A stretch of DNA of 64,000 nt from Glycomyces sp. YM15 (GTDB lineage Bacteria > Actinomycetota > Actinomycetes > Mycobacteriales > Micromonosporaceae), in the NCBI RefSeq assembly GCF_016918015.1, contig NZ_JAERMK010000011.1, positions 119,186 to 183,185 of the forward strand, written 5' to 3'. Shown here piece after piece: positions 1-64,000 of this stretch. Below the pieces are notes generated by a model. It was not told the origin of the DNA, searched no databases, and was given only the letters and a program-made list of their open reading frames with translations. The translations under genes and the position numbers were made by a program. Position 1 is the stretch's first letter, and each line of letters starts with the position of its first letter.

Positions 1-334
1 CCATGGCGTGCAGCTCGTCGCGGCGGCGGTGGATGACGTCGCGGTTGAAGCCCATGAGCCAGCGCACCTCGTCGGGGCTGCGGCGCCAGTTCTCGGTCGA
101 GAAGGCGTAGGCCGAGACCGTGGAGATGCCCATCTCGATCGCGCCCTCGATGGTGTCGAAGAGCGAGGCCTCGCCCATGGTGTGGCCCTCGGTGCGTTTG
201 AGGCCGCGCTCCTTGGCCCAGCGGCCGTTGCCGTCCATCACGAGCGCCACGTGCCGGGGAACGAGCTCGCGCGGCAGGTCGGGAGGGACCGCCCCCGACG
301 GGTGCGGCTTCGGCGGCTCGTACGTGCGGCTCAC
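1..334 (-). CDS. uppS: Isoprenyl (cis-prenyl) transferase UppS, 5' part, cut by window edge
   Basis: Cis-prenyltransferase that adds isopentenyl diphosphate units to make the undecaprenyl or decaprenyl carrier lipid for cell-wall synthesis. The visible N-terminal 111 codons start at a GTG (334) behind a GGAGG box four bases upstream. They contain the family signature MDGNGRWA with the catalytic Asp at about residue 34, the GHTMG segment, and the AYAFSTENW motif. The rest lies left of the window. Next on the same strand is recO, with a hydrolase on the other strand in between; recO-uppS proximity is common in actinobacteria. The protein identity is very secure; whether it makes C50 or C55 product cannot be told from this fragment. 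Confidence 0.93.
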
Positions 335-494
335 AGGACCTCCAGGCGGCCAAGTCGTCAGCGGGGCCTCGATACTAATCCGGACCCGAGCGAGGCCCCG
401 CGCACGCCCGCCCCGGGAAGCCCTCACCGCCGATCCGCGCCTCGCTCGCCTTCGCGCCGTAGCGCCTCCGTATGAGCTCTGTTACGTTCGGCCC

Positions 495-1250
495 GTGGAA
501 CCTCTCAACGTCGAGCACGCCGGCCGCACCCTCCGCGGCGTCCTCCACCTCCCCCACCCGAACCCCGCCCCGGCACCCGCCGTCGTCCTCTGCCACGGCT
601 TCGGCGGCAACCGCATCGGCGGCGGCAACGAGTTCGTCCTGCTCTCCCGCCTGCTCGCCGCCCAGGGCATCGCCTCCTACCGCTTCGACTTCGCCGCGTT
701 CGGCGAGTCCGACGGCGACCCCGCCGACTTCAGCGTCTCCGATCAGGCCTCCCAGCTCAATGCCGTACTCACGCAGCTCGAACGCAACCGCGCGATCGAC
801 CCCGAGCGGATCTCCGTGCTCGGCTACAGCATGGGCGCCCTGGTCGCGGTCCTCGCCGCCGGCGACCGGCCGCTGCGGTCCCTCGCGCTCTGGGCCCCTG
901 CCGGCGGCCGGCTCAACCTGCCGTTCTGGGAGAGCGAAGGGTTCCGCGACCAGATCCGCGAGCACGGCCGCGCCGACTACAACGGCATCGCGTTCGGCGA
1001 GACCTTCCTCGACGACCTCCCGGGCGTCGACCAGTTCGCCGCGGCAAAGCGCCACCTGGGGCCCGTGCTCCTCGCGGGCGGCACCGAGGACGGGCTGATG
1101 CGGGCCGAACTCATCGACCCCTACCGCGAGGTCTGGGGCGACCGGCTCGAGGAGCACCGGGTCGAGGGCATGGCTCACGGTTTCGGGACGTTGGCGAACC
1201 GCGACCGGATGCTCGGGGTCAGCGTCGCGTTCCTCTCGCGCACCGCGTAG
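495..1250 (+). CDS. Alpha/beta hydrolase (serine esterase/peptidase-like)
   Basis: Cytoplasmic alpha/beta-hydrolase fold of 251 residues with no signal peptide. The oxyanion segment HGFGG is at residues 34-38, the nucleophile elbow GYSMG gives Ser112, and a C-terminal histidine sits in GMAHGFG, completing the usual Ser-Asp-His layout; the acid may be in the TEDG segment. The GTG at 495 is chosen because similarity to the fold begins there and the upstream reading lacks family features; its ribosome binding site is weak. It lies divergently from uppS. The substrate is unknown; relatives include cinnamoyl-ester hydrolases and dipeptidyl-peptidase-like enzymes. Confidence 0.82.
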   Translation: MEPLNVEHAGRTLRGVLHLPHPNPAPAPAVVLCHGFGGNRIGGGNEFVLLSRLLAAQGIASYRFDFAAFGESDGDPADFSVSDQASQLNAVLTQLERNRAIDPERISVLGYSMGALVAVLAAGDRPLRSLALWAPAGGRLNLPFWESEGFRDQIREHGRADYNGIAFGETFLDDLPGVDQFAAAKRHLGPVLLAGGTEDGLMRAELIDPYREVWGDRLEEHRVEGMAHGFGTLANRDRMLGVSVAFLSRTA

Positions 1251-1289
1251 ATCCGCCGGGACTCGCACCGCACGTACCGCGCAGGCCGG

Positions 1290-2042
1290 TCAGGACTGGT
1301 GCGGCACGTACTTCAGGGTCTTCAGCGGCCGCTCCGAATGCCACTGGAAGTGGGCCGCGATGAGCCCGGCAGCCTCGGAGCGCTGGCGCGGGTCCGAGGC
1401 CGTCGCGTTCGCCCAGTCCCCCGCCTCCAACGCGCGCATGAGCTCGAGCGAGGCCGGTTTCGGCACCGTCGCACCGCCGGGCCGGCAGTCGCCGCAGACC
1501 GCACCGCCGGCCGCGACGGCGAAGGCGCGGTGCTCGCCGTCCTTGCCGCAGCTGGCGCATTCGTTGAGCGAGGGCGCCCAGCCGGCGGACTTCATGCCGC
1601 GCAGCAGGTACGAGTCCATGACGAGCACGGCGGGCAGGTCGGTCTCGGCCAGCGCCCGGAACGCGCCGAGGGTGAGCTGGAAGACGTCGAGGTCGGGCTG
1701 GTGGTCCTCGGGGACGAGCCGTTCGGCGGCCTCGGCGATGACGCACGCGGCGGTGTAGGCGGGCCAGTCGGCGGCGATGGCGCCGCCGGAGAGGTGCAGG
1801 CCGACGGCCTGGGTGACGGTGTGGAGCTCGGCGCGGCCTTCGATGAGCTGGAGGTCGACGTGGCTGAAGGGGGCGAGCCTGGCCCCGAATTTGGAGGAGG
1901 TGCGGCGCAGGCCTTTGGCCATGGCGCGGTAGCGGCCCTTCTGGCGGCCGAGGAGGGACACGATCGCGTCGGCCTCGCCGAGTTTGAAGGTGCGCAGAAC
2001 GACCGCGTCGTCGCGGAACAGTTTCCTGGTGCTGACCCCCAC
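1290..2042 (-). CDS. recO: DNA repair protein RecO
   Basis: RecO, which loads RecA on SSB-coated single-stranded DNA with RecR in the RecFOR gap-repair pathway. The 250-residue length is normal. The N-terminal OB fold begins with the typical RDDAVVLRTFKLGEAD segment, and the C-terminal half holds a four-cysteine zinc site (CASCGKD then CGDCRPG). The start is a GTG at 2042. It lies on the same strand as uppS, as in many actinobacteria. Nothing in it looks damaged. Confidence 0.95.
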   Translation of the reverse strand: MGVSTRKLFRDDAVVLRTFKLGEADAIVSLLGRQKGRYRAMAKGLRRTSSKFGARLAPFSHVDLQLIEGRAELHTVTQAVGLHLSGGAIAADWPAYTAACVIAEAAERLVPEDHQPDLDVFQLTLGAFRALAETDLPAVLVMDSYLLRGMKSAGWAPSLNECASCGKDGEHRAFAVAAGGAVCGDCRPGGATVPKPASLELMRALEAGDWANATASDPRQRSEAAGLIAAHFQWHSERPLKTLKYVPHQS

Positions 2043-2105
2043 GTCAGAAGCTTAGCCCGGGGGTACGACGACGCCCCGGTCCGAGGGACCGGGGCGATCT
2101 CGCAT

Positions 2106-2498
2106 TCAGTTCATTCCGGGGGAGGCGATCGGGAGGCCCTGCTCCTTCGCGATGTCAAGCATGCGACGGTCGTAGCTGACCATGGCGGTCAGGAACTCCG
2201 AGACCGTCAGTGCGGTCGCGACATGGATCGCGTCGAGGGCGCGGATGTTCCCGGGGAGGTCTGCCGCGAGATCCCGGATCTCGTCGTTGACGGCGAGTTC
2301 GCCGCACATCAGTTCGAGCTCGGCCATCAGCCTTGGAAACTGCCCGTACCGCCTGGTGTTGCGAACGGTCTCGATGAGACCGATCGAACTCGTTGCCATG
2401 GGAACACTCGGATAGCCGCCGATAAAGTCGGAAAGCTCCTCGTGTCCATCGCGCTTCACGACCAGGGTCAGCAAAGCCGAGGCGTCAAGATAGATCAC
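2106..2498 (-). CDS. PIN-domain ribonuclease, VapC-type toxin
   Basis: PIN-fold protein of 130 residues, the family of VapC toxin ribonucleases. The N-terminal strand MIYLDASALL supplies the first metal-binding Asp (D5), IGLIETVRN the second acidic residue, and the ALDAIHVATAL and SYDRRML segments the remaining acids, so the active site appears complete. The start is a GTG at 2498 that overlaps the TGA of an upstream reading frame (GTGA), the usual layout for an antitoxin-toxin pair. That upstream frame has no start codon (see 2495-2632), so this may be an orphan toxin or the toxin may be controlled elsewhere. Confidence 0.85.
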   Translation of the reverse strand: MIYLDASALLTLVVKRDGHEELSDFIGGYPSVPMATSSIGLIETVRNTRRYGQFPRLMAELELMCGELAVNDEIRDLAADLPGNIRALDAIHVATALTVSEFLTAMVSYDRRMLDIAKEQGLPIASPGMN

Positions 2499-2632
2499 GC
2501 CCGACCGTCCTCCGCGATCTCACCGAACAGCTCTCGGCGTTCTTGTTCCCGCTCCTCGATGAGGTCCTTGACGGGGTCGCCTTCGACCTCGTAGTGCGGA
2601 AACTTGTCGACGTCGCTCGATGTCTCCCTCGA
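2495..2632 (-). pseudogene. Possible start-less VapB-type antitoxin remnant
   Basis: An open frame of 45 codons runs into vapC and ends in a TGA that overlaps the vapC GTG. It reads as a charged, protein-like C-terminal tail with segments HYEVEGDPVKDLIEEREQER and ELFGEIAEDG, typical of the toxin-binding tails of small antitoxins. A TAA closes the frame just upstream, and no ATG, GTG or TTG occurs between that stop and the end, so no normal start exists. It may be the broken remains of an antitoxin, or may use a rare start codon. The DNA-binding half is not visible. Confidence 0.4.
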
Positions 2633-2676
2633 TTATCGGCTTGTCCGCTCCCCTTGCCGCCGTTAGGCTCCGGCGC

Positions 2677-3318
2677 GTGAAGATACTTTCGGTGAACGTG
2701 GGCCGTCCGCGCGAGAACCCGTGGAAGGGCCTTGCGGCCACGTATATCGAGAAGCTGCCGGTCGAAGGGCCGGTGCGGGTGACCTCGCCGGGGCCGAAGG
2801 GCGACGGGTCGGTCGGGCTCGAAGGCGACCGCGTCGGGGATGTGCAGAGCCACGGCGGCACTGACCAGGCGGTCTATGTCTACGGCACCGAGGATTATGG
2901 GCATTTCAATCAGTTGACAGGTAGAGAATTCGGCGCGGGTGCGTTCGGGGAGAACCTGACGACGACCGGATACGACGTGAACGCGGCGCTGATCGGCGAA
3001 CGCTGGGCCGGGCCCGGTGGGCTGGTGCTCGAGGTGACCAGCGCCCGCATCCCGTGCGGGACGTTCCGGGGCTGGATCGCCGAGCGCGGCTGGTTGAAGA
3101 CGTTCACGAAGGAGGCCCGGCCGGGCCCGTACCTGCGGGTGAACGAGCCCGGGTACGTCGAGGCGGGGGCGGAACTCGAAGTGGTGCACCGACCCGATCA
3201 CGAGATCACAGTGTCGATGCTGTTCAGGGCGGCCATGGGTGAGCGGGAGCTGATCCCGCGGATCCTCGAGGTGCCCGAGGTGTCGCAGTCCGAGAAGGAC
3301 TGGCTGCTCCGGACGTAG
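2677..3318 (+). CDS. MOSC domain-containing protein (YiiM-like)
   Basis: MOSC-domain protein of 213 residues. MOSC domains handle molybdenum-cofactor-bound sulfur, and stand-alone members of the YiiM type are linked to detoxifying N-hydroxylated bases. The conserved HGGxDxAVY segment (HGGTDQAVYVYG), FGENLTT, and the invariant Cys in ARIPCGTFRGW are all present. The start is a GTG at 2677 just before the first family-like residues (KILSVNVG). It is divergent from the vapC locus. A GC-rich hairpin follows directly after the stop. The precise substrate is inferred only from the family. Confidence 0.88.
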   Translation: MKILSVNVGRPRENPWKGLAATYIEKLPVEGPVRVTSPGPKGDGSVGLEGDRVGDVQSHGGTDQAVYVYGTEDYGHFNQLTGREFGAGAFGENLTTTGYDVNAALIGERWAGPGGLVLEVTSARIPCGTFRGWIAERGWLKTFTKEARPGPYLRVNEPGYVEAGAELEVVHRPDHEITVSMLFRAAMGERELIPRILEVPEVSQSEKDWLLRT

Positions 3319-3321
3319 CAT

Positions 3322-3343
3322 GCCCCGGCCTTGCGGCCGGGGC
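3322..3343. terminator. Bidirectional terminator hairpin
   Basis: GCCCCGGCC-TTGC-GGCCGGGGC forms a perfect 9-bp stem with a four-base loop, placed between the stop codons of the convergent MOSC gene and the following minus-strand membrane protein gene. Confidence 0.75.
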
Positions 3344-3352
3344 GCCGTCGTT

Positions 3353-3802
3353 CTAGGCGGTCGCGAGGGCGGGCCCCCGGAAGTAGGCGGTCGCGGCGGG
3401 GCTGAACATGAGGCCCGTGGCGAGCAGGACTGCGGTGATGTGGAGGAGCCTGACGACGAAGAAGGCGATGGCGAACTCGCCGTCGCCGCCGACGGCCGCG
3501 ATGAGCGGTTCGCCGTCGGCCAGGTGCATCGCGCTGGGGACGACCATCGCGGCGAGGCCGACGACGGACAGCAGCAGGGCGAGGCCGATGCGCGCCGGGC
3601 GGCGGCCGCGGGCGAAGAAGGCGACGAGGACGAAGGCGCCGATGTAGACGGCGGAGCGGACGCCGACGTTCAGCCAGACCCCGGAGTCGAGACCGGCATC
3701 GCGGGCGATCTCGCTGACGGCGAGCACGGTCTCGACGATCCCCGCGGTGATCGCGGTGGCCCACAAGAGGGCGGCGTTCTTGACGGTTTCGGGTGGTTCC
3801 AT
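3353..3802 (-). CDS. Small integral membrane protein, unknown function
   Basis: A 149-residue protein with about four predicted membrane segments: near residues 8-30, 45-65, 70-92 and 110-138. There are no catalytic motifs and no signal peptide beyond the first helix. It starts with an ATG at 3802 and ends in an Ala-rich tail (PALATA). It stands alone between MOSC and endonuclease V. Codon use matches the surrounding genes, which supports real coding. The role is unknown; such four-helix proteins are common in actinobacteria. Confidence 0.6.
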   Translation of the reverse strand: MEPPETVKNAALLWATAITAGIVETVLAVSEIARDAGLDSGVWLNVGVRSAVYIGAFVLVAFFARGRRPARIGLALLLSVVGLAAMVVPSAMHLADGEPLIAAVGGDGEFAIAFFVVRLLHITAVLLATGLMFSPAATAYFRGPALATA

Positions 3803-3884
3803 GCCGTCGACGGTATTGGCGTTCGGGAGCCGGATCCATCCTGCGAGCGCCCCCGCTCGGGGTGAGGACGGCCCTACCTCGTGG

Positions 3885-4571
3885 TCATTCGGTCGCCGCG
3901 AGTCGCCTGCGACCCAACTGGTCCGCGGCGCGGATCGGTTCGGGGAGCCGGTAGGTCGGAGCGAGTTCGAGTACGAGGTCCCGGGCGGTGGAGAGGGTGC
4001 TGCGGTGGCCGACCGAGACGTAGACGGGTTTGACGCCGTCCTGGGTGCGCAGCGCGCAGCCGACGGTCTCGCCGCTCGCGGTGATGGCGGTCCACGCGCC
4101 GCGTTCGGGCCCGGGGGCCTCCACGGGGAGGTGCGGCGGGTTCTTGGCGACGCCGATCGCGGGTGCGTCGAGGACGACGCCGAGGTGGCAGGCGAGGCCG
4201 AACCGGCGCGGGTGCGTGAGCCCGTACCCGTCGCACACGTACAGGTCGGGAGTCACCGAGAGCGCTTCGATCGCCTTGAGCAGCAGCGGGAGCTCGCGGA
4301 AGGCGAGGAGGCCGGGTACGTACGGGAAGTCGGAGGCGCCGCGCACGACGGACCGGTCGAGCACGTCCAGGTCGCCGCGCCGCAGCACGACCGCGGTCGC
4401 GATGGCGGTGTCGCCGTGCTTGTCATAGGCGATGTCGAGTCCGGCGATCGTCTCTATTGGAGAGTCGTCGTCGGCGACGACCACGCATCCGGCCAGCTCG
4501 GTCTGCATGGCGACCGCTTCGGCCTCGTCGCTGGGCAGGCGGGCATAGGCGGCTCGGGGTTGATCGCTCAC
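3885..4571 (-). CDS. nfi: Endonuclease V (deoxyinosine 3'-endonuclease)
   Basis: Endonuclease V cuts the second phosphodiester bond 3' to deoxyinosine and other deaminated bases, starting their repair. The 228-residue protein is the usual length. It shows the conserved AGLDIAYD segment with the first catalytic Asp, the VVLR and PYVPGLLAFRE segments (substrate-pocket Tyr and catalytic Glu), and VCDGYGLTHPRRFGLACHLG with the second catalytic Asp. The start is a GTG at 4571. It is transcribed alone or with the acidic-protein gene just upstream. Confidence 0.95.
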   Translation of the reverse strand: MSDQPRAAYARLPSDEAEAVAMQTELAGCVVVADDDSPIETIAGLDIAYDKHGDTAIATAVVLRRGDLDVLDRSVVRGASDFPYVPGLLAFRELPLLLKAIEALSVTPDLYVCDGYGLTHPRRFGLACHLGVVLDAPAIGVAKNPPHLPVEAPGPERGAWTAITASGETVGCALRTQDGVKPVYVSVGHRSTLSTARDLVLELAPTYRLPEPIRAADQLGRRRLAATE

Positions 4572-4599
4572 TCCGGAAGCCTAACGAGACGAATCGGCC

Positions 4600-4956
4600 T
4601 CAGACACCCGGTCCGAAACCGCGGCCGAGATCGGGACCGAACTCGTGGTCGCCCTCGTGGTCGAAGTCGTGGTCGGGATCGAAATCCGGTTCGAGATCGA
4701 TTTCGGCGTCGGCGTCGAAGCCCGGGTCGTAGTCGTAGTCGTGGTCGAAGGTCCCGTCGTCGAAATCCTCCGCGTCGGTCTCGAAACTGCCGTCGCCTTC
4801 GACCTCGTAGAGGAAGTGGAAGTCGTCCTCCCCCGCTCCGTCATCCGAGGCGTCGTCGAACGCGTAGGCCGATGCCGGGTCGTCCGGGCTCGCCGCCAGG
4901 GACGAGAAGAATCCGTCGCCGAACGTCCCGTCGTCGTCGAACAGGTCGTCGGTCAT
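4600..4956 (-). CDS. Highly acidic small protein, unknown function
   Basis: A 118-residue protein in which aspartate and glutamate make up over a third of the residues, with almost no lysine or arginine, so the predicted pI is extremely low. Asp alternates with Phe, His, Tyr and Gly (for example DHDYDYDPGF, PDFDPDHDFD), which suggests a disordered chain that could bind metal or basic partners. An ATG at 4956 follows a strong GAGGAGGAC ribosome binding site, so translation is likely. It is not recognised as any known family. The repeated GAC/GAT codons could also arise from low-complexity drift. Confidence 0.55.
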   Translation of the reverse strand: MTDDLFDDDGTFGDGFFSSLAASPDDPASAYAFDDASDDGAGEDDFHFLYEVEGDGSFETDAEDFDDGTFDHDYDYDPGFDADAEIDLEPDFDPDHDFDHEGDHEFGPDLGRGFGPGV

Positions 4957-5098
4957 GGCGTCCTCCTCGCGCTGGTCCTCTGCCTCCCACCATATTCGGT
5001 CGGTGCGAGCCTCCGCACCGCCCGCACCGCCCCCTGCCCGATCCGCTCAGGGCGAACGCCCCTTGCCCGCCGCCCGGCCAGGGGACCATGCTCGGGTG

Positions 5099-6181
5099 AT
5101 GAGCACCGAGAAGCAGATCCTCGTCCTCGGCGGGACCGTGTTCCTGTCGCAGACCATCGCGAAACACGCCGTCGCGCGCGGCCACAAGGTCACCGTCGCC
5201 TCCCGCGGCGTCACCGGGGAAGCGCCGGAGGGAACCGAGTTCGTGAAGCTCGACCGCGCCATCGGCGAAGGCCTCGATGCGTTGCGCGGCAAGTCGTTCG
5301 ACGCCGTATTCGACGTCGCTCGCATCCCCGCGCACCTCGGCCCGGTCCTCGACGCCCTCGCCGACGGCGCGGCGCACTGGTCGTTCGTCTCCACGATCTC
5401 CGTCTACAAGCATTTCGACGTGATGAGCGGCGAGCTCCATGGGCCGACCGCCGCCGACGCCACCGACCCGGCCATCGAGGCCTACGGCGCCAGCAAGGTC
5501 GCGTGCGAGCAGTTGGTGCGGGAGCGCTTGGGAGACAAGGCGTTCATCACCCGGCCCGGTCTCATCGTCGGCCCAGGGGACCGCAACGACCGCCTCGGCT
5601 ACTGGCCGCTGCGTTTCGCCGAGGGCGGCGAGGTGCTGGCTCCCGGCCCGCGCGACCGGCCCGTGCAGTGGATCGACGTCGAGGACTACGCCGCATGGCT
5701 GCTCGACGCCGCCGAGTCCGGCGAGCGCGGCACGGTCGACGCCATCGGCGAACCGCTCGGATTCGGCGCGTTCCTCGAGTCGATCGGCGACGCCCTCGTC
5801 GACCACGGCGTCCTCGCCGCACCACCGGATTTGACCTGGGTCCCGCAGGAGTTCCTGCTGCGACAGGGCCTCAACCCCTGGTCCGGACCCGATTCGCTCG
5901 GCATGTGGGTGCCCACGCCGGACTACGACGGCTTCCAGACCCGGCCCACCGGTCCGGCGGTCGCCGCCGGGTTCCGCGCCTCCGGCCTCGGCGACACCGT
6001 GCGGCGCTGGTGGGACGCGAACGCCGCCGAGCCGCGGCTGAAAGCGGGCCTCTCGCGGCAGAAGGAAGGCGAGGTGCTGGCCGCCTGGCACGACAGGCCG
6101 GCGCGCGAAGACCTGGCCGAACTCGACGCGCGGCGCCGATTCTCGGTGCCGCGGCCGGAGACCCCGGCGTACGACGGATAG
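5099..6181 (+). CDS. NAD-dependent epimerase/dehydratase family protein
   Basis: Extended short-chain dehydrogenase of 360 residues with an N-terminal Rossmann fold. LVLGGTVFLSQTIA is the nucleotide-binding loop of the GGTxFLG subgroup, FVSTISVYKHF leads into the active-site strand, and YGASKVACEQ carries the YxxxK catalytic pair. GPGDRNDRLGYW lines the substrate cleft. The start is an ATG at 5099; the adjacent GTG directly before it is an alternative. No sugar-biosynthesis neighbours are present, so the substrate is unknown; relatives act as mRNA-binding or reductase-like proteins as well as true epimerases. A strong hairpin follows. Confidence 0.82.
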   Translation: MSTEKQILVLGGTVFLSQTIAKHAVARGHKVTVASRGVTGEAPEGTEFVKLDRAIGEGLDALRGKSFDAVFDVARIPAHLGPVLDALADGAAHWSFVSTISVYKHFDVMSGELHGPTAADATDPAIEAYGASKVACEQLVRERLGDKAFITRPGLIVGPGDRNDRLGYWPLRFAEGGEVLAPGPRDRPVQWIDVEDYAAWLLDAAESGERGTVDAIGEPLGFGAFLESIGDALVDHGVLAAPPDLTWVPQEFLLRQGLNPWSGPDSLGMWVPTPDYDGFQTRPTGPAVAAGFRASGLGDTVRRWWDANAAEPRLKAGLSRQKEGEVLAAWHDRPAREDLAELDARRRFSVPRPETPAYDG

Positions 6182-6224
6182 CGAACGGCCCCACTGCGGT
6201 GCGAGACCGCGGTGGGGCCGTTCG
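6182..6224. terminator. Strong bidirectional terminator
   Basis: The arms CGAACGGCCCCAC and GTGGGGCCGTTCG pair perfectly over 13 bp, with a further inner TGCGGT/ACCGCG pairing. It lies between the convergent epimerase and membrane-protein genes. Confidence 0.8.
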
Positions 6225-6229
6225 TTCGC

Positions 6230-6970
6230 TTACTGCTGCGGCGGGCCGGGAGGCTGCTGCGGCCCGGGCGGCGGCTGCTGTCCGTACGGAGGCTGACCCG
6301 GGCCCGGCTGCTGCGGTCCAGGCGGCGGCTGCTGACCGTAGGGCGGCTGGCCCATGTACGGGCCCATCGGCGGCTCGTCCTTGCGGAAGAACTCGTTCGA
6401 GGCCGGGACGGCGAGCAGGATGATGATCACCAGCGAGCCGACGATGAGCAGGATGAGCGTGATCCAGTCGATCGCGGTGACCCATGCGGGCGTCGCGTCC
6501 TCAATGGCCTGCGTGGCCTCGTCCTGGTACTCCTGGCCGTTGACGTTCGCGGTCATCGAGCCGAGCTGGCCGACGAGACCGCCGATGCCGCAGCACAGCA
6601 GGCCGATGCCCGAGAGGATCCAGCTGAGGATCCGCGCCGGGCGCTTGCCCTTGTTCACCAGGAGGGCCAGGACCAGGTAGAAGACGGCCATGACCACGTA
6701 CACGCCCGCGATCAGCGCGAACGTGAAGGTCATGAGCGAGCTGACATTGTCGGCGGTGAGGCCCGAGTCCGCCAGCTCGGGGTCGCTGAGCAGCTGCTCG
6801 GTGACGGTGTCCTCGACGGCCGACATCACCGAGAACATGGCGATGCCGCTGGCCACGAGCATCACGGCCGTGAGGATCTGGGTCCACACGACGACGGTGA
6901 CCGACCCCGGCCTGGTCTTCGGCCCCGGCGGGGGCGACTGCGGATACTGCGGCGCCGGCGGGTATGCCAT
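6230..6970 (-). CDS. Membrane protein with Pro/Gln/Gly-rich cytoplasmic tails
   Basis: A 246-residue protein with a Pro-rich N-terminus, about four membrane helices (near 26-50, 83-107, 115-137 and 175-198), an extracytoplasmic loop between the last two, and a C-terminal tail with repeats of PPYGQQPPPGPQQ. The ATG at 6970 has a GGAGG box five bases upstream and is preferred to longer readings. This build (low-complexity PYGQ tail plus four helices) is frequent in actinobacterial envelope proteins of unknown function. No enzymatic motif is visible. Confidence 0.7.
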   Translation of the reverse strand: MAYPPAPQYPQSPPPGPKTRPGSVTVVVWTQILTAVMLVASGIAMFSVMSAVEDTVTEQLLSDPELADSGLTADNVSSLMTFTFALIAGVYVVMAVFYLVLALLVNKGKRPARILSWILSGIGLLCCGIGGLVGQLGSMTANVNGQEYQDEATQAIEDATPAWVTAIDWITLILLIVGSLVIIILLAVPASNEFFRKDEPPMGPYMGQPPYGQQPPPGPQQPGPGQPPYGQQPPPGPQQPPGPPQQ

Positions 6971-7131
6971 GGCGGCCTCCAATGACGGCTCGTTGCGGGC
7001 GTTGACGGTCTCAGGAACCTCATCGTACGGAGTCGTGCCCGCTCCCGCCACCCATCCTCAATGGCCGGTGTGGTGCGCGAAGACGCTGACGCCGCCCCGA
7101 CCCGGAGGCCAGGGCGGCGCGAGCAGCGATT

Positions 7132-8286
7132 CTAGACTTCGAGGTTCAAGCGGTAACCGCGTTTGATCACGGTCTCCACACAGGACCGGAGATGCACGGC
7201 GTCCCGCAGGCGGGTCACCGCCATCTCGACGGCGTGGCCGTCGGCACCGCGCGGCAGATGGCCGAGCAGTTCAGCGCGCGAGAGGACCTTGCCGTTCGCG
7301 GAGGCCAGCGCTCGTATGACGGCCATCGGGGCGGGCGGGAGCTGGAACGGCTGGTCGTCGAGGAGGACCATGTGGCCGCGCAGCTCGATGCTGTGCCCCG
7401 TCGCGAGCTGGAGCTTGCGGGAGCGCTTGGGCAGGGCCGAGGCGACGGTGCGCACGAGCGCGCCGAGGCGGGCCCGCTGCGGCTGCACCGATTCGACGCC
7501 GAGGCGGGTGAGCGGCGCGGCGGTGATGGGGCCGACCGAGACGGAGAGGACGCCGTTGTCCTCGGCGGAGGCGCGGAACGCCTCCAGCATGTCGGCGGCC
7601 TGGTCGCCGGCGATGCGCAGCAGCGCGTTCGCGGCGGGCGCCGACGTGAAGGTCACGGCGTCGATGCGGCGGGCGCAGATGGCGTCCACGAGGCGCTGCA
7701 CGGGCGTGATGTCGGTGGGCAGGGTCCAGCGGTAGACCGGGACGGCGACGGCCGCGCCGCCGCCGTCGCGGACGGTCTGGATGAAGTCCTCGGCGGGGTC
7801 GCCGTGGAGCTGGATCGCGACCCGTTGGCCGCCCACCCCGCGTTCGCGCAGGTACTCGACGACCTCGTCGCCGGTCTCGCTCGGCGCGGTCCACTCTTCG
7901 GTGAGACCGGCCGCGCGCACCGCGCCGAGGGCCTTGGGGCCGCGGCACAGGATGCGCGCGCGGCCCAGCACGGTGAGCAGGTCGTCGCCCATGCCCCAGC
8001 CCTCGGCCGCTTCGAGCCAGCCGCGGAAGCCGATCCCGGTGGTCGCCACCACCAGGTCGGGGGCCTCGCGGATGAGCTCCACTGTGGCCGCCCGCAGCGC
8101 CTCGTCGTCCGGGAGCGGGACGATGCGCAGCGTCGGGGCGACCACCGTCCGGGCGCCGCGGCGCTCGAGCAGGGTCGCCAGCTCGTCGGCGCGGCGCTGC
8201 GCGGTGACGGCCACGGTGTAGCCGGTCAGCGGTGCGAGCGCCGAGTCGGCGGCGGCTTCACGGGAAGGGGCTGGGGCTGCGACCAT
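7132..8286 (-). CDS. nnaR: HemD-like nitrate/nitrite regulator NnaR (uroporphyrinogen-III synthase fold plus winged helix)
   Basis: Two-domain protein of 384 residues. Residues about 20-255 resemble uroporphyrinogen-III synthase (HEM4 fold), and residues about 285-384 form an OmpR-type winged-helix DNA-binding domain ending in SCVETVIKRGYRLNLEV. This domain order matches NnaR of Streptomyces and mycobacteria, which acts with GlnR to activate nitrite-reductase genes. Its ATG overlaps the nirD stop by one base (TGATG), so it is co-translated with the nitrite reductase it probably controls. Whether the HEM4 part still makes uroporphyrinogen III, or only senses a tetrapyrrole, cannot be told from sequence. 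Confidence 0.85.
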   Translation of the reverse strand: MVAAPAPSREAAADSALAPLTGYTVAVTAQRRADELATLLERRGARTVVAPTLRIVPLPDDEALRAATVELIREAPDLVVATTGIGFRGWLEAAEGWGMGDDLLTVLGRARILCRGPKALGAVRAAGLTEEWTAPSETGDEVVEYLRERGVGGQRVAIQLHGDPAEDFIQTVRDGGGAAVAVPVYRWTLPTDITPVQRLVDAICARRIDAVTFTSAPAANALLRIAGDQAADMLEAFRASAEDNGVLSVSVGPITAAPLTRLGVESVQPQRARLGALVRTVASALPKRSRKLQLATGHSIELRGHMVLLDDQPFQLPPAPMAVIRALASANGKVLSRAELLGHLPRGADGHAVEMAVTRLRDAVHLRSCVETVIKRGYRLNLEV

Positions 8287-8627
8287 CAGGCGCTCGCTTT
8301 CACTTCCGAGTTGACGCCGACGCGGACCTCGCCGTCGTGGACTTCGACGGCGAAGACCTCGAGGGCCACCGTCTCGTCGTCGAGGCAGACGCCGGTCTTG
8401 AGCGAGAACGCCTGCTTGAGCAGGGGGCTGGTGACGATCGGCTCGCCGCCGCGGTCGCCGACCAGGCCCCGGCTCATGACGTTCGCGTCCATGAACGGGT
8501 CCAGGTTGGACACGGCGTAGAGGCTGTCGTCGGCGAGGCGGAACACCGCGACCTGGGTGCCGTCCTCCAGGAGGGCGGCCACCCCGCGGCCGGGGATGAT
8601 GCGATCGAACTCGCAGATTGCTTGCAT
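8286..8627 (-). CDS. nirD: Nitrite reductase small subunit NirD
   Basis: Small subunit (113 residues) of the cytoplasmic NAD(P)H-dependent assimilatory nitrite reductase. It has a Rieske-like beta fold that lacks the Cys/His cluster ligands, as is normal for NirD: residues in the VSNLDPF and SPLLKQAFSLKTG segments replace them. The start is an ATG at 8627, five bases after the nirB stop. The nnaR start overlaps its stop. It belongs to the operon running from 12528 down to 7132. Confidence 0.93.
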   Translation of the reverse strand: MQAICEFDRIIPGRGVAALLEDGTQVAVFRLADDSLYAVSNLDPFMDANVMSRGLVGDRGGEPIVTSPLLKQAFSLKTGVCLDDETVALEVFAVEVHDGEVRVGVNSEVKASA

Positions 8628-8632
8628 TGCAA

Positions 8633-11110
8633 TCACTTCCTTACAGGCGTGCCGAGGGCGACGGGCGTGCTGTGCGAGCGCTCGGTGGACCCGGCCGGGA
8701 ACTTCTGGCCGCGGACCTCCTCGAACTCGATCTTCGGGTCCGGCGCTTCGGGTGCGTTGACGAAGGACACGAACCGCTGGAGCTTCTCGGGGTCGTCGAT
8801 GACGCCCTTCCACTCGTCGGCGTAGTTCTCGACGTGCTTCTCCATGAGCGCGTCGAGCTCGCCGCAGATGCCGAGCTTGTCGTCGACGATGACCTCGCGG
8901 AGGTAGTCGATGCCGCCTTCGAGGCCTTCGACCCACTTCGAGGTGCGCTGGAGGCGGTCGGCGGTCGAGATGTAGAACATCAGGAACCGGTCGATGGTCC
9001 GCACCAGCGTCTCGGAGTCCACGTCGGACAGCAGCAGGTCGGCGTGGCGGGGCGTGAAGCCGCCGTTGCCGCCCACGTACAGGTTCCAGCCGTGCTCGGT
9101 GGCGATGATCCCGAAGTCCTTGCCGCGAGCCTCGGCGCACTCGCGCGCGCAGCCGGACACGGCCGACTTGAGCTTGTGCGGGCTCCGCAGGCCGCGGTAG
9201 CGCAGCTCCAGGTCGATGGCCATCTTCACCGAGTCCTGGACGCCGTAGCGGCACCAGTCGGTGCCGACGCAGGACTTGACGGTGCGCAGGGCCTTGCCGT
9301 AGGCGTGGCCGGACTCGAACCCGGCGTCCACGAGCTTGCGCCAGATCTTCGGCAGGTCCTCGACGCGCGCGCCGAACATGTCGATGCGCTGGCCGCCGGT
9401 GATCTTGGTGTAGAGGTCGAACTCCTTGGCGACCTCGCCGATGACGATGAGCTTGTCCGGGGTGATCTCGCCGCCGGGGATGCGCGGGACCACCGAGTAG
9501 GTGCCGTTGCGCTGCATGTTCGCCAGGAAGTGGTCGTTGGTGTCCTGGAGGGACGCCTGCTCGCCTTCGAGGATGTGCCCGTTCGAGAGGCTCGCGAGGA
9601 TCGACGCCACGGTGGGTTTGCACAGGTCGCAGCCGATGCCGGTCCCGTAGCGGGCGATGAGCTCCGAGAAGGTGGTGATGCCGGTGACCTTGACGATGTC
9701 GAACAGCTCCGCCCGGGACTGGGTGAAGTGCTCGCACACCGCGTTGGAGACCTCGACGCCGCCTTCCTTCAGCAGCTGCTTGAGCATCGGGACGCACGAG
9801 CCGCAGGAGGTGCCGGCCTTCGTGCAGGCCTTGAGTTCGCCGACGTCCTTGCAGCCCTGCTCGTGGATGGCGCCCATGATGTCGCCCTTGGTGACCGCGT
9901 TGCAGGAGCAGACCTGCGCGCCGTCGGGCAGGGCGCCCTCGATCTCGCCGCCGCCGAGGAGATCGGCCAGCTTGCCGGGGACCTTGCCGCCCACGGAGGC
10001 GCGCAGCAGCGGGTAGGGCTCGGCGTCGCCGACGAGCATGCCGCCCAGGAGCGTCTGCGCGTCGTCGGAGAGGATCAGCTTGGCGTACGTGCCGTGCGCC
10101 GGGTCCAGGTAGGTGGTGGAGAGGGGGCCCTCCATCGCGCCGAACTGGGCGACGTCGACACCGAGGAGCTTCAGCTTCGTCGACATGTCGGCGCCCGGGA
10201 AGGTCGCCTCGCCGCCCGCGAGGCGGTCCGCGACCACTTCGGCCATCGAGTAGCCGGGGGCCACGAGGCCGTAGCACATGCCTTCCATCGCCGCGACCTC
10301 GCCGATCGCGTACACGTCGGGATCGGAAGTGACACAAGAGAGGTCGGTGATGATGCCGCCGCGCTCACCCACCTCGATGCCGCATTCGCGGGCGAGCTGG
10401 TCGCGGGGGCGCACGCCCGCCGCGAAGATGATCAGGTCGGTGTCGTACGCGACGCCTTCGCGGTTGGTCTCCATCCGCAGGCGGCCGGAGGCCGCTGAGA
10501 TCTTCGTGCCGCCCGTCGCGCAGTCGACGCCGATGCCGAGCTTCTCGATGTGCTGTTTGAGGATGCCGCCGCCCGCTTCGTCGAGCTGGCGGGCCATGAG
10601 CCAAGGGGCGAACTCCACGATCTGCGTCTCGAGGCCCAGGAGCTTCAACGCGTTCGCGGCTTCGAGGCCGAGCAGGCCGCCGCCGATGACCACGCCGTGG
10701 CGCTTGCCCTCGGAGTGCGCCTTGATGGCCTCGAGGTCGTCGATCGTGCGGTACACGAACACGCCCTCGAGATCGGCGCCTTCCATCGGCGGCACGAACG
10801 CGTAAGAACCGGTGGCGAACACGAGCTTGTCGTACGGGTACTCGCCGGAGTCGGTGTACACGACCTTGCTGGTCCGGGCGATCGAGACGGCCGGCTCGCC
10901 CAGCTTCACCTCGACGTTCGGCAGGTCCGAGGCGAGCGAGAGCTCCTCGGCGCTGACCCCGTCGAAGAACGCCGACAGGCGCACCCGGTCGTAGGCCGGG
11001 CGGGGCTCCTCGCAGAGGACCGTGACCTCCCACGACGGGTCGCGCTGGGTGACCGCCTCCAGGAACCGGCGGCCGACCATGCCGTCGCCGATGACTACCA
11101 ACTTGCTCAT
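8633..11110 (-). CDS. nirB: Nitrite reductase large subunit NirB
   Basis: Siroheme and FAD enzyme (825 residues) that reduces nitrite to ammonium with six electrons from NAD(P)H. In order: an FAD/NAD(P) oxidoreductase domain (GDGMVGRRF at the N-terminus and GGGLLGLEAA for NAD(P)), a BFD-type [2Fe-2S] domain (CSCNAVTKGD with a GTSCGSC pair, about residues 405-455), then the nitrite/sulfite-reductase repeats with the siroheme-[4Fe-4S] ligands CVGTDWC and SGCAREC. Its ATG overlaps the stop of the upstream FAD oxidoreductase by four bases (ATGA), so the two are translationally coupled. All cofactor ligands look intact. Confidence 0.96.
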   Translation of the reverse strand: MSKLVVIGDGMVGRRFLEAVTQRDPSWEVTVLCEEPRPAYDRVRLSAFFDGVSAEELSLASDLPNVEVKLGEPAVSIARTSKVVYTDSGEYPYDKLVFATGSYAFVPPMEGADLEGVFVYRTIDDLEAIKAHSEGKRHGVVIGGGLLGLEAANALKLLGLETQIVEFAPWLMARQLDEAGGGILKQHIEKLGIGVDCATGGTKISAASGRLRMETNREGVAYDTDLIIFAAGVRPRDQLARECGIEVGERGGIITDLSCVTSDPDVYAIGEVAAMEGMCYGLVAPGYSMAEVVADRLAGGEATFPGADMSTKLKLLGVDVAQFGAMEGPLSTTYLDPAHGTYAKLILSDDAQTLLGGMLVGDAEPYPLLRASVGGKVPGKLADLLGGGEIEGALPDGAQVCSCNAVTKGDIMGAIHEQGCKDVGELKACTKAGTSCGSCVPMLKQLLKEGGVEVSNAVCEHFTQSRAELFDIVKVTGITTFSELIARYGTGIGCDLCKPTVASILASLSNGHILEGEQASLQDTNDHFLANMQRNGTYSVVPRIPGGEITPDKLIVIGEVAKEFDLYTKITGGQRIDMFGARVEDLPKIWRKLVDAGFESGHAYGKALRTVKSCVGTDWCRYGVQDSVKMAIDLELRYRGLRSPHKLKSAVSGCARECAEARGKDFGIIATEHGWNLYVGGNGGFTPRHADLLLSDVDSETLVRTIDRFLMFYISTADRLQRTSKWVEGLEGGIDYLREVIVDDKLGICGELDALMEKHVENYADEWKGVIDDPEKLQRFVSFVNAPEAPDPKIEFEEVRGQKFPAGSTERSHSTPVALGTPVRK

Positions 11111-12528
11111 GCTGACACCTCATTCAATTGCTCGGCAGCCTGACCGATTCCAGCGACGGTGCTGTTCAGCCACTTGCACAGACCCGCGACGTCCTCGGCA
11201 CAGGTGCCGCAGCCGGTCGAGGCCTGCGTGGCCTCCGACAGGGCCTCGGGCGTGCGCGCTCCACTGAGGAACGCGGAGCCGAGCTCCCCTTTCGTGACGT
11301 TGTTGCAGCGGCAGACCACGACCTCGTCGGACATGGAAGCCGGAGTATCGGGGGCCACCGACACGGACTCGCCGGGGCGGCCCATCAGGAGGGTGCGGCG
11401 GTCGTGCGGCACCGGGTCACCGGTGTCGAACAACTGGACCACCTGGCCCACCATGGGGTTGTCGCCGAGCATGACCGCGCCCGCGAGGCGGCCTTCGGCG
11501 TCGATGACCAAGCGGGCGTAAGTGCCTCGCGTCGGGTCCGCGAACGAGACGACCTCGTCGCCTTCGACCTCGCCCATGGCGGCGAGCTCGATCCCGGAGG
11601 CCTTCAGGCGGGTCACCAGGCGCGACCCTTCGTAGGCCGCGTCCGGGTTCACACCGGAGAGCAGGTCGACCACGACGTCGGACTGCTCCCACGCCGGGCC
11701 CACCAGTCCGTAGGGGATGCCGCGGTGCTCGGCGCAGTCGCCGACCGCGAACACGTCCGGATGGGAGGTGCGGCACTGGTCGTCGATCTTCACCGCGCGA
11801 CCGCAGTCGATCCCGATCGAGCGGGCCAGGTCCGCGTTGGGGCGGATCCCGCACGAGACGACCATGAGCTGGCCGGTGATGGTGCGGCCGTCCGCGAGCA
11901 CGAGGGTGAGGCCGTCGTCGCCGTGGATGACGCGCGTGGTCTGCGCGTCGACGATCGACTGGACGCCGACCTCGGCGTAGGAGTCGGCGAGGACTCTGGC
12001 GCCCAAGGGATCGAGCTGCCGGTCCATCAGGTGTCCGGCCGCGTGGACCACGGTGACGTCCATCCCGCGCTTGGCGAGCCCGCGCGCGGCCTCGAGGCCG
12101 AGGAGCCCGCCGCCGAGCACGATGGCGCTGGCGCGGTTGGCGGCCTCGTCGAGGATCGAGCGGGCGTCATCGATCGTGCGGAGCACGTAGGCGCCGGTGG
12201 GCAGCGGCAGCAGCCCGGGGATGGGGGGTACGAAGGCCTCCGCGCCGGTCGCCAGGACCAGCTTGTCGAAGGCGACGCCGTTGACCGTCTTGTGCTCGAG
12301 GTCCACGGTCTCGACCGCCTCCCCGAGGCGCACTTCGACGTTCTCGGGCGGGACCGGCAGGGCGATCTCGTCCTCGGTCTGCTTGCCCGCGATCATGCTC
12401 GAGAGCAGGATGCGGTTGTAAGCGGCCTGGGGTTCGTCACCGAACACGGTGACCTCGACCCCGCGACGCCCGAGTTCGCGGGCGATGCGGGCCCCGGCCA
12501 TGCCGTAACCGACGATCGCGACCTTCAC
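11107..12528 (-). CDS. FAD-dependent NAD(P)H oxidoreductase with BFD-type [2Fe-2S] domain, nitrite-reductase associated
   Basis: A 473-residue protein that resembles the N-terminal half of NirB. It has an FAD-binding GYGMAGARIAREL segment at the N-terminus, an NAD(P)-binding GGGLLGLEAARGL segment, and a C-terminal BFD domain (CRCNNVTKGE and STGCGTC). It lacks siroheme domains, so it cannot reduce nitrite alone; it may pass electrons to NirB or to the nitrate reductase. The GTG at 12528 has a GGGAGG box eight bases upstream, which decides the start over longer readings. It is the first gene of the nirBD-nnaR operon. Comparable pairs occur in Streptomyces nir loci. Confidence 0.88.
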   Translation of the reverse strand: MKVAIVGYGMAGARIARELGRRGVEVTVFGDEPQAAYNRILLSSMIAGKQTEDEIALPVPPENVEVRLGEAVETVDLEHKTVNGVAFDKLVLATGAEAFVPPIPGLLPLPTGAYVLRTIDDARSILDEAANRASAIVLGGGLLGLEAARGLAKRGMDVTVVHAAGHLMDRQLDPLGARVLADSYAEVGVQSIVDAQTTRVIHGDDGLTLVLADGRTITGQLMVVSCGIRPNADLARSIGIDCGRAVKIDDQCRTSHPDVFAVGDCAEHRGIPYGLVGPAWEQSDVVVDLLSGVNPDAAYEGSRLVTRLKASGIELAAMGEVEGDEVVSFADPTRGTYARLVIDAEGRLAGAVMLGDNPMVGQVVQLFDTGDPVPHDRRTLLMGRPGESVSVAPDTPASMSDEVVVCRCNNVTKGELGSAFLSGARTPEALSEATQASTGCGTCAEDVAGLCKWLNSTVAGIGQAAEQLNEVSA

Positions 12529-16616
<4,088 letters not shown>

Positions 16617-16697
16617 GTGAATTATGGGCGTTCACGCCATATAAGGCAATATGATGCTGGACGAGCCTTAACCACCTCAACGTGAGGAAGTGCGAGC

Positions 16698-18125
16698 ATG
16701 ACCGACTCCGTCGTCGACGACACCTCGGCCGCCCCCCAGCAGACCTCGAACGGACAGCAGCCCCAGACCAGCCTCAGCACCGCCGCCGCCCGAAATCTCG
16801 CCAGCACCACCAAGTCGGCACCGCAGATGCAGGAGATCACCTCCCGGTGGCTCCTGAAGATCCTCCCGTGGGTGCAGACCCAGGGCGGCGCGTTCCGCGT
16901 CAACCGGCGGCTGACCCACACCGTCGGGGACGGGCGCGTCGAATTCACCAGCGAGGGCGACGCCGTCCGTGTCATCCCCACCGAGCTCGGCGAGATCGCG
17001 CACCTGCGCGGCATCGACGACGAGGCAGTCCTGACCGCGCTGGCCGACCGCTTCGAGCAGCGCGAGGTCCAGGCCGGCGAGCACCTGGCGCAGCAGGGCC
17101 GGCCCGTCGACGGGCTGCACCTCATCGCGCACGGCCGCGTCGAGCAGTTCGGCTCCGGGCCCTTCGGGGACCAGGCCTCGCTCGGGCTCATGGTCGACGG
17201 CGACCACTTCGGCGACGAAGTCCTCACCGAAGACGATCCCGTGTGGGACCACGACGTCATAGCGGCGACCCCGGTCACCGTGCTCACCCTCTCGGCCGCC
17301 ACGGTCGCCGAGCTCGTGGAGCGCATCCCGGCGCTCGCGTCGCACCTGGAGCAGTTCAGGGAGGCCGTCCGCTCGGCGAACACGAACCGGCACGGCGAGT
17401 CGGCGATCGCCATCGCCGCCGGCCACACCGGCGAACCGGACCTGCCGCGCACGTTCGTCGACTACGAGCTCACGCCCCGCGAATACGAGCTGTCGGTGGC
17501 GCAGACGGTGCTGCGCGTCCACACCCGCGTCGCGGACCTCTACAACAAGCCGATGAACCAGATGGAGCAGCAGCTGCGGCTCACCGTGGAAGCCCTGCGC
17601 GAGCAGCAGGAGGACCAGATGGTGAACAACAAGGAGTTCGGACTCCTGCACAACGCGGCGCTGAGCCAGCGCATCCCCACCCGCTCGGGCCCGCCCACCC
17701 CGGACGACATGGACGAGCTCATCAGCCGCCGCCGCAAGCCCGAGTTCCTCCTCGCCCACCCGAAGGCCATCGCCGCGTTCGGCCGCGAATGCACCAAGCG
17801 CGGCATCTACCCGAGCACGGTGGACTTCCACGGGCACCACATCCCGGCGTGGCGGGGCATCCCGATCCTGCCGTGCAACAAGATCCCGATCAGCGGGGCG
17901 CGCACCACCTCGATCCTCTGCATGCGCACCGGCGAAGCCGACCAGGGCGTCGTCGGCCTGCACCAGACCGGCCTGCCCGACGAGTACGAGCCCGGGCTCT
18001 CCGTGCGGTTCATGGGCATCGACGAGAAGGCCGTCATGTCGTACCTCGTGAGCGCCTACTACTCCGTCGCGGTCCTGGTCCCGGACGCGCTCGGCATCCT
18101 CGAGCACGTCGAGATCGGACGCTGA
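16698..18125 (+). CDS. Family 2B encapsulin shell protein with inserted cyclic-nucleotide-binding domain (EshA-like)
   Basis: A 475-residue member of the EshA/SrpI-related shell proteins (HK97 fold) that self-assemble into nanocompartments. A disordered Gln/Ser/Ala-rich N-terminus (1-40) is followed by the first shell segment (about 40-100, [19 protein letters not shown]), an inserted CRP-type beta-roll (about 105-215, with a phosphate-cassette-like [10 protein letters not shown]), and the remaining shell domain (about 245-475, [39 protein letters not shown]). The cassette lacks the usual Arg, so cNMP binding is uncertain. The ATG has AGGAAG eight bases upstream. In Streptomyces, relatives sit beside 2-methylisoborneol or prenyl-synthase genes. 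Here the next genes are a prenyl diphosphate synthase and ispH. A 15-bp-stem hairpin separates shell and cargo genes. Confidence 0.92.
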
Positions 18126-18129
18126 GAAT

Positions 18130-18167
18130 CCCGGGCGGCCGCCCCCGCACTTGGGCGGCCGCCCGGG
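18130..18167. terminator. Strong hairpin between encapsulin and prenyl synthase genes
   Basis: CCCGGGCGGCCGCCC and GGGCGGCCGCCCGGG pair perfectly over 15 bp with an eight-base loop, five bases after the encapsulin stop. It could act as a leaky terminator or 3'-end stabiliser that sets more shell mRNA than cargo mRNA. No T-run follows, as is common in high-GC genomes. Confidence 0.75.
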
Positions 18168-18218
18168 CCCCGCGACGCACGCGATCCCCGCAGACCCCGC
18201 CGCCCAGGGAGGCCCCGC

Positions 18219-19235
18219 ATGACCGTCCTGACCGATCACACCGCCGCCCGCGAGGCCGTCGACGCCGGACTCCGCGCCGCCGCCGCCCGGCTCCCGGCCC
18301 CCGCCGCGCGCATCGCGGCCTACCACTTCGGCTGGACCGACGCCTCAGGCTCGCCCGTCCAGGCCAACTCCGGCAAGGCCCTGCGGCCGGTCCTGACCCT
18401 GCTGGCCGCCAAGGCGGTCGGCGGCGAGGAGGGCTGGCGGCAGGCCGTCCCGGCAGCTGTGGCCGTCGAGATGGTCCACAACTTCTCCCTCATCCACGAC
18501 GACATCATCGATCGCGACAGCCTGCGGCGGCACCGCCCGACCGCGTGGAAGGTCTACGGCGTCAACGACGCGATCCTCGTCGGCGACGCCCTCCATGCAC
18601 TGGCGTTCGAGGTCATCGCCGAATCCGGGGGCGACCGGGTCCCGGCGGGCACGAGCCTCCTCGCGCAGACCGTGCGGGCCCTCATCGAAGGGCAGCTCGC
18701 GGACACGCGGTTCGAGAGCCGCGACCGGGTCGAGCTCGCCGAGTGCGTCGCGATGTCCGAGGCGAAGACGGCCTCGCTCATGGGCTGCGCGACCGCGCTC
18801 GGGGCGCTCTTCGGCGGCGGCACCCCGCGGCAGGTCGAGGCGCTGCGGGACTTCGGGTACCGCCTCGGGTTGGCGTTCCAGCACGTGGACGACCTGCTGG
18901 GAATCTGGGGCGACCCGGCGGTCACCGGCAAGGCCGTCTACTCGGACCTGCGCAACCGCAAGAAGTCGCTCCCGGTGACCGCGGCGCTCGACTCCGGGCA
19001 CCCCGACGCGTCCGAGCTCGCCGCGATCTACGGCGCCGGCGGGCAGCTCACCGAGTCCGAGCTCCGCCGCGCCGCCGACCTCGTCGAGGCCTGCGGCGGC
19101 AGGCGGGCGAGCCTGCGCTCGGCCGAGCTGCTCACCGAGGCGGCCACCGGCAGTCTCAGCGTGGAAGGCCTCCGGGCGGAGGCCGTGGAGGAACTCTCGG
19201 GGCTGGCCGCGAGCACGGTCCACAGGGCTCATTGA
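18219..19235 (+). CDS. Polyprenyl (trans-isoprenyl) diphosphate synthase, likely encapsulin cargo
   Basis: A 338-residue head-to-tail prenyl elongase that condenses IPP with allylic diphosphates. It has the GKALRP substrate loop (Lys at about 53), the first Asp-rich motif DDIID at 94-98, and the second DDLLGIWGD at 224 onward; residues upstream of the first motif (EMVHNFSLIH) are bulky, in line with a GGPP-or-shorter product, though chain length is inference. The ATG has GGGAGG six bases before it. Prenyl transferases are recurrent cargo of family 2B encapsulins; here the N-terminal arm before the fold is only about 40 residues and shows no obvious long disordered targeting tail. ispH follows after 34 bases. 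Confidence 0.92.
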   Translation: MTVLTDHTAAREAVDAGLRAAAARLPAPAARIAAYHFGWTDASGSPVQANSGKALRPVLTLLAAKAVGGEEGWRQAVPAAVAVEMVHNFSLIHDDIIDRDSLRRHRPTAWKVYGVNDAILVGDALHALAFEVIAESGGDRVPAGTSLLAQTVRALIEGQLADTRFESRDRVELAECVAMSEAKTASLMGCATALGALFGGGTPRQVEALRDFGYRLGLAFQHVDDLLGIWGDPAVTGKAVYSDLRNRKKSLPVTAALDSGHPDASELAAIYGAGGQLTESELRRAADLVEACGGRRASLRSAELLTEAATGSLSVEGLRAEAVEELSGLAASTVHRAH

Positions 19236-19269
19236 TGGCTCGCAGGCTTCACCGAGGGGAGCGCCCCAG

Positions 19270-20229
19270 ATGACCCGCCGACTTCGTCGCGTGCTCCTCC
19301 CCGCGCCGCGGTCGTTCTGCGCCGGCGTGGAGCGGGCGATCGAGATCGTCGAACGCCTCCTCGACGAGCACGGCCCGCCCGTGTACGTGCGCAACCAGAT
19401 CGTCCACAACGCGCACGTGGTGGCGGACCTGGAGTCGCGCGGCGCGGTCTTCGTCGGCGAGCTCGACGAGGTCCCCGACGACGCGCTCGTGGTCTTCAGC
19501 GCCCACGGCGTGGCCCCGGCGGTCGAACGCGAGGCGGCCGCACGCGGTCTCGACGCGGTCGACGCGACCTGCCCGCTCGTGTCGAAGGTCCACGCCGAGG
19601 CCAGGCGCGCGGCCGACAACGGCGACACGGTGATCCTCATCGGACACGAAGGCCACGAAGAGGTCGTCGGCACGCTCGGCGTCGCCCCGGAGCGGACCCT
19701 CCTGGTCGAAAGCGCCGATGCGGTGGCGACGCTCCGGGTCCCCGATCCGGCGCGGCTCACGTACCTGAGCCAGACGACCCTCGCGGTCACCGAGGTCGAG
19801 ACCATCGCCGAAGCCCTGCAGCAGCGCTTTCCCGCCATCAAAGGCCAAGGGGCCGATGACATCTGCTACGCCACGAGCAACCGCCAAGCTGCGGTCGCCG
19901 CGGTCGTGGAGGAGGCCGACGTGGTGCTGGTGGTCGGCTCGGCGAACTCCTCCAACTCGAACCGCCTGGTGGAACTCGCGCGAACCGCGGGCGTCGAGGC
20001 GCACCTGATCGAGGACGCGAACGCCGTCGACCCGAGATGGCTCGAAGAGGTCGCGACCGTGGCCGTCACCGCGGGCGCTTCAGCACCGCCGAGGCTGGTG
20101 GACGAAGTCGTGCGGTCCCTGGCAGAACTGGGCCCGATCGAGATCGTCGAACGAGTCCACACCCGTGAGACCCAGGAGTTCCTACTCCCCCAGCGACTCC
20201 GGCCCGCCGCCCCGAACCGCGGCCGCTGA
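19270..20229 (+). CDS. ispH: 4-hydroxy-3-methylbut-2-enyl diphosphate reductase IspH
   Basis: Last enzyme of the MEP pathway, a [4Fe-4S] reductase that makes IPP and DMAPP from HMBPP. The 319-residue protein has the three conserved cluster cysteines: SFCAGVERA (C17), VDATCPLVSKVH and DDICYATSNRQ. It also has the substrate-binding VHNAHVV, SAHGV and IGHEGHEEVVGT histidine/Glu segments and SANSSNSNRL. The start is an ATG at 19270. Genomes of this type usually keep a housekeeping ispH elsewhere; this copy sits in an apparent operon with the prenyl synthase and encapsulin and would feed them with both C5 units. Confidence 0.94.
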   Translation: MTRRLRRVLLPAPRSFCAGVERAIEIVERLLDEHGPPVYVRNQIVHNAHVVADLESRGAVFVGELDEVPDDALVVFSAHGVAPAVEREAAARGLDAVDATCPLVSKVHAEARRAADNGDTVILIGHEGHEEVVGTLGVAPERTLLVESADAVATLRVPDPARLTYLSQTTLAVTEVETIAEALQQRFPAIKGQGADDICYATSNRQAAVAAVVEEADVVLVVGSANSSNSNRLVELARTAGVEAHLIEDANAVDPRWLEEVATVAVTAGASAPPRLVDEVVRSLAELGPIEIVERVHTRETQEFLLPQRLRPAAPNRGR

Positions 20230-20335
20230 CGGCGTCGCCACTCTCGCCGTCCCCCTTGACGATCGCGGGCCCCTTCTGCTCCCAACCGTCGAACAATGCA
20301 CTGGCACCGCTCCCGCCCGCCGATAAGCTGACCGC

Positions 20336-20947
20336 ATGACCGTCGAACTCCCCGCCCTCCCCTTCCCCCTCGACTGGGAAGACGCCCTCGAACCGCCGAG
20401 CTGGCAGGTCACCGACACCGGGCTCGAAGCGACCGCCGCCGCAGGCACCGACTGGTACGTCTACGCCCCCGCGCCCGCCCTCCACGCCCCGGCCGACGGC
20501 GCCCGCCTCCTCGGCCTGCCGCCGGAGGGCGACTGGCAGTTCAGCGCCCGCATCACCGTCGACTTCAACGGCAGATACGACGCCGGGACCCTCTTCCTCC
20601 TCGCCGACGAGGCACACTGGTCGAAGCTGTGCTTCGAGTACTCGCCCGACGAGCAGGGCATGGTCGTCTCGGTCGTCACCCGCGGCGTCTCCGACGACGC
20701 CAACGCCTGGAACGTCGAGGGCGACACGGTCTGGATGCGCGTCAGCCGCATCGGCGCGGGCTTCGCCTTCCACGCCTCCGCCGACGGCGAACGCTGGGAG
20801 TTCGTGCGCTGCTTCGGGTTCGGCGTCGACACCCCGGTCAAGGCCGGCTTCGGCGTCCAAGCCCCCGAAGGCCAGGGCTGCACCGTCCGATTCACCGAGA
20901 TCGCCTTCAAGCAGGAGACCCTCGCCGACCTCCGCAACGGCTCCTGA
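20336..20947 (+). CDS. DUF1349 (concanavalin-like) protein
   Basis: A 203-residue all-beta protein with no signal peptide. The GTDWYVYAP, LFLLADEAHWSKLCFEYSPD and VRVSR-type strands (VWMRVSRIGAGFAFHASADG) and the C-terminal GFGVQAPEGQGCTVRF match the DUF1349 / YesU-like jelly-roll family, thought to bind carbohydrates. The start is an ATG at 20336. It stands alone after ispH, separated by about 106 bases, and its relation to the terpenoid block is unclear. Confidence 0.88.
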   Translation: MTVELPALPFPLDWEDALEPPSWQVTDTGLEATAAAGTDWYVYAPAPALHAPADGARLLGLPPEGDWQFSARITVDFNGRYDAGTLFLLADEAHWSKLCFEYSPDEQGMVVSVVTRGVSDDANAWNVEGDTVWMRVSRIGAGFAFHASADGERWEFVRCFGFGVDTPVKAGFGVQAPEGQGCTVRFTEIAFKQETLADLRNGS

Positions 20948-21138
20948 CCCTGGGGCTCCACCGCAATACCGCACGGTGACGGCGCGGTCCGGCGCCGATG
21001 GACCTATCCGGATTCCGCGTTCAGGAGGCGCAGCAGAAGCGGCGGGTGTTCCGATTTGTCGGCGCGTATCGACGCGCATCCGGCCGAGTGGTGAAGCCCG
21101 GCCGAGTGGTGCGCGGCCGGGCTTATCGGTGGTGCTGC

Positions 21139-22287
21139 TCAGGGGTTGTGGAAGACCAGCTCCGGCCAGTCCTCGTTCGGGCCCTCGAGCACCGGAGCCT
21201 CCTCGCCGCGCAGGTGGGTGCCCGCGAACTCGGTGACGAGGGCGCGGGCGATCTCGTTGCCGCGGTTGCCGTCGAGGTCGTCCTGGTTCAGTCCGGCCTG
21301 CTCGCCCAGCGGTCCGAAGTCCGTCATCGAGCTGTGGGTGGTGCCGGAGACGGTGATCCAGCGCTTCCAGCCGTCGAGCTTCTTCCAGGCCTTGTCCCAG
21401 GTCTCGTCCTGGCCGGGCGAGCCGTGGTCGTCGCCACCGCCGACCATCAGGAACGGGCGGTCGAGCTTGTGCGGGTCGAGCGCGAAGAAGGTGCCGTCGA
21501 GGTTGAACCCGGCGTCGAAGCGCTCATCGGCGAGCATCGCGCGGTGGCCGCTCGCGCCGCCGATCGAGTGGCCGCCCACGACGACGCGGTCGGCGTCGAT
21601 GACGCCCGCGTCCTCCCAGACCGGGTCGTCGCCGGTGAGTTCGTCGAGGACGAACGAGAGGTCCTCGGCCCGGTTCGGCACCAGTGCGCGGACGTCGAGG
21701 TCCTCTTGCCGGCAGGTCAGGCACTCGGTCGTGCGGCCGTCGGGGAAGGTGATCGGCGCTTCGTAGGCGTGGCCGACGGCGGCCACCGCATAGCCCTGGC
21801 TCGCAAGCTCTTCGGCCATGCCGGTGAGGGTGGCGCGCGGGAACGAGAATCCCGGCGAGAGCACCACGAGCGGCAGTGAGCCGTCGTCGGCGAGCGGCTC
21901 GGCGCCCGCCACCGAGTTCGTCTCGACCGAGGCGAGGAGCGCACCGGGCAGTTGGAGCTGCGCGCCGAACAGCGCGCCTTCCTCGGCGGTCATGTACGGC
22001 GCGGTCGCGCCTTCAGTCTCAGCGGTCGGGTACCACATGGTGACCATGAGCTCCCGTTCCTCCTCGGGGACCCACACGTCGGCTCGGTCCTCGTCGACGA
22101 GGTGGAGCTGCGCGGTGCCGGTGGCGAACTCGCCGCCCGGCTCGGGAATCGCCAGCGCCGGTGCGACGGTGGTCGGCTCGGTGGTTTCGGCCTGCGCGGT
22201 GGAGATGGCGGCTACGGTCGCTCCGGCGGTGACCGCGAGGGCGGTCGCGCCGAGGAGGATGCGCTTCGCATTGCGTCGCAACGTCAA
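21139..22287 (-). CDS. Secreted alpha/beta hydrolase (platelet-activating-factor acetylhydrolase/lipase-like)
   Basis: A 382-residue exported hydrolase. Basic residues (LRRNAKR) precede a hydrophobic signal peptide that ends near STAQAE. The nucleophile elbow is GGHSIGGASG, the acid is probably in VGGGDDHGSPG, and the catalytic His is in SGTTHSSMTD. A LSPGFSFPR segment forms the oxyanion region. Two cysteines (ECLTCRQ) could make a disulfide. This resembles the PAF-acetylhydrolase-like and polyester hydrolase branch. The start is a TTG at 22287 with another TTG two codons on; the ribosome binding site is weak, so the start is not certain. Confidence 0.85.
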   Translation of the reverse strand: MTLRRNAKRILLGATALAVTAGATVAAISTAQAETTEPTTVAPALAIPEPGGEFATGTAQLHLVDEDRADVWVPEEERELMVTMWYPTAETEGATAPYMTAEEGALFGAQLQLPGALLASVETNSVAGAEPLADDGSLPLVVLSPGFSFPRATLTGMAEELASQGYAVAAVGHAYEAPITFPDGRTTECLTCRQEDLDVRALVPNRAEDLSFVLDELTGDDPVWEDAGVIDADRVVVGGHSIGGASGHRAMLADERFDAGFNLDGTFFALDPHKLDRPFLMVGGGDDHGSPGQDETWDKAWKKLDGWKRWITVSGTTHSSMTDFGPLGEQAGLNQDDLDGNRGNEIARALVTEFAGTHLRGEEAPVLEGPNEDWPELVFHNP

Positions 22288-22464
22288 GGTCCAATCGGTG
22301 TCGGTGGCGCGGGCCCTGTCGGGCCCGCTCCATCAACTCTGGCTCTCGAAAACGCTGCCGCCCTGGGTATTTCGGCCGAACTCGGGTAGGTCTTCAGACC
22401 GGTATTCGGCGGCTTCACCACTGACTTTCGTCAGGGGCGCGGGTCGGGGTTCGGCCGCTTCGGG

Positions 22465-24519
22465 TTACAGCGCGGGCTTCGCGGCCGGGGCGATCTTGAC
22501 GGCGCAGACCTTGAACTCGGGCATGCGGCTGATCGGGTCGAGCACGTCCGAGACGGCGGCGTTGGCGTTGCCCGCGCCGGGGAAGTGGAACGGGCTGAAG
22601 ACCGTGTCGGGCCGGATGTCGGTGGTCAGTCGCGCCGGGGCCGTGTAAGAGCCGCGCCGGGAGGTGACGCGGACCCAGTCGCCTTCGCCGATGCCGTGGC
22701 GCACGGCGGTGTCGGGGTGGATCTGCAGGAACTGCTCGCTGTCAGGCCCGTCGAGGGACTCGATGAGGCGCGTCTGCGCACCCGACTGGTACTGGGTGAG
22801 GACCCGGCCGGTGGTGAGGTACAGCGGGTACGAGCGGTCGCGGCGTTCGGCCGGGTGGCGGTGGTCGACGGCGATGAACTTGGCGCGCCCGTCCGGGGTG
22901 GGGAACTTGAAGTCGGCGAACATGCGCGGCGTGCCGTCGTGGTCGGGGCCGGGGACCGGCCACTGGAAGGTGCGGTCCTCAAGGCGCTCATAGGAGACGC
23001 CTGAGTAGTCGGCCTTGCCGCCGGCGGAGGCGCGGCCGAGCTCCTCGAAGATCGCCTCGGGGTCGGTGGAGTAGGCGCCGGGGGCGTCGAGTCGCGCGGC
23101 GAGCTCCTTCATGATCCACAGGTCGGAGTGGACGCCGTCGGGGGCGCCGCGCAGCGACTTGCGGCGGATGATGCGGCCCTCGAGGTTGGTCATGGTGCCG
23201 TCTTCCTCGGCCCACTGCGTGACCGGGAGGACCACTTCGGCGAGGCGGGCGGTCTCGGACATGACGAAGTCGAACGAGACGAGGCAGTCGAGGTCCTTGA
23301 GGCGGTCGGCGACGCGGGCCGCGCGCGGGGCCGAGACGACCGGGTTGGAACCGAGCACGAACAGCATCTTGACCTCGTCGCCGCACTTGCGCAGCAGTTC
23401 GACGGCGGAGACGCCCGCGCCCGGCAGGGTCTCCGGGTCGACGCCCCAGACCGCGGCGACGTGCTCACGCGCGGCCGGGTCGGTGATCATGCGGTAGCCC
23501 GGGAGCTGGTCGGCCTTCTGGCCGTGCTCGCGGCCGCCCTGGCCGTTGCCCTGGCCGGTGATGCAGCCGTAGCCGGAGCTGGGCTTGCCGGGGAGGCCGA
23601 GGGCGAGGGCGAGGTTGATCCAGGCGGTGACGGTGTCGACGCCCTTCGCGTGCTGCTCGGAGCCGCGTGCGGTGAGAATCGCCGTCTTCTTGCCGGCCAT
23701 GAGGCGCGCGGCGGCGTACAGGTCCGGGACGGAGACGCCGGTGATGCGCTCGACGAACGCGGGCCAGTAGCCGGCGACGGTCTGGCGGACCTCGTCGAAG
23801 CCGTTCGTGTGGGCGTTGATGTAGTCGTGGTCGAGGTAGCCCTGCTCGATCGCGATGTGCAGGAGCCCGTTCGCCAGCGCGAGGTCGGTGCCGGGGGCGG
23901 GCTGGAGGTGCAGCTGGGCCTGCTCGGCGGTGGCGGTGCGGCGGGGGTCGATGACGATGAGCTCGCTTTGAGTCAGGAATCTCATGAGCGGCGGCATGGT
24001 CTCGGCCGGGTTGGCGCCGACGAGGACGATCACGTCGGCGTCCTGCAGGTCTTCCTTCGGGAACGGGAGGCCGCGGTCGATGCCGAAGGAGCGGTTGAGG
24101 GCCCCGGCCGCCGAGGACATGCAGAAGCGGCCGTTGTAGTCGATGTGCTTGCTGCCCAGGGCGAGGCGGGTCCATTTGCCGAGCTGGTAGACCTTCTCGT
24201 TGGTGAGGCCGCCGCCGCCGAAGACGCCGACGGCGTCCTTCCCGTGCTCGGCCTGGACCGCGCGGATGCGGTCGGCGACGTGGTCGAGGGCGGTCTCCCA
24301 GGAGACGGGCTCGCCCCGCAGGAGGGGCGTGGTGAGCCGTTCGGGGTGGTCGAGGAGCTCGGGCGAGGTCCAGCCCTTCTTGCACATGCCGCCGCCGCGG
24401 GGGGCGGCGGTGACCTTGCCTTCGGCGTCCTCCTCCAGCCGCATCCCGCACTGGAGCGCGCAGTACGGGCAGTGGGTGTCGGCGGTGCGGACGACGGGGA
24501 GTGCGGCGCGAACGGTCAT
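22465..24519 (-). CDS. nasA: Assimilatory nitrate reductase, molybdopterin catalytic subunit
   Basis: Cytoplasmic bis-MGD molybdoenzyme of 684 residues that reduces nitrate to nitrite. An N-terminal [4Fe-4S] site is formed by HCPYCALQC (C17, C20, C24) and MCKKGW (C46). Molybdopterin segments include GGGGLTNEKVYQLGKW, VGANPAETMPPLM, ITGQGNGQGGREHGQKADQLPG and the C-terminal MGD-binding TTGRVLTQYQSG. There is no fused ferredoxin or FAD domain, so electrons must come from a partner. The ATG at 24519 is chosen over a longer reading because family similarity begins there and the longer reading crosses the regulatory site. narK lies upstream on the same strand, beyond a hairpin and a GlnR-like box. 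Confidence 0.94.
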   Translation of the reverse strand: MTVRAALPVVRTADTHCPYCALQCGMRLEEDAEGKVTAAPRGGGMCKKGWTSPELLDHPERLTTPLLRGEPVSWETALDHVADRIRAVQAEHGKDAVGVFGGGGLTNEKVYQLGKWTRLALGSKHIDYNGRFCMSSAAGALNRSFGIDRGLPFPKEDLQDADVIVLVGANPAETMPPLMRFLTQSELIVIDPRRTATAEQAQLHLQPAPGTDLALANGLLHIAIEQGYLDHDYINAHTNGFDEVRQTVAGYWPAFVERITGVSVPDLYAAARLMAGKKTAILTARGSEQHAKGVDTVTAWINLALALGLPGKPSSGYGCITGQGNGQGGREHGQKADQLPGYRMITDPAAREHVAAVWGVDPETLPGAGVSAVELLRKCGDEVKMLFVLGSNPVVSAPRAARVADRLKDLDCLVSFDFVMSETARLAEVVLPVTQWAEEDGTMTNLEGRIIRRKSLRGAPDGVHSDLWIMKELAARLDAPGAYSTDPEAIFEELGRASAGGKADYSGVSYERLEDRTFQWPVPGPDHDGTPRMFADFKFPTPDGRAKFIAVDHRHPAERRDRSYPLYLTTGRVLTQYQSGAQTRLIESLDGPDSEQFLQIHPDTAVRHGIGEGDWVRVTSRRGSYTAPARLTTDIRPDTVFSPFHFPGAGNANAAVSDVLDPISRMPEFKVCAVKIAPAAKPAL

Positions 24520-24541
24520 GCGGCGAGTGTGACCGGGAGTC

Positions 24542-24579
24542 GTTTCGGCGTCACGTGAGCAATGTTTCCGGAATGCTAA
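24542..24579. promoter_or_regulatory. Phased GlnR-like operator upstream of nasA
   Basis: GTTTC-n6-ACGTG-n6-GTTTC-n6-GCTAA repeats at 11-bp spacing, with the two GTTTC boxes 22 bp apart. The right half repeats the sequence before the nirB operon (12689-12709) nearly exactly, in the same orientation to the controlled gene. It lies 23-60 bases before the nasA start, which is promoter-proximal. Confidence 0.55.
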
Positions 24580-24580
24580 G

Positions 24581-24617
24581 TGGCCCGCAATCGTCACGAA
24601 GTGACGATTGCGGGCCA
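24581..24617. terminator. 17-bp-stem hairpin between narK and nasA
   Basis: TGGCCCGCAATCGTCAC-GAA-GTGACGATTGCGGGCCA is a perfect 17-bp stem with a three-base loop. It most likely ends or attenuates narK transcription and gives nasA its own promoter. It directly abuts the GlnR-like box. Confidence 0.75.
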
Positions 24618-24675
24618 TGGCTAACGACCTGGCGACGACGGTGTCTCAGTCGAGGGGCTGGCGGTCGGACCGGGG

Positions 24676-26091
24676 TCAGACCTTGGCGTAGGCGAGGCTC
24701 GGGGCGCGGTCGACGAAGACCTTGCGCTGGTAGAACCACCAGTTCATGCCCAGGAAGAGCACGTAGCCGCCGAGGAAGACGTACATGGCGATCACGACTG
24801 AGCCGGTCTGCTCGTTGGAGATCCGGAAGCCCTGGTTGATGAGGAATCCGCCGAAGGCGCCGATGGCCGAGATCCAGCCGAGGGCGGCCGCGGTCAGCTT
24901 CTTGGCCTGCACGACCTCGGCCTCGTTGGTCTCGCGGCCGGCGGTCGCGGTGGCCTCGGCCTGGAAGATCGCCGGGATGGACCGGTAAGTCGAGCCGTTG
25001 GCGACACCGCTCATGAGGAACAGCACCATGAAGGAGATGAAGAACAGCGGGAACGAGTTCAGGTTGATCCCGCCGATGGCGCCGAGGACGCCGCCGCCCA
25101 TGAGGATGAACGAGAGGCTGGTGATCGGCGCACCCGCCCATTTGTCGGCCAGGTAACCGCCGACGGGACGGGAGAGCGAGCCGACCAGCGGGCCGAGGGC
25201 GGCCAGCCACAGGGACTGGAACTCGGGGAACTCGATCTTGATGACCAGCGGGAACGCGAACGAGTAGCCGATGAAGGACCCGAAGGTGCCGATGTAGAGC
25301 ACGCTCATGATCCAGGTGTGCTTGCGGGCGAGCGCGGGGAGCTGCTCCTTGATGGGAGTGCGCGAGACCGCGAGGTTGTCCATGTAGCGCCAGGCCATGA
25401 GGGCGGCGAAGAGCCCCAGGACCATCCACATCAGCGGCACGTTGTGCAGGTAGATGGCCGTGCCGGTCTCGGTGGTGCCCTGCGAGACGCCGAAGATGCC
25501 CACGGCCAGCGCGAACGGGCCGATGAACTGGACGGCCGGGACGCCGATGTTGCCGCCGGCGGCGTTGACGCCGAGGGCGGTGCCGCGGTAGCGCTCCGGG
25601 TAGAAGAAGGAGATGTTGGCCATCGAGGAGGCGAAGTTGCCGCCGCCGAAGCCGGCGGTCACACCCGCCACGATGAACAGCCAGTACGGCGTGCCCGGGT
25701 TCATCACGCAGTACGCCAGCAGGGACGTCGGGATGACCAGCAGCGCTGCCGAGATGATGGTCCAGTTGCGGCCGCCGAAGATCGCCACGGCGGCGGTGTA
25801 GGGGATGCGCAGGAACGAACCCACGAGGTTGGGCACCGCGGTGAGCCAGAACAGCTGGCTGGTGGTGAACTCGAACCCGGACGCCGCCAGGTAGGGGGCG
25901 ACGATGGAGAACATCACCCACACCGAGAAGCCCAGGTGCTCGGCCACGACGGACCACAGCAGGTTGCGCCTGGCGACCTTGCGCCCCGTCGACTGCCAGA
26001 AGGCCTCGTCGTCGGGACGCCAGTCGCTGATCCAGCCCTTGCGGGCGCCGGTCGGCTTTTCAGCCGTCGATTGCGTCAGAGTCGTTGTCAT
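24676..26091 (-). CDS. narK: Nitrate/nitrite transporter, NarK family (MFS)
   Basis: Major-facilitator protein of about 471 residues with 12 predicted membrane segments. It carries the NarK-family nitrate signature regions GFGGGNFASSMANISFFYP and, in the second half, the related Gly-rich stretch around SFMVLFLMSGVANGSTYRSI, plus conserved arginines in the early helices (RIPYTAAVAIFGGRNW). It brings in nitrate for the adjacent NasA. The ATG at 26091 is one choice; an in-frame ATG at 26106 is possible, and neither has a strong ribosome binding site. Confidence 0.93.
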   Translation of the reverse strand: MTTTLTQSTAEKPTGARKGWISDWRPDDEAFWQSTGRKVARRNLLWSVVAEHLGFSVWVMFSIVAPYLAASGFEFTTSQLFWLTAVPNLVGSFLRIPYTAAVAIFGGRNWTIISAALLVIPTSLLAYCVMNPGTPYWLFIVAGVTAGFGGGNFASSMANISFFYPERYRGTALGVNAAGGNIGVPAVQFIGPFALAVGIFGVSQGTTETGTAIYLHNVPLMWMVLGLFAALMAWRYMDNLAVSRTPIKEQLPALARKHTWIMSVLYIGTFGSFIGYSFAFPLVIKIEFPEFQSLWLAALGPLVGSLSRPVGGYLADKWAGAPITSLSFILMGGGVLGAIGGINLNSFPLFFISFMVLFLMSGVANGSTYRSIPAIFQAEATATAGRETNEAEVVQAKKLTAAALGWISAIGAFGGFLINQGFRISNEQTGSVVIAMYVFLGGYVLFLGMNWWFYQRKVFVDRAPSLAYAKV

Positions 26092-26281
26092 GCGCCCTAC
26101 ATTCACGGAGCGTCATTGCCTGGACGTGCGGCGACTGTTCCTCGACGATGAAGTTCGGCTCACGGTTCTGTTACGGAGGGTGTGAAAGGTGCGCTGCCGC
26201 GGCGGGTGTACGCGGCCCGGTCGCGTACACCCGTAAGGCGAGAACCCGGTCACAAAGACTGATGGCATAGCGTTAACGACC

Positions 26282-27199
26282 ATGGACGCCGCCATCGAGG
26301 TCGCCGACCTCCGCAAGACCTACCGCGGCCGCAGGACCGGTGAGATCCGAGCGGTCGACGGCGTGAGCTTCCGCGTCGAGCGCGGCGAGTTCTTCGGCAT
26401 CCTCGGCCCCAACGGGGCCGGGAAGACCACGACGCTCGAGATCGTCGAGGGCCTGCGCAAGCCCGATTCGGGGACCGTGCGCCTGCTGGGCCGCTCGCCG
26501 TGGCCGCACTCCCCCGAGCTGACCGGCCGCCTCGGCGTGCAGCTCCAGGCCTCCGCGTTCTTCGAGTTCCTGACCGCCCGCGAGCAGATCGAGACGTTCG
26601 CGGAGCTGTACGGGGCGACGAAGTCCCGCGCGGCCGAGATGCTCGACCTGGTGGGCCTCGCCGAGCACGCGAACGTGCGGTGCGAGAAGCTCTCGGGCGG
26701 CCAGCAGCAGCGGCTCTCCATCGCGTGCGCCCTCGTGGGCGACCCTGAGCTGGTGTTCCTCGACGAGCCGACCGCGGCGCTCGACCCGCAGGCGCGGCGC
26801 AACCTGTGGGACCTCATGCGGTCCATCAACGCCGAAGGCCGCACCGTGGTGCTCACGACGCACTACATGGAGGAGGCCGAGGCGCTCTGCGACCGGGTCG
26901 CCATCATGGACGCCGGGAAGATCCGGGCCGTCGGCACCCCTGCCGGATTCGTGCGCGATCTCGACGCGCCCACCAAGGTGACCGTCGCCGCGGGGCAGCT
27001 CAGCGGCGAGCGCGTCCGCGAGCTCGCGGCCGGTGAGACCGTGAACGCCGACGAGACCGCGGTGGTCTTCGAGACCCGCGACCCGCGGGGGCTCCTGACC
27101 GCGCTGGCCTCCGACGGGGCCCTGGAGGGCCTGTCGGTGCGCACGGCGAACCTCGAAGACGTCTTCTTGCACGTGACCGGACGGGAGTGGCGCGGATGA
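26282..27199 (+). CDS. ABC transporter ATP-binding protein (DrrA/CcmA type)
   Basis: A 305-residue ATPase for an ABC-2 exporter. It shows Walker [11 protein letters not shown], the Q loop, signature LSGGQQQRLS, Walker B LVFLDEPTAALD and the H-loop TTHYMEEAE. The C-terminal 75 residues form the extra domain of drug- and polyketide-exporter ATPases. The start is an ATG at 26282. Its stop overlaps the ATG of the permease (ATGA), so the two are coupled. The cargo is unknown; families of this kind export drugs, lipids or antibiotics. Confidence 0.93.
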   Translation: MDAAIEVADLRKTYRGRRTGEIRAVDGVSFRVERGEFFGILGPNGAGKTTTLEIVEGLRKPDSGTVRLLGRSPWPHSPELTGRLGVQLQASAFFEFLTAREQIETFAELYGATKSRAAEMLDLVGLAEHANVRCEKLSGGQQQRLSIACALVGDPELVFLDEPTAALDPQARRNLWDLMRSINAEGRTVVLTTHYMEEAEALCDRVAIMDAGKIRAVGTPAGFVRDLDAPTKVTVAAGQLSGERVRELAAGETVNADETAVVFETRDPRGLLTALASDGALEGLSVRTANLEDVFLHVTGREWRG

Positions 27200-28299
27200 G
27201 CCTCGATACGGCCGAAGTGCGCGCCGAGCGCGCCGAACGCTCGGGGAGCCGGGCGTACCTGAGCCTGTTCAAGGCGCTGGGGCGCGGCTGGATCCGCGAC
27301 CGCAGCCAGATCTTCTTCACGATCCTGCTCCCGCTGATGTTCATGGTGCTGCTCGCGAGCGTGTTCGGCTCGGGCGACACCGCGGCCTCCCGGATCGTCG
27401 CGGTCGGCGACGTGGCGGTGCTCGACGGCGCGGACCCGGACGCGTTCACCGTCGTCGAGGCCTTTGATCTGGACGAGGCGCTGGCGATGATGCGCGACGG
27501 CGACGCCGACGCGGCGGTCGTCCAGGACGGCGCGACCGTGCGGATCTATCCGTCGGCGACGAACTCGACTTCGGGCGCGATCGCGGAGGGGAAGCTCTCG
27601 GCGCTCGTCGACGACGTGAACGTCGAGGTCCTCTCGGCCGCGGCCCCGGGCGAGCCGGTGCTGGAGACCGAGGTCGAGGAGGCCGACGGCGGGGCGCTGC
27701 GGCCGATCCAGTACCTCGCGCCGGGCATCCTGGCCTGGGGCGTCGCGATCTCGGGCGTGTTCGGCGCGGCCGGCACGATCGTGGACTGGAAGCGGGACAA
27801 GCTGCTGCGGCGGCTGCGGCTGACGCCCGCGTCGGTGCGCACGTTCCTGGGCGCGAAGGTGTCGGTGAACCTCGTGGTCGCGGTCGGCCAGACCGCGGTG
27901 TTCCTCGCGGTGGCGGCTCTGGGCTTCGGGCTGCAGTTGTCGGCGTGGACGTGGTTCGCGGTGCCGCTGGTGCTGCTCGGGACGCTCGCGTTCCTGGCGA
28001 TCGGCGTGGTCATCGGCGGCATAGCGCAGACGAGCCCGGCCGCGGCCGGGTTGAGCAATCTGGTGACGATGCCGATGGCGTTCGTGTCGGGCGCGTTCTA
28101 CCCGCTGGCGCTCTCGCCCGAGTGGGTGCAGGCGATCTCGTACCTGTCGCCGATGCGGTACTTGAACGAGGCCCTGCAGTCGGTGGTGGTCTACGGCGAG
28201 CCGCCGTCGGCGGTCCTGCCGCAGATCGGGTTCCTCGCCGCGTTCGCCGCGATCGTCGCCCTCGTCTCGTGGAAGACCTTCAAGTTCGACGAGCTCTGA
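27196..28299 (+). CDS. ABC-2 type transporter permease
   Basis: A 367-residue permease. There is one N-terminal helix (FFTILLPLMFMVLLASVFG), a large extracytoplasmic domain (about 60-165), then five helices with the ABC-2 signature near LTPASVRTFLGAK and the C-terminal MPMAFVSGAFYPLALSPEWVQAISYLSPMRY loop. The ATG at 27196 overlaps the ATPase stop. Paired with the ATPase it would form a (AB)2 exporter. The substrate is unknown. Confidence 0.92.
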   Translation: MSLDTAEVRAERAERSGSRAYLSLFKALGRGWIRDRSQIFFTILLPLMFMVLLASVFGSGDTAASRIVAVGDVAVLDGADPDAFTVVEAFDLDEALAMMRDGDADAAVVQDGATVRIYPSATNSTSGAIAEGKLSALVDDVNVEVLSAAAPGEPVLETEVEEADGGALRPIQYLAPGILAWGVAISGVFGAAGTIVDWKRDKLLRRLRLTPASVRTFLGAKVSVNLVVAVGQTAVFLAVAALGFGLQLSAWTWFAVPLVLLGTLAFLAIGVVIGGIAQTSPAAAGLSNLVTMPMAFVSGAFYPLALSPEWVQAISYLSPMRYLNEALQSVVVYGEPPSAVLPQIGFLAAFAAIVALVSWKTFKFDEL

Positions 28300-28373
28300 G
28301 GCGTGTCGGTATTCAGTCGACCGTGCCTGCGGCGCATTGCGAGATCAAGGTGATCCGTCCCGACGCGTAGCCG

Positions 28374-29225
28374 TCAGTCGGACTTGAGGACCGCGTCGTA
28401 GACGTCCCTCCTGCTGACGCCGTAGCGGACGGCGACTTCCTTCATGGCGAGTTTGCGGTCGGCGCCGGTCGCCTCGAGCGCCGCCACGGCGGCGGCCATC
28501 GCCTCCGGGGTGGCCTCGCTCGCGTCCGGTCCGGTCCAGCCCGAGATGACGAGGGTGATCTCCCCGCGCGGCGGGTCGGCCTCGGCGCCTTCGGCGAGTT
28601 CGGCGAGGCCGCCTCGGCGGATCTCCTCGTGGGTCTTGGTGAGTTCGCGGCACAGTGCCGCCGGGCGGTCGTCACCGAAAGCGGAAGCCATGGCGCGCAA
28701 GGTGTCCTGGACGCGCCGCGGGGACTCGAAGAAGACCATCGTGCGCTTCTCTTCTGAAAGTTCGGTGAACAGGCGCCGCCGCTCGCCGTCCTTGCGCGGC
28801 GCGAAGCCCTCGAAGCAGAACCGGTCGCAGGGCATCCCCGAGAGCGCCAGCGCGGTCGTCACCGCGCTCGCCCCGGGCGCGCAGGTCACGGTGATGCCGG
28901 CGTCGATCGCGGCTTTGACCAGGCGGAATCCCGGGTCTGAGACGGAAGGCATGCCGCCGTCGGTGATGACGGCGACCCGCTTTCCGTCGTACAATTGTTC
29001 GATAAGGGTCGTCGTTCGACCCGCCTCGTTCGCCTCGAAATACGACGTGATCGATGCAGTGGGAACGACATCCAGTTCACTGAGGAGCCGCCGGAGCCGC
29101 CGGGTATCCTCTGCGGCGATGACGTCGGCACGGGCCAGCTCGGTCCGGAGCCGAGACGAGGCGTCCTCTGGATTTCCCAGGGGCGCACCGAGAAGCACCA
29201 AAACGCCCGTTGAAGATGTCGACAT
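28374..29225 (-). CDS. rsmI: 16S rRNA (cytidine-1402 2'-O)-methyltransferase RsmI
   Basis: SAM-dependent enzyme of the tetrapyrrole-methylase fold that 2'-O-methylates C1402 in the 16S rRNA decoding centre. The 283-residue protein has the family start VLLGAPLGNPEDASSR, the AEDTRRLRRLL segment, SYFEANE, the ITDGGMPSVSDPGFRLV loop, and the PGASAVTTALALSGMP SAM-binding loop. The ATG at 29225 fits the family N-terminus. It is convergent with the ABC permease. Confidence 0.95.
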   Translation of the reverse strand: MSTSSTGVLVLLGAPLGNPEDASSRLRTELARADVIAAEDTRRLRRLLSELDVVPTASITSYFEANEAGRTTTLIEQLYDGKRVAVITDGGMPSVSDPGFRLVKAAIDAGITVTCAPGASAVTTALALSGMPCDRFCFEGFAPRKDGERRRLFTELSEEKRTMVFFESPRRVQDTLRAMASAFGDDRPAALCRELTKTHEEIRRGGLAELAEGAEADPPRGEITLVISGWTGPDASEATPEAMAAAVAALEATGADRKLAMKEVAVRYGVSRRDVYDAVLKSD

Positions 29226-29367
29226 CCGGCCAGTATCCCCCACCGCCTGCGGCGGGGCACCGGCTCGGTGAGCGTGTCGCGACGGGCCGCACATGCAAGA
29301 TGCCGCGCCAAGCTGTCGGGTACCGGACATACACCTTACGCGTGAGCGAACGGTAACGGATACTCCT

Positions 29368-29498
29368 AGTCATGGCGACGCTTGCGAGCCATAGGTTTGC
29401 AGAGTCATGGCGACGCTTGCGAGCCATAAATTCGCAGAGTCATGGCGACGCTTGCGAGCCATAAATTCGCAGAGTCATGGCGACGCTTGCGAGCCATA
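29368..29498 (+). repeat. Tandem array of a 35-bp repeat (3.75 copies)
   Basis: Four copies begin at 29368, 29403, 29438 and 29473, each starting AGTCATGGCGACGCTTGCGA and continuing GCCATA; the first three then carry a 9-base spacer (GGTTTGCAG once, AATTCGCAG twice) before the next unit. Copies two and three are identical. The unit contains a loose inverted repeat (ATGGC...GCCAT) and includes the core of a repeat that is scattered through the window (see findings). It lies in the intergenic region between rsmI and the Mrr-like gene. Confidence 0.9.
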
Positions 29499-29565
29499 CG
29501 CACGGCCACATCACAGGCGACATAACGCTAAGAACGCACGCCCTCTGAACCCAGTGGAGGCCGCC

Positions 29566-30225
29566 TTGTCCGTGATCCTCAGAGCCGGAGCGGGAATCGC
29601 CGCTCTCATCGCCGGTTATTTCGTTCTCGGATTCATAGCGGACCACTGGGCCTGGTTCGCGTCGATCGCGATCCTGCTGGTCGGCACCGCACTCGCGGGT
29701 TGGATCCTGTTCCGCAGCCGCGGGCAGGAGCACCGCGACCGAGCGGTCGCCGCCGAACGACACACCCTCATGCGCAGCGTCGACAAGATGAACATCCCGG
29801 CCTTCGACGCCATGGCCGGTCAGCTCCTGGTCGGCCTGGACGCCAAGCGCGTCAAGAAGTTCGGCCACCGGAAGAACGACCTCGGCTGCAACTTCGTCGT
29901 CACCTTCAACAACGGCCAGCGCATCATCGTGCGCGCCAAGAAGGACGACAAGACGATGCGGCGGCGCAACGGCAACCGCCACGTCCAGATCCTCGGGGGC
30001 GAGATCAAGGCCCGCTGGGACTGCGACGCGGGCGTCCTCATCACGAACGCGAACCTGCACTGGATGCACCACGCGGCTCGGAACGAGGCCGTCGCGGCGC
30101 AGCTGGGCGTCCTCATCGTCGACCGCGACCGCCTCGCGGAGTGGATCGACACCGGTGTCGCCCCGCCGCAGCTGCGTCCGGTCCCGGCCGCGCTCGAGTC
30201 GAGCGGGAGCACCGCGGCGCAGTGA
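29566..30225 (+). CDS. Membrane-anchored Mrr-like restriction-endonuclease-fold protein
   Basis: A 219-residue protein with two N-terminal membrane helices (about 3-25 and 27-47) and a cytoplasmic domain resembling the Mrr-type nuclease fold (NIPAFDAMAGQLLVGLDAKRVKK, CNFVVTFNNGQRIIVRAKK, WDCDAGVLITNANLHWMHHAAR, LGVLIVDRDRLAEWI). The usual catalytic D...QxK is poorly kept: the second part reads IIVRAKK. A TTG at 29566 is preferred because a GGAGG box lies five bases upstream; a GTG two codons later is possible. It sits right after the tandem repeat array. Nuclease activity is uncertain. Confidence 0.7.
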   Translation: MSVILRAGAGIAALIAGYFVLGFIADHWAWFASIAILLVGTALAGWILFRSRGQEHRDRAVAAERHTLMRSVDKMNIPAFDAMAGQLLVGLDAKRVKKFGHRKNDLGCNFVVTFNNGQRIIVRAKKDDKTMRRRNGNRHVQILGGEIKARWDCDAGVLITNANLHWMHHAARNEAVAAQLGVLIVDRDRLAEWIDTGVAPPQLRPVPAALESSGSTAAQ

Positions 30226-30284
30226 GCGGCCCTTGATCGTCGTGGCGCTGTGATCGCGACACGGCGCCATGGCATCCGCAGACG

Positions 30285-30339
30285 CGTGCTCAGCGGCCCC
30301 TGAGCACGTTCACGGCCCCGAGCCTCAGGCTCGGGGCCG
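30285..30339. terminator. Two consecutive terminator hairpins
   Basis: CGTGCTCAG-CGGCCC-CTGAGCACG (30285-30308) and CGGCCCCGAGCC-TCA-GGCTCGGGGCCG (30313-30339) are both perfect stems. They separate the convergent Mrr-like and HtrA-like genes. Confidence 0.8.
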
Positions 30340-30360
30340 CGTTCGTGCCCGCCGGTGCGC

Positions 30361-31794
30361 TTATGAGGCGTCCAGGGTGGCCGTGGTCTCGGCCTCCTGC
30401 TGGTCGCGCGTGTAGGTGATGGCGATCTCGGTGCCCGCGGAGGTGCCTTGGACGGCGGCGACCACTTCGGACGCGCTGGTGACGGGGTTCCCGTCGATCG
30501 CGGTGATCACGTCGCCCTCCTGCAGCCCGGCGGCCGCGGCCGGGGAGTCGGGTTCGACGCTGAGGATCATGGCCCCGTTGCCGTCGGTGTCGGCCACCGA
30601 GACGCCGAGGTAGCCCTGCTCGACCGAGCCGTTCTGGATCAGCTGCTCGACCGTGTCCTTCACGGTGTTCGACGGGATCGAGAAGCCGAGGCCGATCGAG
30701 CCGGAGTCGGTGGTGGCGATGGCGGTGTTGATGCCGATGAGCTCGCCGTCGCCGTTGACGAGGGCGCCGCCGGAGTTGCCGGAGTTGATGGCCGCGTCGG
30801 TCTGGATGAGCCCGCTCAGGGTCGAGCTGTTCTGCTGCCCGAAGCCCTGGCCCTGCTCGCCGGAGACGGTCATCGAGCGGTCGAGCGCCGAGACGATGCC
30901 GGTGGTCACGGTGCCTTCGAGGCCGAGCGGCGAGCCGATCGCGACGGCCACGTCGCCGACCTGCACGGCGCTGGAGTCGGCGAAGGTGACGGGCGTCAGG
31001 TCGTCCACGCCGGAGACCTGGATGACGGCGAGGTCCTGGGTCGAGTCGGTGGCCACGATGGACGCGTCGGCGGTGGTGCCGTCGGAGAAGCGGACCTCGA
31101 CGCTCTGCGCGCCGTCCACGACGTGGTTGTTGGTGACGATGTAGCCGTCCTTGGAGTAGACGACGCCCGAGCCTTCGGCGGCATCGGTGACGATCGTGAC
31201 GACCGAGGGCCTGACCTTGGCCACGATCTCCGTGTAGGTCATGCCCGTTCCGGCGTCCATGGAGACGGACTGCACGTTGGTGGTGCCGCCGTCGCCGTTG
31301 CCGATGAACCATCCGGCGACGCCGCCGGCGCCGCCCGCGATCAAGGCGAGCGCGAGCGCTCCGGCCACGAGCTTCCCGCGGCCGCGGGGCCGCGGCGGCG
31401 GGCCCGCGGGCGCTCCGGAATGCTGGTACATCGGCGGGACGGGCGCCCCGGGCTGCCAACCGGGCGCGGTCATGTGCGGGGCCCCGGCGGGGGCCGGCGC
31501 GGGCGCGCCCTGGAGGACCTGGGTGTGCTCGGTCGGCCGTGGCGCGGCGCCGGCCGGGTGGGGCTCGTAGGCCGATTGGGGGGCCGCGGGAGCCGGGTTC
31601 GCGGACGGTGCGCCGATGACGGCGGTGTCGCCCGCGCCGGGCGCGGTGTTCGGCGGCAGGCTCGCGGCCTGCTGCCCGGCGGCCGGGGCGGCGGGTTCGG
31701 CCGTCGGCTCGGGTGCGGCGTCGGGGGTGCGAGGCCCGTCGGGGCCCTGCGGTTCGGTCCCCTCGGGGCCCTTGGTGCTCTCAGTGCTGCTCAT
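30361..31794 (-). CDS. HtrA-family trypsin-like serine protease with PDZ domain (PepD-like)
   Basis: Membrane-anchored DegP/HtrA protease of about 477 residues. A Pro/Ala-rich cytoplasmic N-terminus (1-125) is followed by a membrane helix (LVAGALALALIAGGAGGVAGW). The S1 protease domain has catalytic His in TNNHVVDGA, Asp in TQDLAVIQV and Ser in NSGNSGGALV, and the PDZ domain (about 385-475) contains GYLGVSVADTDGN and LQEGDVITAIDGNPV. It lies directly downstream of an OmpR-type regulator and kinase, the same order as mprA-mprB-pepD in mycobacteria. The ATG at 31794 is preferred; an ATG four codons upstream is also possible. The protease likely degrades misfolded envelope proteins. Confidence 0.92.
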   Translation of the reverse strand: MSSTESTKGPEGTEPQGPDGPRTPDAAPEPTAEPAAPAAGQQAASLPPNTAPGAGDTAVIGAPSANPAPAAPQSAYEPHPAGAAPRPTEHTQVLQGAPAPAPAGAPHMTAPGWQPGAPVPPMYQHSGAPAGPPPRPRGRGKLVAGALALALIAGGAGGVAGWFIGNGDGGTTNVQSVSMDAGTGMTYTEIVAKVRPSVVTIVTDAAEGSGVVYSKDGYIVTNNHVVDGAQSVEVRFSDGTTADASIVATDSTQDLAVIQVSGVDDLTPVTFADSSAVQVGDVAVAIGSPLGLEGTVTTGIVSALDRSMTVSGEQGQGFGQQNSSTLSGLIQTDAAINSGNSGGALVNGDGELIGINTAIATTDSGSIGLGFSIPSNTVKDTVEQLIQNGSVEQGYLGVSVADTDGNGAMILSVEPDSPAAAAGLQEGDVITAIDGNPVTSASEVVAAVQGTSAGTEIAITYTRDQQEAETTATLDAS

Positions 31795-31955
31795 GTAAGG
31801 CAGCATGCCGGGCCCAGCTCTCGGCCCGCTGGTAAAACGCCTTAAAACCCTTTAATGATCCGCGTCGCGTCCGGTGGCGGGCGCGCTGGTCAGAGGGGTC
31901 GCGGCCGCTGCGTCGGGCGGTCGGGACATCGACGTGCTTTAAAGCTTTCCAAGTT

Positions 31956-33455
31956 TCATTCGTCGGCGGTCTGAGGCTCGGCGGTGAGGATCACGGTGAA
32001 CACCGTGCCTTCGCCGGGTTCGGAGGCGACCTGGACGGTGCCGCCGTGGGCCTTCACGATCGCGGCCACGATCGCGAGGCCGAGTCCCGAGCCGGGGTGG
32101 CTGACGGAGTCGGAGCGGAAGAACCGCTCGAAGACGCGTTCGGCGGTCTCGGCGGTCATGCCGGGGCCGTCGTCGGCGACGGTGAGCCGCACCGCCGCGT
32201 CCTCGGCGGCCACTTCGACGTCGATGTTCGTGCCGGCCGGGGTGTGCCGCACCGCGTTCGACAGGAGGTTGTCGAGCACCTGCCGCATCCGGGCCCGGTC
32301 TGCGGCGACCACAGTGGAGGCTCCAGGGGAGCAGGTGAAGCTGAACTCGTGGTCCTCGGCCATCACGGCGTGCGCGGCGACGGCCTCGTGCCCGAGTACG
32401 GCGAGGTCCACCGGCTCGGTCTCGACCGGCCGCTCCTGCCCGAGCCGGGCGAGGTGCAGCAGGTCGCCCACGAGCAGGCCCATGCGCTTGGCGGCCTCCT
32501 CGATCTGCCCGATGTACTGCTGCCGGTCGGCCTCGGGCATCTGCGGGTTGGTGCGCACCAGCTCCGCGTAACCGCGCACGCTCGTCAAGGGCGTGCGCAG
32601 CTCATGGGAGGCGTCGGCGATGAACTCGCGCATCCGCTCCTCGGAGTCGTGCGCGCGCTGCTCGGACCATTCGCGGGCGCGGATCGCACCCTCTACTTTG
32701 GTGAGCATCGAGTTGATGGCCCGGCCCACCCGGCCGACCTCGGTGCTCGGGTCGTGGTCGGGCACGCGCCGCGAGTAGTTCCCGGCGGCGATCATCGCCG
32801 CGGTGTTCTCGATCTGCCGCAGCGGCGAGAGGCTCGCGCGCACCAGGCCCACGCCGATCGCGGCCAGCCCGGCGAGCACGCCGGCGCCGATGAGCAGGTC
32901 GACCCACACCAGTCCGGCCACGGTCTTGTCGAAGTGCGAGAGCTTGTACGACAGCACGTAGTACGTGTCCGGGTCGAGGTTGTGCTCCTCGGGCTCGTAG
33001 TCGGCGTTCCTGCTGCCCACCTCGGAGCCCAGCAGGCCCAGCACCCGCCAGCGCGTGACGCCGTCAGGGCTCAGCGCGGTGAACGCCTCGCCGTCGGCCG
33101 CGCTGAGCTGCGCGTAGTCGAACACGGGGTAGTCGTCGCGGTCGCTCGGCCGGTCGAGGCGGTTCCCCGTCGCGGACACCATGCTGAAGAGGTACTGCTG
33201 GGGCCGCAGCCCCGGCGTGTCGTCGTCGTCCTCCTTCTGGGGGTCCCACGTGTCGGGGCTCCAGCTCGTCAACTGGGTCTCCAGCTCGTCGTCGACGGTG
33301 CCGAGGAAGTAGGAGTGCAGCGCGAGGATCGTGGAGACGCTGATGAGGATGAGGGAGCCCGCCACGAGGACGAGCACGGCCGCCGTGAGCCGGACCCTCA
33401 GCGGCGTCCGGTCCCACTTGTCACGGACGCCCTCGAGTACGCGAGGTGCGCTCAA
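31956..33455 (-). CDS. Sensor histidine kinase (MprB-like)
   Basis: A 499-residue transmembrane kinase. Helix one is near residues 14-38, an extracytoplasmic sensor domain spans about 40-170 (with an acidic KEDDDDTPG loop), helix two is near 175-198, then a HAMP domain. The phospho-accepting His is in ASHELRTPLTSVRGY, and the ATPase domain shows NLLSNAVRHTP, DDGPGM and GSGLGLAI. The start is a TTG at 33455 that overlaps the regulator stop by four bases (TTGA), which fixes the start and implies coupling. Its place before an HtrA protease suggests it senses envelope stress, as MprB does. Confidence 0.93.
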   Translation of the reverse strand: MSAPRVLEGVRDKWDRTPLRVRLTAAVLVLVAGSLILISVSTILALHSYFLGTVDDELETQLTSWSPDTWDPQKEDDDDTPGLRPQQYLFSMVSATGNRLDRPSDRDDYPVFDYAQLSAADGEAFTALSPDGVTRWRVLGLLGSEVGSRNADYEPEEHNLDPDTYYVLSYKLSHFDKTVAGLVWVDLLIGAGVLAGLAAIGVGLVRASLSPLRQIENTAAMIAAGNYSRRVPDHDPSTEVGRVGRAINSMLTKVEGAIRAREWSEQRAHDSEERMREFIADASHELRTPLTSVRGYAELVRTNPQMPEADRQQYIGQIEEAAKRMGLLVGDLLHLARLGQERPVETEPVDLAVLGHEAVAAHAVMAEDHEFSFTCSPGASTVVAADRARMRQVLDNLLSNAVRHTPAGTNIDVEVAAEDAAVRLTVADDGPGMTAETAERVFERFFRSDSVSHPGSGLGLAIVAAIVKAHGGTVQVASEPGEGTVFTVILTAEPQTADE

Positions 33456-34171
33456 CGATGCTGCTCCCGCAGGACGTAGCCGATGCCCCGGAGGGTCTGG
33501 ATGAGTTTGGGCTCGCCGGTGTCGATCTTGCGGCGCAGGTAGGACACATAGGACTCGACGATGCCGTCGTCGCCGCGGAAGTCGTAGCGCCACACGTGGT
33601 CGAGGATCTGGGCCTTGGACAGCACCCGCCCGGCGTTGATCATGAAGTAGCGCAGCAGTTTGAACTCGGTGGGCGAGAGCTGCACGGCCTTCCCGGAGCG
33701 CCAGACCTCGTGCGTCTCCTCGTCGAGTTCGAGGTCGGCGTACTGGAGGCGCGAGGGGCGGGGCAGCTCGCCGGAGGAGCGGCGCAGCACCGCGCGGATG
33801 CGGGCGACGACCTCTTCGAGCGCGAACGGCTTGGTGATGTAGTCGTCGCCGCCCACGGAGAGGCCGGTGACGGTGTCGGCGGTGTCGTCGCGGGCGGTGA
33901 GGAAGAGCACGGGGGTGTGATCCGAGCCCGAACGCATCCGGCGCACAACCTCGAAACCGTCGAAGTCGGGGAGGTTGACGTCGAGGACGACCAGGTCGGG
34001 GCGGTGTCGGGCGATGGAGCGGAGGGCCTCGTCACCGGTGCCGACGGCGTGGACGGCGAAGCCCGCGTAGCGCAGTGAGGTGGCCAGGAGCTCGCAGATG
34101 TTCTCCTCGTCCTCGACGACGAGCAGGGTGGCCTCGGTCTCGGCGTTCGGCTGGCTGGTCGAAAGCGGCAT
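33452..34171 (-). CDS. OmpR-family response regulator (MprA-like)
   Basis: A 239-residue two-domain regulator. The receiver domain has the acidic pair VEDEEN, the phospho-accepting Asp in VVLDVNLPD, the LTARDD Thr and the KPF lysine (DDYITKPF). The C-terminal winged helix (about 135-235) includes LSPTEFKLLRYFM, VWRYDF and the terminal TLRGIGYVLRE wing. The ATG at 34171 has AGAGG upstream. It is coupled to the kinase. Targets probably include the downstream pepD-like gene and, by analogy with MprA, stress sigma factors; that is inference. Confidence 0.94.
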   Translation of the reverse strand: MPLSTSQPNAETEATLLVVEDEENICELLATSLRYAGFAVHAVGTGDEALRSIARHRPDLVVLDVNLPDFDGFEVVRRMRSGSDHTPVLFLTARDDTADTVTGLSVGGDDYITKPFALEEVVARIRAVLRRSSGELPRPSRLQYADLELDEETHEVWRSGKAVQLSPTEFKLLRYFMINAGRVLSKAQILDHVWRYDFRGDDGIVESYVSYLRRKIDTGEPKLIQTLRGIGYVLREQHR

Positions 34172-34454
34172 GGGCCTCTCACAGGTTCGGCGGTCAGCGG
34201 TCCGCAGGTCACGGGTGGTTGTGAAGCATACGCCCGGAGCTCAGGCGTGCCAAGCGGTCCGCGGCCGGCCGCACCGACCGGCGGTGACGCTGCGCACCCA
34301 CGCGAAACACGTTCGAGTGACCTTTATCCGAAGTGTGGGGGGCTATGCGGGAAACCGGCCCGCGCGAACTGTTCTCCGTCGGACCCGTCGGATAGACTTT
34401 GTGTCGCAGCCGAGCACGTCAAGTGCTCGGGACCCTACCGAATCAGGTGAGTTC

Positions 34455-34808
34455 ATGACGCTGTCAATCGAGACCGCCACGACCGATGCCGGGGTCGTCA
34501 CCGTCGAGCTGGCCGGCGAAGTCGACTACGCGACCGCCCCGCAGATCCGCGAGACGATCACCAACGCCCTCGAGGCCGGAGGGGCCACCGCCATCCGCGT
34601 CGACGTCGCCAAGGTGACGGTCCTCGACTCCACCGGCATCGGCACCATCGTGGTGGCCTACCGCATCGCCCGCGAGATGGGCGTCGCGCTGGCCGTCGTC
34701 AACCCCAACCGCTTCATCACCCGCCTGTTCACCGTCGTCGGCGCCGAGGAACTCCTCGAGGAACCCACCGAGACGTTCTCGAGCAAGGAGCGCAGCGCGG
34801 CCGGTTAG
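34455..34808 (+). CDS. Anti-sigma factor antagonist (STAS domain)
   Basis: A 117-residue STAS protein of the SpoIIAA/RsbV type. It frees a sigma factor by binding an anti-sigma kinase when unphosphorylated. It has the ELAGEVDYATAPQIRE segment and the phosphorylatable serine in LDSTGIGTIVVAYR. The ATG at 34455 is supported by family similarity. It is divergent from the two-component locus. A partner RsbW-like protein is encoded at 45058, but no partner gene is adjacent. Confidence 0.9.
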   Translation: MTLSIETATTDAGVVTVELAGEVDYATAPQIRETITNALEAGGATAIRVDVAKVTVLDSTGIGTIVVAYRIAREMGVALAVVNPNRFITRLFTVVGAEELLEEPTETFSSKERSAAG

Positions 34809-35150
34809 GCCCGCTCGGGAGACCCGATGCCTCGTCCGCGCCCCGGCTGAGCCGGGGCGCGGCTGTGCATTGCGGCCATGTATCGCGACCATGCGCTCGA
34901 CACCGGGGTCCAATGCCACTCACCGGGGGCTTTTCTCCGCACATTCGGGCCCTCGCGAAGTGCGGGTCGACGCTGTGGCGAACGAGACTCGCATATGTAA
35001 CGACCTGCTGCGCAGCACATTCGCAACGGTCTGAGTGACCGGCCCCGCAACGGCGTTACCGGTACTACACTTTCTCCTCCCCCCGGTTACCCTTGATTCC
35101 GGGGACTGCCGTCTCCGTCCACGCAGCGTCAAAGAAGAGGCGATTCAGTC
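34809..35150. other. Intergenic region upstream of kgd
   Basis: A 342-base non-coding stretch. It opens with a terminator hairpin for the STAS gene (34836-34862) and must hold the kgd promoter. A TTACCGGTAC sequence near 35056 resembles the TTACCGGTAA palindrome found before the sugar importer. No clear sigma-70 boxes were identified by eye. Confidence 0.5.
34836..34862. terminator. Terminator hairpin after the STAS gene
   Basis: CCGCGCCCCGGC-TGA-GCCGGGGCGCGG is a perfect 12-bp stem with a three-base loop, 27 bases after the stop codon. Confidence 0.75.
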
Positions 35151-38100
35151 GTGTCGAGTGCGACTCCGGGTAATCCGTTGACCGATTTCGGTGCCAATGA
35201 ATGGCTGGTCAACGAGATGTATGAGCGTTACCGCGAAAACCCCGACAGTGTCAGCGCCGGTTGGCGCGAGTTCTTCGGCGGCGATCCGACGGGCGCGGCG
35301 TTCGCCGACGAGGGTGGGCGCAAGGCCGCGGCCGAGGCCGCCCCTGCCGCCGAGCCCGTGAAGCCCGAGCCGGCCCCGGCGGCCGAGACGAAGCCGGAGC
35401 CGAAAGCGGCGCCGGTCGAGTCCGTCACCGACGCACCGGCGAATGAACCCCCCGCTGCGGCCCCCGTGTCAAAGGCCGAAGAGGCCGAACCCGCGAAGAA
35501 GGCGACCCCGACTGTGATCGAACCCGGAACCACCAAGCCGCTCAAAGGCGTCGCGGCCAAGGTGGCCCAGAACATGGACGCGTCCCTGGAGATCCCCACG
35601 GCCACCTCGGTGCGCGCGGTCCCGGCGAAGCTGCTGTTCGACAACCGGATCGTCATCAACAACCACCTCAAGCGCGGCCAGGGCGGGAAGGTCTCCTTCA
35701 CCCACCTGATCGGCTACGCCCTCGTGCAGGCCGTCAAGGCCCACCCGGGGATGAACGCGTCGTACAAGATCGTCGACGGCAAGCCGCAGCTCGTCACCCC
35801 CTCGTCCATCAACCTCGGCCTCGCGATCGACCTCGCCAAGCCCGACGGGACCCGCACGCTCGTCGTGCCGTCGATCAAGAACACCGAGTCGATGGACTTC
35901 CGCGAGTTCTGGCAGGCGTATGAGGACCTGGTCCGCAAGGCCCGCAACAACAAGCTGACGATGGAGGACCACGCCGGGGCGACGCTGACGCTGACCAACC
36001 CCGGCGGGATCGGCACCGTCCACTCCGTGCCGCGCCTGATGAAGGGCCAGGGCCTCATCGTCGGCGTCGGCGCCATGGAGGTGCCCGCGGAGTTCGCCGG
36101 GGCCTCCGACGAGACCCTCTCCGACCTGGGCGTCTCCCGGATCATGACGGTCACCTCGACCTACGACCACCGCATCATCCAGGGCGCCGAGTCCGGCCAG
36201 TTCCTGGCGACGCTGCACAAGCTGCTGCTCGGCGACGGCTTCTTCGACGAGGTCTTCCGCTCGCTGCTCATCCCCTACGAGCCGGTCCGCTGGGTCCGCG
36301 ACGTGTCGAAGACCCACGAGGGCCAGATCGACAAGAACGCCCGCGTCATCGAGCTCATCCACGCGTACCGGGTGCGCGGCCACCTCATGGCCGACACGAA
36401 CCCGCTGCACTACGAGATCCGCCGCCACCCCGACCTCGACATCCTGTCGCACGGCCTCACCCTGTGGGACCTCGACCGGACCTTCCCCGTGGGCGGCTTC
36501 GCGGGCCAGCAGCGCATGAAACTGCGCGACATCCTCGGCGTGCTCCGCGACTCCTACTGCCGCCGCGTCGGCGTGGAGTACATGCACATCCAGGACCCCG
36601 AAGAGCGCGCGTGGATCCAGCGCCGCATCGAGGTCCCGTTCGAGAAGCCGAAGGTCCAGGAGCAGAAGCACATCCTCGGGCGTCTCAACGCCGCCGAGGC
36701 CTTCGAGACGTTCCTGCAGACGAAGTTCGTGGGCCAGAAGCGCTTCAGCCTCGAAGGCGGCGAATCGCTCATCCCGCTGCTCGACCGCGTCCTCAACGAG
36801 GCGGCTTCCGCCGACATCGACGAGGTCGTCATCGGCATGCCGCACCGCGGCCGCCTCAACGTGCTCGCCAACATCGTCGGCAAGAAGCTCTCCAAGATCT
36901 TCACCGAGTTCGAGGGGCACATCGACCCCAAGAGCATCGGCGGCTCCGGCGACGTCAAGTACCACCTCGGCCTCACCGGCAAGTTCACCTCCCCCGACGG
37001 GCGCAACGAGACCGTCGTCTCGGTCGCGGCCAACCCGTCGCACCTGGAGGCCGTGAACCCGGTGCTCGAGGGCATCGTCCGCGCCAAGCAGGACCGCCTC
37101 AACCTGGGCGAGGACGGTTTCACCGTCATGCCCGTGGCGATCCACGGCGACGCGGCCTTCGCGGGCCAGGGCGTCGTGGCCGAGACGCTGAACCTCTCGC
37201 AGCTGCGCGGTTACCGCACCGGCGGCACCGTGCACGTGGTCGTGAACAACCAGGTCGGCTTCACCACCGCCCCGACGCACTCGCGCTCCTCGCTGTACTG
37301 CACCGACGTCGCCCGCATGATCCAGGCGCCGATCTTCCACGTCAACGGGGACGACCCCGAGGCCGTGTGCGAGGTTGCGAAGCTCGCCTTCGCGTACCGG
37401 CAGCAGTTCAACAAGGACGTCGTCATCGACATGGTCTGCTACCGCCGCCGCGGCCACAACGAGGGCGACGACCCGAAGATGACCAACCCGCAGATGTACC
37501 AGGTCATCGACGGCAAGCAGTCCGTGCGCAAGCTCTACACCCGCGCGCTCATCGGCCGCGGCGACATCACGATGGAGGACGCCGAGGAGGCGCTCGCGGA
37601 CTACCAGGCCCAGCTCGAACGGGTCTTCCGCGAGACCAAGGAGGCCCTGGCCGGGCAGACCGGCCCGCTGCCGTGGCGCCACCAGCCCGAGCCGGTCGCC
37701 GACATCGACACCTCCGTCGACGCCGAGACCATCGCGATGATCGGCAAGGCCCACACCACGCTGCCGGAGGGCTTCGGCCCGCACAAGGCGGTCCGCAAGG
37801 TCCTCGAGAAGCGCAGCGAGATGTCCACTTCGGGCACCGTCGACTGGGCCTACGCCGAGACCCTCGCGTTCGGTTCGCTCCTCATGCAGGGCAAGCCGAT
37901 CCGTCTCGCCGGCCAGGACTCGCGGCGCGGCACCTTCGTGCAGCGCCACGCCGTCGTCGTCGACCAGGCCACCGGCGCCGAGTACACGCCGCTGGCGCAC
38001 CTCGGCGAGCAGGCCGCGAAGTTCTTCGTCTACGACTCGCTGCTCTCCGAGTTCGCCGCGCTCGGCTTCGAGTACGGCTACTCGGTCGAGAACCCCGAGA

Positions 38101-38882
38101 TGCTGGTCCTGTGGGAGGCGCAGTTCGGCGACTTCGTCGACGGCGCCCAGACCATCACCGACGAGTTCATCTCCTCCGGCGAGGCCAAGTGGGGCCAGCA
38201 CTCCGGCGTGACCCTGCTGCTGCCGCACGGCCACGAGGGCGCGGGCCCCGACCACACCTCGGGCCGCATCGAGCGGTTCCTGCAGCTGTGCGCCGACGAG
38301 AACATGCGCGTGGTCAACTCCACGAGCCCGTCGAACTACTTCCACCTGCTGCGCCGCCAGTCCCTCGACCCGGTCAAGAAGCCCCTCGTGGTCTTCACGC
38401 CGAAGTCGCTGCTGCGCCACAAGGCCGCCGTCAGCCCGCTCGAGGAGTTCACGACCGGCCGCTTCCAGCCGGTCCTGCGCGACACCGCGGTCGCGAACGG
38501 CCGCATCCGGGCCGAGGACGTCAAGCGGGTGCTCCTGTGCTCCGGCAAGGTCTACTACGACCTGGCCGCCGCCCGCGAGAACCGCGGCGTCACCGACACC
38601 GCGATCCTCCGCGTCGAGCAGCTCTACCCGCTGCCCGCCGAGGAGCTGAAGAGCGCCCTCGAGGCGTTCCCGAACGCGACCGACACCGCGTGGGTCCAGG
38701 AGGAGCCGGCGAACCAGGGCGCCTGGTCGCACATCGCGCTCAACCTGCTCGAGCAGCTCGGGGGGGTCCACCTGCGCCGCATCTCGCGCCCGGCCGCCGC
38801 CGCGCCGTCCACCGGCTCGCCGAAGGTCCACGAGGTCGAGCAGCAGGCGCTGGTCGACGTCGCGGTGCCGCAGCCGCAGTAA
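35151..38882 (+). CDS. kgd: Multifunctional 2-oxoglutarate metabolism enzyme (2-oxoglutarate decarboxylase/dehydrogenase E1 fused to E2-like domain)
   Basis: A 1243-residue actinobacterial Kgd/SucA fusion for the TCA cycle. A 40-residue start ([20 protein letters not shown]), typical of E1o, leads into a long Ala/Pro/Glu-rich linker, then a succinyltransferase-like domain (about 120-365) with the catalytic segment [15 protein letters not shown], then the thiamine-diphosphate-dependent E1 part (about 380-1240) with [29 protein letters not shown] and the transketolase-like second half ([14 protein letters not shown]). There is no lipoyl domain, as expected, so it works with a separate lipoylated E2. 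The start is a GTG at 35151. A strong terminator follows. Confidence 0.96.
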
Positions 38883-38900
38883 GCGCAACGAACGCCGACG

Positions 38901-38934
38901 AAAGCGGGAGAGGCCGGCCGGCCTCTCCCGCTTT
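38901..38934. terminator. Rho-independent terminator after kgd
   Basis: A palindrome with arms AAAGCGGGAGAGGCC and GGCCTCTCCCGCTTT around a GGCC centre, followed by TTTATT-like bases. It lies 19 bases after the kgd stop. Confidence 0.88.
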
Positions 38935-39020
38935 ATTCACTCCCGTAACTTTACCGGTAACGTTTCGGCGTCAAGGAACTTTACGGACATTGCAATATTG
39001 TTCTCTTCGCATGTCCGCCC

Positions 39021-39049
39021 TTGACCCGGGTTCATGAGAACGATAACAA
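39021..39049 (+). promoter_or_regulatory. Possible sigma-70-type promoter for the sugar ABC importer
   Basis: A TTGACC -35-like box (39021-39026) and a TAACAA -10-like box (39044-39049) are spaced by 17 bp, 64 bases before the binding-protein start. The perfect palindrome TTACCGGTAA at 38951-38960 upstream could be an operator for a LacI- or ROK-type regulator; that is inference. Confidence 0.4.
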
Positions 39050-39113
39050 TTGCTCCACGGCCCACCCCCCGACCGGCCCACACGACAAAGAATCACATTG
39101 GAGTGATGCATTG

Positions 39114-40442
39114 ATGCCGAATCATCCCTCGCCCCCTGGGTCCCTTTCCAGACGGGCACTCCTCACCGGCACAGCGGCGGCCGCCGGCATAGGCCTGGCC
39201 GGCTGCGGCTCCATCACCGGAGGCCTGAGCGACAAGACCCGCGTCAAGCAGTGGAACCTCCTGGCGGGCGCCGACGGCGCGGTCATGACCGAGATGCACG
39301 GCAACTTCTCGGCCGAGCACCCCGGCATCGACCTCGAGGCCACCACCTTCGGCTGGGGCACCCCGTTCTACACCCGGCTGGTCATGGGCGCCTCGAGCGG
39401 CAACGCCTCGGACATCGCCACGATCCACCTCTCACGGCTCAAGAGCCTCTCGCCCGCGACGCTCATGGACCCCATCACCGAGGGCGAGCTCAAGGACTAC
39501 GGCGTGGCCGCGGAGGACTTCTCCGGCGGCGTCTGGGAGAAGTCCTTCGCCGACGGCGAGCTCTACGCCATCCCGCTCGACACCCACGCACTGGTGAACT
39601 ACTACAACCGCACCGTCTGCGAGCAGGCCGGCGTCCTCAACCCCGACGGCACCCTCCTGGAGACCGACGGCGTCGAAGCGTACTTCGACCTGCTCCGGGC
39701 GGTCAAGGACGTCACCGGCGAGTACGGCACCTCGCTCGACACCTTCGCCGGATGGCGCCAGTTCTGGGCCTGGTACCGCCAGCAGGAAGGCGAGATGACC
39801 TTCGGCGACGGCGACTACGAGATGGACGACGACAAGGCGCTCACGGCCATCGAGATCATGTACAGGATGGCCGAAGAGGGCCTGTGCCCGACGTTCGCGG
39901 ACGGCGGCCAGTGCGCGGCCAACTTCGAGGTCGGCTCGGCCGGGCTCGTGCAGGTCGGCAACTGGGAGATCAACCGGTTCAGGGCCTTCAACGATGCCCA
40001 GGGCCTCGACTTCTCGATGACCGAGATGCCCTCGTTCTTCAACGGCCACAGGTACACGCAGGGCGACTGCCACGCGTTCGTCCTCCCCCGCCACAACACC
40101 TGGGACACCGGGGTCCGAGAGGCCACCCTCGAGTACGCCGCCTACATGCTCCACAACAGCTTCCGCTGGGGCGAGGGCGGCGGCCACACCCCGGCCTACC
40201 TGCCCGTCACCGAGAGCGCCGAGTACCAGGCGCTGCAACCGAACGCGGAGTACTCCGGCGTGGTCCAGAACGTCCAGTTCGACCCCGACGTGTGGTTCTC
40301 CGGATCCGCCGCCCGCCTCTTCGACGAGGTCGGCGGGGTCCTCAACCAGGTGTACGCGCTGGCGACGACCCCCGAGGACGCTCTGGCCCAGATCAAGGAC
40401 CGGATCGAAACCCTCCTCGCCCTGCCCTCCCCGGTCGACTGA
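39114..40442 (+). CDS. ABC sugar transporter substrate-binding lipoprotein
   Basis: A 442-residue exported binding protein of the family that binds sugars. The N-terminus has twin arginines (SRRALLTG) and a lipobox GLAGCGS, so it is a Tat-type lipoprotein anchored on the outside of the membrane. The body shows the usual fold segments (GGVWEKSFADGELYAIPLD, GTSLDTFAGWRQFW) and the C-terminal helix after VQFDPDVW. The ATG at 39114 has GGAGTG upstream. It is the first gene of a three-gene import operon; the sugar is unknown. No regulator gene is adjacent. Confidence 0.93.
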   Translation: MPNHPSPPGSLSRRALLTGTAAAAGIGLAGCGSITGGLSDKTRVKQWNLLAGADGAVMTEMHGNFSAEHPGIDLEATTFGWGTPFYTRLVMGASSGNASDIATIHLSRLKSLSPATLMDPITEGELKDYGVAAEDFSGGVWEKSFADGELYAIPLDTHALVNYYNRTVCEQAGVLNPDGTLLETDGVEAYFDLLRAVKDVTGEYGTSLDTFAGWRQFWAWYRQQEGEMTFGDGDYEMDDDKALTAIEIMYRMAEEGLCPTFADGGQCAANFEVGSAGLVQVGNWEINRFRAFNDAQGLDFSMTEMPSFFNGHRYTQGDCHAFVLPRHNTWDTGVREATLEYAAYMLHNSFRWGEGGGHTPAYLPVTESAEYQALQPNAEYSGVVQNVQFDPDVWFSGSAARLFDEVGGVLNQVYALATTPEDALAQIKDRIETLLALPSPVD

Positions 40443-40463
40443 AACGTTGCATTAGGACTTCTG

Positions 40464-41402
40464 ATGACAGTGAAAACCGAGGCACCACCCGTGCCCGCCG
40501 CAATGGTGCGGCCCCCCGCTGCGAACGCGAAGAAGTCGTGGACCGGCCTGTGGTTCGTCCTCCCCTTCGTCGCCTTCTACGCCCTGTTCCTGGTCTGGCC
40601 GACCTTCCTGGGCCTGTACTACTCCTTCACCGACAAGAGCCTGACCGGCCGCGCCGCCTCGTGGATCGGCCTGGACAACTGGTTCGAGGCCTTCGGCGAC
40701 GAGCGCGCCTGGAACGCGCTGTGGAACACCGCCGAGTTCACGCTCTACTCGACCCCGCCGCTGGTGATCCTCTCGATCATCTTCGCGCTGCTGGTCAACC
40801 GCGCCCGCCGCATCGGCTGGTTCCTGCGGATGGCGTTCTTCGCGCCCTTCGTCGTACCGGTCTCCGTGGTCACCATGATCTGGGTCTGGATGTACCAGCC
40901 CGACGGCGGCCTGATCAACCACTACCTGGAGCTCCTGGGCCTCCAGAACCCGGACACCAACCAGATCTGGGTCCAGGGCGAGAACGGCGTCGCCATGTGG
41001 TCGGTGGTCATCACGACCGTGTGGTGGACCCTCGGCTTCAACTTCCTGCTCTACCTGGCCGCGCTCCAGACGATCGACCCGGCCGTCTACGAGGCGTCCT
41101 CGATCGACGGCGCGAACTGGTGGCAGCAGCTGTGGCGCATCACCCTGCCGCTGCTCAACCGCACCACCGCCATGGTGATCGTGCTGCAGCTCATCGCGTC
41201 CCTGCGAATCTTCGACCAGATGTACATCATGACCGGCGGCGGCCCGAACCGCGAGTCCGAAGTGGCGATCCACTACATCTACATCGCGGGCTTCGAGGGC
41301 TTCCGCATCGGCTACGCGTCGGCGCTGTCCTATGTGCTCTTCGTGCTCATTCTGATCATCTCCATCTTCCAGTTCCGGCTGTTCTCCCGGAAGGAGGACT
41401 GA
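40464..41402 (+). CDS. ABC sugar transporter permease (MalF-like)
   Basis: A 312-residue permease with six predicted helices. It carries the cytoplasmic EAA loop EASSIDGANWWQQLWRITLPLL that docks the ATPase. It starts with an ATG at 40464, 21 bases after the binding-protein gene, and ends one base before the next permease ATG. It forms a heterodimer with the next protein. No ATPase is encoded here, so a shared MsiK-type ATPase elsewhere is likely, as is usual in filamentous actinobacteria. Confidence 0.94.
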   Translation: MTVKTEAPPVPAAMVRPPAANAKKSWTGLWFVLPFVAFYALFLVWPTFLGLYYSFTDKSLTGRAASWIGLDNWFEAFGDERAWNALWNTAEFTLYSTPPLVILSIIFALLVNRARRIGWFLRMAFFAPFVVPVSVVTMIWVWMYQPDGGLINHYLELLGLQNPDTNQIWVQGENGVAMWSVVITTVWWTLGFNFLLYLAALQTIDPAVYEASSIDGANWWQQLWRITLPLLNRTTAMVIVLQLIASLRIFDQMYIMTGGGPNRESEVAIHYIYIAGFEGFRIGYASALSYVLFVLILIISIFQFRLFSRKED

Positions 41403-41403
41403 T

Positions 41404-42297
41404 ATGACCGCAGTACAAGAGAGGTCGTCGGCCGGCGAGACGAGCCGTCCGACCGCCCTCAAGCGCCGCCGCTTCAAGAAGCCCACGGTCGGCGCCGTCA
41501 TCGTGTACATCGCCGCGGGCCTCCTCGGCGTGTTCTGGCTCCTCCCGCTCGTGTGGGCCGTGTCCACCTCGCTGAAGTCGGAGACGGAGGCCAGCCTCGG
41601 CCAGGACATCCACTGGATCCCCCGCGAATGGTCGATCGAGGGCTACAAGGTGCTGTTCGAGCGCGGTGACCACCTCACCTGGATGCTCAACTCGACCGTC
41701 GTCTCGACGATCGTGACCGTCCTGACCCTGGTGCTGTGCACCCTGGCCGCGTATGGATTCTCCAGGTTCGACTTCCCGGCCAAGAACATCGTCTTCGGCG
41801 CGATCATCGCCGGTCTGATGGTGCCGGGACAGGCGCTCATCATCCCGCTGTTCGACCTGGTGAACGCCCTCCACATGGGCGGCACCTACTGGGGCCTCGC
41901 GCTTCCGCAGGTCGTCGCCCCCGTCATGGTGTTCATCCTCAAGCGCTTCTTCGACGGGATCCCCCGCGACTACGAGGAGGCCGCGAAGCTGGACGGGGCC
42001 GGACACTTCCGGATCCTGTGGAACGTGATCCTGCCGGTCTCGGGCCCGATCATGGCCGCCGTCGGCATCTTCACCTTCATCGGCTCGTGGAACAACTTCC
42101 TGTGGCCGATGCTCATCGCGACCGACCCGTCGATGATGACCCTCCCGGTCGGCCTCCAGGCCGTCGCCGGGGGCTACGGCCTGTTCTACGCCCAGACCAT
42201 GGCCTCCGCGGTCCTCGGCGCCGCGCCGCTGCTCATCATCTTCCTGATCTTCCAGAAGCGGATCGTGAAGGGCGTCGCGGGCGTCGGCCTGAAGTAG
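41404..42297 (+). CDS. ABC sugar transporter permease (MalG-like)
   Basis: A 297-residue permease with six helices and the EAA loop EEAAKLDGAGHFRILWNVILPVSGP. An AAGGAGGACTGAT ribosome binding site lies within the end of the previous gene. It completes the importer with the lipoprotein and MalF-like subunit. A strong hairpin follows, marking the operon end. Confidence 0.94.
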   Translation: MTAVQERSSAGETSRPTALKRRRFKKPTVGAVIVYIAAGLLGVFWLLPLVWAVSTSLKSETEASLGQDIHWIPREWSIEGYKVLFERGDHLTWMLNSTVVSTIVTVLTLVLCTLAAYGFSRFDFPAKNIVFGAIIAGLMVPGQALIIPLFDLVNALHMGGTYWGLALPQVVAPVMVFILKRFFDGIPRDYEEAAKLDGAGHFRILWNVILPVSGPIMAAVGIFTFIGSWNNFLWPMLIATDPSMMTLPVGLQAVAGGYGLFYAQTMASAVLGAAPLLIIFLIFQKRIVKGVAGVGLK

Positions 42298-42314
42298 GCC
42301 TGCGAACGCAGCGA

Positions 42315-42343
42315 GCGGGGTCCGGCACATCGCCGGACCCCGC
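42315..42343. terminator. Terminator hairpin after the sugar importer operon
   Basis: GCGGGGTCCGGC-ACATC-GCCGGACCCCGC is a perfect 12-bp stem with a five-base loop, 18 bases after the last permease. Confidence 0.85.
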
Positions 42344-42408
42344 TTCGCGTCCCCTTGCACAGTGCTGCGGCTTCGCCTCCTCGAACCTCTACCGTCCGGT
42401 GCCGCCGG

Positions 42409-42903
42409 CTAGAAGATGCCGTCACTGACGAGGCAGGATGCCGGCGTGTAGCCGACCGTGTCGCCGTGGCGGACGTGGATCCACTCGGTCTCCCATTCAA
42501 GGCCCTTGCAGCCCAGGGACTTCTCGCCCTTGGTCGCAGTGCAGGAGCCTTCGAGCTCAGTGCCGTTGAGCACCCGGGCGAGGCGCCGCGAACTCCAGTC
42601 GGTCTCGGTGAAGATCGAGACGCCGAAGGTGGCGTCCACGCGATAGTTGCAGAGGAAGAGCTGTTCGGCGGTCCAGCCCTTCGAGAGGACCGCGCGCTGC
42701 GCGCTGATCGGATGCGCGTCGGTTCCCGAGGTCTCGAAGCCACCGGTCTCGGCCGCGGCGCTCTCCCCGTGCCTGGCCAGCGCGATGGCGACGACCATGA
42801 TGGCTGTCGCGATCGCGACTCTGACGAGCAGTTTTTTCGCGACGACCCACGTGCTCCCGGCGGCGGACTTGAATCCGCCCTTGACCCGACCCATTACCGA
42901 CAT
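42409..42903 (-). CDS. Membrane-anchored protein with SH3-like C-terminal domain
   Basis: A 164-residue protein with one N-terminal membrane helix (VRVAIATAIMVVAIALA) that places the rest outside. The C-terminal half has four cysteines (LFLCNYR, GSCTATKG, LGCKGLEW, ASCLVSDG) that could pair in disulfides, and strands typical of bacterial SH3 domains (HVRHGDTVGYTPASCLV). These usually bind cell-wall peptides. The ATG at 42903 has GGGGGAGAG upstream. The family is not recognised with certainty. Confidence 0.7.
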   Translation of the reverse strand: MSVMGRVKGGFKSAAGSTWVVAKKLLVRVAIATAIMVVAIALARHGESAAAETGGFETSGTDAHPISAQRAVLSKGWTAEQLFLCNYRVDATFGVSIFTETDWSSRRLARVLNGTELEGSCTATKGEKSLGCKGLEWETEWIHVRHGDTVGYTPASCLVSDGIF

Positions 42904-43036
42904 GGCCGCTCTCCCCCTTGTGCAACCCCGAACCTATTCGGTGGTGACATCCATTACAGGGTGAACGCAGGCGGGCCCGCCCGTAGTGCGAACCCGCCAG
43001 AAAGGGCCTCCAGTGTCGTACTTACGACGATGGGTT

Positions 43037-43999
43037 TCAGTCGGTGGTGATCACGACCTTGCCGAAGGCCTCGCCCGAGTCGAGCCGCCGCAGCGCGCGC
43101 TCGGCGTCCGCCAGCGTGTAGGTGGAGTCGATGACGGGTTTGATCTCCCGTTCGGCGCAGAACCGGATGAGTTCCGCCAGTTCGTCCCGGGTGCCCATGG
43201 TCGAGCCGAGGATCTCGAGCTGCTTGAAGAAGACGTGCCGCATGTCGACCTCGGCGATGGGCCCGCCGGTCACGCCGCAGCTGACGAGGCGTCCGCCGGG
43301 TTTGAGGGACTTGATCGAGTGCGCCATGACCGGTGCGCCGACGGAGTCGATGACGATGTCGGCGCGTTCGGGCAGGCGGTCTCCGGCCTCGACCGGGATC
43401 GCGCCGATCTCGGCGGCCTTCTCGCGGCGCTCGGGGCTGCGGCCGGTGGCGTAGACGCGCGCGCCGAGGGCTCGGGCGAGCAGGATCGCGGCCGTGGCGA
43501 CGCCGCCGCCGGTGCCCTGGACGAGGACGACGCCCTCGGCGGGGAGGCGTCCGCGGGTGATGAGCATCCGCCAAGCGGTGAGGAAGGTGGTCGGGAGGCA
43601 GGCGGCTTCGGCGGCGGTCCACCCTTTTGGAGCGGGCACGAGGTTCCGTTCGGGAACGGCGACCGACTCGGCGAGGGTTCCGGGGTGCAGTTCCGAGAGC
43701 AGGGTCCGCTTGGGGTCCATGGTCTCGTCGGCGAGCGAGGCGTCCGCGATGACGGGATAGATCACGACGTGGTCGCCGTTCTCGGTGCGCCCCACGGCGT
43801 CAGTGCCGAGGATCATCGGGCACTGGTCGGCGCGGAGGCCGACGCCGGCGAGCGACCAGAGGTCGTGGCGGTTGAGCGAGGCGGCGGCGACGCGGACGCG
43901 CGTCCAGTCCTCGGGAACGGCTGGAGGTTCGATCTCACCCACCGAGAGGGCGGCGAAGGGGTCGTCGGGGTTCACTGCACTGGCGTAGGCGGCGAGCAT
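43037..43999 (-). CDS. Zinc-binding dehydrogenase family oxidoreductase (quinone reductase-like)
   Basis: A 320-residue medium-chain dehydrogenase. The GroES-like N-terminus (SLNRHDLWSLAGVG, CPMILGTDAVGRT) lacks the cysteines of the catalytic-zinc and structural-zinc sites, so it is probably zinc-free. The NADP-binding loop is VQGTGGGVATAAILLARALGARVYATG. The ATG at 43999 has a GGAGGTC box ahead, which overrides longer readings. It probably reduces quinones or unsaturated carbonyls; the substrate is unknown. It is divergent from sodN. Confidence 0.9.
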   Translation of the reverse strand: MLAAYASAVNPDDPFAALSVGEIEPPAVPEDWTRVRVAAASLNRHDLWSLAGVGLRADQCPMILGTDAVGRTENGDHVVIYPVIADASLADETMDPKRTLLSELHPGTLAESVAVPERNLVPAPKGWTAAEAACLPTTFLTAWRMLITRGRLPAEGVVLVQGTGGGVATAAILLARALGARVYATGRSPERREKAAEIGAIPVEAGDRLPERADIVIDSVGAPVMAHSIKSLKPGGRLVSCGVTGGPIAEVDMRHVFFKQLEILGSTMGTRDELAELIRFCAEREIKPVIDSTYTLADAERALRRLDSGEAFGKVVITTD

Positions 44000-44188
44000 C
44001 TGGATTGACCTCCATCTTTGCGGCGCTTGCGGGCCGGAGTCGGCGACGACGGTGTTTGCACTGTCCAGCATGGTGTTCCGTGCGGACCGGTGCTGGGTCT
44101 CTAACTGTAGGGGCCGGGCCGAAATCGGCGCCCGGAGAGGTAGGGTCGGCGATGGAATCACACCCACTGGAAAGAAGCTGGAGGGGCA

Positions 44189-44599
44189 ATGTTGAAGCCT
44201 CTGTTCAAGCGGCTCATGCCGCAGATCTCGGCTTCGGCTCACTGCGATCTGCCGTGCGGGGTCTACGACCCGGCGCAGGCGCGCATTGAAGCGGAGTCGG
44301 TCAAGGCCATCTGCGAGAAGTACCAGGCCAACGAGGACCCTGAGTTCCGCACGCGCGCTTTGATCATCAAGGAGCAGCGTTCGAACCTGGTCAAGGAGCA
44401 CCTGTGGGTGCTGTGGACGGACTACTTCAAGCCGCCGCACTTCGAGAAGTACCCGCAGCTGCACACCCTCGTGAACGAGGCGACGAAGCTGGCCGGGGCC
44501 TCGGGCTCCAAGGGCTCCGCCGACCCGAAGGTCGCCGAGGAGCTGCTCGCGAAGATCGACGAGATCGCCAAGATCTTCTGGGAGACCAAGCAGGCCTAG
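44189..44599 (+). CDS. sodN: Nickel superoxide dismutase precursor
   Basis: NiSOD disproportionates superoxide at a Ni centre formed by the N-terminal hook of the mature chain. The 136-residue precursor has a 17-residue leader (ending ISASA) before His18, and then the hook HCDLPCGVYDPAQARIEAES with the two Ni-binding cysteines. The WTDYFKPPHFEKYPQL and KIFWETKQA segments match Streptomyces SodN. The leader must be removed to free the N-terminal His. The ATG has a GGAGGGGCA site. The usual maturation protease SodX is not encoded beside it. Confidence 0.97.
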   Translation: MLKPLFKRLMPQISASAHCDLPCGVYDPAQARIEAESVKAICEKYQANEDPEFRTRALIIKEQRSNLVKEHLWVLWTDYFKPPHFEKYPQLHTLVNEATKLAGASGSKGSADPKVAEELLAKIDEIAKIFWETKQA

Positions 44600-44621
44600 C
44601 GCCCGCTCGGTCTCCACGTGA

Positions 44622-44656
44622 AGCGCCCGTCACCGCGTCCAGCGGCGGCGGGCGCT
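44622..44656. terminator. Terminator hairpin after sodN
   Basis: AGCGCCCG and CGGGCGCT arms flank a GC-rich loop, 22 bases after the sodN stop and before the convergent small reading frame at 44666. Confidence 0.6.
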
Positions 44657-44665
44657 CCGCCGTGT

Positions 44666-45046
44666 TCAGCTTCCGTCGGCGGTGACGCTGCCGTTCCACA
44701 CCCAGTAGCCGGTGAGGAACCCGCCCGAGATGCGGTACATGGGTCTCCCGTTGACGACCGAGCGCCGGTCGAAGGGGGCGTTGGAGGTGCTGGCGAACCT
44801 CACGACCCGGGTGCTGCTGAAGCGTCCGTCGGAGCCGGTCTTGTAGCAGGTGACCGCGGTGTCGGCGGGGAAGGTCAGGGTCCGGGCGGGGTAGCAGACG
44901 GTCGGCGCGTATTTGGGGCGCCCCGTCGTGAGCGGGCGGATACCGGCGGCCTCTGACGCGTGATTCCTGCAGGGTGGTACCCGTTTCTCAGGGCGTCCGA
45001 TTATCCTGTAGAGCAGAGGGCGGAAGTCCTTCGACCCCTCAGTCAC
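44666..45046 (-). CDS. Possible fragment of a secreted wall-associated protein (C-terminal domain)
   Basis: A 126-codon frame whose C-terminal half reads like the repeated C-terminal modules of actinobacterial peptidoglycan amidases or secreted proteins: PARTLTFPADTAVTCYKT, then a STRVVRF segment, NGRPMYRISGGFLTGYWVW. It has no signal peptide or catalytic domain, and its 5' end runs close to the divergent RsbW-like gene start. It may be a remnant of a larger gene, or a stand-alone small protein with an unusual start. Codon bias is weaker than in its neighbours. Confidence 0.4.
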   Translation of the reverse strand: MTEGSKDFRPLLYRIIGRPEKRVPPCRNHASEAAGIRPLTTGRPKYAPTVCYPARTLTFPADTAVTCYKTGSDGRFSSTRVVRFASTSNAPFDRRSVVNGRPMYRISGGFLTGYWVWNGSVTADGS

Positions 45047-45057
45047 AGGAAGCGGCG

Positions 45058-45513
45058 ATGCCGGTGAGCGATGAGCGCGAGGACGTGCTGCTGCTCGACG
45101 TGCCCTCCACGGGCGACTACCTGTCGGTCCTGCCGACCGCGACCGCTGCGGTGGCGACCAGGCTCGGGTTCTCGCTCGACGAGATCGAGGACCTCCGGGC
45201 GGCGGTCAACGCCGCCGTGGCGCTCCTGATCCCCACTGAGCCCGGGCGCCCGCGCCCGTTCCGCCGCAAGGCGAGCGACCAGCCCCTCCACTGCCGCCTC
45301 GCGGTGGGCGAGGAGGCCCTCCAGATCACGTTGATCCGCCCCAAGGGCGAACCCCTGCCCGACTCCGGCTCCTACCAGTGGCAGGTCCTCAGAGCCCTCA
45401 CCGACGAGGTCGACGCCCACTGGACCGCCGGTGAGACCACCACCATCACGATCTCCCAGCGCCGCCCGGCCTCAGAGGCCGACGCGGACACCCAGCGCCA
45501 CCAGATCTACTAG
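45058..45513 (+). CDS. RsbW-like anti-sigma regulatory factor (histidine-kinase-type ATPase fold)
   Basis: A 151-residue protein with a short HATPase-like fold. DEIEDLRAAVNAAVALLI resembles the ATP-binding N box of RsbW/UsfX proteins, but the G boxes are degenerate (KGEPLPDSGSYQWQVLRALTDEV). Such proteins bind sigma factors of the SigF/SigB group and are opposed by STAS proteins such as the one at 34455. The ATG at 45058 has AGGA eight bases upstream. No sigma factor gene is next to it. A terminator lies beyond, before whiB1. Confidence 0.75.
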   Translation: MPVSDEREDVLLLDVPSTGDYLSVLPTATAAVATRLGFSLDEIEDLRAAVNAAVALLIPTEPGRPRPFRRKASDQPLHCRLAVGEEALQITLIRPKGEPLPDSGSYQWQVLRALTDEVDAHWTAGETTTITISQRRPASEADADTQRHQIY

Positions 45514-45571
45514 GGCCCCGGCTCAACCTGCGATGTCGGACCCGCCTGACAAGGGTCGTCCGGTGCCGCAT

Positions 45572-45595
45572 CACGGCTCGCAAGCTTCGCCAAGA
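45572..45595 (-). repeat. Dispersed repeat copy (reverse orientation)
   Basis: The minus strand reads CTTGGCGAAGCTTGCGAGCC plus GTGA, 24 bases identical to 51857-51880 on the plus strand. It lies between the RsbW-like gene and whiB1, beside a terminator hairpin. Confidence 0.7.
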
Positions 45596-45634
45596 CCGCG
45601 CACTCCGTTCCGCGGCCTCTTCGGCCACCCGGGC

Positions 45635-45675
45635 AAGCTTGAAGGCCCGGCGAACCCGCCGGGCCTTCCAAGCTT
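45635..45675. terminator. Bidirectional terminator between rsbW-like and whiB1
   Basis: Nested arms AAGCTTGAAGGCCCGGCG and CGCCGGGCCTTCCAAGCTT pair nearly perfectly around an AACC-type loop. Both convergent genes end here. Confidence 0.8.
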
Positions 45676-45727
45676 CTGTTGTCGCAAATTCGAGGGATGG
45701 ACTAAATCAAGGGATTGCGAGGAACCG

Positions 45728-45991
45728 CTAGCCGACGACCTGGGTCGCCAGCGTACGCAGCGCACCCGAGCGGCGCTTCAACTCACGGCGCTCGATCTCG
45801 CTCATGCCACCCCACACGCCCGCGTCCTGACCGGACTCGAGCGCCCACCGCAGGCACTCCTCGGTCACCGGGCAGCGCCGGCAGACGTTCTTGGCCTGCT
45901 CGATCTGCGTCAGTGCCGGCCCGGTGTCCCCGATCGGGAAGAACAGCTCGGGGTCCTCGTCACGGCAGATGGCCTCGTGGCGCCAATCCAT
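45728..45991 (-). CDS. whiB1: WhiB-family iron-sulfur transcription factor, WhiB1 type
   Basis: An 87-residue [4Fe-4S] DNA-binding regulator. The cluster ligands C9, C37, C40 and C46 fit the WhiB1 pattern, beginning MDWRHEAICRDEDPELFFP. The GVWGGMSEIERR turn and the basic ELKRRSG tail are present. WhiB1 is essential in mycobacteria, reacts with nitric oxide and binds the primary sigma factor. The ATG at 45991 has AAGGAGA seven bases upstream. A long 5' region with a perfect CRP site lies before it. In M. tuberculosis whiB1 is a known CRP target and neighbours pdtaS; here pdtaS is about 8 kb away. Confidence 0.96.
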   Translation of the reverse strand: MDWRHEAICRDEDPELFFPIGDTGPALTQIEQAKNVCRRCPVTEECLRWALESGQDAGVWGGMSEIERRELKRRSGALRTLATQVVG

Positions 45992-45994
45992 CAA

Positions 45995-46805
45995 AACATC
46001 TCCTTGCTAAGCATCAAGCATTTTGCTTTCACGGTGTTATGAAAAGCTCTTGCGGTTCGGGCGTTTCGCGAGCCGTCGCGGGCCGCGGCGGCGTTCAGGC
46101 CGCGCTTCGCGTGAGTATCGCGCCGCGTCCGTCACGGAGAACCGGTGTGACGGTCGCACCTTCGCGGGCGACACAGGTGAGCGCTCGGTACGGGACCCGT
46201 TTCCCGGCAAAGAGAATCGTTGTCACCGTGAGTTCGGAGCACTCTCGCATCAGCGTCGTTGCTGAACGCCAGGGCATCGGGGAGCACACCCGCCTACGGC
46301 GTCGGTCGCCCAAGTGGCGACTGCTAGGTCCGCACCTCGACCCGACCCATCTTGTGAATACTTTCACAAGCTCGGGATTTGTCAAGGGTTCGACTCCGGA
46401 AATCAGCCCGTAGTGAGTGAACTCACCGCGCTGTACCTCGAAGAAGACTCGTGGAACACCTTCCACGTTACCGCCGGAATCCCTACCGCGGATCCTCGTG
46501 GCGGCCTCCGTCACACTCGCCCGAACCGAAAAAGCCGGGGTCGGTGACAGCGAGTCGAACCGGTTTGACACACTGGTACTCAAAGTTGGCTTGCTTACCA
46601 CTCACGGAAGTCTCGCCAGCGCTCAACTCACATATGGTCAACAAGCGTCGCCATGACGTAAGTACCCACCGAATGCCCGGTCTATACGCACCGAAAATAC
46701 GATATTCGGTTGTAAGTCTCGTGCCGTCCCGGTAGGGATGGCGAAATCAACCTTGCCTGCTCAAGGGCGACTTGTCAACACCCACCTTGAGGTTTTCCCA
46801 AGTTG
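45995..46805. other. Long non-coding region upstream of whiB1
   Basis: About 810 bases without a convincing gene, more AT-rich than the surroundings toward 46400-46800. Open frames here show poor codon bias. It contains the CRP-type palindrome at 46351-46370 and a partial repeat copy at 46643-46657 (AAGCGTCGCCATGAC, the reverse of the start of the tandem array unit). It probably carries the whiB1 promoter and leader. Confidence 0.55.
46351..46370. promoter_or_regulatory. Perfect CRP-type operator upstream of whiB1
   Basis: CTTGTGAA-TACT-TTCACAAG is a perfect palindrome whose core is TGTGA-N6-TCACA (46353-46368), the consensus for cAMP-receptor proteins in actinobacteria. It lies about 360 bases before the whiB1 start. 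whiB1 of M. tuberculosis is bound and regulated by CRP (Rv3676). Confidence 0.6.
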
Positions 46806-47759
46806 TTAGCAGGCCACCCGCAGCGCCTCCGGAACCGAGCTGAGTTCGAGATCGGTCCGCTCTCCGAGATAGTCCCCGTCGAGCTGGAAGGCTTGCGGCA
46901 GCGAAGCGTGCAGTCTGATCCTGGAGAGATCGTGATGCGTCACCGCGTGTTTGCCGTCGGGCCCGTCCCGACCGACCAGCAGTGAAGCGGCGGTCCTCGC
47001 GGCGTCCGACAGGCCAAGTTTACGCAGAACCAGGACATCAAGTCCAGCATTAAAGGATGCCCGCGCGTTGAGATTCACCGGAAGGGTACCGAGATAGGTC
47101 CACGGTGCGCAGTTCTGCACCACGACCATCCCTTCAGAGAGGTCCTTCTCACCGGAGGAGAGTTCCACCTCGATCGTGTCCCCTTCCACGCCATGCTCAG
47201 TCAGCTCCGCCATCACCGCGCGGGCGTAGTGGGCGCCGAGGTTCCGCTTCTTCCGGTACGACTCCACCTTCTTGATGATCGACGCGTCCCAGCCGAGTCC
47301 CGCGCAGAAGGTGAAGAGCCGGTCGACGTCCTCGCCGGTCGCCCGCCCCAGACTCACCGTGCGCACCCGCCGCTCCTCGATGGCGGACACGATCGCCAGC
47401 GACGCCCGGCGCCGGTCCCAAGGCAGCCCGAGGGCGCGCGCGAAGACGTTCGTCGAACCGGCGGGGATCGGCGCGAAGATCGGGGCCTCGCCGGCGGGCC
47501 GGCCGTCGGCGACGAGGCCGTTGACGACCTCGTTCACGGTGCCGTCGCCGCCGAGGCTGAGCACCACGTCGTAGCCCTTGTCCGCGCCGCGCTTCGCGAG
47601 GATCTCGCCGTGGTTGCGCCTGCGGGTCACTTCCACCTCGAGATCGAGCACTTCGTCGAGCTTCTTCCTCACCCAACGCGTGCGACGGCGCGAGCCGGTG
47701 GAGGCCTTCGGGTTCACGATGAGCAGACCACGCTGTGGCGCTGCTTTCAGGTCGCGCAT
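46806..47759 (-). CDS. Diacylglycerol kinase-family lipid kinase
   Basis: A 317-residue enzyme of the DagK/YegS fold that phosphorylates diacylglycerol or a related lipid with ATP. It has the VNPKAS start, the nucleotide-binding loop LSLGGDGTVNEVVNGL, the PIPAGSTNVFARALGLP motif, GLGWDASIIKKVE, and a C-terminal segment QLDGDYLGERTDLELSSVPEALRV. The start is an ATG at 47759. No membrane helix is seen, so it acts at the inner face. It is divergent from the small membrane-protein gene at 47792. Confidence 0.94.
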   Translation of the reverse strand: MRDLKAAPQRGLLIVNPKASTGSRRRTRWVRKKLDEVLDLEVEVTRRRNHGEILAKRGADKGYDVVLSLGGDGTVNEVVNGLVADGRPAGEAPIFAPIPAGSTNVFARALGLPWDRRRASLAIVSAIEERRVRTVSLGRATGEDVDRLFTFCAGLGWDASIIKKVESYRKKRNLGAHYARAVMAELTEHGVEGDTIEVELSSGEKDLSEGMVVVQNCAPWTYLGTLPVNLNARASFNAGLDVLVLRKLGLSDAARTAASLLVGRDGPDGKHAVTHHDLSRIRLHASLPQAFQLDGDYLGERTDLELSSVPEALRVAC

Positions 47760-47791
47760 AGGCGCAGCGTAGCCCGCGATACGGTTGGCGT

Positions 47792-48241
47792 GTGAACGAA
47801 ACCGATGCCGACATGGGCGCGGTCACCGAAACCCCCGATTCCGGTGACCGTCCTTGGACCTTGACCGCCGCGGCGATCCTGTTCCGGCTCCTCGCAACGG
47901 GACTCGCGGCCATGGGGGTGTGGGGCCTGACACAGATCGCGACGGGCCAGGTGGAGACCGTCGGCGGTGCCGTCGGCGTCGCCCTGATCGCGTTCCTCGG
48001 GGCCCTCTACTACTGGTTCATCGGACGCAGGCTGCTGCGGATGGAGGACATCGTCGCGCAGGCCGTCTTCCAAGGGCTCCTTTGGCTCCCGGTCGGGTAC
48101 TACCTCCGCGAGGCCGCGCATCCGGTGATCGGCGTCGCGGCCTGGGCGCTGGCGGCGGCGATCGTGGGCCTGGTCCTCAGCGGGCCCTCGCGGCGAGCGG
48201 TCGGGTTCGGCGATCGGCGGCCCCTCGGCGGAGGCGAATAG
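47792..48241 (+). CDS. Small membrane protein, unknown function
   Basis: A 149-residue protein with about four helices (near 28-45, 55-75, 85-102 and 108-128) and charged ends. No motif is recognised. It starts at a GTG at 47792, close behind a divergent promoter region. Similar small helical proteins are common in this phylum. Confidence 0.6.
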   Translation: MNETDADMGAVTETPDSGDRPWTLTAAAILFRLLATGLAAMGVWGLTQIATGQVETVGGAVGVALIAFLGALYYWFIGRRLLRMEDIVAQAVFQGLLWLPVGYYLREAAHPVIGVAAWALAAAIVGLVLSGPSRRAVGFGDRRPLGGGE

Positions 48242-48309
48242 GCCGGCACAGCGGGCCTGCCTCCGCGATCGCCCGGACCACGACCAGGTGCTCTGGCGGC
48301 CGGATCGCC

Positions 48310-49053
48310 TTACGCGGCTGCCGCGTGGTTCGCGATCAGGTCGATCAGTTCCGGTGCCGTGCCGAGCGGTTCGCCCACGTGGACGGCACCCGCTTCGCGG
48401 GCCGATTCGATCGCCTTGTCGCACAACAGCCCCGGCGCGATGAAGTAGCAGACGGCGGCGATGCGGCGAGCCCCGTCGGCTTGCAGCGCTTCGACGGTCT
48501 CGCCCGCGGTCGGTCCTGGACCGGACGCGAATCCCGGTCCGGCGGGGACGCCGAGCAGGCGTCCGGCTTCGGCCGCGACCGCGGCGACATGGGCGCGGCC
48601 CTCGTCGACCCGGGTTCCGGCGGCGCACACCACGAGGCCGTCGATGCCTTCGGGAAGCCCGCGGACCAGGGCCTTCGCGAGCGACAGGTCCCCCACCGGG
48701 CGACCCACGCGCACCGTGAACCCGGGACGTTCCTCCTGCGCGCGCTTCGCGACCTCAGGAAGGTCGGTGCGCGAGTGGTAGGCGTCGGTCAGTAGCAGCG
48801 GCAGCGCCAACGCCTCCCCGAAGCCCTTGTCCGCCAGGGCGGTCAAGACCTCGACCGGGTGCGGTTCGTTGAACTCCAGGAAGCCCGCCTGCGCCCGGGC
48901 CGCCCGCGCGATGGCGCGGACGGCCTCCGGGGAGCGCGGGTCGGGGCTGCCGTGGGCGACCAGGACGACCGGTCGCGGCAGACCCGAAGGGGCTGCGCCG
49001 GAAGCCGACACGGCGAAAGCCGCGTCGGTGTCCAGCGCGTGCCCGTCAGACAT
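48310..49053 (-). CDS. Sirohydrochlorin chelatase (CbiX family)
   Basis: A 247-residue chelatase that inserts Fe2+ into sirohydrochlorin to make siroheme, or Co2+ in cobalamin synthesis. The N-terminal VLVAHGSPDPRSPEA carries the metal-binding His, and the second half-domain repeats the fold with AVCYFIAPGLL. The ATG at 49053 overlaps the cysH stop by eight bases. Its place at the end of a sulfite-reductase operon argues for siroheme supply to that enzyme, and possibly to NirB. Confidence 0.9.
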   Translation of the reverse strand: MSDGHALDTDAAFAVSASGAAPSGLPRPVVLVAHGSPDPRSPEAVRAIARAARAQAGFLEFNEPHPVEVLTALADKGFGEALALPLLLTDAYHSRTDLPEVAKRAQEERPGFTVRVGRPVGDLSLAKALVRGLPEGIDGLVVCAAGTRVDEGRAHVAAVAAEAGRLLGVPAGPGFASGPGPTAGETVEALQADGARRIAAVCYFIAPGLLCDKAIESAREAGAVHVGEPLGTAPELIDLIANHAAAA

Positions 49054-49756
49054 GCAGCCCGCATTCGGTCTTGTCGAACGCGGCCCAGCGGCCGGCGCGC
49101 GGGTCCTCGCCCGGCGCGGTGCGCCGGGTGCAGGGCCAGCAGCCGATCGAACGGAAACCGTCTTTGAGCAGCGGGTTGACCGGGATGTTGTAGCGCTCGA
49201 TGTACGCCTGCTGATCGGCCTCGGTCCACTTCGCGATCGGCGAGACCTTGACCTTGCGGCGGGACAGGTCGAAGTCGACGACGCGCGTGTTGGCGCGGCT
49301 CGGGCCCTCGTCCCGGCGCAGGCCCGTGGCCCAGCCGTCGTAGTCGGCCAGGGCCGCGTTGAGCGGCAGCACCTTGCGCAGCGAGCAGCACTCGTCGGGG
49401 GAGCGCGCGAACAGGCGCGGCCCGAACTCGGCGTCCTGGGCCAGCACCGACTGGTCGGGCTGGATCGAGCGGACGTTGACGTTCATCGTGGACGCCACGA
49501 AGTCGCGGACTTCGAGGGTCTCGGGGAAGTGCAGACCGGTGTCGAGGAAGACGACGTCGATGCCGGGGGCGACCTCGCTGGCGAGGTGGACCACGGCGGC
49601 GTCGGCCATCGAGGAGGTCACACAGAAGCGCTCGCCGAACTCGCCGACCGCCCACTCGAGGATCTGGTGGGCCGTGGCGTCTTCCAGGCGCTCCCCCGCG
49701 TCCGTCGCGAGGTCACGGAGTTCGAAGGGGTCTCTCTCTTTCCCTGTGCTGCTCAT
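49046..49756 (-). CDS. cysH: Phosphoadenylyl-/adenylyl-sulfate reductase CysH
   Basis: A 236-residue reductase that turns APS or PAPS into sulfite with thioredoxin. The PP-loop segment is SSMADAAVVHLAS. Two cysteines in DECCSLRKV and two in GCWPCTRRT make the CC...CxxC [4Fe-4S] site, which marks APS-reducing bacterial enzymes. The C-terminal ECGLHV carries the catalytic cysteine. The ATG at 49756 is the third-position choice that fits the family start. It lies between the Zn-ribbon protein and cbiX in an operon. Confidence 0.94.
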   Translation of the reverse strand: MSSTGKERDPFELRDLATDAGERLEDATAHQILEWAVGEFGERFCVTSSMADAAVVHLASEVAPGIDVVFLDTGLHFPETLEVRDFVASTMNVNVRSIQPDQSVLAQDAEFGPRLFARSPDECCSLRKVLPLNAALADYDGWATGLRRDEGPSRANTRVVDFDLSRRKVKVSPIAKWTEADQQAYIERYNIPVNPLLKDGFRSIGCWPCTRRTAPGEDPRAGRWAAFDKTECGLHV

Positions 49757-49781
49757 GCTGCTACTCCGATCGGGGGGTACT

Positions 49782-49985
49782 TCATCCGGGCGTCGGGCCC
49801 GTGGGCGGCGCCGCGTGAACCGATGCGGCGGCCATCCCGTGGTATTTGACGGCGAAGACGCGGGTGCAGTCCGCGCAATGCCATCCGCCCTTGATGTCGA
49901 CGTCGCTGTCGGCATCGGGCTCGTACGGCCTGAGGTCTTCCTCGCCGCAGTAGGGGCAGTAGTAGGGAACGACGCGGGCGGTCAC
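49782..49985 (-). CDS. Small zinc-ribbon protein in the sulfite-reductase operon
   Basis: A 67-residue protein with two CxxC pairs: YYCPYCGEED and WHCADCTRVFAVKYHG, a zinc-ribbon arrangement. The middle is acidic (PYEPDADSDVD). The start is a GTG at 49985 that overlaps the TGA of the sulfite reductase (GTGA), so it is translated with it. The next gene is cysH, 25 bases on. It could be a redox or metal-handling partner of the sulfur pathway. The family is a known small Actinobacteria-type Zn ribbon, but its role is not established. Confidence 0.8.
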   Translation of the reverse strand: MTARVVPYYCPYCGEEDLRPYEPDADSDVDIKGGWHCADCTRVFAVKYHGMAAASVHAAPPTGPTPG

Positions 49986-51646
49986 TGCAATTCCGCATCG
50001 TCGGTCCGGTGGACCCACTGGGCGAAGGTCTCGCCTTCCGACCTGGCGGCGAGGTAGCGCCGGGTGAGGCGTTCCACATAGTCGCCGAGGTCGGCCGAGG
50101 CGACCTTGAGGCCGCGGGACTTGCGGCCCAGGCTCGCCGCGGAGGCGTGGCCGCCGCCGAGGTGCACCTGGAAGCCCTCGACCTGCTCGCCGTCCTCGTT
50201 CGTGACCAGCTGTCCTTTGAGGCCGATGTCCGCGGTCTGGGTGCGGGCGCAGGCGTTCGGGCAGCCGTTGACGTGGATGGAGATCGGCACGTCGAGTTCG
50301 GGGACGCGCTTCTCGAGCTCCTCGACGAGGTCGCGGGCGCGGTCCTTGGTGTCGACGATGGCGAGCTTGCAGAACTGGATGCCGGTGCAGGCCATGGTGG
50401 CGCGGCGCCAGTTCGACGGCTCGGCCTCGAGCCCGATGGCGCGCAGGTCCGCGACGGCGTCGCGCACCTTGTCCTCGGGGACGTCGAGGAGCAGGAGCTT
50501 CTGCAGCGGGGTGGCGCGCACGCGGTCCGAGCCGTACTTCTCGGCGATGTCCGCGAGCTGGTCGAGGATGGTCCCGGAGACGCGGCCGACGACCGGCGCG
50601 ACGCCGATGTAGTAGTTGCCGTCGTTCTGCTTGTGGACGCCGATGTGGTCGAGGAGCTTCTCCGGCACGGGCGGCTGCTCGAGGTCGGGGAGCTTGCGGC
50701 CGAGGTACGCGTCGGACTCGAGGACCTCGCGGAACTTCTCCGGGCCCCAGTCCTTGACGAGGAACTTCAGGCGCGCGCGGGTGCGCAGGCGGCGGTAGCC
50801 CCAGTCGCGGAAGATGCGGACCACGTTCACCCACACGTCGACGATGTCGTCCTGGGAGACCCAGACGCCGAGGCGCGGGGCGAACATCGGGTTGGTCGAG
50901 AGGCCGCCGCCCACATAGAGGTCGAAGCCGGGGCCGAGTTCGGGGTGGTGGGCGCCGATGAGCGAGATGTCGTTCGTCTCGTACGGGCTGTCGGGCAGCC
51001 AGCCGATCGTCGACTTGAACTTGCGCGGCAGGTTGGAGAGGCTGCGGTCGCCGATGAAGCGGTCGTAGATCTCCTGGATCTGCGGGGTGGCGTCGATGAC
51101 CTCTTCGGTGGAGACGCCCGCGACCGGGGAGCCGAGGATGACGCGCGGGCAGTCGCCGCAGGCCTCCTGCGTGTCGAGGCCGACCGCCTCGAGGCGGCGC
51201 CAGATCTCCGGGACGTCCTCGACGCGGATCCAGTGGTACTGGACGTTCTCACGGTCGGTGACGTCGGCGGTGTCGCGCCCGAACTCCTTGGAGATCCCGG
51301 CGATGGTGCGCAGCTGCGCCAGGTTGAGCTGGCCGCCGTCCATGCGCACGCGCATCATGAAGTACTTGTCGTCCAGCTCTTCCTCTTCGAGGATGCCGGT
51401 CTTGCCGCCGGCGATGCCGGGCTTGCGCTGGGTGTACAGGCCCCACCAGCGGAAGCGCCCGCGCAGGTCCGCGGGGTCGATGGAGTCGAAGCCGCGGTGG
51501 GCGTAGACACCCTCGATGCGCTGCCGCACGTTGAGCGGGTTGTCGTCCTTCTTGGACTGCTCGTTCTTGTTGAGCGGCTCCCGGTGGCCCATGGCCCACT
51601 GGCCTTGGCCCTTCGGGCGGGACGGTTTGCGCGTTGGCGTTGGCAC
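49982..51646 (-). CDS. Ferredoxin-type sulfite reductase
   Basis: A 554-residue siroheme/[4Fe-4S] enzyme of the NirA/Sir group that reduces sulfite to sulfide. It has two ferredoxin-like repeats (RVRMDGGQLNLAQLRTIAGIS, SIHVNGCPNACARTQ). The cluster ligands are in CTGIQFC and NGCPNAC. A GTG at 51646 is favoured since AGGAGA sits just before it; an ATG four codons upstream is possible. It follows a short Cys-containing leader peptide. The assimilatory role fits the operon with cysH and cbiX. Confidence 0.94.
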   Translation of the reverse strand: MPTPTRKPSRPKGQGQWAMGHREPLNKNEQSKKDDNPLNVRQRIEGVYAHRGFDSIDPADLRGRFRWWGLYTQRKPGIAGGKTGILEEEELDDKYFMMRVRMDGGQLNLAQLRTIAGISKEFGRDTADVTDRENVQYHWIRVEDVPEIWRRLEAVGLDTQEACGDCPRVILGSPVAGVSTEEVIDATPQIQEIYDRFIGDRSLSNLPRKFKSTIGWLPDSPYETNDISLIGAHHPELGPGFDLYVGGGLSTNPMFAPRLGVWVSQDDIVDVWVNVVRIFRDWGYRRLRTRARLKFLVKDWGPEKFREVLESDAYLGRKLPDLEQPPVPEKLLDHIGVHKQNDGNYYIGVAPVVGRVSGTILDQLADIAEKYGSDRVRATPLQKLLLLDVPEDKVRDAVADLRAIGLEAEPSNWRRATMACTGIQFCKLAIVDTKDRARDLVEELEKRVPELDVPISIHVNGCPNACARTQTADIGLKGQLVTNEDGEQVEGFQVHLGGGHASAASLGRKSRGLKVASADLGDYVERLTRRYLAARSEGETFAQWVHRTDDAELQ

Positions 51647-51704
51647 AGTTCTCCTCATGCGGACACAGGTGTGGCGTGGTTCGTCGGCGGAAAGCCGGAA
51701 GGAT

Positions 51705-51794
51705 TTAGCGGCGCATCAGACAGGCGGCGCTGAACACACGGCAGAAGTCGACGTGGCGGCGTGCCACCAGTCGAAGCCCATGTGCGCGAGACAT
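51705..51794 (-). CDS. Cys-containing leader peptide upstream of the sulfite reductase
   Basis: A 29-codon reading frame from ATG 51794 to TAA 51705, 58 bases before the chosen sulfite-reductase start. Its body reads LVARRHVDFCRVFSAACLMRR when cut in two as LVARRHVDFC and RVFSAACLMRR, the signature of short actinobacterial leader peptides found before sulfur-assimilation genes, where ribosome stalling at Cys codons is thought to control the downstream operon. Cysteines occupy positions 18 and 25. The operon role is inference. Confidence 0.7.
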   Translation of the reverse strand: MSRAHGLRLVARRHVDFCRVFSAACLMRR

Positions 51795-51856
51795 GCCTGC
51801 AAGCATGCCACACATCTCAGCGGATGGCATCTGTCGTCCCGCTGCTTGGACGGGGC

Positions 51857-51880
51857 CTTGGCGAAGCTTGCGAGCCGTGA
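51857..51880 (+). repeat. Dispersed repeat copy upstream of the sulfur operon
   Basis: CTTGGCGAAGCTTGCGAGCC plus GTGA, identical over 24 bases to the reverse strand at 45572-45595, and continuing ATGAGCAGAGTCAC, which resembles the spacer of the tandem array unit. It lies in the divergent gap before pdtaS and the sulfur operon. Confidence 0.7.
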
Positions 51881-51947
51881 ATGAGCAGAGTCACACGCAC
51901 AAGCGGCGGGTACCGCAGTGCGCGGTGCCTCGGGCAGCCCTTTCCGC

Positions 51948-53426
51948 TTACTGCAGCGCGAAGTCGACGACCGCTTCGGTGCCGCCCGCGGCGCGCGGGC
52001 GCATGTCGATCGTGCCGCGGAGTTCGCCGGTGACGAGGGTGTGCACGATCTGGAGTCCCAGGCGGGTCGAGTCGGCGATGCGGAAGCCCTCGGGGAGGCC
52101 CTTGCCGTGGTCGGAGACGGTGACGCGGAGGTGGTCGCCGTCGCGTTCGACGCCGATGACGACCTCGCCGTCCTGGCCGGGCGGGTAGGCGTGCTCGACG
52201 GCGTTCTGGATGAGCTCGTTGACGACCATGACGAGCGGGGTCGCGTACTCGCTGGGCAGGACCCCGAAGGTGCCCTCGCGGCGGAGCGTCACCTTCGACT
52301 CGGCGACGGAGACCTCGACGGCCATGGAGGCGACGCGGTCGACGATCTGGTCGAAGCCGACCGACTCGTCGCCGGACTGCGAAAGGGTCTCGTGGACCAG
52401 CGCGATCGACGAGACGCGTCGCACGGACTCTTCGAGGGACTGGCGGGCCTGCGGGGAGCCGACGCGGCGGGCCTGGAGGCGCAGCAGCGCGGCCACGGTC
52501 TGGAGGTTGTTCTTGACGCGGTGGTGGATCTCGCGGATCGTGGCGTCCTTGGTGACCAGCTCGCGGTCGAGACGGCGGACCTCGGTGATGTCGCGGACGA
52601 GCACGAGGGCGCCGGCGGCCTTGCCGCCCGGGCGCAGCGGCAGCGCGCGCATGAGCACCGTGGCGCCCTTGGACTCGATCTCCTTGCGGCGCGGGGTGCC
52701 TCCAGCGAGCGCGTCGGCGATGCGGCGGGCCGCGTCGGCGCCGACGTCGGAGTCCGACGGCAGGCTGCGGGTGAGTTCGGCGAGGTCGCGGTCGCGCAGG
52801 TGCCCGGTGACGCCCATCCGGCGGTACGCGGAGAGCGCGTTCGGCGAGGCGTAGCGGACGAGGCCGTCGGAGCCGATGCGGACCAGGCCGTCGCCGATGC
52901 GCGGCGCGGTCGTCGGCTCGCCGGGCAGCAGGGGCGGCGGGAAGCCGCCGTCGGTGAGCATCTGCACCAGGTAGTCGGCGGTCTTGAGGTAGTTCAGCTC
53001 GAGGTGGGAGGGGCTGCGCGTGTCCGAGAGGTTGGTGTCGCGGGCGGCCACGGCGATGACCTCGCGGCGGTCGCGGCGGCGCACCGGGATGGCCTCGTGG
53101 CGGGCGGCGACGTCGCCGCGCCAGACCGGGTCGCCCTCGCGGAAGATCCGCCCTTCGGTGAAGGCGACGTGGAGGTGCTGGGCGTCCTCGCCTTCGAGGA
53201 TGCGGCCGACCTGGTCCTCCTCGTAGGCGGTCGGGCCGGTGGTGGGCCGGACCTGGGCGAGGCAGACGTACCGGCCGGGGTGGTCCTTGACGGCGCCCCA
53301 GAGCAGGAAGTCGGCGAAGGAGAGGTCGGCGAGGAGCTGCCATTCGGCCACGAGCCGCTGCAGGTGCGCCGCGGAGTTCGAGGTCAGGTCGGTGTGCGCG
53401 CTGATGACGTCGCGGAGTGTGGACAC
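51948..53426 (-). CDS. pdtaS: Two-component sensor histidine kinase PdtaS
   Basis: A 492-residue soluble kinase. The N-terminus has a GAF-like domain (EWQLLADLSFADFLLW segment typical of PdtaS), then a PAS domain (about 170-280), then a HisKA_2-type dimerisation segment with the phospho-His in EIHHRVKNNLQTVAALL, and an ATPase domain (NELIQNAVEHAYP, DHGKGLPEG, LGLQIV). In mycobacteria PdtaS senses metals or nitric oxide and signals to the RNA-binding ANTAR regulator PdtaR, not encoded here. The start is a GTG at 53426. Confidence 0.94.
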   Translation of the reverse strand: MSTLRDVISAHTDLTSNSAAHLQRLVAEWQLLADLSFADFLLWGAVKDHPGRYVCLAQVRPTTGPTAYEEDQVGRILEGEDAQHLHVAFTEGRIFREGDPVWRGDVAARHEAIPVRRRDRREVIAVAARDTNLSDTRSPSHLELNYLKTADYLVQMLTDGGFPPPLLPGEPTTAPRIGDGLVRIGSDGLVRYASPNALSAYRRMGVTGHLRDRDLAELTRSLPSDSDVGADAARRIADALAGGTPRRKEIESKGATVLMRALPLRPGGKAAGALVLVRDITEVRRLDRELVTKDATIREIHHRVKNNLQTVAALLRLQARRVGSPQARQSLEESVRRVSSIALVHETLSQSGDESVGFDQIVDRVASMAVEVSVAESKVTLRREGTFGVLPSEYATPLVMVVNELIQNAVEHAYPPGQDGEVVIGVERDGDHLRVTVSDHGKGLPEGFRIADSTRLGLQIVHTLVTGELRGTIDMRPRAAGGTEAVVDFALQ

Positions 53427-53542
53427 CCGACCAATACTAGCGGCGGCTCGGGCCGCGTACCTCGTCCACGAACGCGCGCAGACGCAGGTCACCGTGCCTG
53501 ATCGCGGATCCGCAAGCGTTCGCCGGGGTGGGACGGCGAAAA

Positions 53543-53564
53543 GCCCCGCCGCGAAGGACGGGGC
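53543..53564. terminator. Terminator hairpin after the DUF2469 gene
   Basis: GCCCCG and CGGGGC arms flank a ten-base loop, 16 bases beyond the DUF2469 stop and upstream of pdtaS. Confidence 0.5.
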
Positions 53565-53579
53565 GCAGGATCCGGACGG

Positions 53580-53882
53580 TCACGGCAACGTCATGTCGGG
53601 CTTGTCCAATTCTTCGACGTTCACGTCCTTGAAGGTCAAGACCCGTACGTGCTTGACGAAGCGGGCGGGACGGTACATGTCCCAGACCCACGCGTCGCTC
53701 ATCTCCACCTCGAAGTAGGTCTCGGCGTCGGCCCCCCGCACGTGGACTTCGACAGCGTTGGCCAGGTAGAACCGCCGCTCGGTCTCGACGACGTAGGTGA
53801 ACTGCCGCACGATGTCCCGGTACTCCCGGTACAGCTGCAGCTCCATGTCGGTCTCGTACTTCTCGAGGTCCTCGGCGCTCAA
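53580..53882 (-). CDS. DUF2469 family protein
   Basis: A 100-residue actinobacterial conserved protein (Rv2901c type). The start MSAEDLEKYETDMELQLYRE and the VYPDRR-like segment MYRPARFVKHVRVLTFKDVN match the family, whose function is unknown. It starts at a TTG (53882) with a GGAGGAGCG box. As in other actinobacteria it lies downstream of lepB and rnhB, here separated from rnhB by a dispersed repeat copy. Confidence 0.92.
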   Translation of the reverse strand: MSAEDLEKYETDMELQLYREYRDIVRQFTYVVETERRFYLANAVEVHVRGADAETYFEVEMSDAWVWDMYRPARFVKHVRVLTFKDVNVEELDKPDMTLP

Positions 53883-53950
53883 CGCTCCTCCTTCTCAACG
53901 ACGGTTCCCACGATAGTGCGCCGTTGCCCCGGCCCGCTCGCGGCTCTCTC

Positions 53951-53980
53951 GACGAACGCTTGCGGAGCCGTAAATCATTG
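53951..53980 (+). repeat. Diverged dispersed repeat copy
   Basis: GACGAACGCTTGCGGAGCCG followed by TAAATCATTG, the same core as the array unit with a few inserted bases. It lies between rnhB and DUF2469. Confidence 0.45.
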
Positions 53981-54026
53981 CGGCCCCGGTGTCCCGGTTT
54001 CCCCCGAGCGGGTCTGCCGAACCCGC

Positions 54027-54680
54027 TCAGACCCAGGCGGCCGGGAGGACGGACGCGGCGACGTTCGCGTAGGACTTGCGGTGTATCTCGCACGGCCCGA
54101 GGCGCCGCAGGGCCGCTTCGTGCATCGGCGTGCTGTATCCCTTGTGGACGGCGAAGCCGTACTCGGGGTGGTCGCGGTCGAGTTCGGTCATGATCCGGTC
54201 CCGCGTGACCTTGGCGACCACGCCGGCCGCCGCGACGCACGCCGCCGTGCGGTCGCCTTTGACCACGCCGAGACTGCCGGGCAGGCCCGGCACCGGGAAA
54301 CCGTCGGTGAGGACGTACCCGGGCCGCTCGGGCAGGCGCGCCACTGCGACGCGCATGCCCTCCAGGTTGCACACGGCGATCCCGCGCGCGTCGATCTCGT
54401 CGGGAGCGTAGGCGATCACGCTGATCGCGGCCTGCGAGCGCCGCAGCCGCTCGAAGACGCGTTCGCGCGCGGCCTCGGTGAGCAGCTTCGAATCGTTCAG
54501 CTCGTCGAACCTCGCGCTCGGCGGCAGCCGCACGGCCGCGACGACCAGCGGTCCCGCGCAGGCGCCGCGCCCGGCCTCGTCCACCCCCGCCACCGGCCCG
54601 AGGCCGCGGCGGTGGAGCGCGGCCTCCAGCGCGTACAGGTCGCCGTCGCGCCTGAGTCGGGAAGGGTCGGGACGGAGCAT
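54027..54680 (-). CDS. rnhB: Ribonuclease HII
   Basis: A 217-residue enzyme that cuts RNA in RNA-DNA hybrids and removes single ribonucleotides. The motif [19 protein letters not shown] supplies the DEG catalytic acids. Further acids are in [31 protein letters not shown] and the [12 protein letters not shown] segment. The ATG at 54680 lies four bases after the lepB stop. It is part of the lepB-rnhB operon. Confidence 0.95.
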
Positions 54681-54684
54681 CGGA

Positions 54685-55380
54685 TCAGGACGGCGCGGGG
54701 ATGTCGTCGTAGGTCTTGGGGATCTCGAACCAGGTGAAGTCGCTGACCGGCCAGAACAGCACGAAGGCCTTGCCGATGACCGCGTCGACCGGGATCGTCG
54801 AGGACTCGACGTCGCCGCCCGTGCGGACGTACCGCTCGCGCGAGTCGCCCGAGGCCGAGCGGTGGTCGCCCATGACCCACAGGCGGCCCTCGGGCACGAC
54901 CAAGTCGAACGGGTCCTGCGAAGAGGGGTCCTGCTCGCCCGTCATCGGATTGGTGTACAGATAGGACTCTTCTTCGAGCGGTTCGCCGTTGACCGTGATG
55001 TTGCCTTCGTCGTCGGCGACGATGTGGTCGCCGCCCACGGCGATCACCCGCTTGATGAACTCGTCCTCCTCAATGACCGAGCGCCACGACTCGGGCGCGG
55101 TGAAGACGATGATCTCACCGCGCTCGGGTTCGGAGAAGTCGTAGACGAGCTTGTTGACGAGCACCCGGTCGTTGATCAGGAGGGTGTTCTCCATCGAACC
55201 GGAAGGGATGTAGTAGGTCTGGACGACCCAGGTCCGCACCACGATCGCCACGAGAATGGCGACGCCGAGCAGGATCGGCAGTTCTTTCCAGAACGATCCC
55301 TTCTTCTTCGGCTGCTGTTCTTCGGAGGTCTCCTCGGTGCTCTCACCGTCAGCACCGGGTGCTTGCCCTTCATCGATCAC
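54685..55380 (-). CDS. lepB: Signal peptidase I (second of two)
   Basis: A 231-residue type I signal peptidase. A cytoplasmic acidic N-terminus is followed by one membrane helix ([19 protein letters not shown]). The catalytic Ser is in [10 protein letters not shown], the Lys in [11 protein letters not shown], and the [11 protein letters not shown] box follows. It removes signal peptides outside the membrane. The GTG at 55380 overlaps the stop of the first peptidase gene (GTGA), so both are coupled. Tandem signal peptidases occur in Streptomyces too, where they share substrates. Confidence 0.95.
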
Positions 55381-56663
55381 GGTCCGAGTCTACGCGCTCG
55401 CGCTCTGGCCTCGGGTGCCAGCGCCCTCGGCGACGCTTGCGAGCCGTGCGGGTGCATTGTCGTGCCGGGCAAGGAAGGCGGCTGCTGCCAGGCGGTATTC
55501 CAGGCGGCCGGAACGCCGTCGCCGACCAGGCCGGAGGCGGACTGCTCGCCTTCGGCGTCGGTGGCGCCGGTGGTCCCGTCGAGCGCGTCGAAGGCATCGG
55601 GGATCTCGAGTTCGCGGGCGCGGTCGGTCGGCCAGACGAGGGCGATCGCGCGCCCGATGATGTTCTCCACGGGCACCGTGCCCGAGCACCGGGAGTCTGA
55701 GGAGTCGCCGCGGTGGTCGCCCATGACCCACACCTCGCCTTCGGGCACCGTGAGCTCCTCGAAGCGCCGCGCGCCGCACACGCCGGGCTCGATCTCGAGC
55801 GGCGAGTTCTCGTAGACGTACGCCTCCTCGTGGAGGGACACGCCGTTGACGACCACGTTGCCGTCGGCGTCGCAGCAGGAGACGGTGTCGCCGCCGACCG
55901 CGATCACGCGTTTGATGAAGTCCTTCTCGTCGGGCTTGGCGAGGCCGATGAGGTCGAGCACGCCCGTGGTGAAGGCCGAGAACACGCCGTCGTCGCCCGT
56001 GGCGGGCCGGTACTCGGGGTCCCAGGAGTCGGTGCCGCGGAAGACCACGACCTCGCCGCGCTGCGGCGTGCGCAGCGTGTTGGTGAGTTTGAGGACGAGG
56101 ACCTTGTCGCCCTCCTGGAGGGTCTGCTCCATCGATCCGGAGGGGATGTAGAAGGGCTGCACCGCGAACGTGCGCAGCAGCACGGCGGCCGAGAAGGCGA
56201 TCACGAGCAGCAGCGGCAGCTCGACCCACAGCGACAGGTACTGGCGCTTGTGCGGCTGCGAGAGTCGGCTCTCGGTTCCTTTGCCGCCCTTGTGCTCGCC
56301 GCTCGGATCCTCCCCCGTGACGTGGTCGTGGGCGCCGGTGGCGCGCTTGACCGCCGCCGCCGCCCGCTCGCGTTCGGCGGACACCCGGTCGTGGGCGGCG
56401 GTCAGGCTCTCGGGGCGGCGGAAGGTGCGGGTCGCGTCGGGGTCGTCGCGGAGGCGGTGGGTCGCGTCGGTGCCGCCGGGAACCGGGTCACCGGGGACTG
56501 TGCCGCTGAAACCGGTGCCGCCGGCGGCGGGGCCTCGGGGCGGCGGCGCGCTGGGGCGGCGCGCGGCGGCTGGGGGCGGGGCGTCCGGGCCGCCGGGGCC
56601 GGGGAGGCGGTCCCAGACGATGCGGCGGGGGCCCTTCTCCCCGCCGGGGGTGCCAGGACTCAT
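55377..56663 (-). CDS. lepB: Signal peptidase I (first of two) with long disordered N-terminus and repeat-derived C-terminal tail
   Basis: A 428-residue signal peptidase. Residues 1-150 are Pro/Gly/Arg-rich and disordered. The membrane helix is LPLLLVIAFSAAVLLRTFAV, then the catalytic Ser in IPSGSMEQTL, Lys in [11 protein letters not shown], and GDHRGDSSDSR. The family ends near the LEIPDAFDAL segment; the remaining 55 or so residues run through a dispersed repeat copy (codons for HGSQASPR) to the start of the next lepB. The stop overlaps that start. The ATG is 56663. A strong hairpin upstream separates it from rplS. Confidence 0.92.
   Translation of the reverse strand: MSPGTPGGEKGPRRIVWDRLPGPGGPDAPPPAAARRPSAPPPRGPAAGGTGFSGTVPGDPVPGGTDATHRLRDDPDATRTFRRPESLTAAHDRVSAERERAAAAVKRATGAHDHVTGEDPSGEHKGGKGTESRLSQPHKRQYLSLWVELPLLLVIAFSAAVLLRTFAVQPFYIPSGSMEQTLQEGDKVLVLKLTNTLRTPQRGEVVVFRGTDSWDPEYRPATGDDGVFSAFTTGVLDLIGLAKPDEKDFIKRVIAVGGDTVSCCDADGNVVVNGVSLHEEAYVYENSPLEIEPGVCGARRFEELTVPEGEVWVMGDHRGDSSDSRCSGTVPVENIIGRAIALVWPTDRARELEIPDAFDALDGTTGATDAEGEQSASGLVGDGVPAAWNTAWQQPPSLPGTTMHPHGSQASPRALAPEARARARRLGP
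55426..55448 (+). repeat. Dispersed repeat copy inside the lepB 3' end
   Basis: CTCGGCGACGCTTGCGAGCC plus GTG, the same core as the tandem array and other scattered copies. On the minus strand it is read as part of the first signal peptidase gene. Confidence 0.65.
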
Positions 56664-56695
56664 GTCACCGAGGGTATCCGAAAACCGGGGACGGC

Positions 56696-56727
56696 GAAGA
56701 ACCCCGGGCAGGTGCCCGGGGTTCTTC
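56696..56727. terminator. Terminator hairpin after rplS
   Basis: GAAGAACCCCGGGCA-GG-TGCCCGGGGTTCTTC forms a perfect 15-bp stem. It lies between rplS and the downstream lepB gene, ending the rpsP operon. Confidence 0.85.
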
Positions 56728-56744
56728 GAAAGCTCTTGCGCGGT

Positions 56745-57092
56745 TTAGAGTTCGCGCTTCTCCTTGATCTTGGCGGCCTTGCCCTTGCGGTCGCGCAGGT
56801 AGTACAGCTTCGCGCGGCGGACCTTGCCTCGCATGGCGATCTCGATGGAGTCGACCATGGGGCCGTGCACCGGGAAGGTGCGCTCGACGCCGATGCCGTA
56901 GCTCAGCTTGCGGACCGTGAAGGTCTCGCCGATGCCCGCGCCGTGGCGGCGGATGACGACGCCCTGGAACACCTGGACACGCGACCGGGAGCCTTCCTGG
57001 ACTCGGACGTTCACCTTGACGGTGTCGCCGGGACGGAAGTCCGGCACGTCGGCGCGCATGGAGGCGGCGTTCAGCTCATCCAGAATGTTCAT
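56745..57092 (-). CDS. rplS: 50S ribosomal protein L19
   Basis: A 115-residue ribosomal protein at the 30S-50S interface. [29 protein letters not shown] and the [18 protein letters not shown] segments match bL19. It is the last gene of the rpsP-khpA-rimM-trmD-rplS operon. The terminator lies 18 bases after the stop. Confidence 0.97.
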
Positions 57093-57177
57093 TGGTTTCG
57101 GTCCTCTGTTTGGTAATGCTCAGAAGTTCTTCCGAGAGAGGTACCGCTTGAACGAACGGCACGTCACGGGAACTCAT

Positions 57178-57948
57178 CTACTTTGCCACACCCTGCTCGG
57201 GCAGGCGGAACCCGACCCCTTCGAGGAGGAGCCGGTCACGTTTGTCGAGGCTACCCGGGTCGAGACGCTCGAGCAAATCCGGGCGGGCCCGCGCGGTGCG
57301 CAGGAGTGCCTGCTCACGCCGCCACCGGTCGACCCTGCCGTGGTCCCCCGAGAGGAGGACGGGCGGGATCTCATGGCCGCGCCATTCGGCCGGGCGCGTG
57401 TAGGCGGGGGCCTCCAGGATGCCGGCATTGTGCGATTCGTCGTCGAGCGACGCGGCGTTGCCGAGGACGCCGGGCACGAGCCGCGTGACGGCCTCGATGA
57501 TCGCGAGCACCGCGACCTCGCCGCCGAAGAGCACGTAGTCGCCGATGGAGACCTCGGTGACCTGCATCCGTTCGGCGGCGTAGTCGACGACGCGCTGGTC
57601 GATGCCTTCGTAACGGCCGCAAGCGAACATGAGCCACGGCTCGGCGGCCAGCCGGTGCGCCATGGCCTGCGTGAAGGGCCGCCCGGCGGGGCTGGTCACC
57701 AGCAGGTGCGGTTTGGACTCACCCGGGATGAGCTCGTCGAAGCACTCGCCCCACGGCTGGGGCTTCATGACCATCCCGGCCCCGCCCCCGGCGGGGGCGC
57801 CGTCCACCGAGTGGTGCACGTCGTGGGTCCAGCGGCGCAGGTCGTGGACGTCGAGGTCGAGCAATCCGCGTTCACGGGCGCGGCCGATGAGCGAGAGGTC
57901 GAGCGGCGCGAGGTATTCGGGGAAGACGGTGACGACGTCGATCTTCAT
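57178..57948 (-). CDS. trmD: tRNA (guanine-N1)-methyltransferase TrmD
   Basis: A 256-residue SPOUT enzyme that methylates G37 next to the anticodon. It has the trefoil-knot segment [13 protein letters not shown] and the [15 protein letters not shown] loop, with [10 protein letters not shown] earlier. The ATG at 57948 overlaps the rimM stop by one base (TGATG), a coupled arrangement. Product needed for reading-frame keeping. Confidence 0.97.
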
Positions 57949-58466
57949 CAGAGGTCCAGCAGGCCCGGCGGCAGGTCCACGTTGATGACCTCGGCTTCGA
58001 GGTCGACCTCGACCACCATGTCGGCGACGAACGGGATGAGCGCCGGGGTTCGGCCCTTGCGCTTGACGACGAGCGTCTCGTAGGCGGCGCCGTGGTCGAC
58101 GCGGCTCACGGTGCCGACCTCGCCGGCCTCCTTGTCGACCACGGCGAGGCCGATGAGCAGGGTGTCGTGGACCTCGTCCGCTTCGGCGACCAGCTCCTCG
58201 TCCTCGACCTCGACGCTGAGCAGGACGCCGCGCAGCAGCTCCGAGGCGTTGCGGTCGGAGTGGCCCTCGAATCCGATCATCGGGCGGCCCTGGTGCCAGC
58301 GCACCGTGACGGCCTTGAGCGGCGCGCCCTTGAGCTGGCCGCCCTTGGTCCGGTACTCGACGCCCGGCTGGAACCGGGTCTCGGGATCGTCGGTGCGGAC
58401 CTCGACGACGACTTCGCCGCGCAGCCCGTGCGGGCGCACGATCCGGCCGACCACCACTTCAGACAA
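57948..58466 (-). CDS. rimM: 16S rRNA processing protein RimM
   Basis: A 172-residue protein that assists maturation of the 30S head. The N-terminal [20 protein letters not shown] and the PRC-barrel-like [20 protein letters not shown] and [21 protein letters not shown] match the family. The TTG start at 58466 has a GGGAG box eight bases upstream and fits the first conserved residues. A hairpin lies just before it (58489-58523). Confidence 0.95.
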
Positions 58467-58488
58467 GATTGCAACTCCCTTTAGACGC

Positions 58489-58523
58489 CGGAACGGCCCC
58501 GAGAGAATCCCGGGGCCGTTCCG
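58489..58523. terminator. Hairpin between khpA and rimM inside the ribosomal operon
   Basis: CGGAACGGCCCCG and CGGGGCCGTTCCG form a perfect 13-bp stem with a nine-base loop. It lies between the khpA stop and the rimM start on the same transcript, so it may reduce expression of the downstream genes or protect the 3' end of an rpsP-khpA mRNA. Confidence 0.7.
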
Positions 58524-58531
58524 AAGCAGAC

Positions 58532-58762
58532 TCAGTAGGAATCGACGACTTCGACACGAATGCCTTTGCCGCCGATCGAGCCGATGACCTGGCGCAGCGC
58601 GTTGACGGTGCGACCCCCGCGGCCGATCACGGTCCCGAGGTCCTCCGGGTTGACCCGGACCTCGAGCCGCTTGCCGCGGCGGGAATCGACCAGACGGACA
58701 CGGACGTCGTCAGGATTGTCGACGATGCCTTTGACAAGGTGTTCAAGCGCCGGTCGCAGCAC
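58532..58762 (-). CDS. khpA: KH domain RNA-binding protein KhpA
   Basis: A 76-residue single-KH protein. The GxxG loop is in VIGRGGRTVNALRQVI. KhpA proteins pair with KhpB and bind small RNAs. Two bases separate its start from the rpsP stop. Confidence 0.95.
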   Translation of the reverse strand: MLRPALEHLVKGIVDNPDDVRVRLVDSRRGKRLEVRVNPEDLGTVIGRGGRTVNALRQVIGSIGGKGIRVEVVDSY

Positions 58763-58764
58763 GA

Positions 58765-59250
58765 TTACTCCCCTTTGGTCTCAGAGGCCTCGTCGGCAGC
58801 GGCCTCGACCTCTTCAGTCTTAGCCGATTCGTCGGCCTTGGCGGCGGACTTCTTCGACTTCGGCGCGGCCTTGGCGGCCTCCTCCGAGACGTACGCCTTC
58901 GAGGGGTCGATGCCCGACTCCTTGAGGGCGGCCACGTAGAGGCTCTCCTTCTCCGGCTTGGGCTCGGCGGTCTTCAGCGGGGCCGGCGCGGGCAGGCCCT
59001 TGAACTGCTGCCAGTCGCCGGTCTTGCGGAGGATGGCCTTGACGGTGTCGGACGGCTGGGCGCCCACCGAGAGCCAGTGCTGGATGCGGTCGGACTTGAC
59101 CTCGATCCGGGACGGGTTCTCCTTCGGGTGGTAGATCCCGACGTTCTCGATCACCTTGCCGTCGCGCTTGACGCGCGAGTCGGCGATGACGATACGGTAC
59201 TGGGGAGTACGGATCTTCCCCATTCGCGTGAGGCGAATCTTAACTGCCAC
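58765..59250 (-). CDS. rpsP: 30S ribosomal protein S16
   Basis: A 161-residue S16. The first 85 residues ([24 protein letters not shown] split as [10 protein letters not shown] and [14 protein letters not shown]) are the standard protein, and the last 75 are an Ala/Glu/Lys-rich extension typical of actinobacteria. The start is a GTG at 59250 behind GGAGTAACAAAAC. First gene of the rpsP operon. Confidence 0.96.
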
Positions 59251-59411
59251 GTTTTGTTACTCCTGTAGTAAGGATCACGTTAGCGCGCACGACGTCCAGG
59301 GGAATTACTCCGGATTTCGCTCGCGCTGAAACTTGGCCTTGCGTCACGGTAGTTGAGAGGGCTTCCGTCCCAAAGCTCATGTACAGCGACCGAGTCTAGC
59401 GCATCGGGTGA

Positions 59412-60818
59412 TCAGTACGACCGGGCCAGGTACGCGATGAGACCGGACTCATCCAGGGAGTCCGGCACGGAGCCGTCCTCGCGCTGGAGCACGCGCACCG
59501 TGACCGAGGACTGGGCGGCCTTCGTCTCGCCTTCGACGCCGCAGGCGTCCCACGGAACGCGGGCGTAACCGGTCTGGGCGGCCTCGACGGCCTCCTCGAC
59601 GGTGGACACGTCGCTCGTGTGCGCCTCGCGGAACGCGAGCGCCTCGTCCCAGAGCTGCTGCTGGGCCTCTTCGAGCGCGGCGGCGACGGCCTCGGCGAGC
59701 ATCCCGATCGGCACCGTGCGCTTCGTGCCCTCGACGCGGCTCGCGATGGTGGCCTCGCCGTTCTTGAGGTCGCGGGGGCCGAGCTCGATGCGCACGGGGT
59801 AGCCCTTGAGCTCGGCGTCCACGGCGCGGCGGCCGAAGGCCACGTCGCCGCGGTCGTCGAGCTTGACGCGGAGCCCGGCGTCCTTGAGCTCGTCGTAGAC
59901 CTTCTTCGCGGCGGCCCGGACCTCGTCGGTGTCCTTGACCACCATGACGCTGACCTGGACGGGCGCGAGGTTCGGCGGCACGCGGAGGCCCGCGTCGTCG
60001 CCGTGGCCCATGATGAGGCCGCCGACCATGCGGGTCGAGACGCCCCACGAGGTGGTCCAGCCGTGGTGCTGCTGGCCGTCGCGGCCTTGGAACTGGATGT
60101 CGAAGGCCTTCGCGAAGTTCTGGCCCAGCTCGTGCGAAGTGCCCATCTGGAGGGCCTTGCCGTCGCGCATGAGGGACTCGACCGCGAAGGTGTTGAGGGC
60201 CCCGGCGAAGCGCTCGGCCTCGGTCTTGATGCCACGCAGCACGGGCAGGGCCAGGACGTTCTCGATGAAGTCGGCGTAGACCTCGTGGAGGATGCGCAGC
60301 GTGAACGCGTGGGCGTCCTCATAGGTCTCGTGGACGGTGTGCCCCTCCTGCCACAGGAACTCCGAGGAGCGCAGGAACAGGCGGGTGCGCATCTCGTAGC
60401 GCATCACGTTGCACCACTGGTTGAGCAGCAGCGGCAGGTCGCGGTACGAGTTGATCCACTTCGCCATGTACTCGCCGATGACGGTCTCGGAAGTGGGGCG
60501 GATGGCGAGCTTCTCTTCGAGCTCCTTGCCGCCGCCGTGCGTGACCATCCACAGCTCGGGGGCGAAGCCCTCGACGTGGTCGGCCTCGCGGGTGAAGTAC
60601 GACTCGGGGATCAGCAGGGGGAACGACGCGTTCTCCGTGCCGGTCTCCTTGATGCGCTCGTCGAGCTCGGCCGTCATGCGCTCCCACAGGGCGAAACCGG
60701 TCGGTCGGATCACCTGCGAGCCCTTCGCCGGGCCGTTCTCGGCCAGCTGGGCCTTGGCGATGACGTCCTGGTACCAGCGAGGGAAGTCCTCGCCCTGCGG
60801 TGTGAGTACATTGGCCAT
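59412..60818 (-). CDS. proS: Prolyl-tRNA synthetase (archaeal/eukaryote-like type)
   Basis: A 468-residue class II synthetase that charges tRNA-Pro. It lacks the bacterial editing insertion, and its sequence (VLTPQGEDFPRWYQDVI, PTSETVIGEYMAKWI, FLWQEGHTVHETYEDA, TSHELGQNFAKAFDI) matches the shorter archaeal-like ProS found in some actinobacteria, with a C-terminal domain ending in LARSY. The ATG at 60818 fits the family start. It stands alone, divergent from the P-type ATPase gene. Confidence 0.95.
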   Translation of the reverse strand: MANVLTPQGEDFPRWYQDVIAKAQLAENGPAKGSQVIRPTGFALWERMTAELDERIKETGTENASFPLLIPESYFTREADHVEGFAPELWMVTHGGGKELEEKLAIRPTSETVIGEYMAKWINSYRDLPLLLNQWCNVMRYEMRTRLFLRSSEFLWQEGHTVHETYEDAHAFTLRILHEVYADFIENVLALPVLRGIKTEAERFAGALNTFAVESLMRDGKALQMGTSHELGQNFAKAFDIQFQGRDGQQHHGWTTSWGVSTRMVGGLIMGHGDDAGLRVPPNLAPVQVSVMVVKDTDEVRAAAKKVYDELKDAGLRVKLDDRGDVAFGRRAVDAELKGYPVRIELGPRDLKNGEATIASRVEGTKRTVPIGMLAEAVAAALEEAQQQLWDEALAFREAHTSDVSTVEEAVEAAQTGYARVPWDACGVEGETKAAQSSVTVRVLQREDGSVPDSLDESGLIAYLARSY

Positions 60819-60972
60819 AATCAGCGATTCTAGGTGCCGTCCCCGGTCGGGCCGCAATCGGATGAGGGGCTCTGCGGGCCGCGTCTCCTCGGTCGTATGG
60901 CGGAGGAGCGAATCGTGCGTCTCGGTCCTTCGGCGGTGCTACAGGACGGCACCTGTCGCATAAGCTGTCGAC

Positions 60973-63375
60973 GTGACAACACCCATGCTGGCAGGTGACC
61001 GCGGCCTGACGGCCGCCGAGGTGGCCGAACGCGTCGAGGCCGGAGCCGTCAACGAGGCGAAGCGCCACACCAGTCGACCGCTCTCGGCGATCCTCCGCGC
61101 GAACTTCTTCACGCCGCTCAACGCCGTCATCGGCGTGCTCGCCGTGATCGCGATCGGCTTCACGGCGATGGAGGAAGGCCTGTTCGAGGGCCTGAAGCAG
61201 GGCCTCTTCGCCGGCGTCATCATCGCCAACATCGCGATCGGCACCATCCAGGAGCTGCGCGCCAAACGCACCCTCGACAAGCTCTCGCTGATGAACCGGT
61301 CGAACGCGAAGGTCCTGCGCGACGGCGAGGTCCAGGAGATCGCGCCCAACCGGATCGTCCGCGACGACCTGGTCTACATCGAACCGGGCGACCGGATCGT
61401 CGTCGACGGCCCCGTCGTCGAATCCCGCAACCTCGAGATCGACGAATCGCTGCTCACCGGCGAGGCCGACCCCGTCGCGAAGACCCCCGGTGACGAGGTC
61501 CGCTCCGGCTCGTTCGCCGTCGCCGGCACCGGCCTGTACCGGGCCGAGCAGATCGGCGCGGACTCCTACGCCGCCAAGCTCGTCGAGGAGGCCAGCAAGT
61601 TCACGCTGGCCCGCTCGGAGCTGCGCGACGGCATCAACCGCTTCATCAAGCTCATCAACTGGCTCATCGTGCCGATCGCGCTGCTGCTCATCGTCAGCCA
61701 GCTCGCCGACGCCGCCAACTGGCGCGAGATCATCGTGCGCACGGTCGCCGGGATCGTGCCGATGATCCCCGAGGGCCTCGTGCTCCTCACCTCCGTCGCG
61801 TTCGCCGTCGGCGTCATCCGCCTCGGCGCCCGCCGCTGCCTCGTCCAGGAGCTCCCCGCCATCGAAGGCCTCGCCCGCACGGACGTGCTGTGCCTCGACA
61901 AGACCGGGACGCTCACCGAAGGCGGCATGGACGTCGACGAGGTCCGCCCAATCGACGGCACCGACGGCGACGGCGTCAACGCGGCGCTCGCCGCCCTCGC
62001 CGCAGCCGACGACAGCCCCAACCCGACCATGCAGGCCGTCGCCGAGTACCTGAGCGAGAACCAGGTCGCCGACCCGAGCTGGCGCGTCATCGACGTCATG
62101 CCGTTCTCCTCGGCCCGCAAATGGAGCGGCACCCGCTTCACCGACAACGGCACCTGGCTCCTCGGCGCCCCCGACATCCTCCTCGAGCAGGGCGACCCCG
62201 TCGCCCTCGAAGCGGACATGCTCGCCGCCCAGGGCCTGCGCGTGCTCGCCCTCGTCACCGCCGAGAGCGCCTCCACCACGGGCGGCGTCTCCGGCGTCAA
62301 GGCCCAGGCCCTCGTGGTCCTGCGCCAGCGCCTGCGCTCCACCGCCGCGGCGACCCTCGCCTACTTCAAGGAGCAGGGCGTCACCGTCAAGATCATCTCC
62401 GGGGACTCCCCCGCCGCGGTCGGCGCGGTCGCGGCGCAGCTCGGCGTGGACGGCGCGGCCGACACGGTCGACGCGCGGCGGCTCCCCGAAGACCCCGAGG
62501 AGCTCGCGGACCTGCTCGAGCGGGCCACGATCTTCGGGCGCGTGAAGCCGCACCAGAAGCAGGCGTTCGTGAAGGCGCTCCAGTCCCGCGGCCACACGGT
62601 CGCGATGACCGGCGACGGCGTGAACGACGTGCTCGCGCTCAAGGACGCCGACCTCGGCATCGCGATGGGCTCGGGTTCGGCGGCGGCGCGCTCGGTCGCG
62701 CAGGTGGTGCTGCTCGACGACGAGTTCGCGACCCTCCCGCACGTCGTGAACGAGGGCCGCCGGGTGCTCGGCAACATCGGCCGCGTCTCGAACCTGTTCC
62801 TGACCAAGACCGTGTACGCGATCTCGCTGGCCCTGTTCATCGCGGTCGGCGCGATCTCGGCGTGGGCGGCGGGCAACGACCCGCTGCCGTACCCGTTCCT
62901 GCCGATCCACCAGTCGCTCATCAACCTGTTCACGATCGGGCTCCCGGCGTTCTTCCTGGCGCTCGCGCCGACGTTCGAGAAGGCGAAGCCGAACTTCGTG
63001 AAGCGGGTGCTGAAGTTCGCGATCCCGGCCGGGATCTGCTGCGCGGTGCCCACGTTCGTCGTGTACCTGATGTCGCTGGCGCACGACGGCACCGATTCGC
63101 AGCTGCCGCAGACCACGGCCGCGATCACGCTGTTCTGCCTCGCGCTGGCGGCGTTGGCGCTCGTGGCGAGGCCGTACGTGTGGTGGAAGGCGCTGCTGGT
63201 GGGCGGCTGCGCGGCGGCGTTCGTGACGGTGATCGCGGTCCCGCCGCTCGCGAAGTTCTACGAACTTCAGCTGCCGGGCGCGTGGAACACCACCGTGGCG
63301 GCGATCGGGGTGGGCTGCGGCGTGGCGGCGCTGCTGTTCTGGCTGGTGGTGCGGCCGAAGCACCTCAAGGACTGA
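60973..63375 (+). CDS. P-type cation-transporting ATPase (CtpE-like)
   Basis: An 800-residue P-type pump with about ten membrane helices. It has the phosphorylated DKTGT motif (D309 in LDKTGTLTEGG), LTGEADP, the hinge MTGDGVNDVLALKDADLGIAMG (from residue 547) and the PEGL segment in helix four (IPEGLVLLT) in place of a CPC heavy-metal site. There is no N-terminal metal-binding domain. The pattern matches CtpE of mycobacteria, a Ca2+ or other divalent pump. The GTG at 60973 is the start. Confidence 0.93.
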   Translation: MTTPMLAGDRGLTAAEVAERVEAGAVNEAKRHTSRPLSAILRANFFTPLNAVIGVLAVIAIGFTAMEEGLFEGLKQGLFAGVIIANIAIGTIQELRAKRTLDKLSLMNRSNAKVLRDGEVQEIAPNRIVRDDLVYIEPGDRIVVDGPVVESRNLEIDESLLTGEADPVAKTPGDEVRSGSFAVAGTGLYRAEQIGADSYAAKLVEEASKFTLARSELRDGINRFIKLINWLIVPIALLLIVSQLADAANWREIIVRTVAGIVPMIPEGLVLLTSVAFAVGVIRLGARRCLVQELPAIEGLARTDVLCLDKTGTLTEGGMDVDEVRPIDGTDGDGVNAALAALAAADDSPNPTMQAVAEYLSENQVADPSWRVIDVMPFSSARKWSGTRFTDNGTWLLGAPDILLEQGDPVALEADMLAAQGLRVLALVTAESASTTGGVSGVKAQALVVLRQRLRSTAAATLAYFKEQGVTVKIISGDSPAAVGAVAAQLGVDGAADTVDARRLPEDPEELADLLERATIFGRVKPHQKQAFVKALQSRGHTVAMTGDGVNDVLALKDADLGIAMGSGSAAARSVAQVVLLDDEFATLPHVVNEGRRVLGNIGRVSNLFLTKTVYAISLALFIAVGAISAWAAGNDPLPYPFLPIHQSLINLFTIGLPAFFLALAPTFEKAKPNFVKRVLKFAIPAGICCAVPTFVVYLMSLAHDGTDSQLPQTTAAITLFCLALAALALVARPYVWWKALLVGGCAAAFVTVIAVPPLAKFYELQLPGAWNTTVAAIGVGCGVAALLFWLVVRPKHLKD

Positions 63376-63576
63376 GCTCTTGGACCACGCAAGGCTGGCG
63401 TGCGCCGGGCACGTGTTGCGCTTGATGAGTACGAGTCTCTCAGAGAGACCGCCTACCTCCTGCGAAGCCCTGTGAACGCTCGCAGGCCGCTCGCCTCCAT
63501 TGACCGGCTCGAACGCGGCCAAGGAATCGAGCGGGACCTGATCGAGCGAAGCTCAGCTGGGATGAAGCCGCTCGGG

Positions 63577-63597
63577 CCGCTACATCGGATGTAGCGG
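63577..63597. promoter_or_regulatory. 21-bp palindrome upstream of the DrrA-type gene, possible TetR operator
   Basis: CCGCTACATC-G-GATGTAGCGG is a perfect palindrome 66 bases before the DrrA start. A further TGTAGCG half-site follows at 63613. Such palindromes of about 20 bp before exporter genes usually bind TetR-family repressors. No regulator gene is in view. Confidence 0.5.
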
Positions 63598-63663
63598 GGG
63601 CCGTGGCGTTCCTGTAGCGCCTTCTGGATGAGAGCAACTGAGCGAATCATCCAGGAGGCGGAC

Positions 63664-64000
63664 ATGTCGCAGCGCGACCTCGCGATCCGAGCCGAAGGGC
63701 TCGTCAAGCACTTCAAGGACGTCAAGGCCGTCGACGGCGTGGACCTCGAGGTCCCGGCCGGCACGGTGTACGGCGTGCTCGGCCCGAACGGGGCGGGCAA
63801 GACCACCACGGTCCGGATGCTGGCCACCCTGCTGCGTCCGGACGCCGGCAACGCGACCGTGTTCGGCCGCGACCTCATCTCGGACGCCGCCTCAGTGCGG
63901 TCCCAGGTGAGCCTGACCGGGCAGTACGCGTCGCTCGACGAGGACCTCACGGGTTTCGAGAACCTGGTGCTCCTCTCGCGGCTGTACGGCTACGGGAAGC
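63664..64000 (+). CDS. ABC exporter ATP-binding protein, DrrA type, cut by window edge
   Basis: The first 112 codons of an ABC-2 exporter ATPase. Walker [11 protein letters not shown] and the Q-loop region [19 protein letters not shown] are present and match daunorubicin-exporter-type DrrA proteins. The ATG at 63664 has AGGAGG six bases upstream. The rest lies right of the window. It is probably followed by a permease and controlled by the upstream palindrome. Confidence 0.9.

Follow-up and report, generated by a model that had tools for sequence, protein, structure and literature searches.

In the main text of Andreas and Giessen (2021; PMC8346489), elongase systems of the family 2B encapsulins are described as 'often' encoding precursor genes, cargo polyprenyl transferases carry a disordered N-terminal domain of 50-100 residues, shell-linked terpene cyclases have a putative cargo motif (GPTGLGTSAAR) in their linker that is repeated at the C-terminus, and geosmin synthase uses FPP as its substrate. 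A word search of that main text found no mention of IspH, the MEP pathway, bestrophin or DUF4239. Because precursor genes are already stated there for elongase operons, we regard the locus described here as a variant of a known operon type.

The locus occupies positions 16698-20229 of a 64,000 nt stretch of Glycomyces sp. YM15 (GCF_016918015.1, contig NZ_JAERMK010000011.1, positions 119,186-183,185), the whole of which we refer to as the window. The features of the locus and of the region immediately upstream are as follows.

12839..15150 (start approximate), + strand: geosmin-synthase-like two-domain terpene cyclase (PF19086 in two stretches; NF041168, 1090 bits)
13865..13900, + strand: 12-residue cyclase linker motif, resembling the putative cargo motif GPTGLGTSAAR
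15822..16616, + strand: bestrophin-like membrane protein (PF14023, 171 bits)
16698..18125, + strand: family 2B encapsulin shell protein (NF041163, 766 bits; PDB 9bhu, 658 bits)
17061..17324, + strand: cNMP-binding-like domain within the shell protein (PF00027, residues 122-209)
18130..18167, + strand: 15-bp perfect GC hairpin in the shell/elongase gap, without a T run
18219..19235, + strand: elongase, a short-chain prenyl diphosphate synthase of the GGPP or FPP type (PF00348, 204 bits; NF041169, 428 bits)
19270..20229, + strand: accessory IspH, the second copy in the genome (TIGR00216, 303 bits; 51% identical to the other copy, L001)

These profile matches agree with the gene set given in an earlier note on this DNA, namely shell, elongase and IspH on one strand with a geosmin-synthase-like cyclase and a DUF4239-type protein upstream, DUF4239 being another name for the PF14023 bestrophin-like family. 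All five genes are on the + strand, and the gaps are 81 bases between the bestrophin-like and shell genes, 93 between shell and elongase, and 34 between elongase and IspH. The arrangement goes beyond chance: the sample of the order contains 11 Glycomyces genomes, and tblastn recovers the same five-gene order in 10 of them, that of the window among these; in the eleventh (L149) the contig begins just ahead of the bestrophin-like gene. The bestrophin-like gene is perhaps the first of a run that may be co-transcribed. A scan of the locus gave two promoter-like sites (0.2 in shuffled sequences): the + strand site falls within the end of the bestrophin-like gene, and the other is a - strand site in the gap 3' of that gene; terminator-like sites were at the chance level (three versus 2.7 in shuffles), and the hairpin at 18130-18167 folds only two standard deviations better than shuffled sequences.

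The shell protein exceeds the curated cut-off of the family 2B encapsulin model NF041163 (400 bits), and its cNMP-binding domain is followed, in order, by an SrpI-like domain (PF19307, residues 225-475); the nearest solved structures are 9bhu, 9bje and 9bix. The EshA-like shell with an inserted beta-roll that had been read from the letters is thus a family 2B encapsulin in which the beta-roll is the cNMP-binding domain, and the assignment of the locus to the family 2B terpenoid shell operons is borne out by both family and domains.

Our main comparison set comprises 73 shell-bearing genomes of the same order, and neighbour tables were drawn from 175 of 186 stretches (185 loci and the window), the exclusions being L001 and L002, which have no shell, and repeats of a shell sequence. 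All counts are raw genome counts in which relatedness is handled only through within-genus contrasts. An elongase is linked to the shell in 59 of the 73 genomes. Of 116 non-redundant elongase loci, 110 have the elongase gene directly 3' of a shell gene. The clade to which the window enzyme belongs has local support 96 and unites 111 shell-linked elongases with three others and with none of the 11 hopanoid ones. It has both of the Asp-rich motifs noted earlier, HDDIIDRD and DDLLGIWG, the second of which is however DDxxG and not DDxxD. An aromatic residue five positions before the first Asp motif is an indicator of GGPP-type enzymes, and its presence suggests that the product may be GGPP; if so, the enzyme would not feed an FPP-using geosmin synthase. 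The cargo family NF041169 has a cut-off of 450 bits, below which lie the window elongase (428) and that of a Glycomyces relative (L004, 426); six shell-linked elongases of other genera score 455-503. We rejected the name of this family as proof of cargo status, since the elongase of a hopanoid cluster also matches it (403 bits) and a match under the cut-off consequently says little. The Glycomyces elongases have 51-57 residues (51 in the window) before GKALRP, versus 58-104 in 30 Streptomyces-type loci, and neither an EVLAWSR-like segment nor a long N-terminal extension was found in them; many other shell-linked elongases are equally short, however, so N-terminal length alone says little. With a score below that of the cargo family and no long extension, the elongase is a weaker cargo candidate in Glycomyces.

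The linkage of ispH to shell genes, whose absence from relatives the earlier note had named as a ground for refutation, does recur in relatives: it is present in 36 of the 73 genomes, representing 12 genera, and an elongase is present in all 36. None of the 73 has shell and ispH without an elongase; outside the order this arrangement is seen at L184, near a contig end. Linked ispH is missing from the other 37 genomes and, in a phylum sample, from all 11 shell genomes of the same class, and is present in all four shell genomes of other classes. Every linked genome has at least two ispH copies, versus 10 of the 37 others, and dxs and/or ispG lie beside ispH in several loci (e.g. L012, L101, L102 and L162). 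The window IspH exceeds the curated TIGR00216 score (188) and contains all nine IspH motifs looked for (FCAGV, IVHN, SAHGV, ATCPLV, GHEEV, SQTTL, DICYAT, NSSNSNRL and TAGASAP); in two linked loci, L088 and L156, ispH appears to be damaged. In a tree made by quick search (matches of less than 270 residues excluded and five identical rows merged; two other trees were made with FastTree), 19 of 21 copies labelled housekeeping separate at SH-aLRT 97. Of the exceptions, L247 adjoins a squalene–hopene cyclase and is mislabelled, and L249 is the other. The shell-linked label, given also to L226 though its shell gene is broken, takes 7 changes versus a shuffled mean of 28.9.

The accessory IspH clade includes an HpnG–IspH fusion (TIGR03468, 45 bits, below the cut-off of 187) encoded beside hpnC, hpnD, hpnE, a squalene–hopene cyclase gene and hpnH, and an N-terminal piece of some shell-linked IspH proteins aligns to HpnG with a probability of 97 (shuffled controls ≤0.2). 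This N-terminal extension of about 90-120 residues, with a GLG stretch, was considered as a cargo tag and rejected, as part of it aligns to HpnG; a weak match to it also occurs without a shell (L229), and the window IspH lacks it. The position of IspH beside the shell, which had appeared unusual, is therefore recurrent, but it is not confined to shell loci: relatives of the window IspH are found in hopanoid clusters that have no shell. Squalene–hopene cyclase is found in 5 of the 36 linked genomes versus 20 of the 37 unlinked ones. IspH requires an electron-donor protein, and access to this partner would be difficult for an enzyme inside the shell. The fusions in the clade and the HpnG remnant on some shell-linked copies make it more likely that IspH is a free supply enzyme and not enclosed.

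The AlphaFold model of the membrane protein (pLDDT 81.8) matches the bestrophin fold of the Klebsiella homologue 6iv3 with a Z score of 17.9 (245 residues, 3.5 Å), and unrelated rows begin at Z 11.4. The predicted structure thus has an ion channel fold, and the protein may have channel activity; it is not an obvious user of prenyl groups, which counts against the earlier suggestion that it consumes the elongase product. The gene is present in 25 of 28 shell genomes versus 16 of 172 others. It lies within 5 kb of the shell gene in 31 of the 73 genomes, in 17 of these on the opposite strand, so that the association is not merely one operon preserved unchanged; in the other 42 it is not in the shell stretch.

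The absence of a terpene cyclase directly beside the shell, as first described, does not stand, as geosmin synthase is a cyclase and is one gene away. In a 200-genome sample (composition taken from handle numbers G000-G120 and G501-G579) geosmin synthase is present in 27 of 28 shell genomes versus 1 of 172 others, and in a second set, picked by family and shell before the geosmin outcome was known, in 42 of 45 versus none of 34. The window cyclase scores below the NF041168 cargo-family cut-off of 1200 bits, which is passed at only 10 of the 79 places listed in two surveys, and its frame is open to 16258, so that its true 3' end is uncertain. It has the cargo-like linker motif, and a second, C-terminal copy was not found in it. 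Among shell genomes outside Glycomyces, with both strands read and L285 outside the readings, the motif is present in 14 of 18 readable shell-distant cyclases and missing from four (L266, L277, L281 and L282). A form of it is borne by the cyclase of a shell-less genome (L275, G118), the sole such control, and it may thus be a general trait of geosmin synthases. Judged on motif and co-occurrence, geosmin synthase has somewhat better evidence as cargo than the elongase.

Taken together, the locus and its relatives suggest a terpene pathway that is tied to the shell and provided with its own building blocks. In the reading we prefer, at a probability of about 0.5, a shell of one protein type would most likely enclose the neighbouring geosmin synthase, and the elongase would make an allylic diphosphate inside the shell or beside it. 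The extra IspH, an enzyme of the final MEP-pathway step, would be dedicated to the operon and would work free in the cytosol, raising the supply of IPP and DMAPP while the operon is on, and the bestrophin-like gene would provide a membrane channel as a recurrent partner of the shell.

It is possible, though we think it the less probable arrangement, that the elongase and perhaps also IspH are housed in the shell as a prenyl diphosphate factory. The position of the elongase gene behind the shell gene, the shell-linked clade and the six enzymes above the cargo cut-off would fit this, against which are the sub-threshold scores of the two Glycomyces elongases and their lack of the extension and EVLAWSR-like segment (with the caveat on length given above), and for IspH the missing extension and the difficulty of reaching an electron donor. 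We consider it unlikely that ispH is a relic of a hopanoid-type cluster, co-regulated with the shell and with no functional tie to it. The fusion within a hopanoid cluster, the HpnG-like piece on some shell-linked copies, the rarity of squalene–hopene cyclase in linked genomes and the damaged-looking genes are all in keeping with such an origin, but the retention of ispH beside the shell and elongase genes across 12 genera, never without the elongase among the 73, the intact motifs in the window copy and the loss of HpnG while IspH was kept argue for use.

Very improbable, in our estimation, is that shell and channel form the real unit, for ion or small-molecule handling, with the terpene genes as passengers: their co-occurrence and the changes of strand speak for it, but over half of the shell stretches (42 of 73) have no bestrophin-like gene, and the elongase linkage is the stronger. 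An extension of the preferred reading, about which we are decidedly doubtful, is that 2B shells generally carry geosmin synthase as cargo even when the two are encoded far apart, and that in Glycomyces the shell, the channel and a hopanoid-derived private IspH constitute a membrane-coupled odorant factory.

The preferred reading offers a testable answer to the purpose of terpene-linked shells, namely a compartment that has C5 units supplied specifically to it and probably a channel as its partner. If the close co-occurrence of geosmin synthase and shell in this order survives correction for relatedness, it would connect the common odour of soil with a protein compartment. The HpnG remnant hints at the origin of the supply gene. 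In the hopanoid clusters with the HpnG–IspH fusion (L216 and kin), the accessory IspH falls in the same larger clade, and an elongase and dxs are nearby; these clusters differ from the window in having no shell, a full HpnG domain, and squalene and hopene enzymes. Compared with the family 2B operons in the main text of PMC8346489, the window shares the cNMP-like insert, a cyclase with the linker motif, an elongase encoded close to the shell and the presence of precursor genes, and differs in its one shell gene, its bestrophin-like gene and an elongase without the long N-terminal extension. The two-component shell of Streptomyces lydicus (PMC12407261) belongs to the same family, and both of its diagnostic motifs are readable in the window protein, which is encoded by a single gene and combines an Enc2-type motif 1 (RRRK) with a ten-residue, Enc1-like motif 2 assigned by alignment.

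Four of the genes considered here are separated by gaps of only 81, 93 and 34 bases, sizes that fit a single transcript for the bestrophin-like, shell, elongase and ispH genes. The features are as follows.

from about 12839, + strand: geosmin-synthase-like terpene cyclase with two domains
15822-16616, + strand: bestrophin-like membrane protein
16698-18125, + strand: family 2B encapsulin (the shell)
18130-18167: GC hairpin, 15-bp perfect, directly 3' of the shell gene
18219-19235, + strand: elongase, a short-chain prenyl diphosphate synthase
19270-20229, + strand: IspH

A DUF1349 protein is encoded 3' of ispH (20336-20947, + strand), and we leave it out of the operon because, among the non-redundant loci shown, its gene clusters solely in the window, Glycomyces luteolus (L003, whose shell protein is 98% identical to that of the window), L006, L158 and L159. 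By eye, the shell region is bracketed by nitrite reductase-like genes (8286-12597, - strand) and nitrate reductase/transporter-like genes (22465-26106, - strand), as if inserted into a nitrate assimilation region; gene clusters c12, c22 and c23 also border it in other Glycomyces. An antisense gene (15100-15744, - strand) faces the 3' end of the cyclase gene, and several Glycomyces retain its signal-like N-terminus and membrane-like C-terminus around a variable Pro/Ser/Glu-rich middle. No stop interrupts the frame of the cyclase before 16256, so that the frame overlaps the antisense gene and the 3' end of the cyclase is uncertain.

The earlier note proposed comparing gene neighbourhoods for ispH, and the linkage proves to be conserved. 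Shells were found in 73 of 397 genomes of the order, and within at most 20 kb of sequence around each listed shell locus an elongase is present in 59 of the 73 and ispH in 36 of the 73, across 12 genera; all 36 also have the elongase, and in two (L088 and L156) the linked ispH is seemingly damaged or split. Among 80 named loci, 11 carry ispH (Glycomyces, Nocardiopsis, Amycolatopsis, Phytomonospora, Saccharothrix and Actinokineospora), and among 30 shell-elongase loci of the Streptomyces type (20 named, the other 10 all from a single genus) none does. A sample of the phylum yielded 16 shell genomes in 396, namely that of the window, 11 others of its class, all in a single genus and lacking ispH in their shell stretches, and four of other classes (L166, L178, L184 and L185), each with ispH there; no elongase was found in the L184 stretch. 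Several loci, such as L012 (confirmed with TIGR00204 and TIGR00612), have dxs and ispG after ispH, and the linked set can thus contain the MEP pathway's first enzyme together with its final two. At L121, L128, L131 and L135 the cyclase domains are separate, slightly overlapping genes between two shell genes, with elongase, ispH and dxs following. At L226 (genome G726) the elongase and ispH genes adjoin a broken shell gene, and a bestrophin-like gene is present as well; the shell may have been lost here.

Linked ispH is an additional copy: at least two copies are present in all 36 linked genomes, compared with 10/37 other shell genomes and 39/324 shell-less ones. Among 86 IspH proteins placed on a tree, 19 of the 21 copies labelled housekeeping separate from the rest (support 97), the exceptions being L247 and L249; L247, which adjoins a squalene-hopene cyclase gene, was mislabelled. 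The shell-linked label changes seven times on the tree against a shuffled mean of 28.9, and shell-linked IspH is therefore clustered, yet not a single clade; all 12 Glycomyces copies form one clade.

Hopanoid clusters can house an accessory IspH without a shell. At L216 it is an HpnG-IspH fusion (TIGR03468, 45 bits, below the cut-off of 187; PF01048, 33 bits, above the cut-off of 25) neighbouring hpnC, hpnD, hpnE, squalene-hopene cyclase, hpnH and dxs. In Amycolatopsis, Nocardiopsis, Phytomonospora and others, IspH linked to the shell carries an extra N-terminal piece, whose profile aligns with that of HpnG (probability 97, E 2e-10, ~50 columns; five column-shuffled controls, at most 0.2); the aligning piece is present at L018:14025-14375 and in L012, L019, L025, L103, L105, L107, L109, L156, L157 and L162. 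The simplest history would be that a hopanoid-type HpnG-IspH gene was co-opted and its HpnG part decayed, to be lost entirely in Glycomyces. At E 1e-60, squalene-hopene cyclase is found in none of 11 Glycomyces genomes, and in 5/36 linked versus 20/37 other shell genomes (one of the 20 broken; kinship ignored).

The elongase had been proposed as housed in the shell, and by its score it is a weaker cargo candidate than was supposed. The window elongase (428 bits) and that of L004 (426) fall below the 450-bit cut-off of cargo model NF041169, with six shell-linked elongases of other genera at 455-503 and a hopanoid-cluster elongase at 403. A long N-terminal extension is missing from it, as it is from many elongases linked to shells outside Streptomyces. 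Counting in its favour are its membership of a clade (local support 96) made up of 111 elongases linked to shells and three others, with 0/11 hopanoid ones, and the position of the elongase directly 3' of the shell in 110/116 loci.

The inserted beta-roll described earlier in the shell is the cNMP-binding domain whose insertion defines family 2B; the available text of PMC12407261 reports a domain of this kind that does not bind cyclic nucleotides. Where two shell genes are present, motif 1 reads VWK in 69/71 upstream and RRR in 70/71 downstream shells, and RRR in 88/102 single shells; P closes motif 2 in 92/102 single, 70/71 upstream and 5/71 downstream shells. The window shell is of a mixed single type (RRR, P-ended motif 2), and since Streptomyces lydicus Enc1 on its own fails to assemble (PMC12407261, same text), we place it by analogy on the probable assembly-competent side at motif 1. 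A hairpin of 11-16 bp with changed letters follows the shell gene in all 11 Glycomyces loci whose gap was read, and one of at least 13 bp in 16/30 Streptomyces-type loci. The window hairpin, which folds only two standard deviations better than shuffles, could set a higher output of shell than of enzyme.

The AlphaFold model of the membrane protein (mean pLDDT 81.8) matches bestrophins (Klebsiella homologue, Z 17.9, 245 residues), which are anion channels. Its family, PF14023, is present in 25/28 shell genomes (24 single-copy) versus 16/172 shell-less ones. In 31/73 shell genomes its gene is no more than 5 kb from the shell gene, and in 17 of the 31 the two are on opposite strands.

Geosmin synthase tracks the shell across the genomes sampled: 27/28 shell versus 1/172 shell-less genomes in a 200-genome sample, 42/45 versus 0/34 in a second set, and 52/53 versus 1/25 in family f15. 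The two covary inside five genera variable for both (g22, g282, g285, g290 and g298), with the exceptions of G118 (cyclase without shell) and G033, G595, G689 and G750 (shell, no cyclase at the threshold used). Many of these genomes encode the cyclase away from the shell. The linker of the window enzyme contains a 12-residue stretch (not shown) that closely resembles GPTGLGTSAAR, a putative cargo motif of shell-linked cyclases according to the available text of PMC8346489; its C-terminal repeat was not found in the window enzyme. A cargo-like motif is present in 14 of 18 readable cyclases distant from the shell outside Glycomyces, and also in that of G118, the sole shell-less cyclase compared, and it may thus be a trait of geosmin synthases at large.

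PMC8346489 already notes in general terms that systems with an elongase often encode genes for precursors. Literature searches found no paper with encapsulin and IspH as whole words (for PMC8346489, in its main text), and none naming encapsulin or EshA with DUF4239 or bestrophin-like, the sole co-named pair being encapsulin and EshA, in four papers. What goes beyond the emphasis of the earlier note is the bestrophin-fold partner, the likely hopanoid origin of ispH and the genome-wide co-occurrence of geosmin synthase with the shell; for the last, the available text of PMC8346489, one of five papers that name both encapsulin and geosmin, gives the linker motif and operon counts and no genome-wide co-occurrence.
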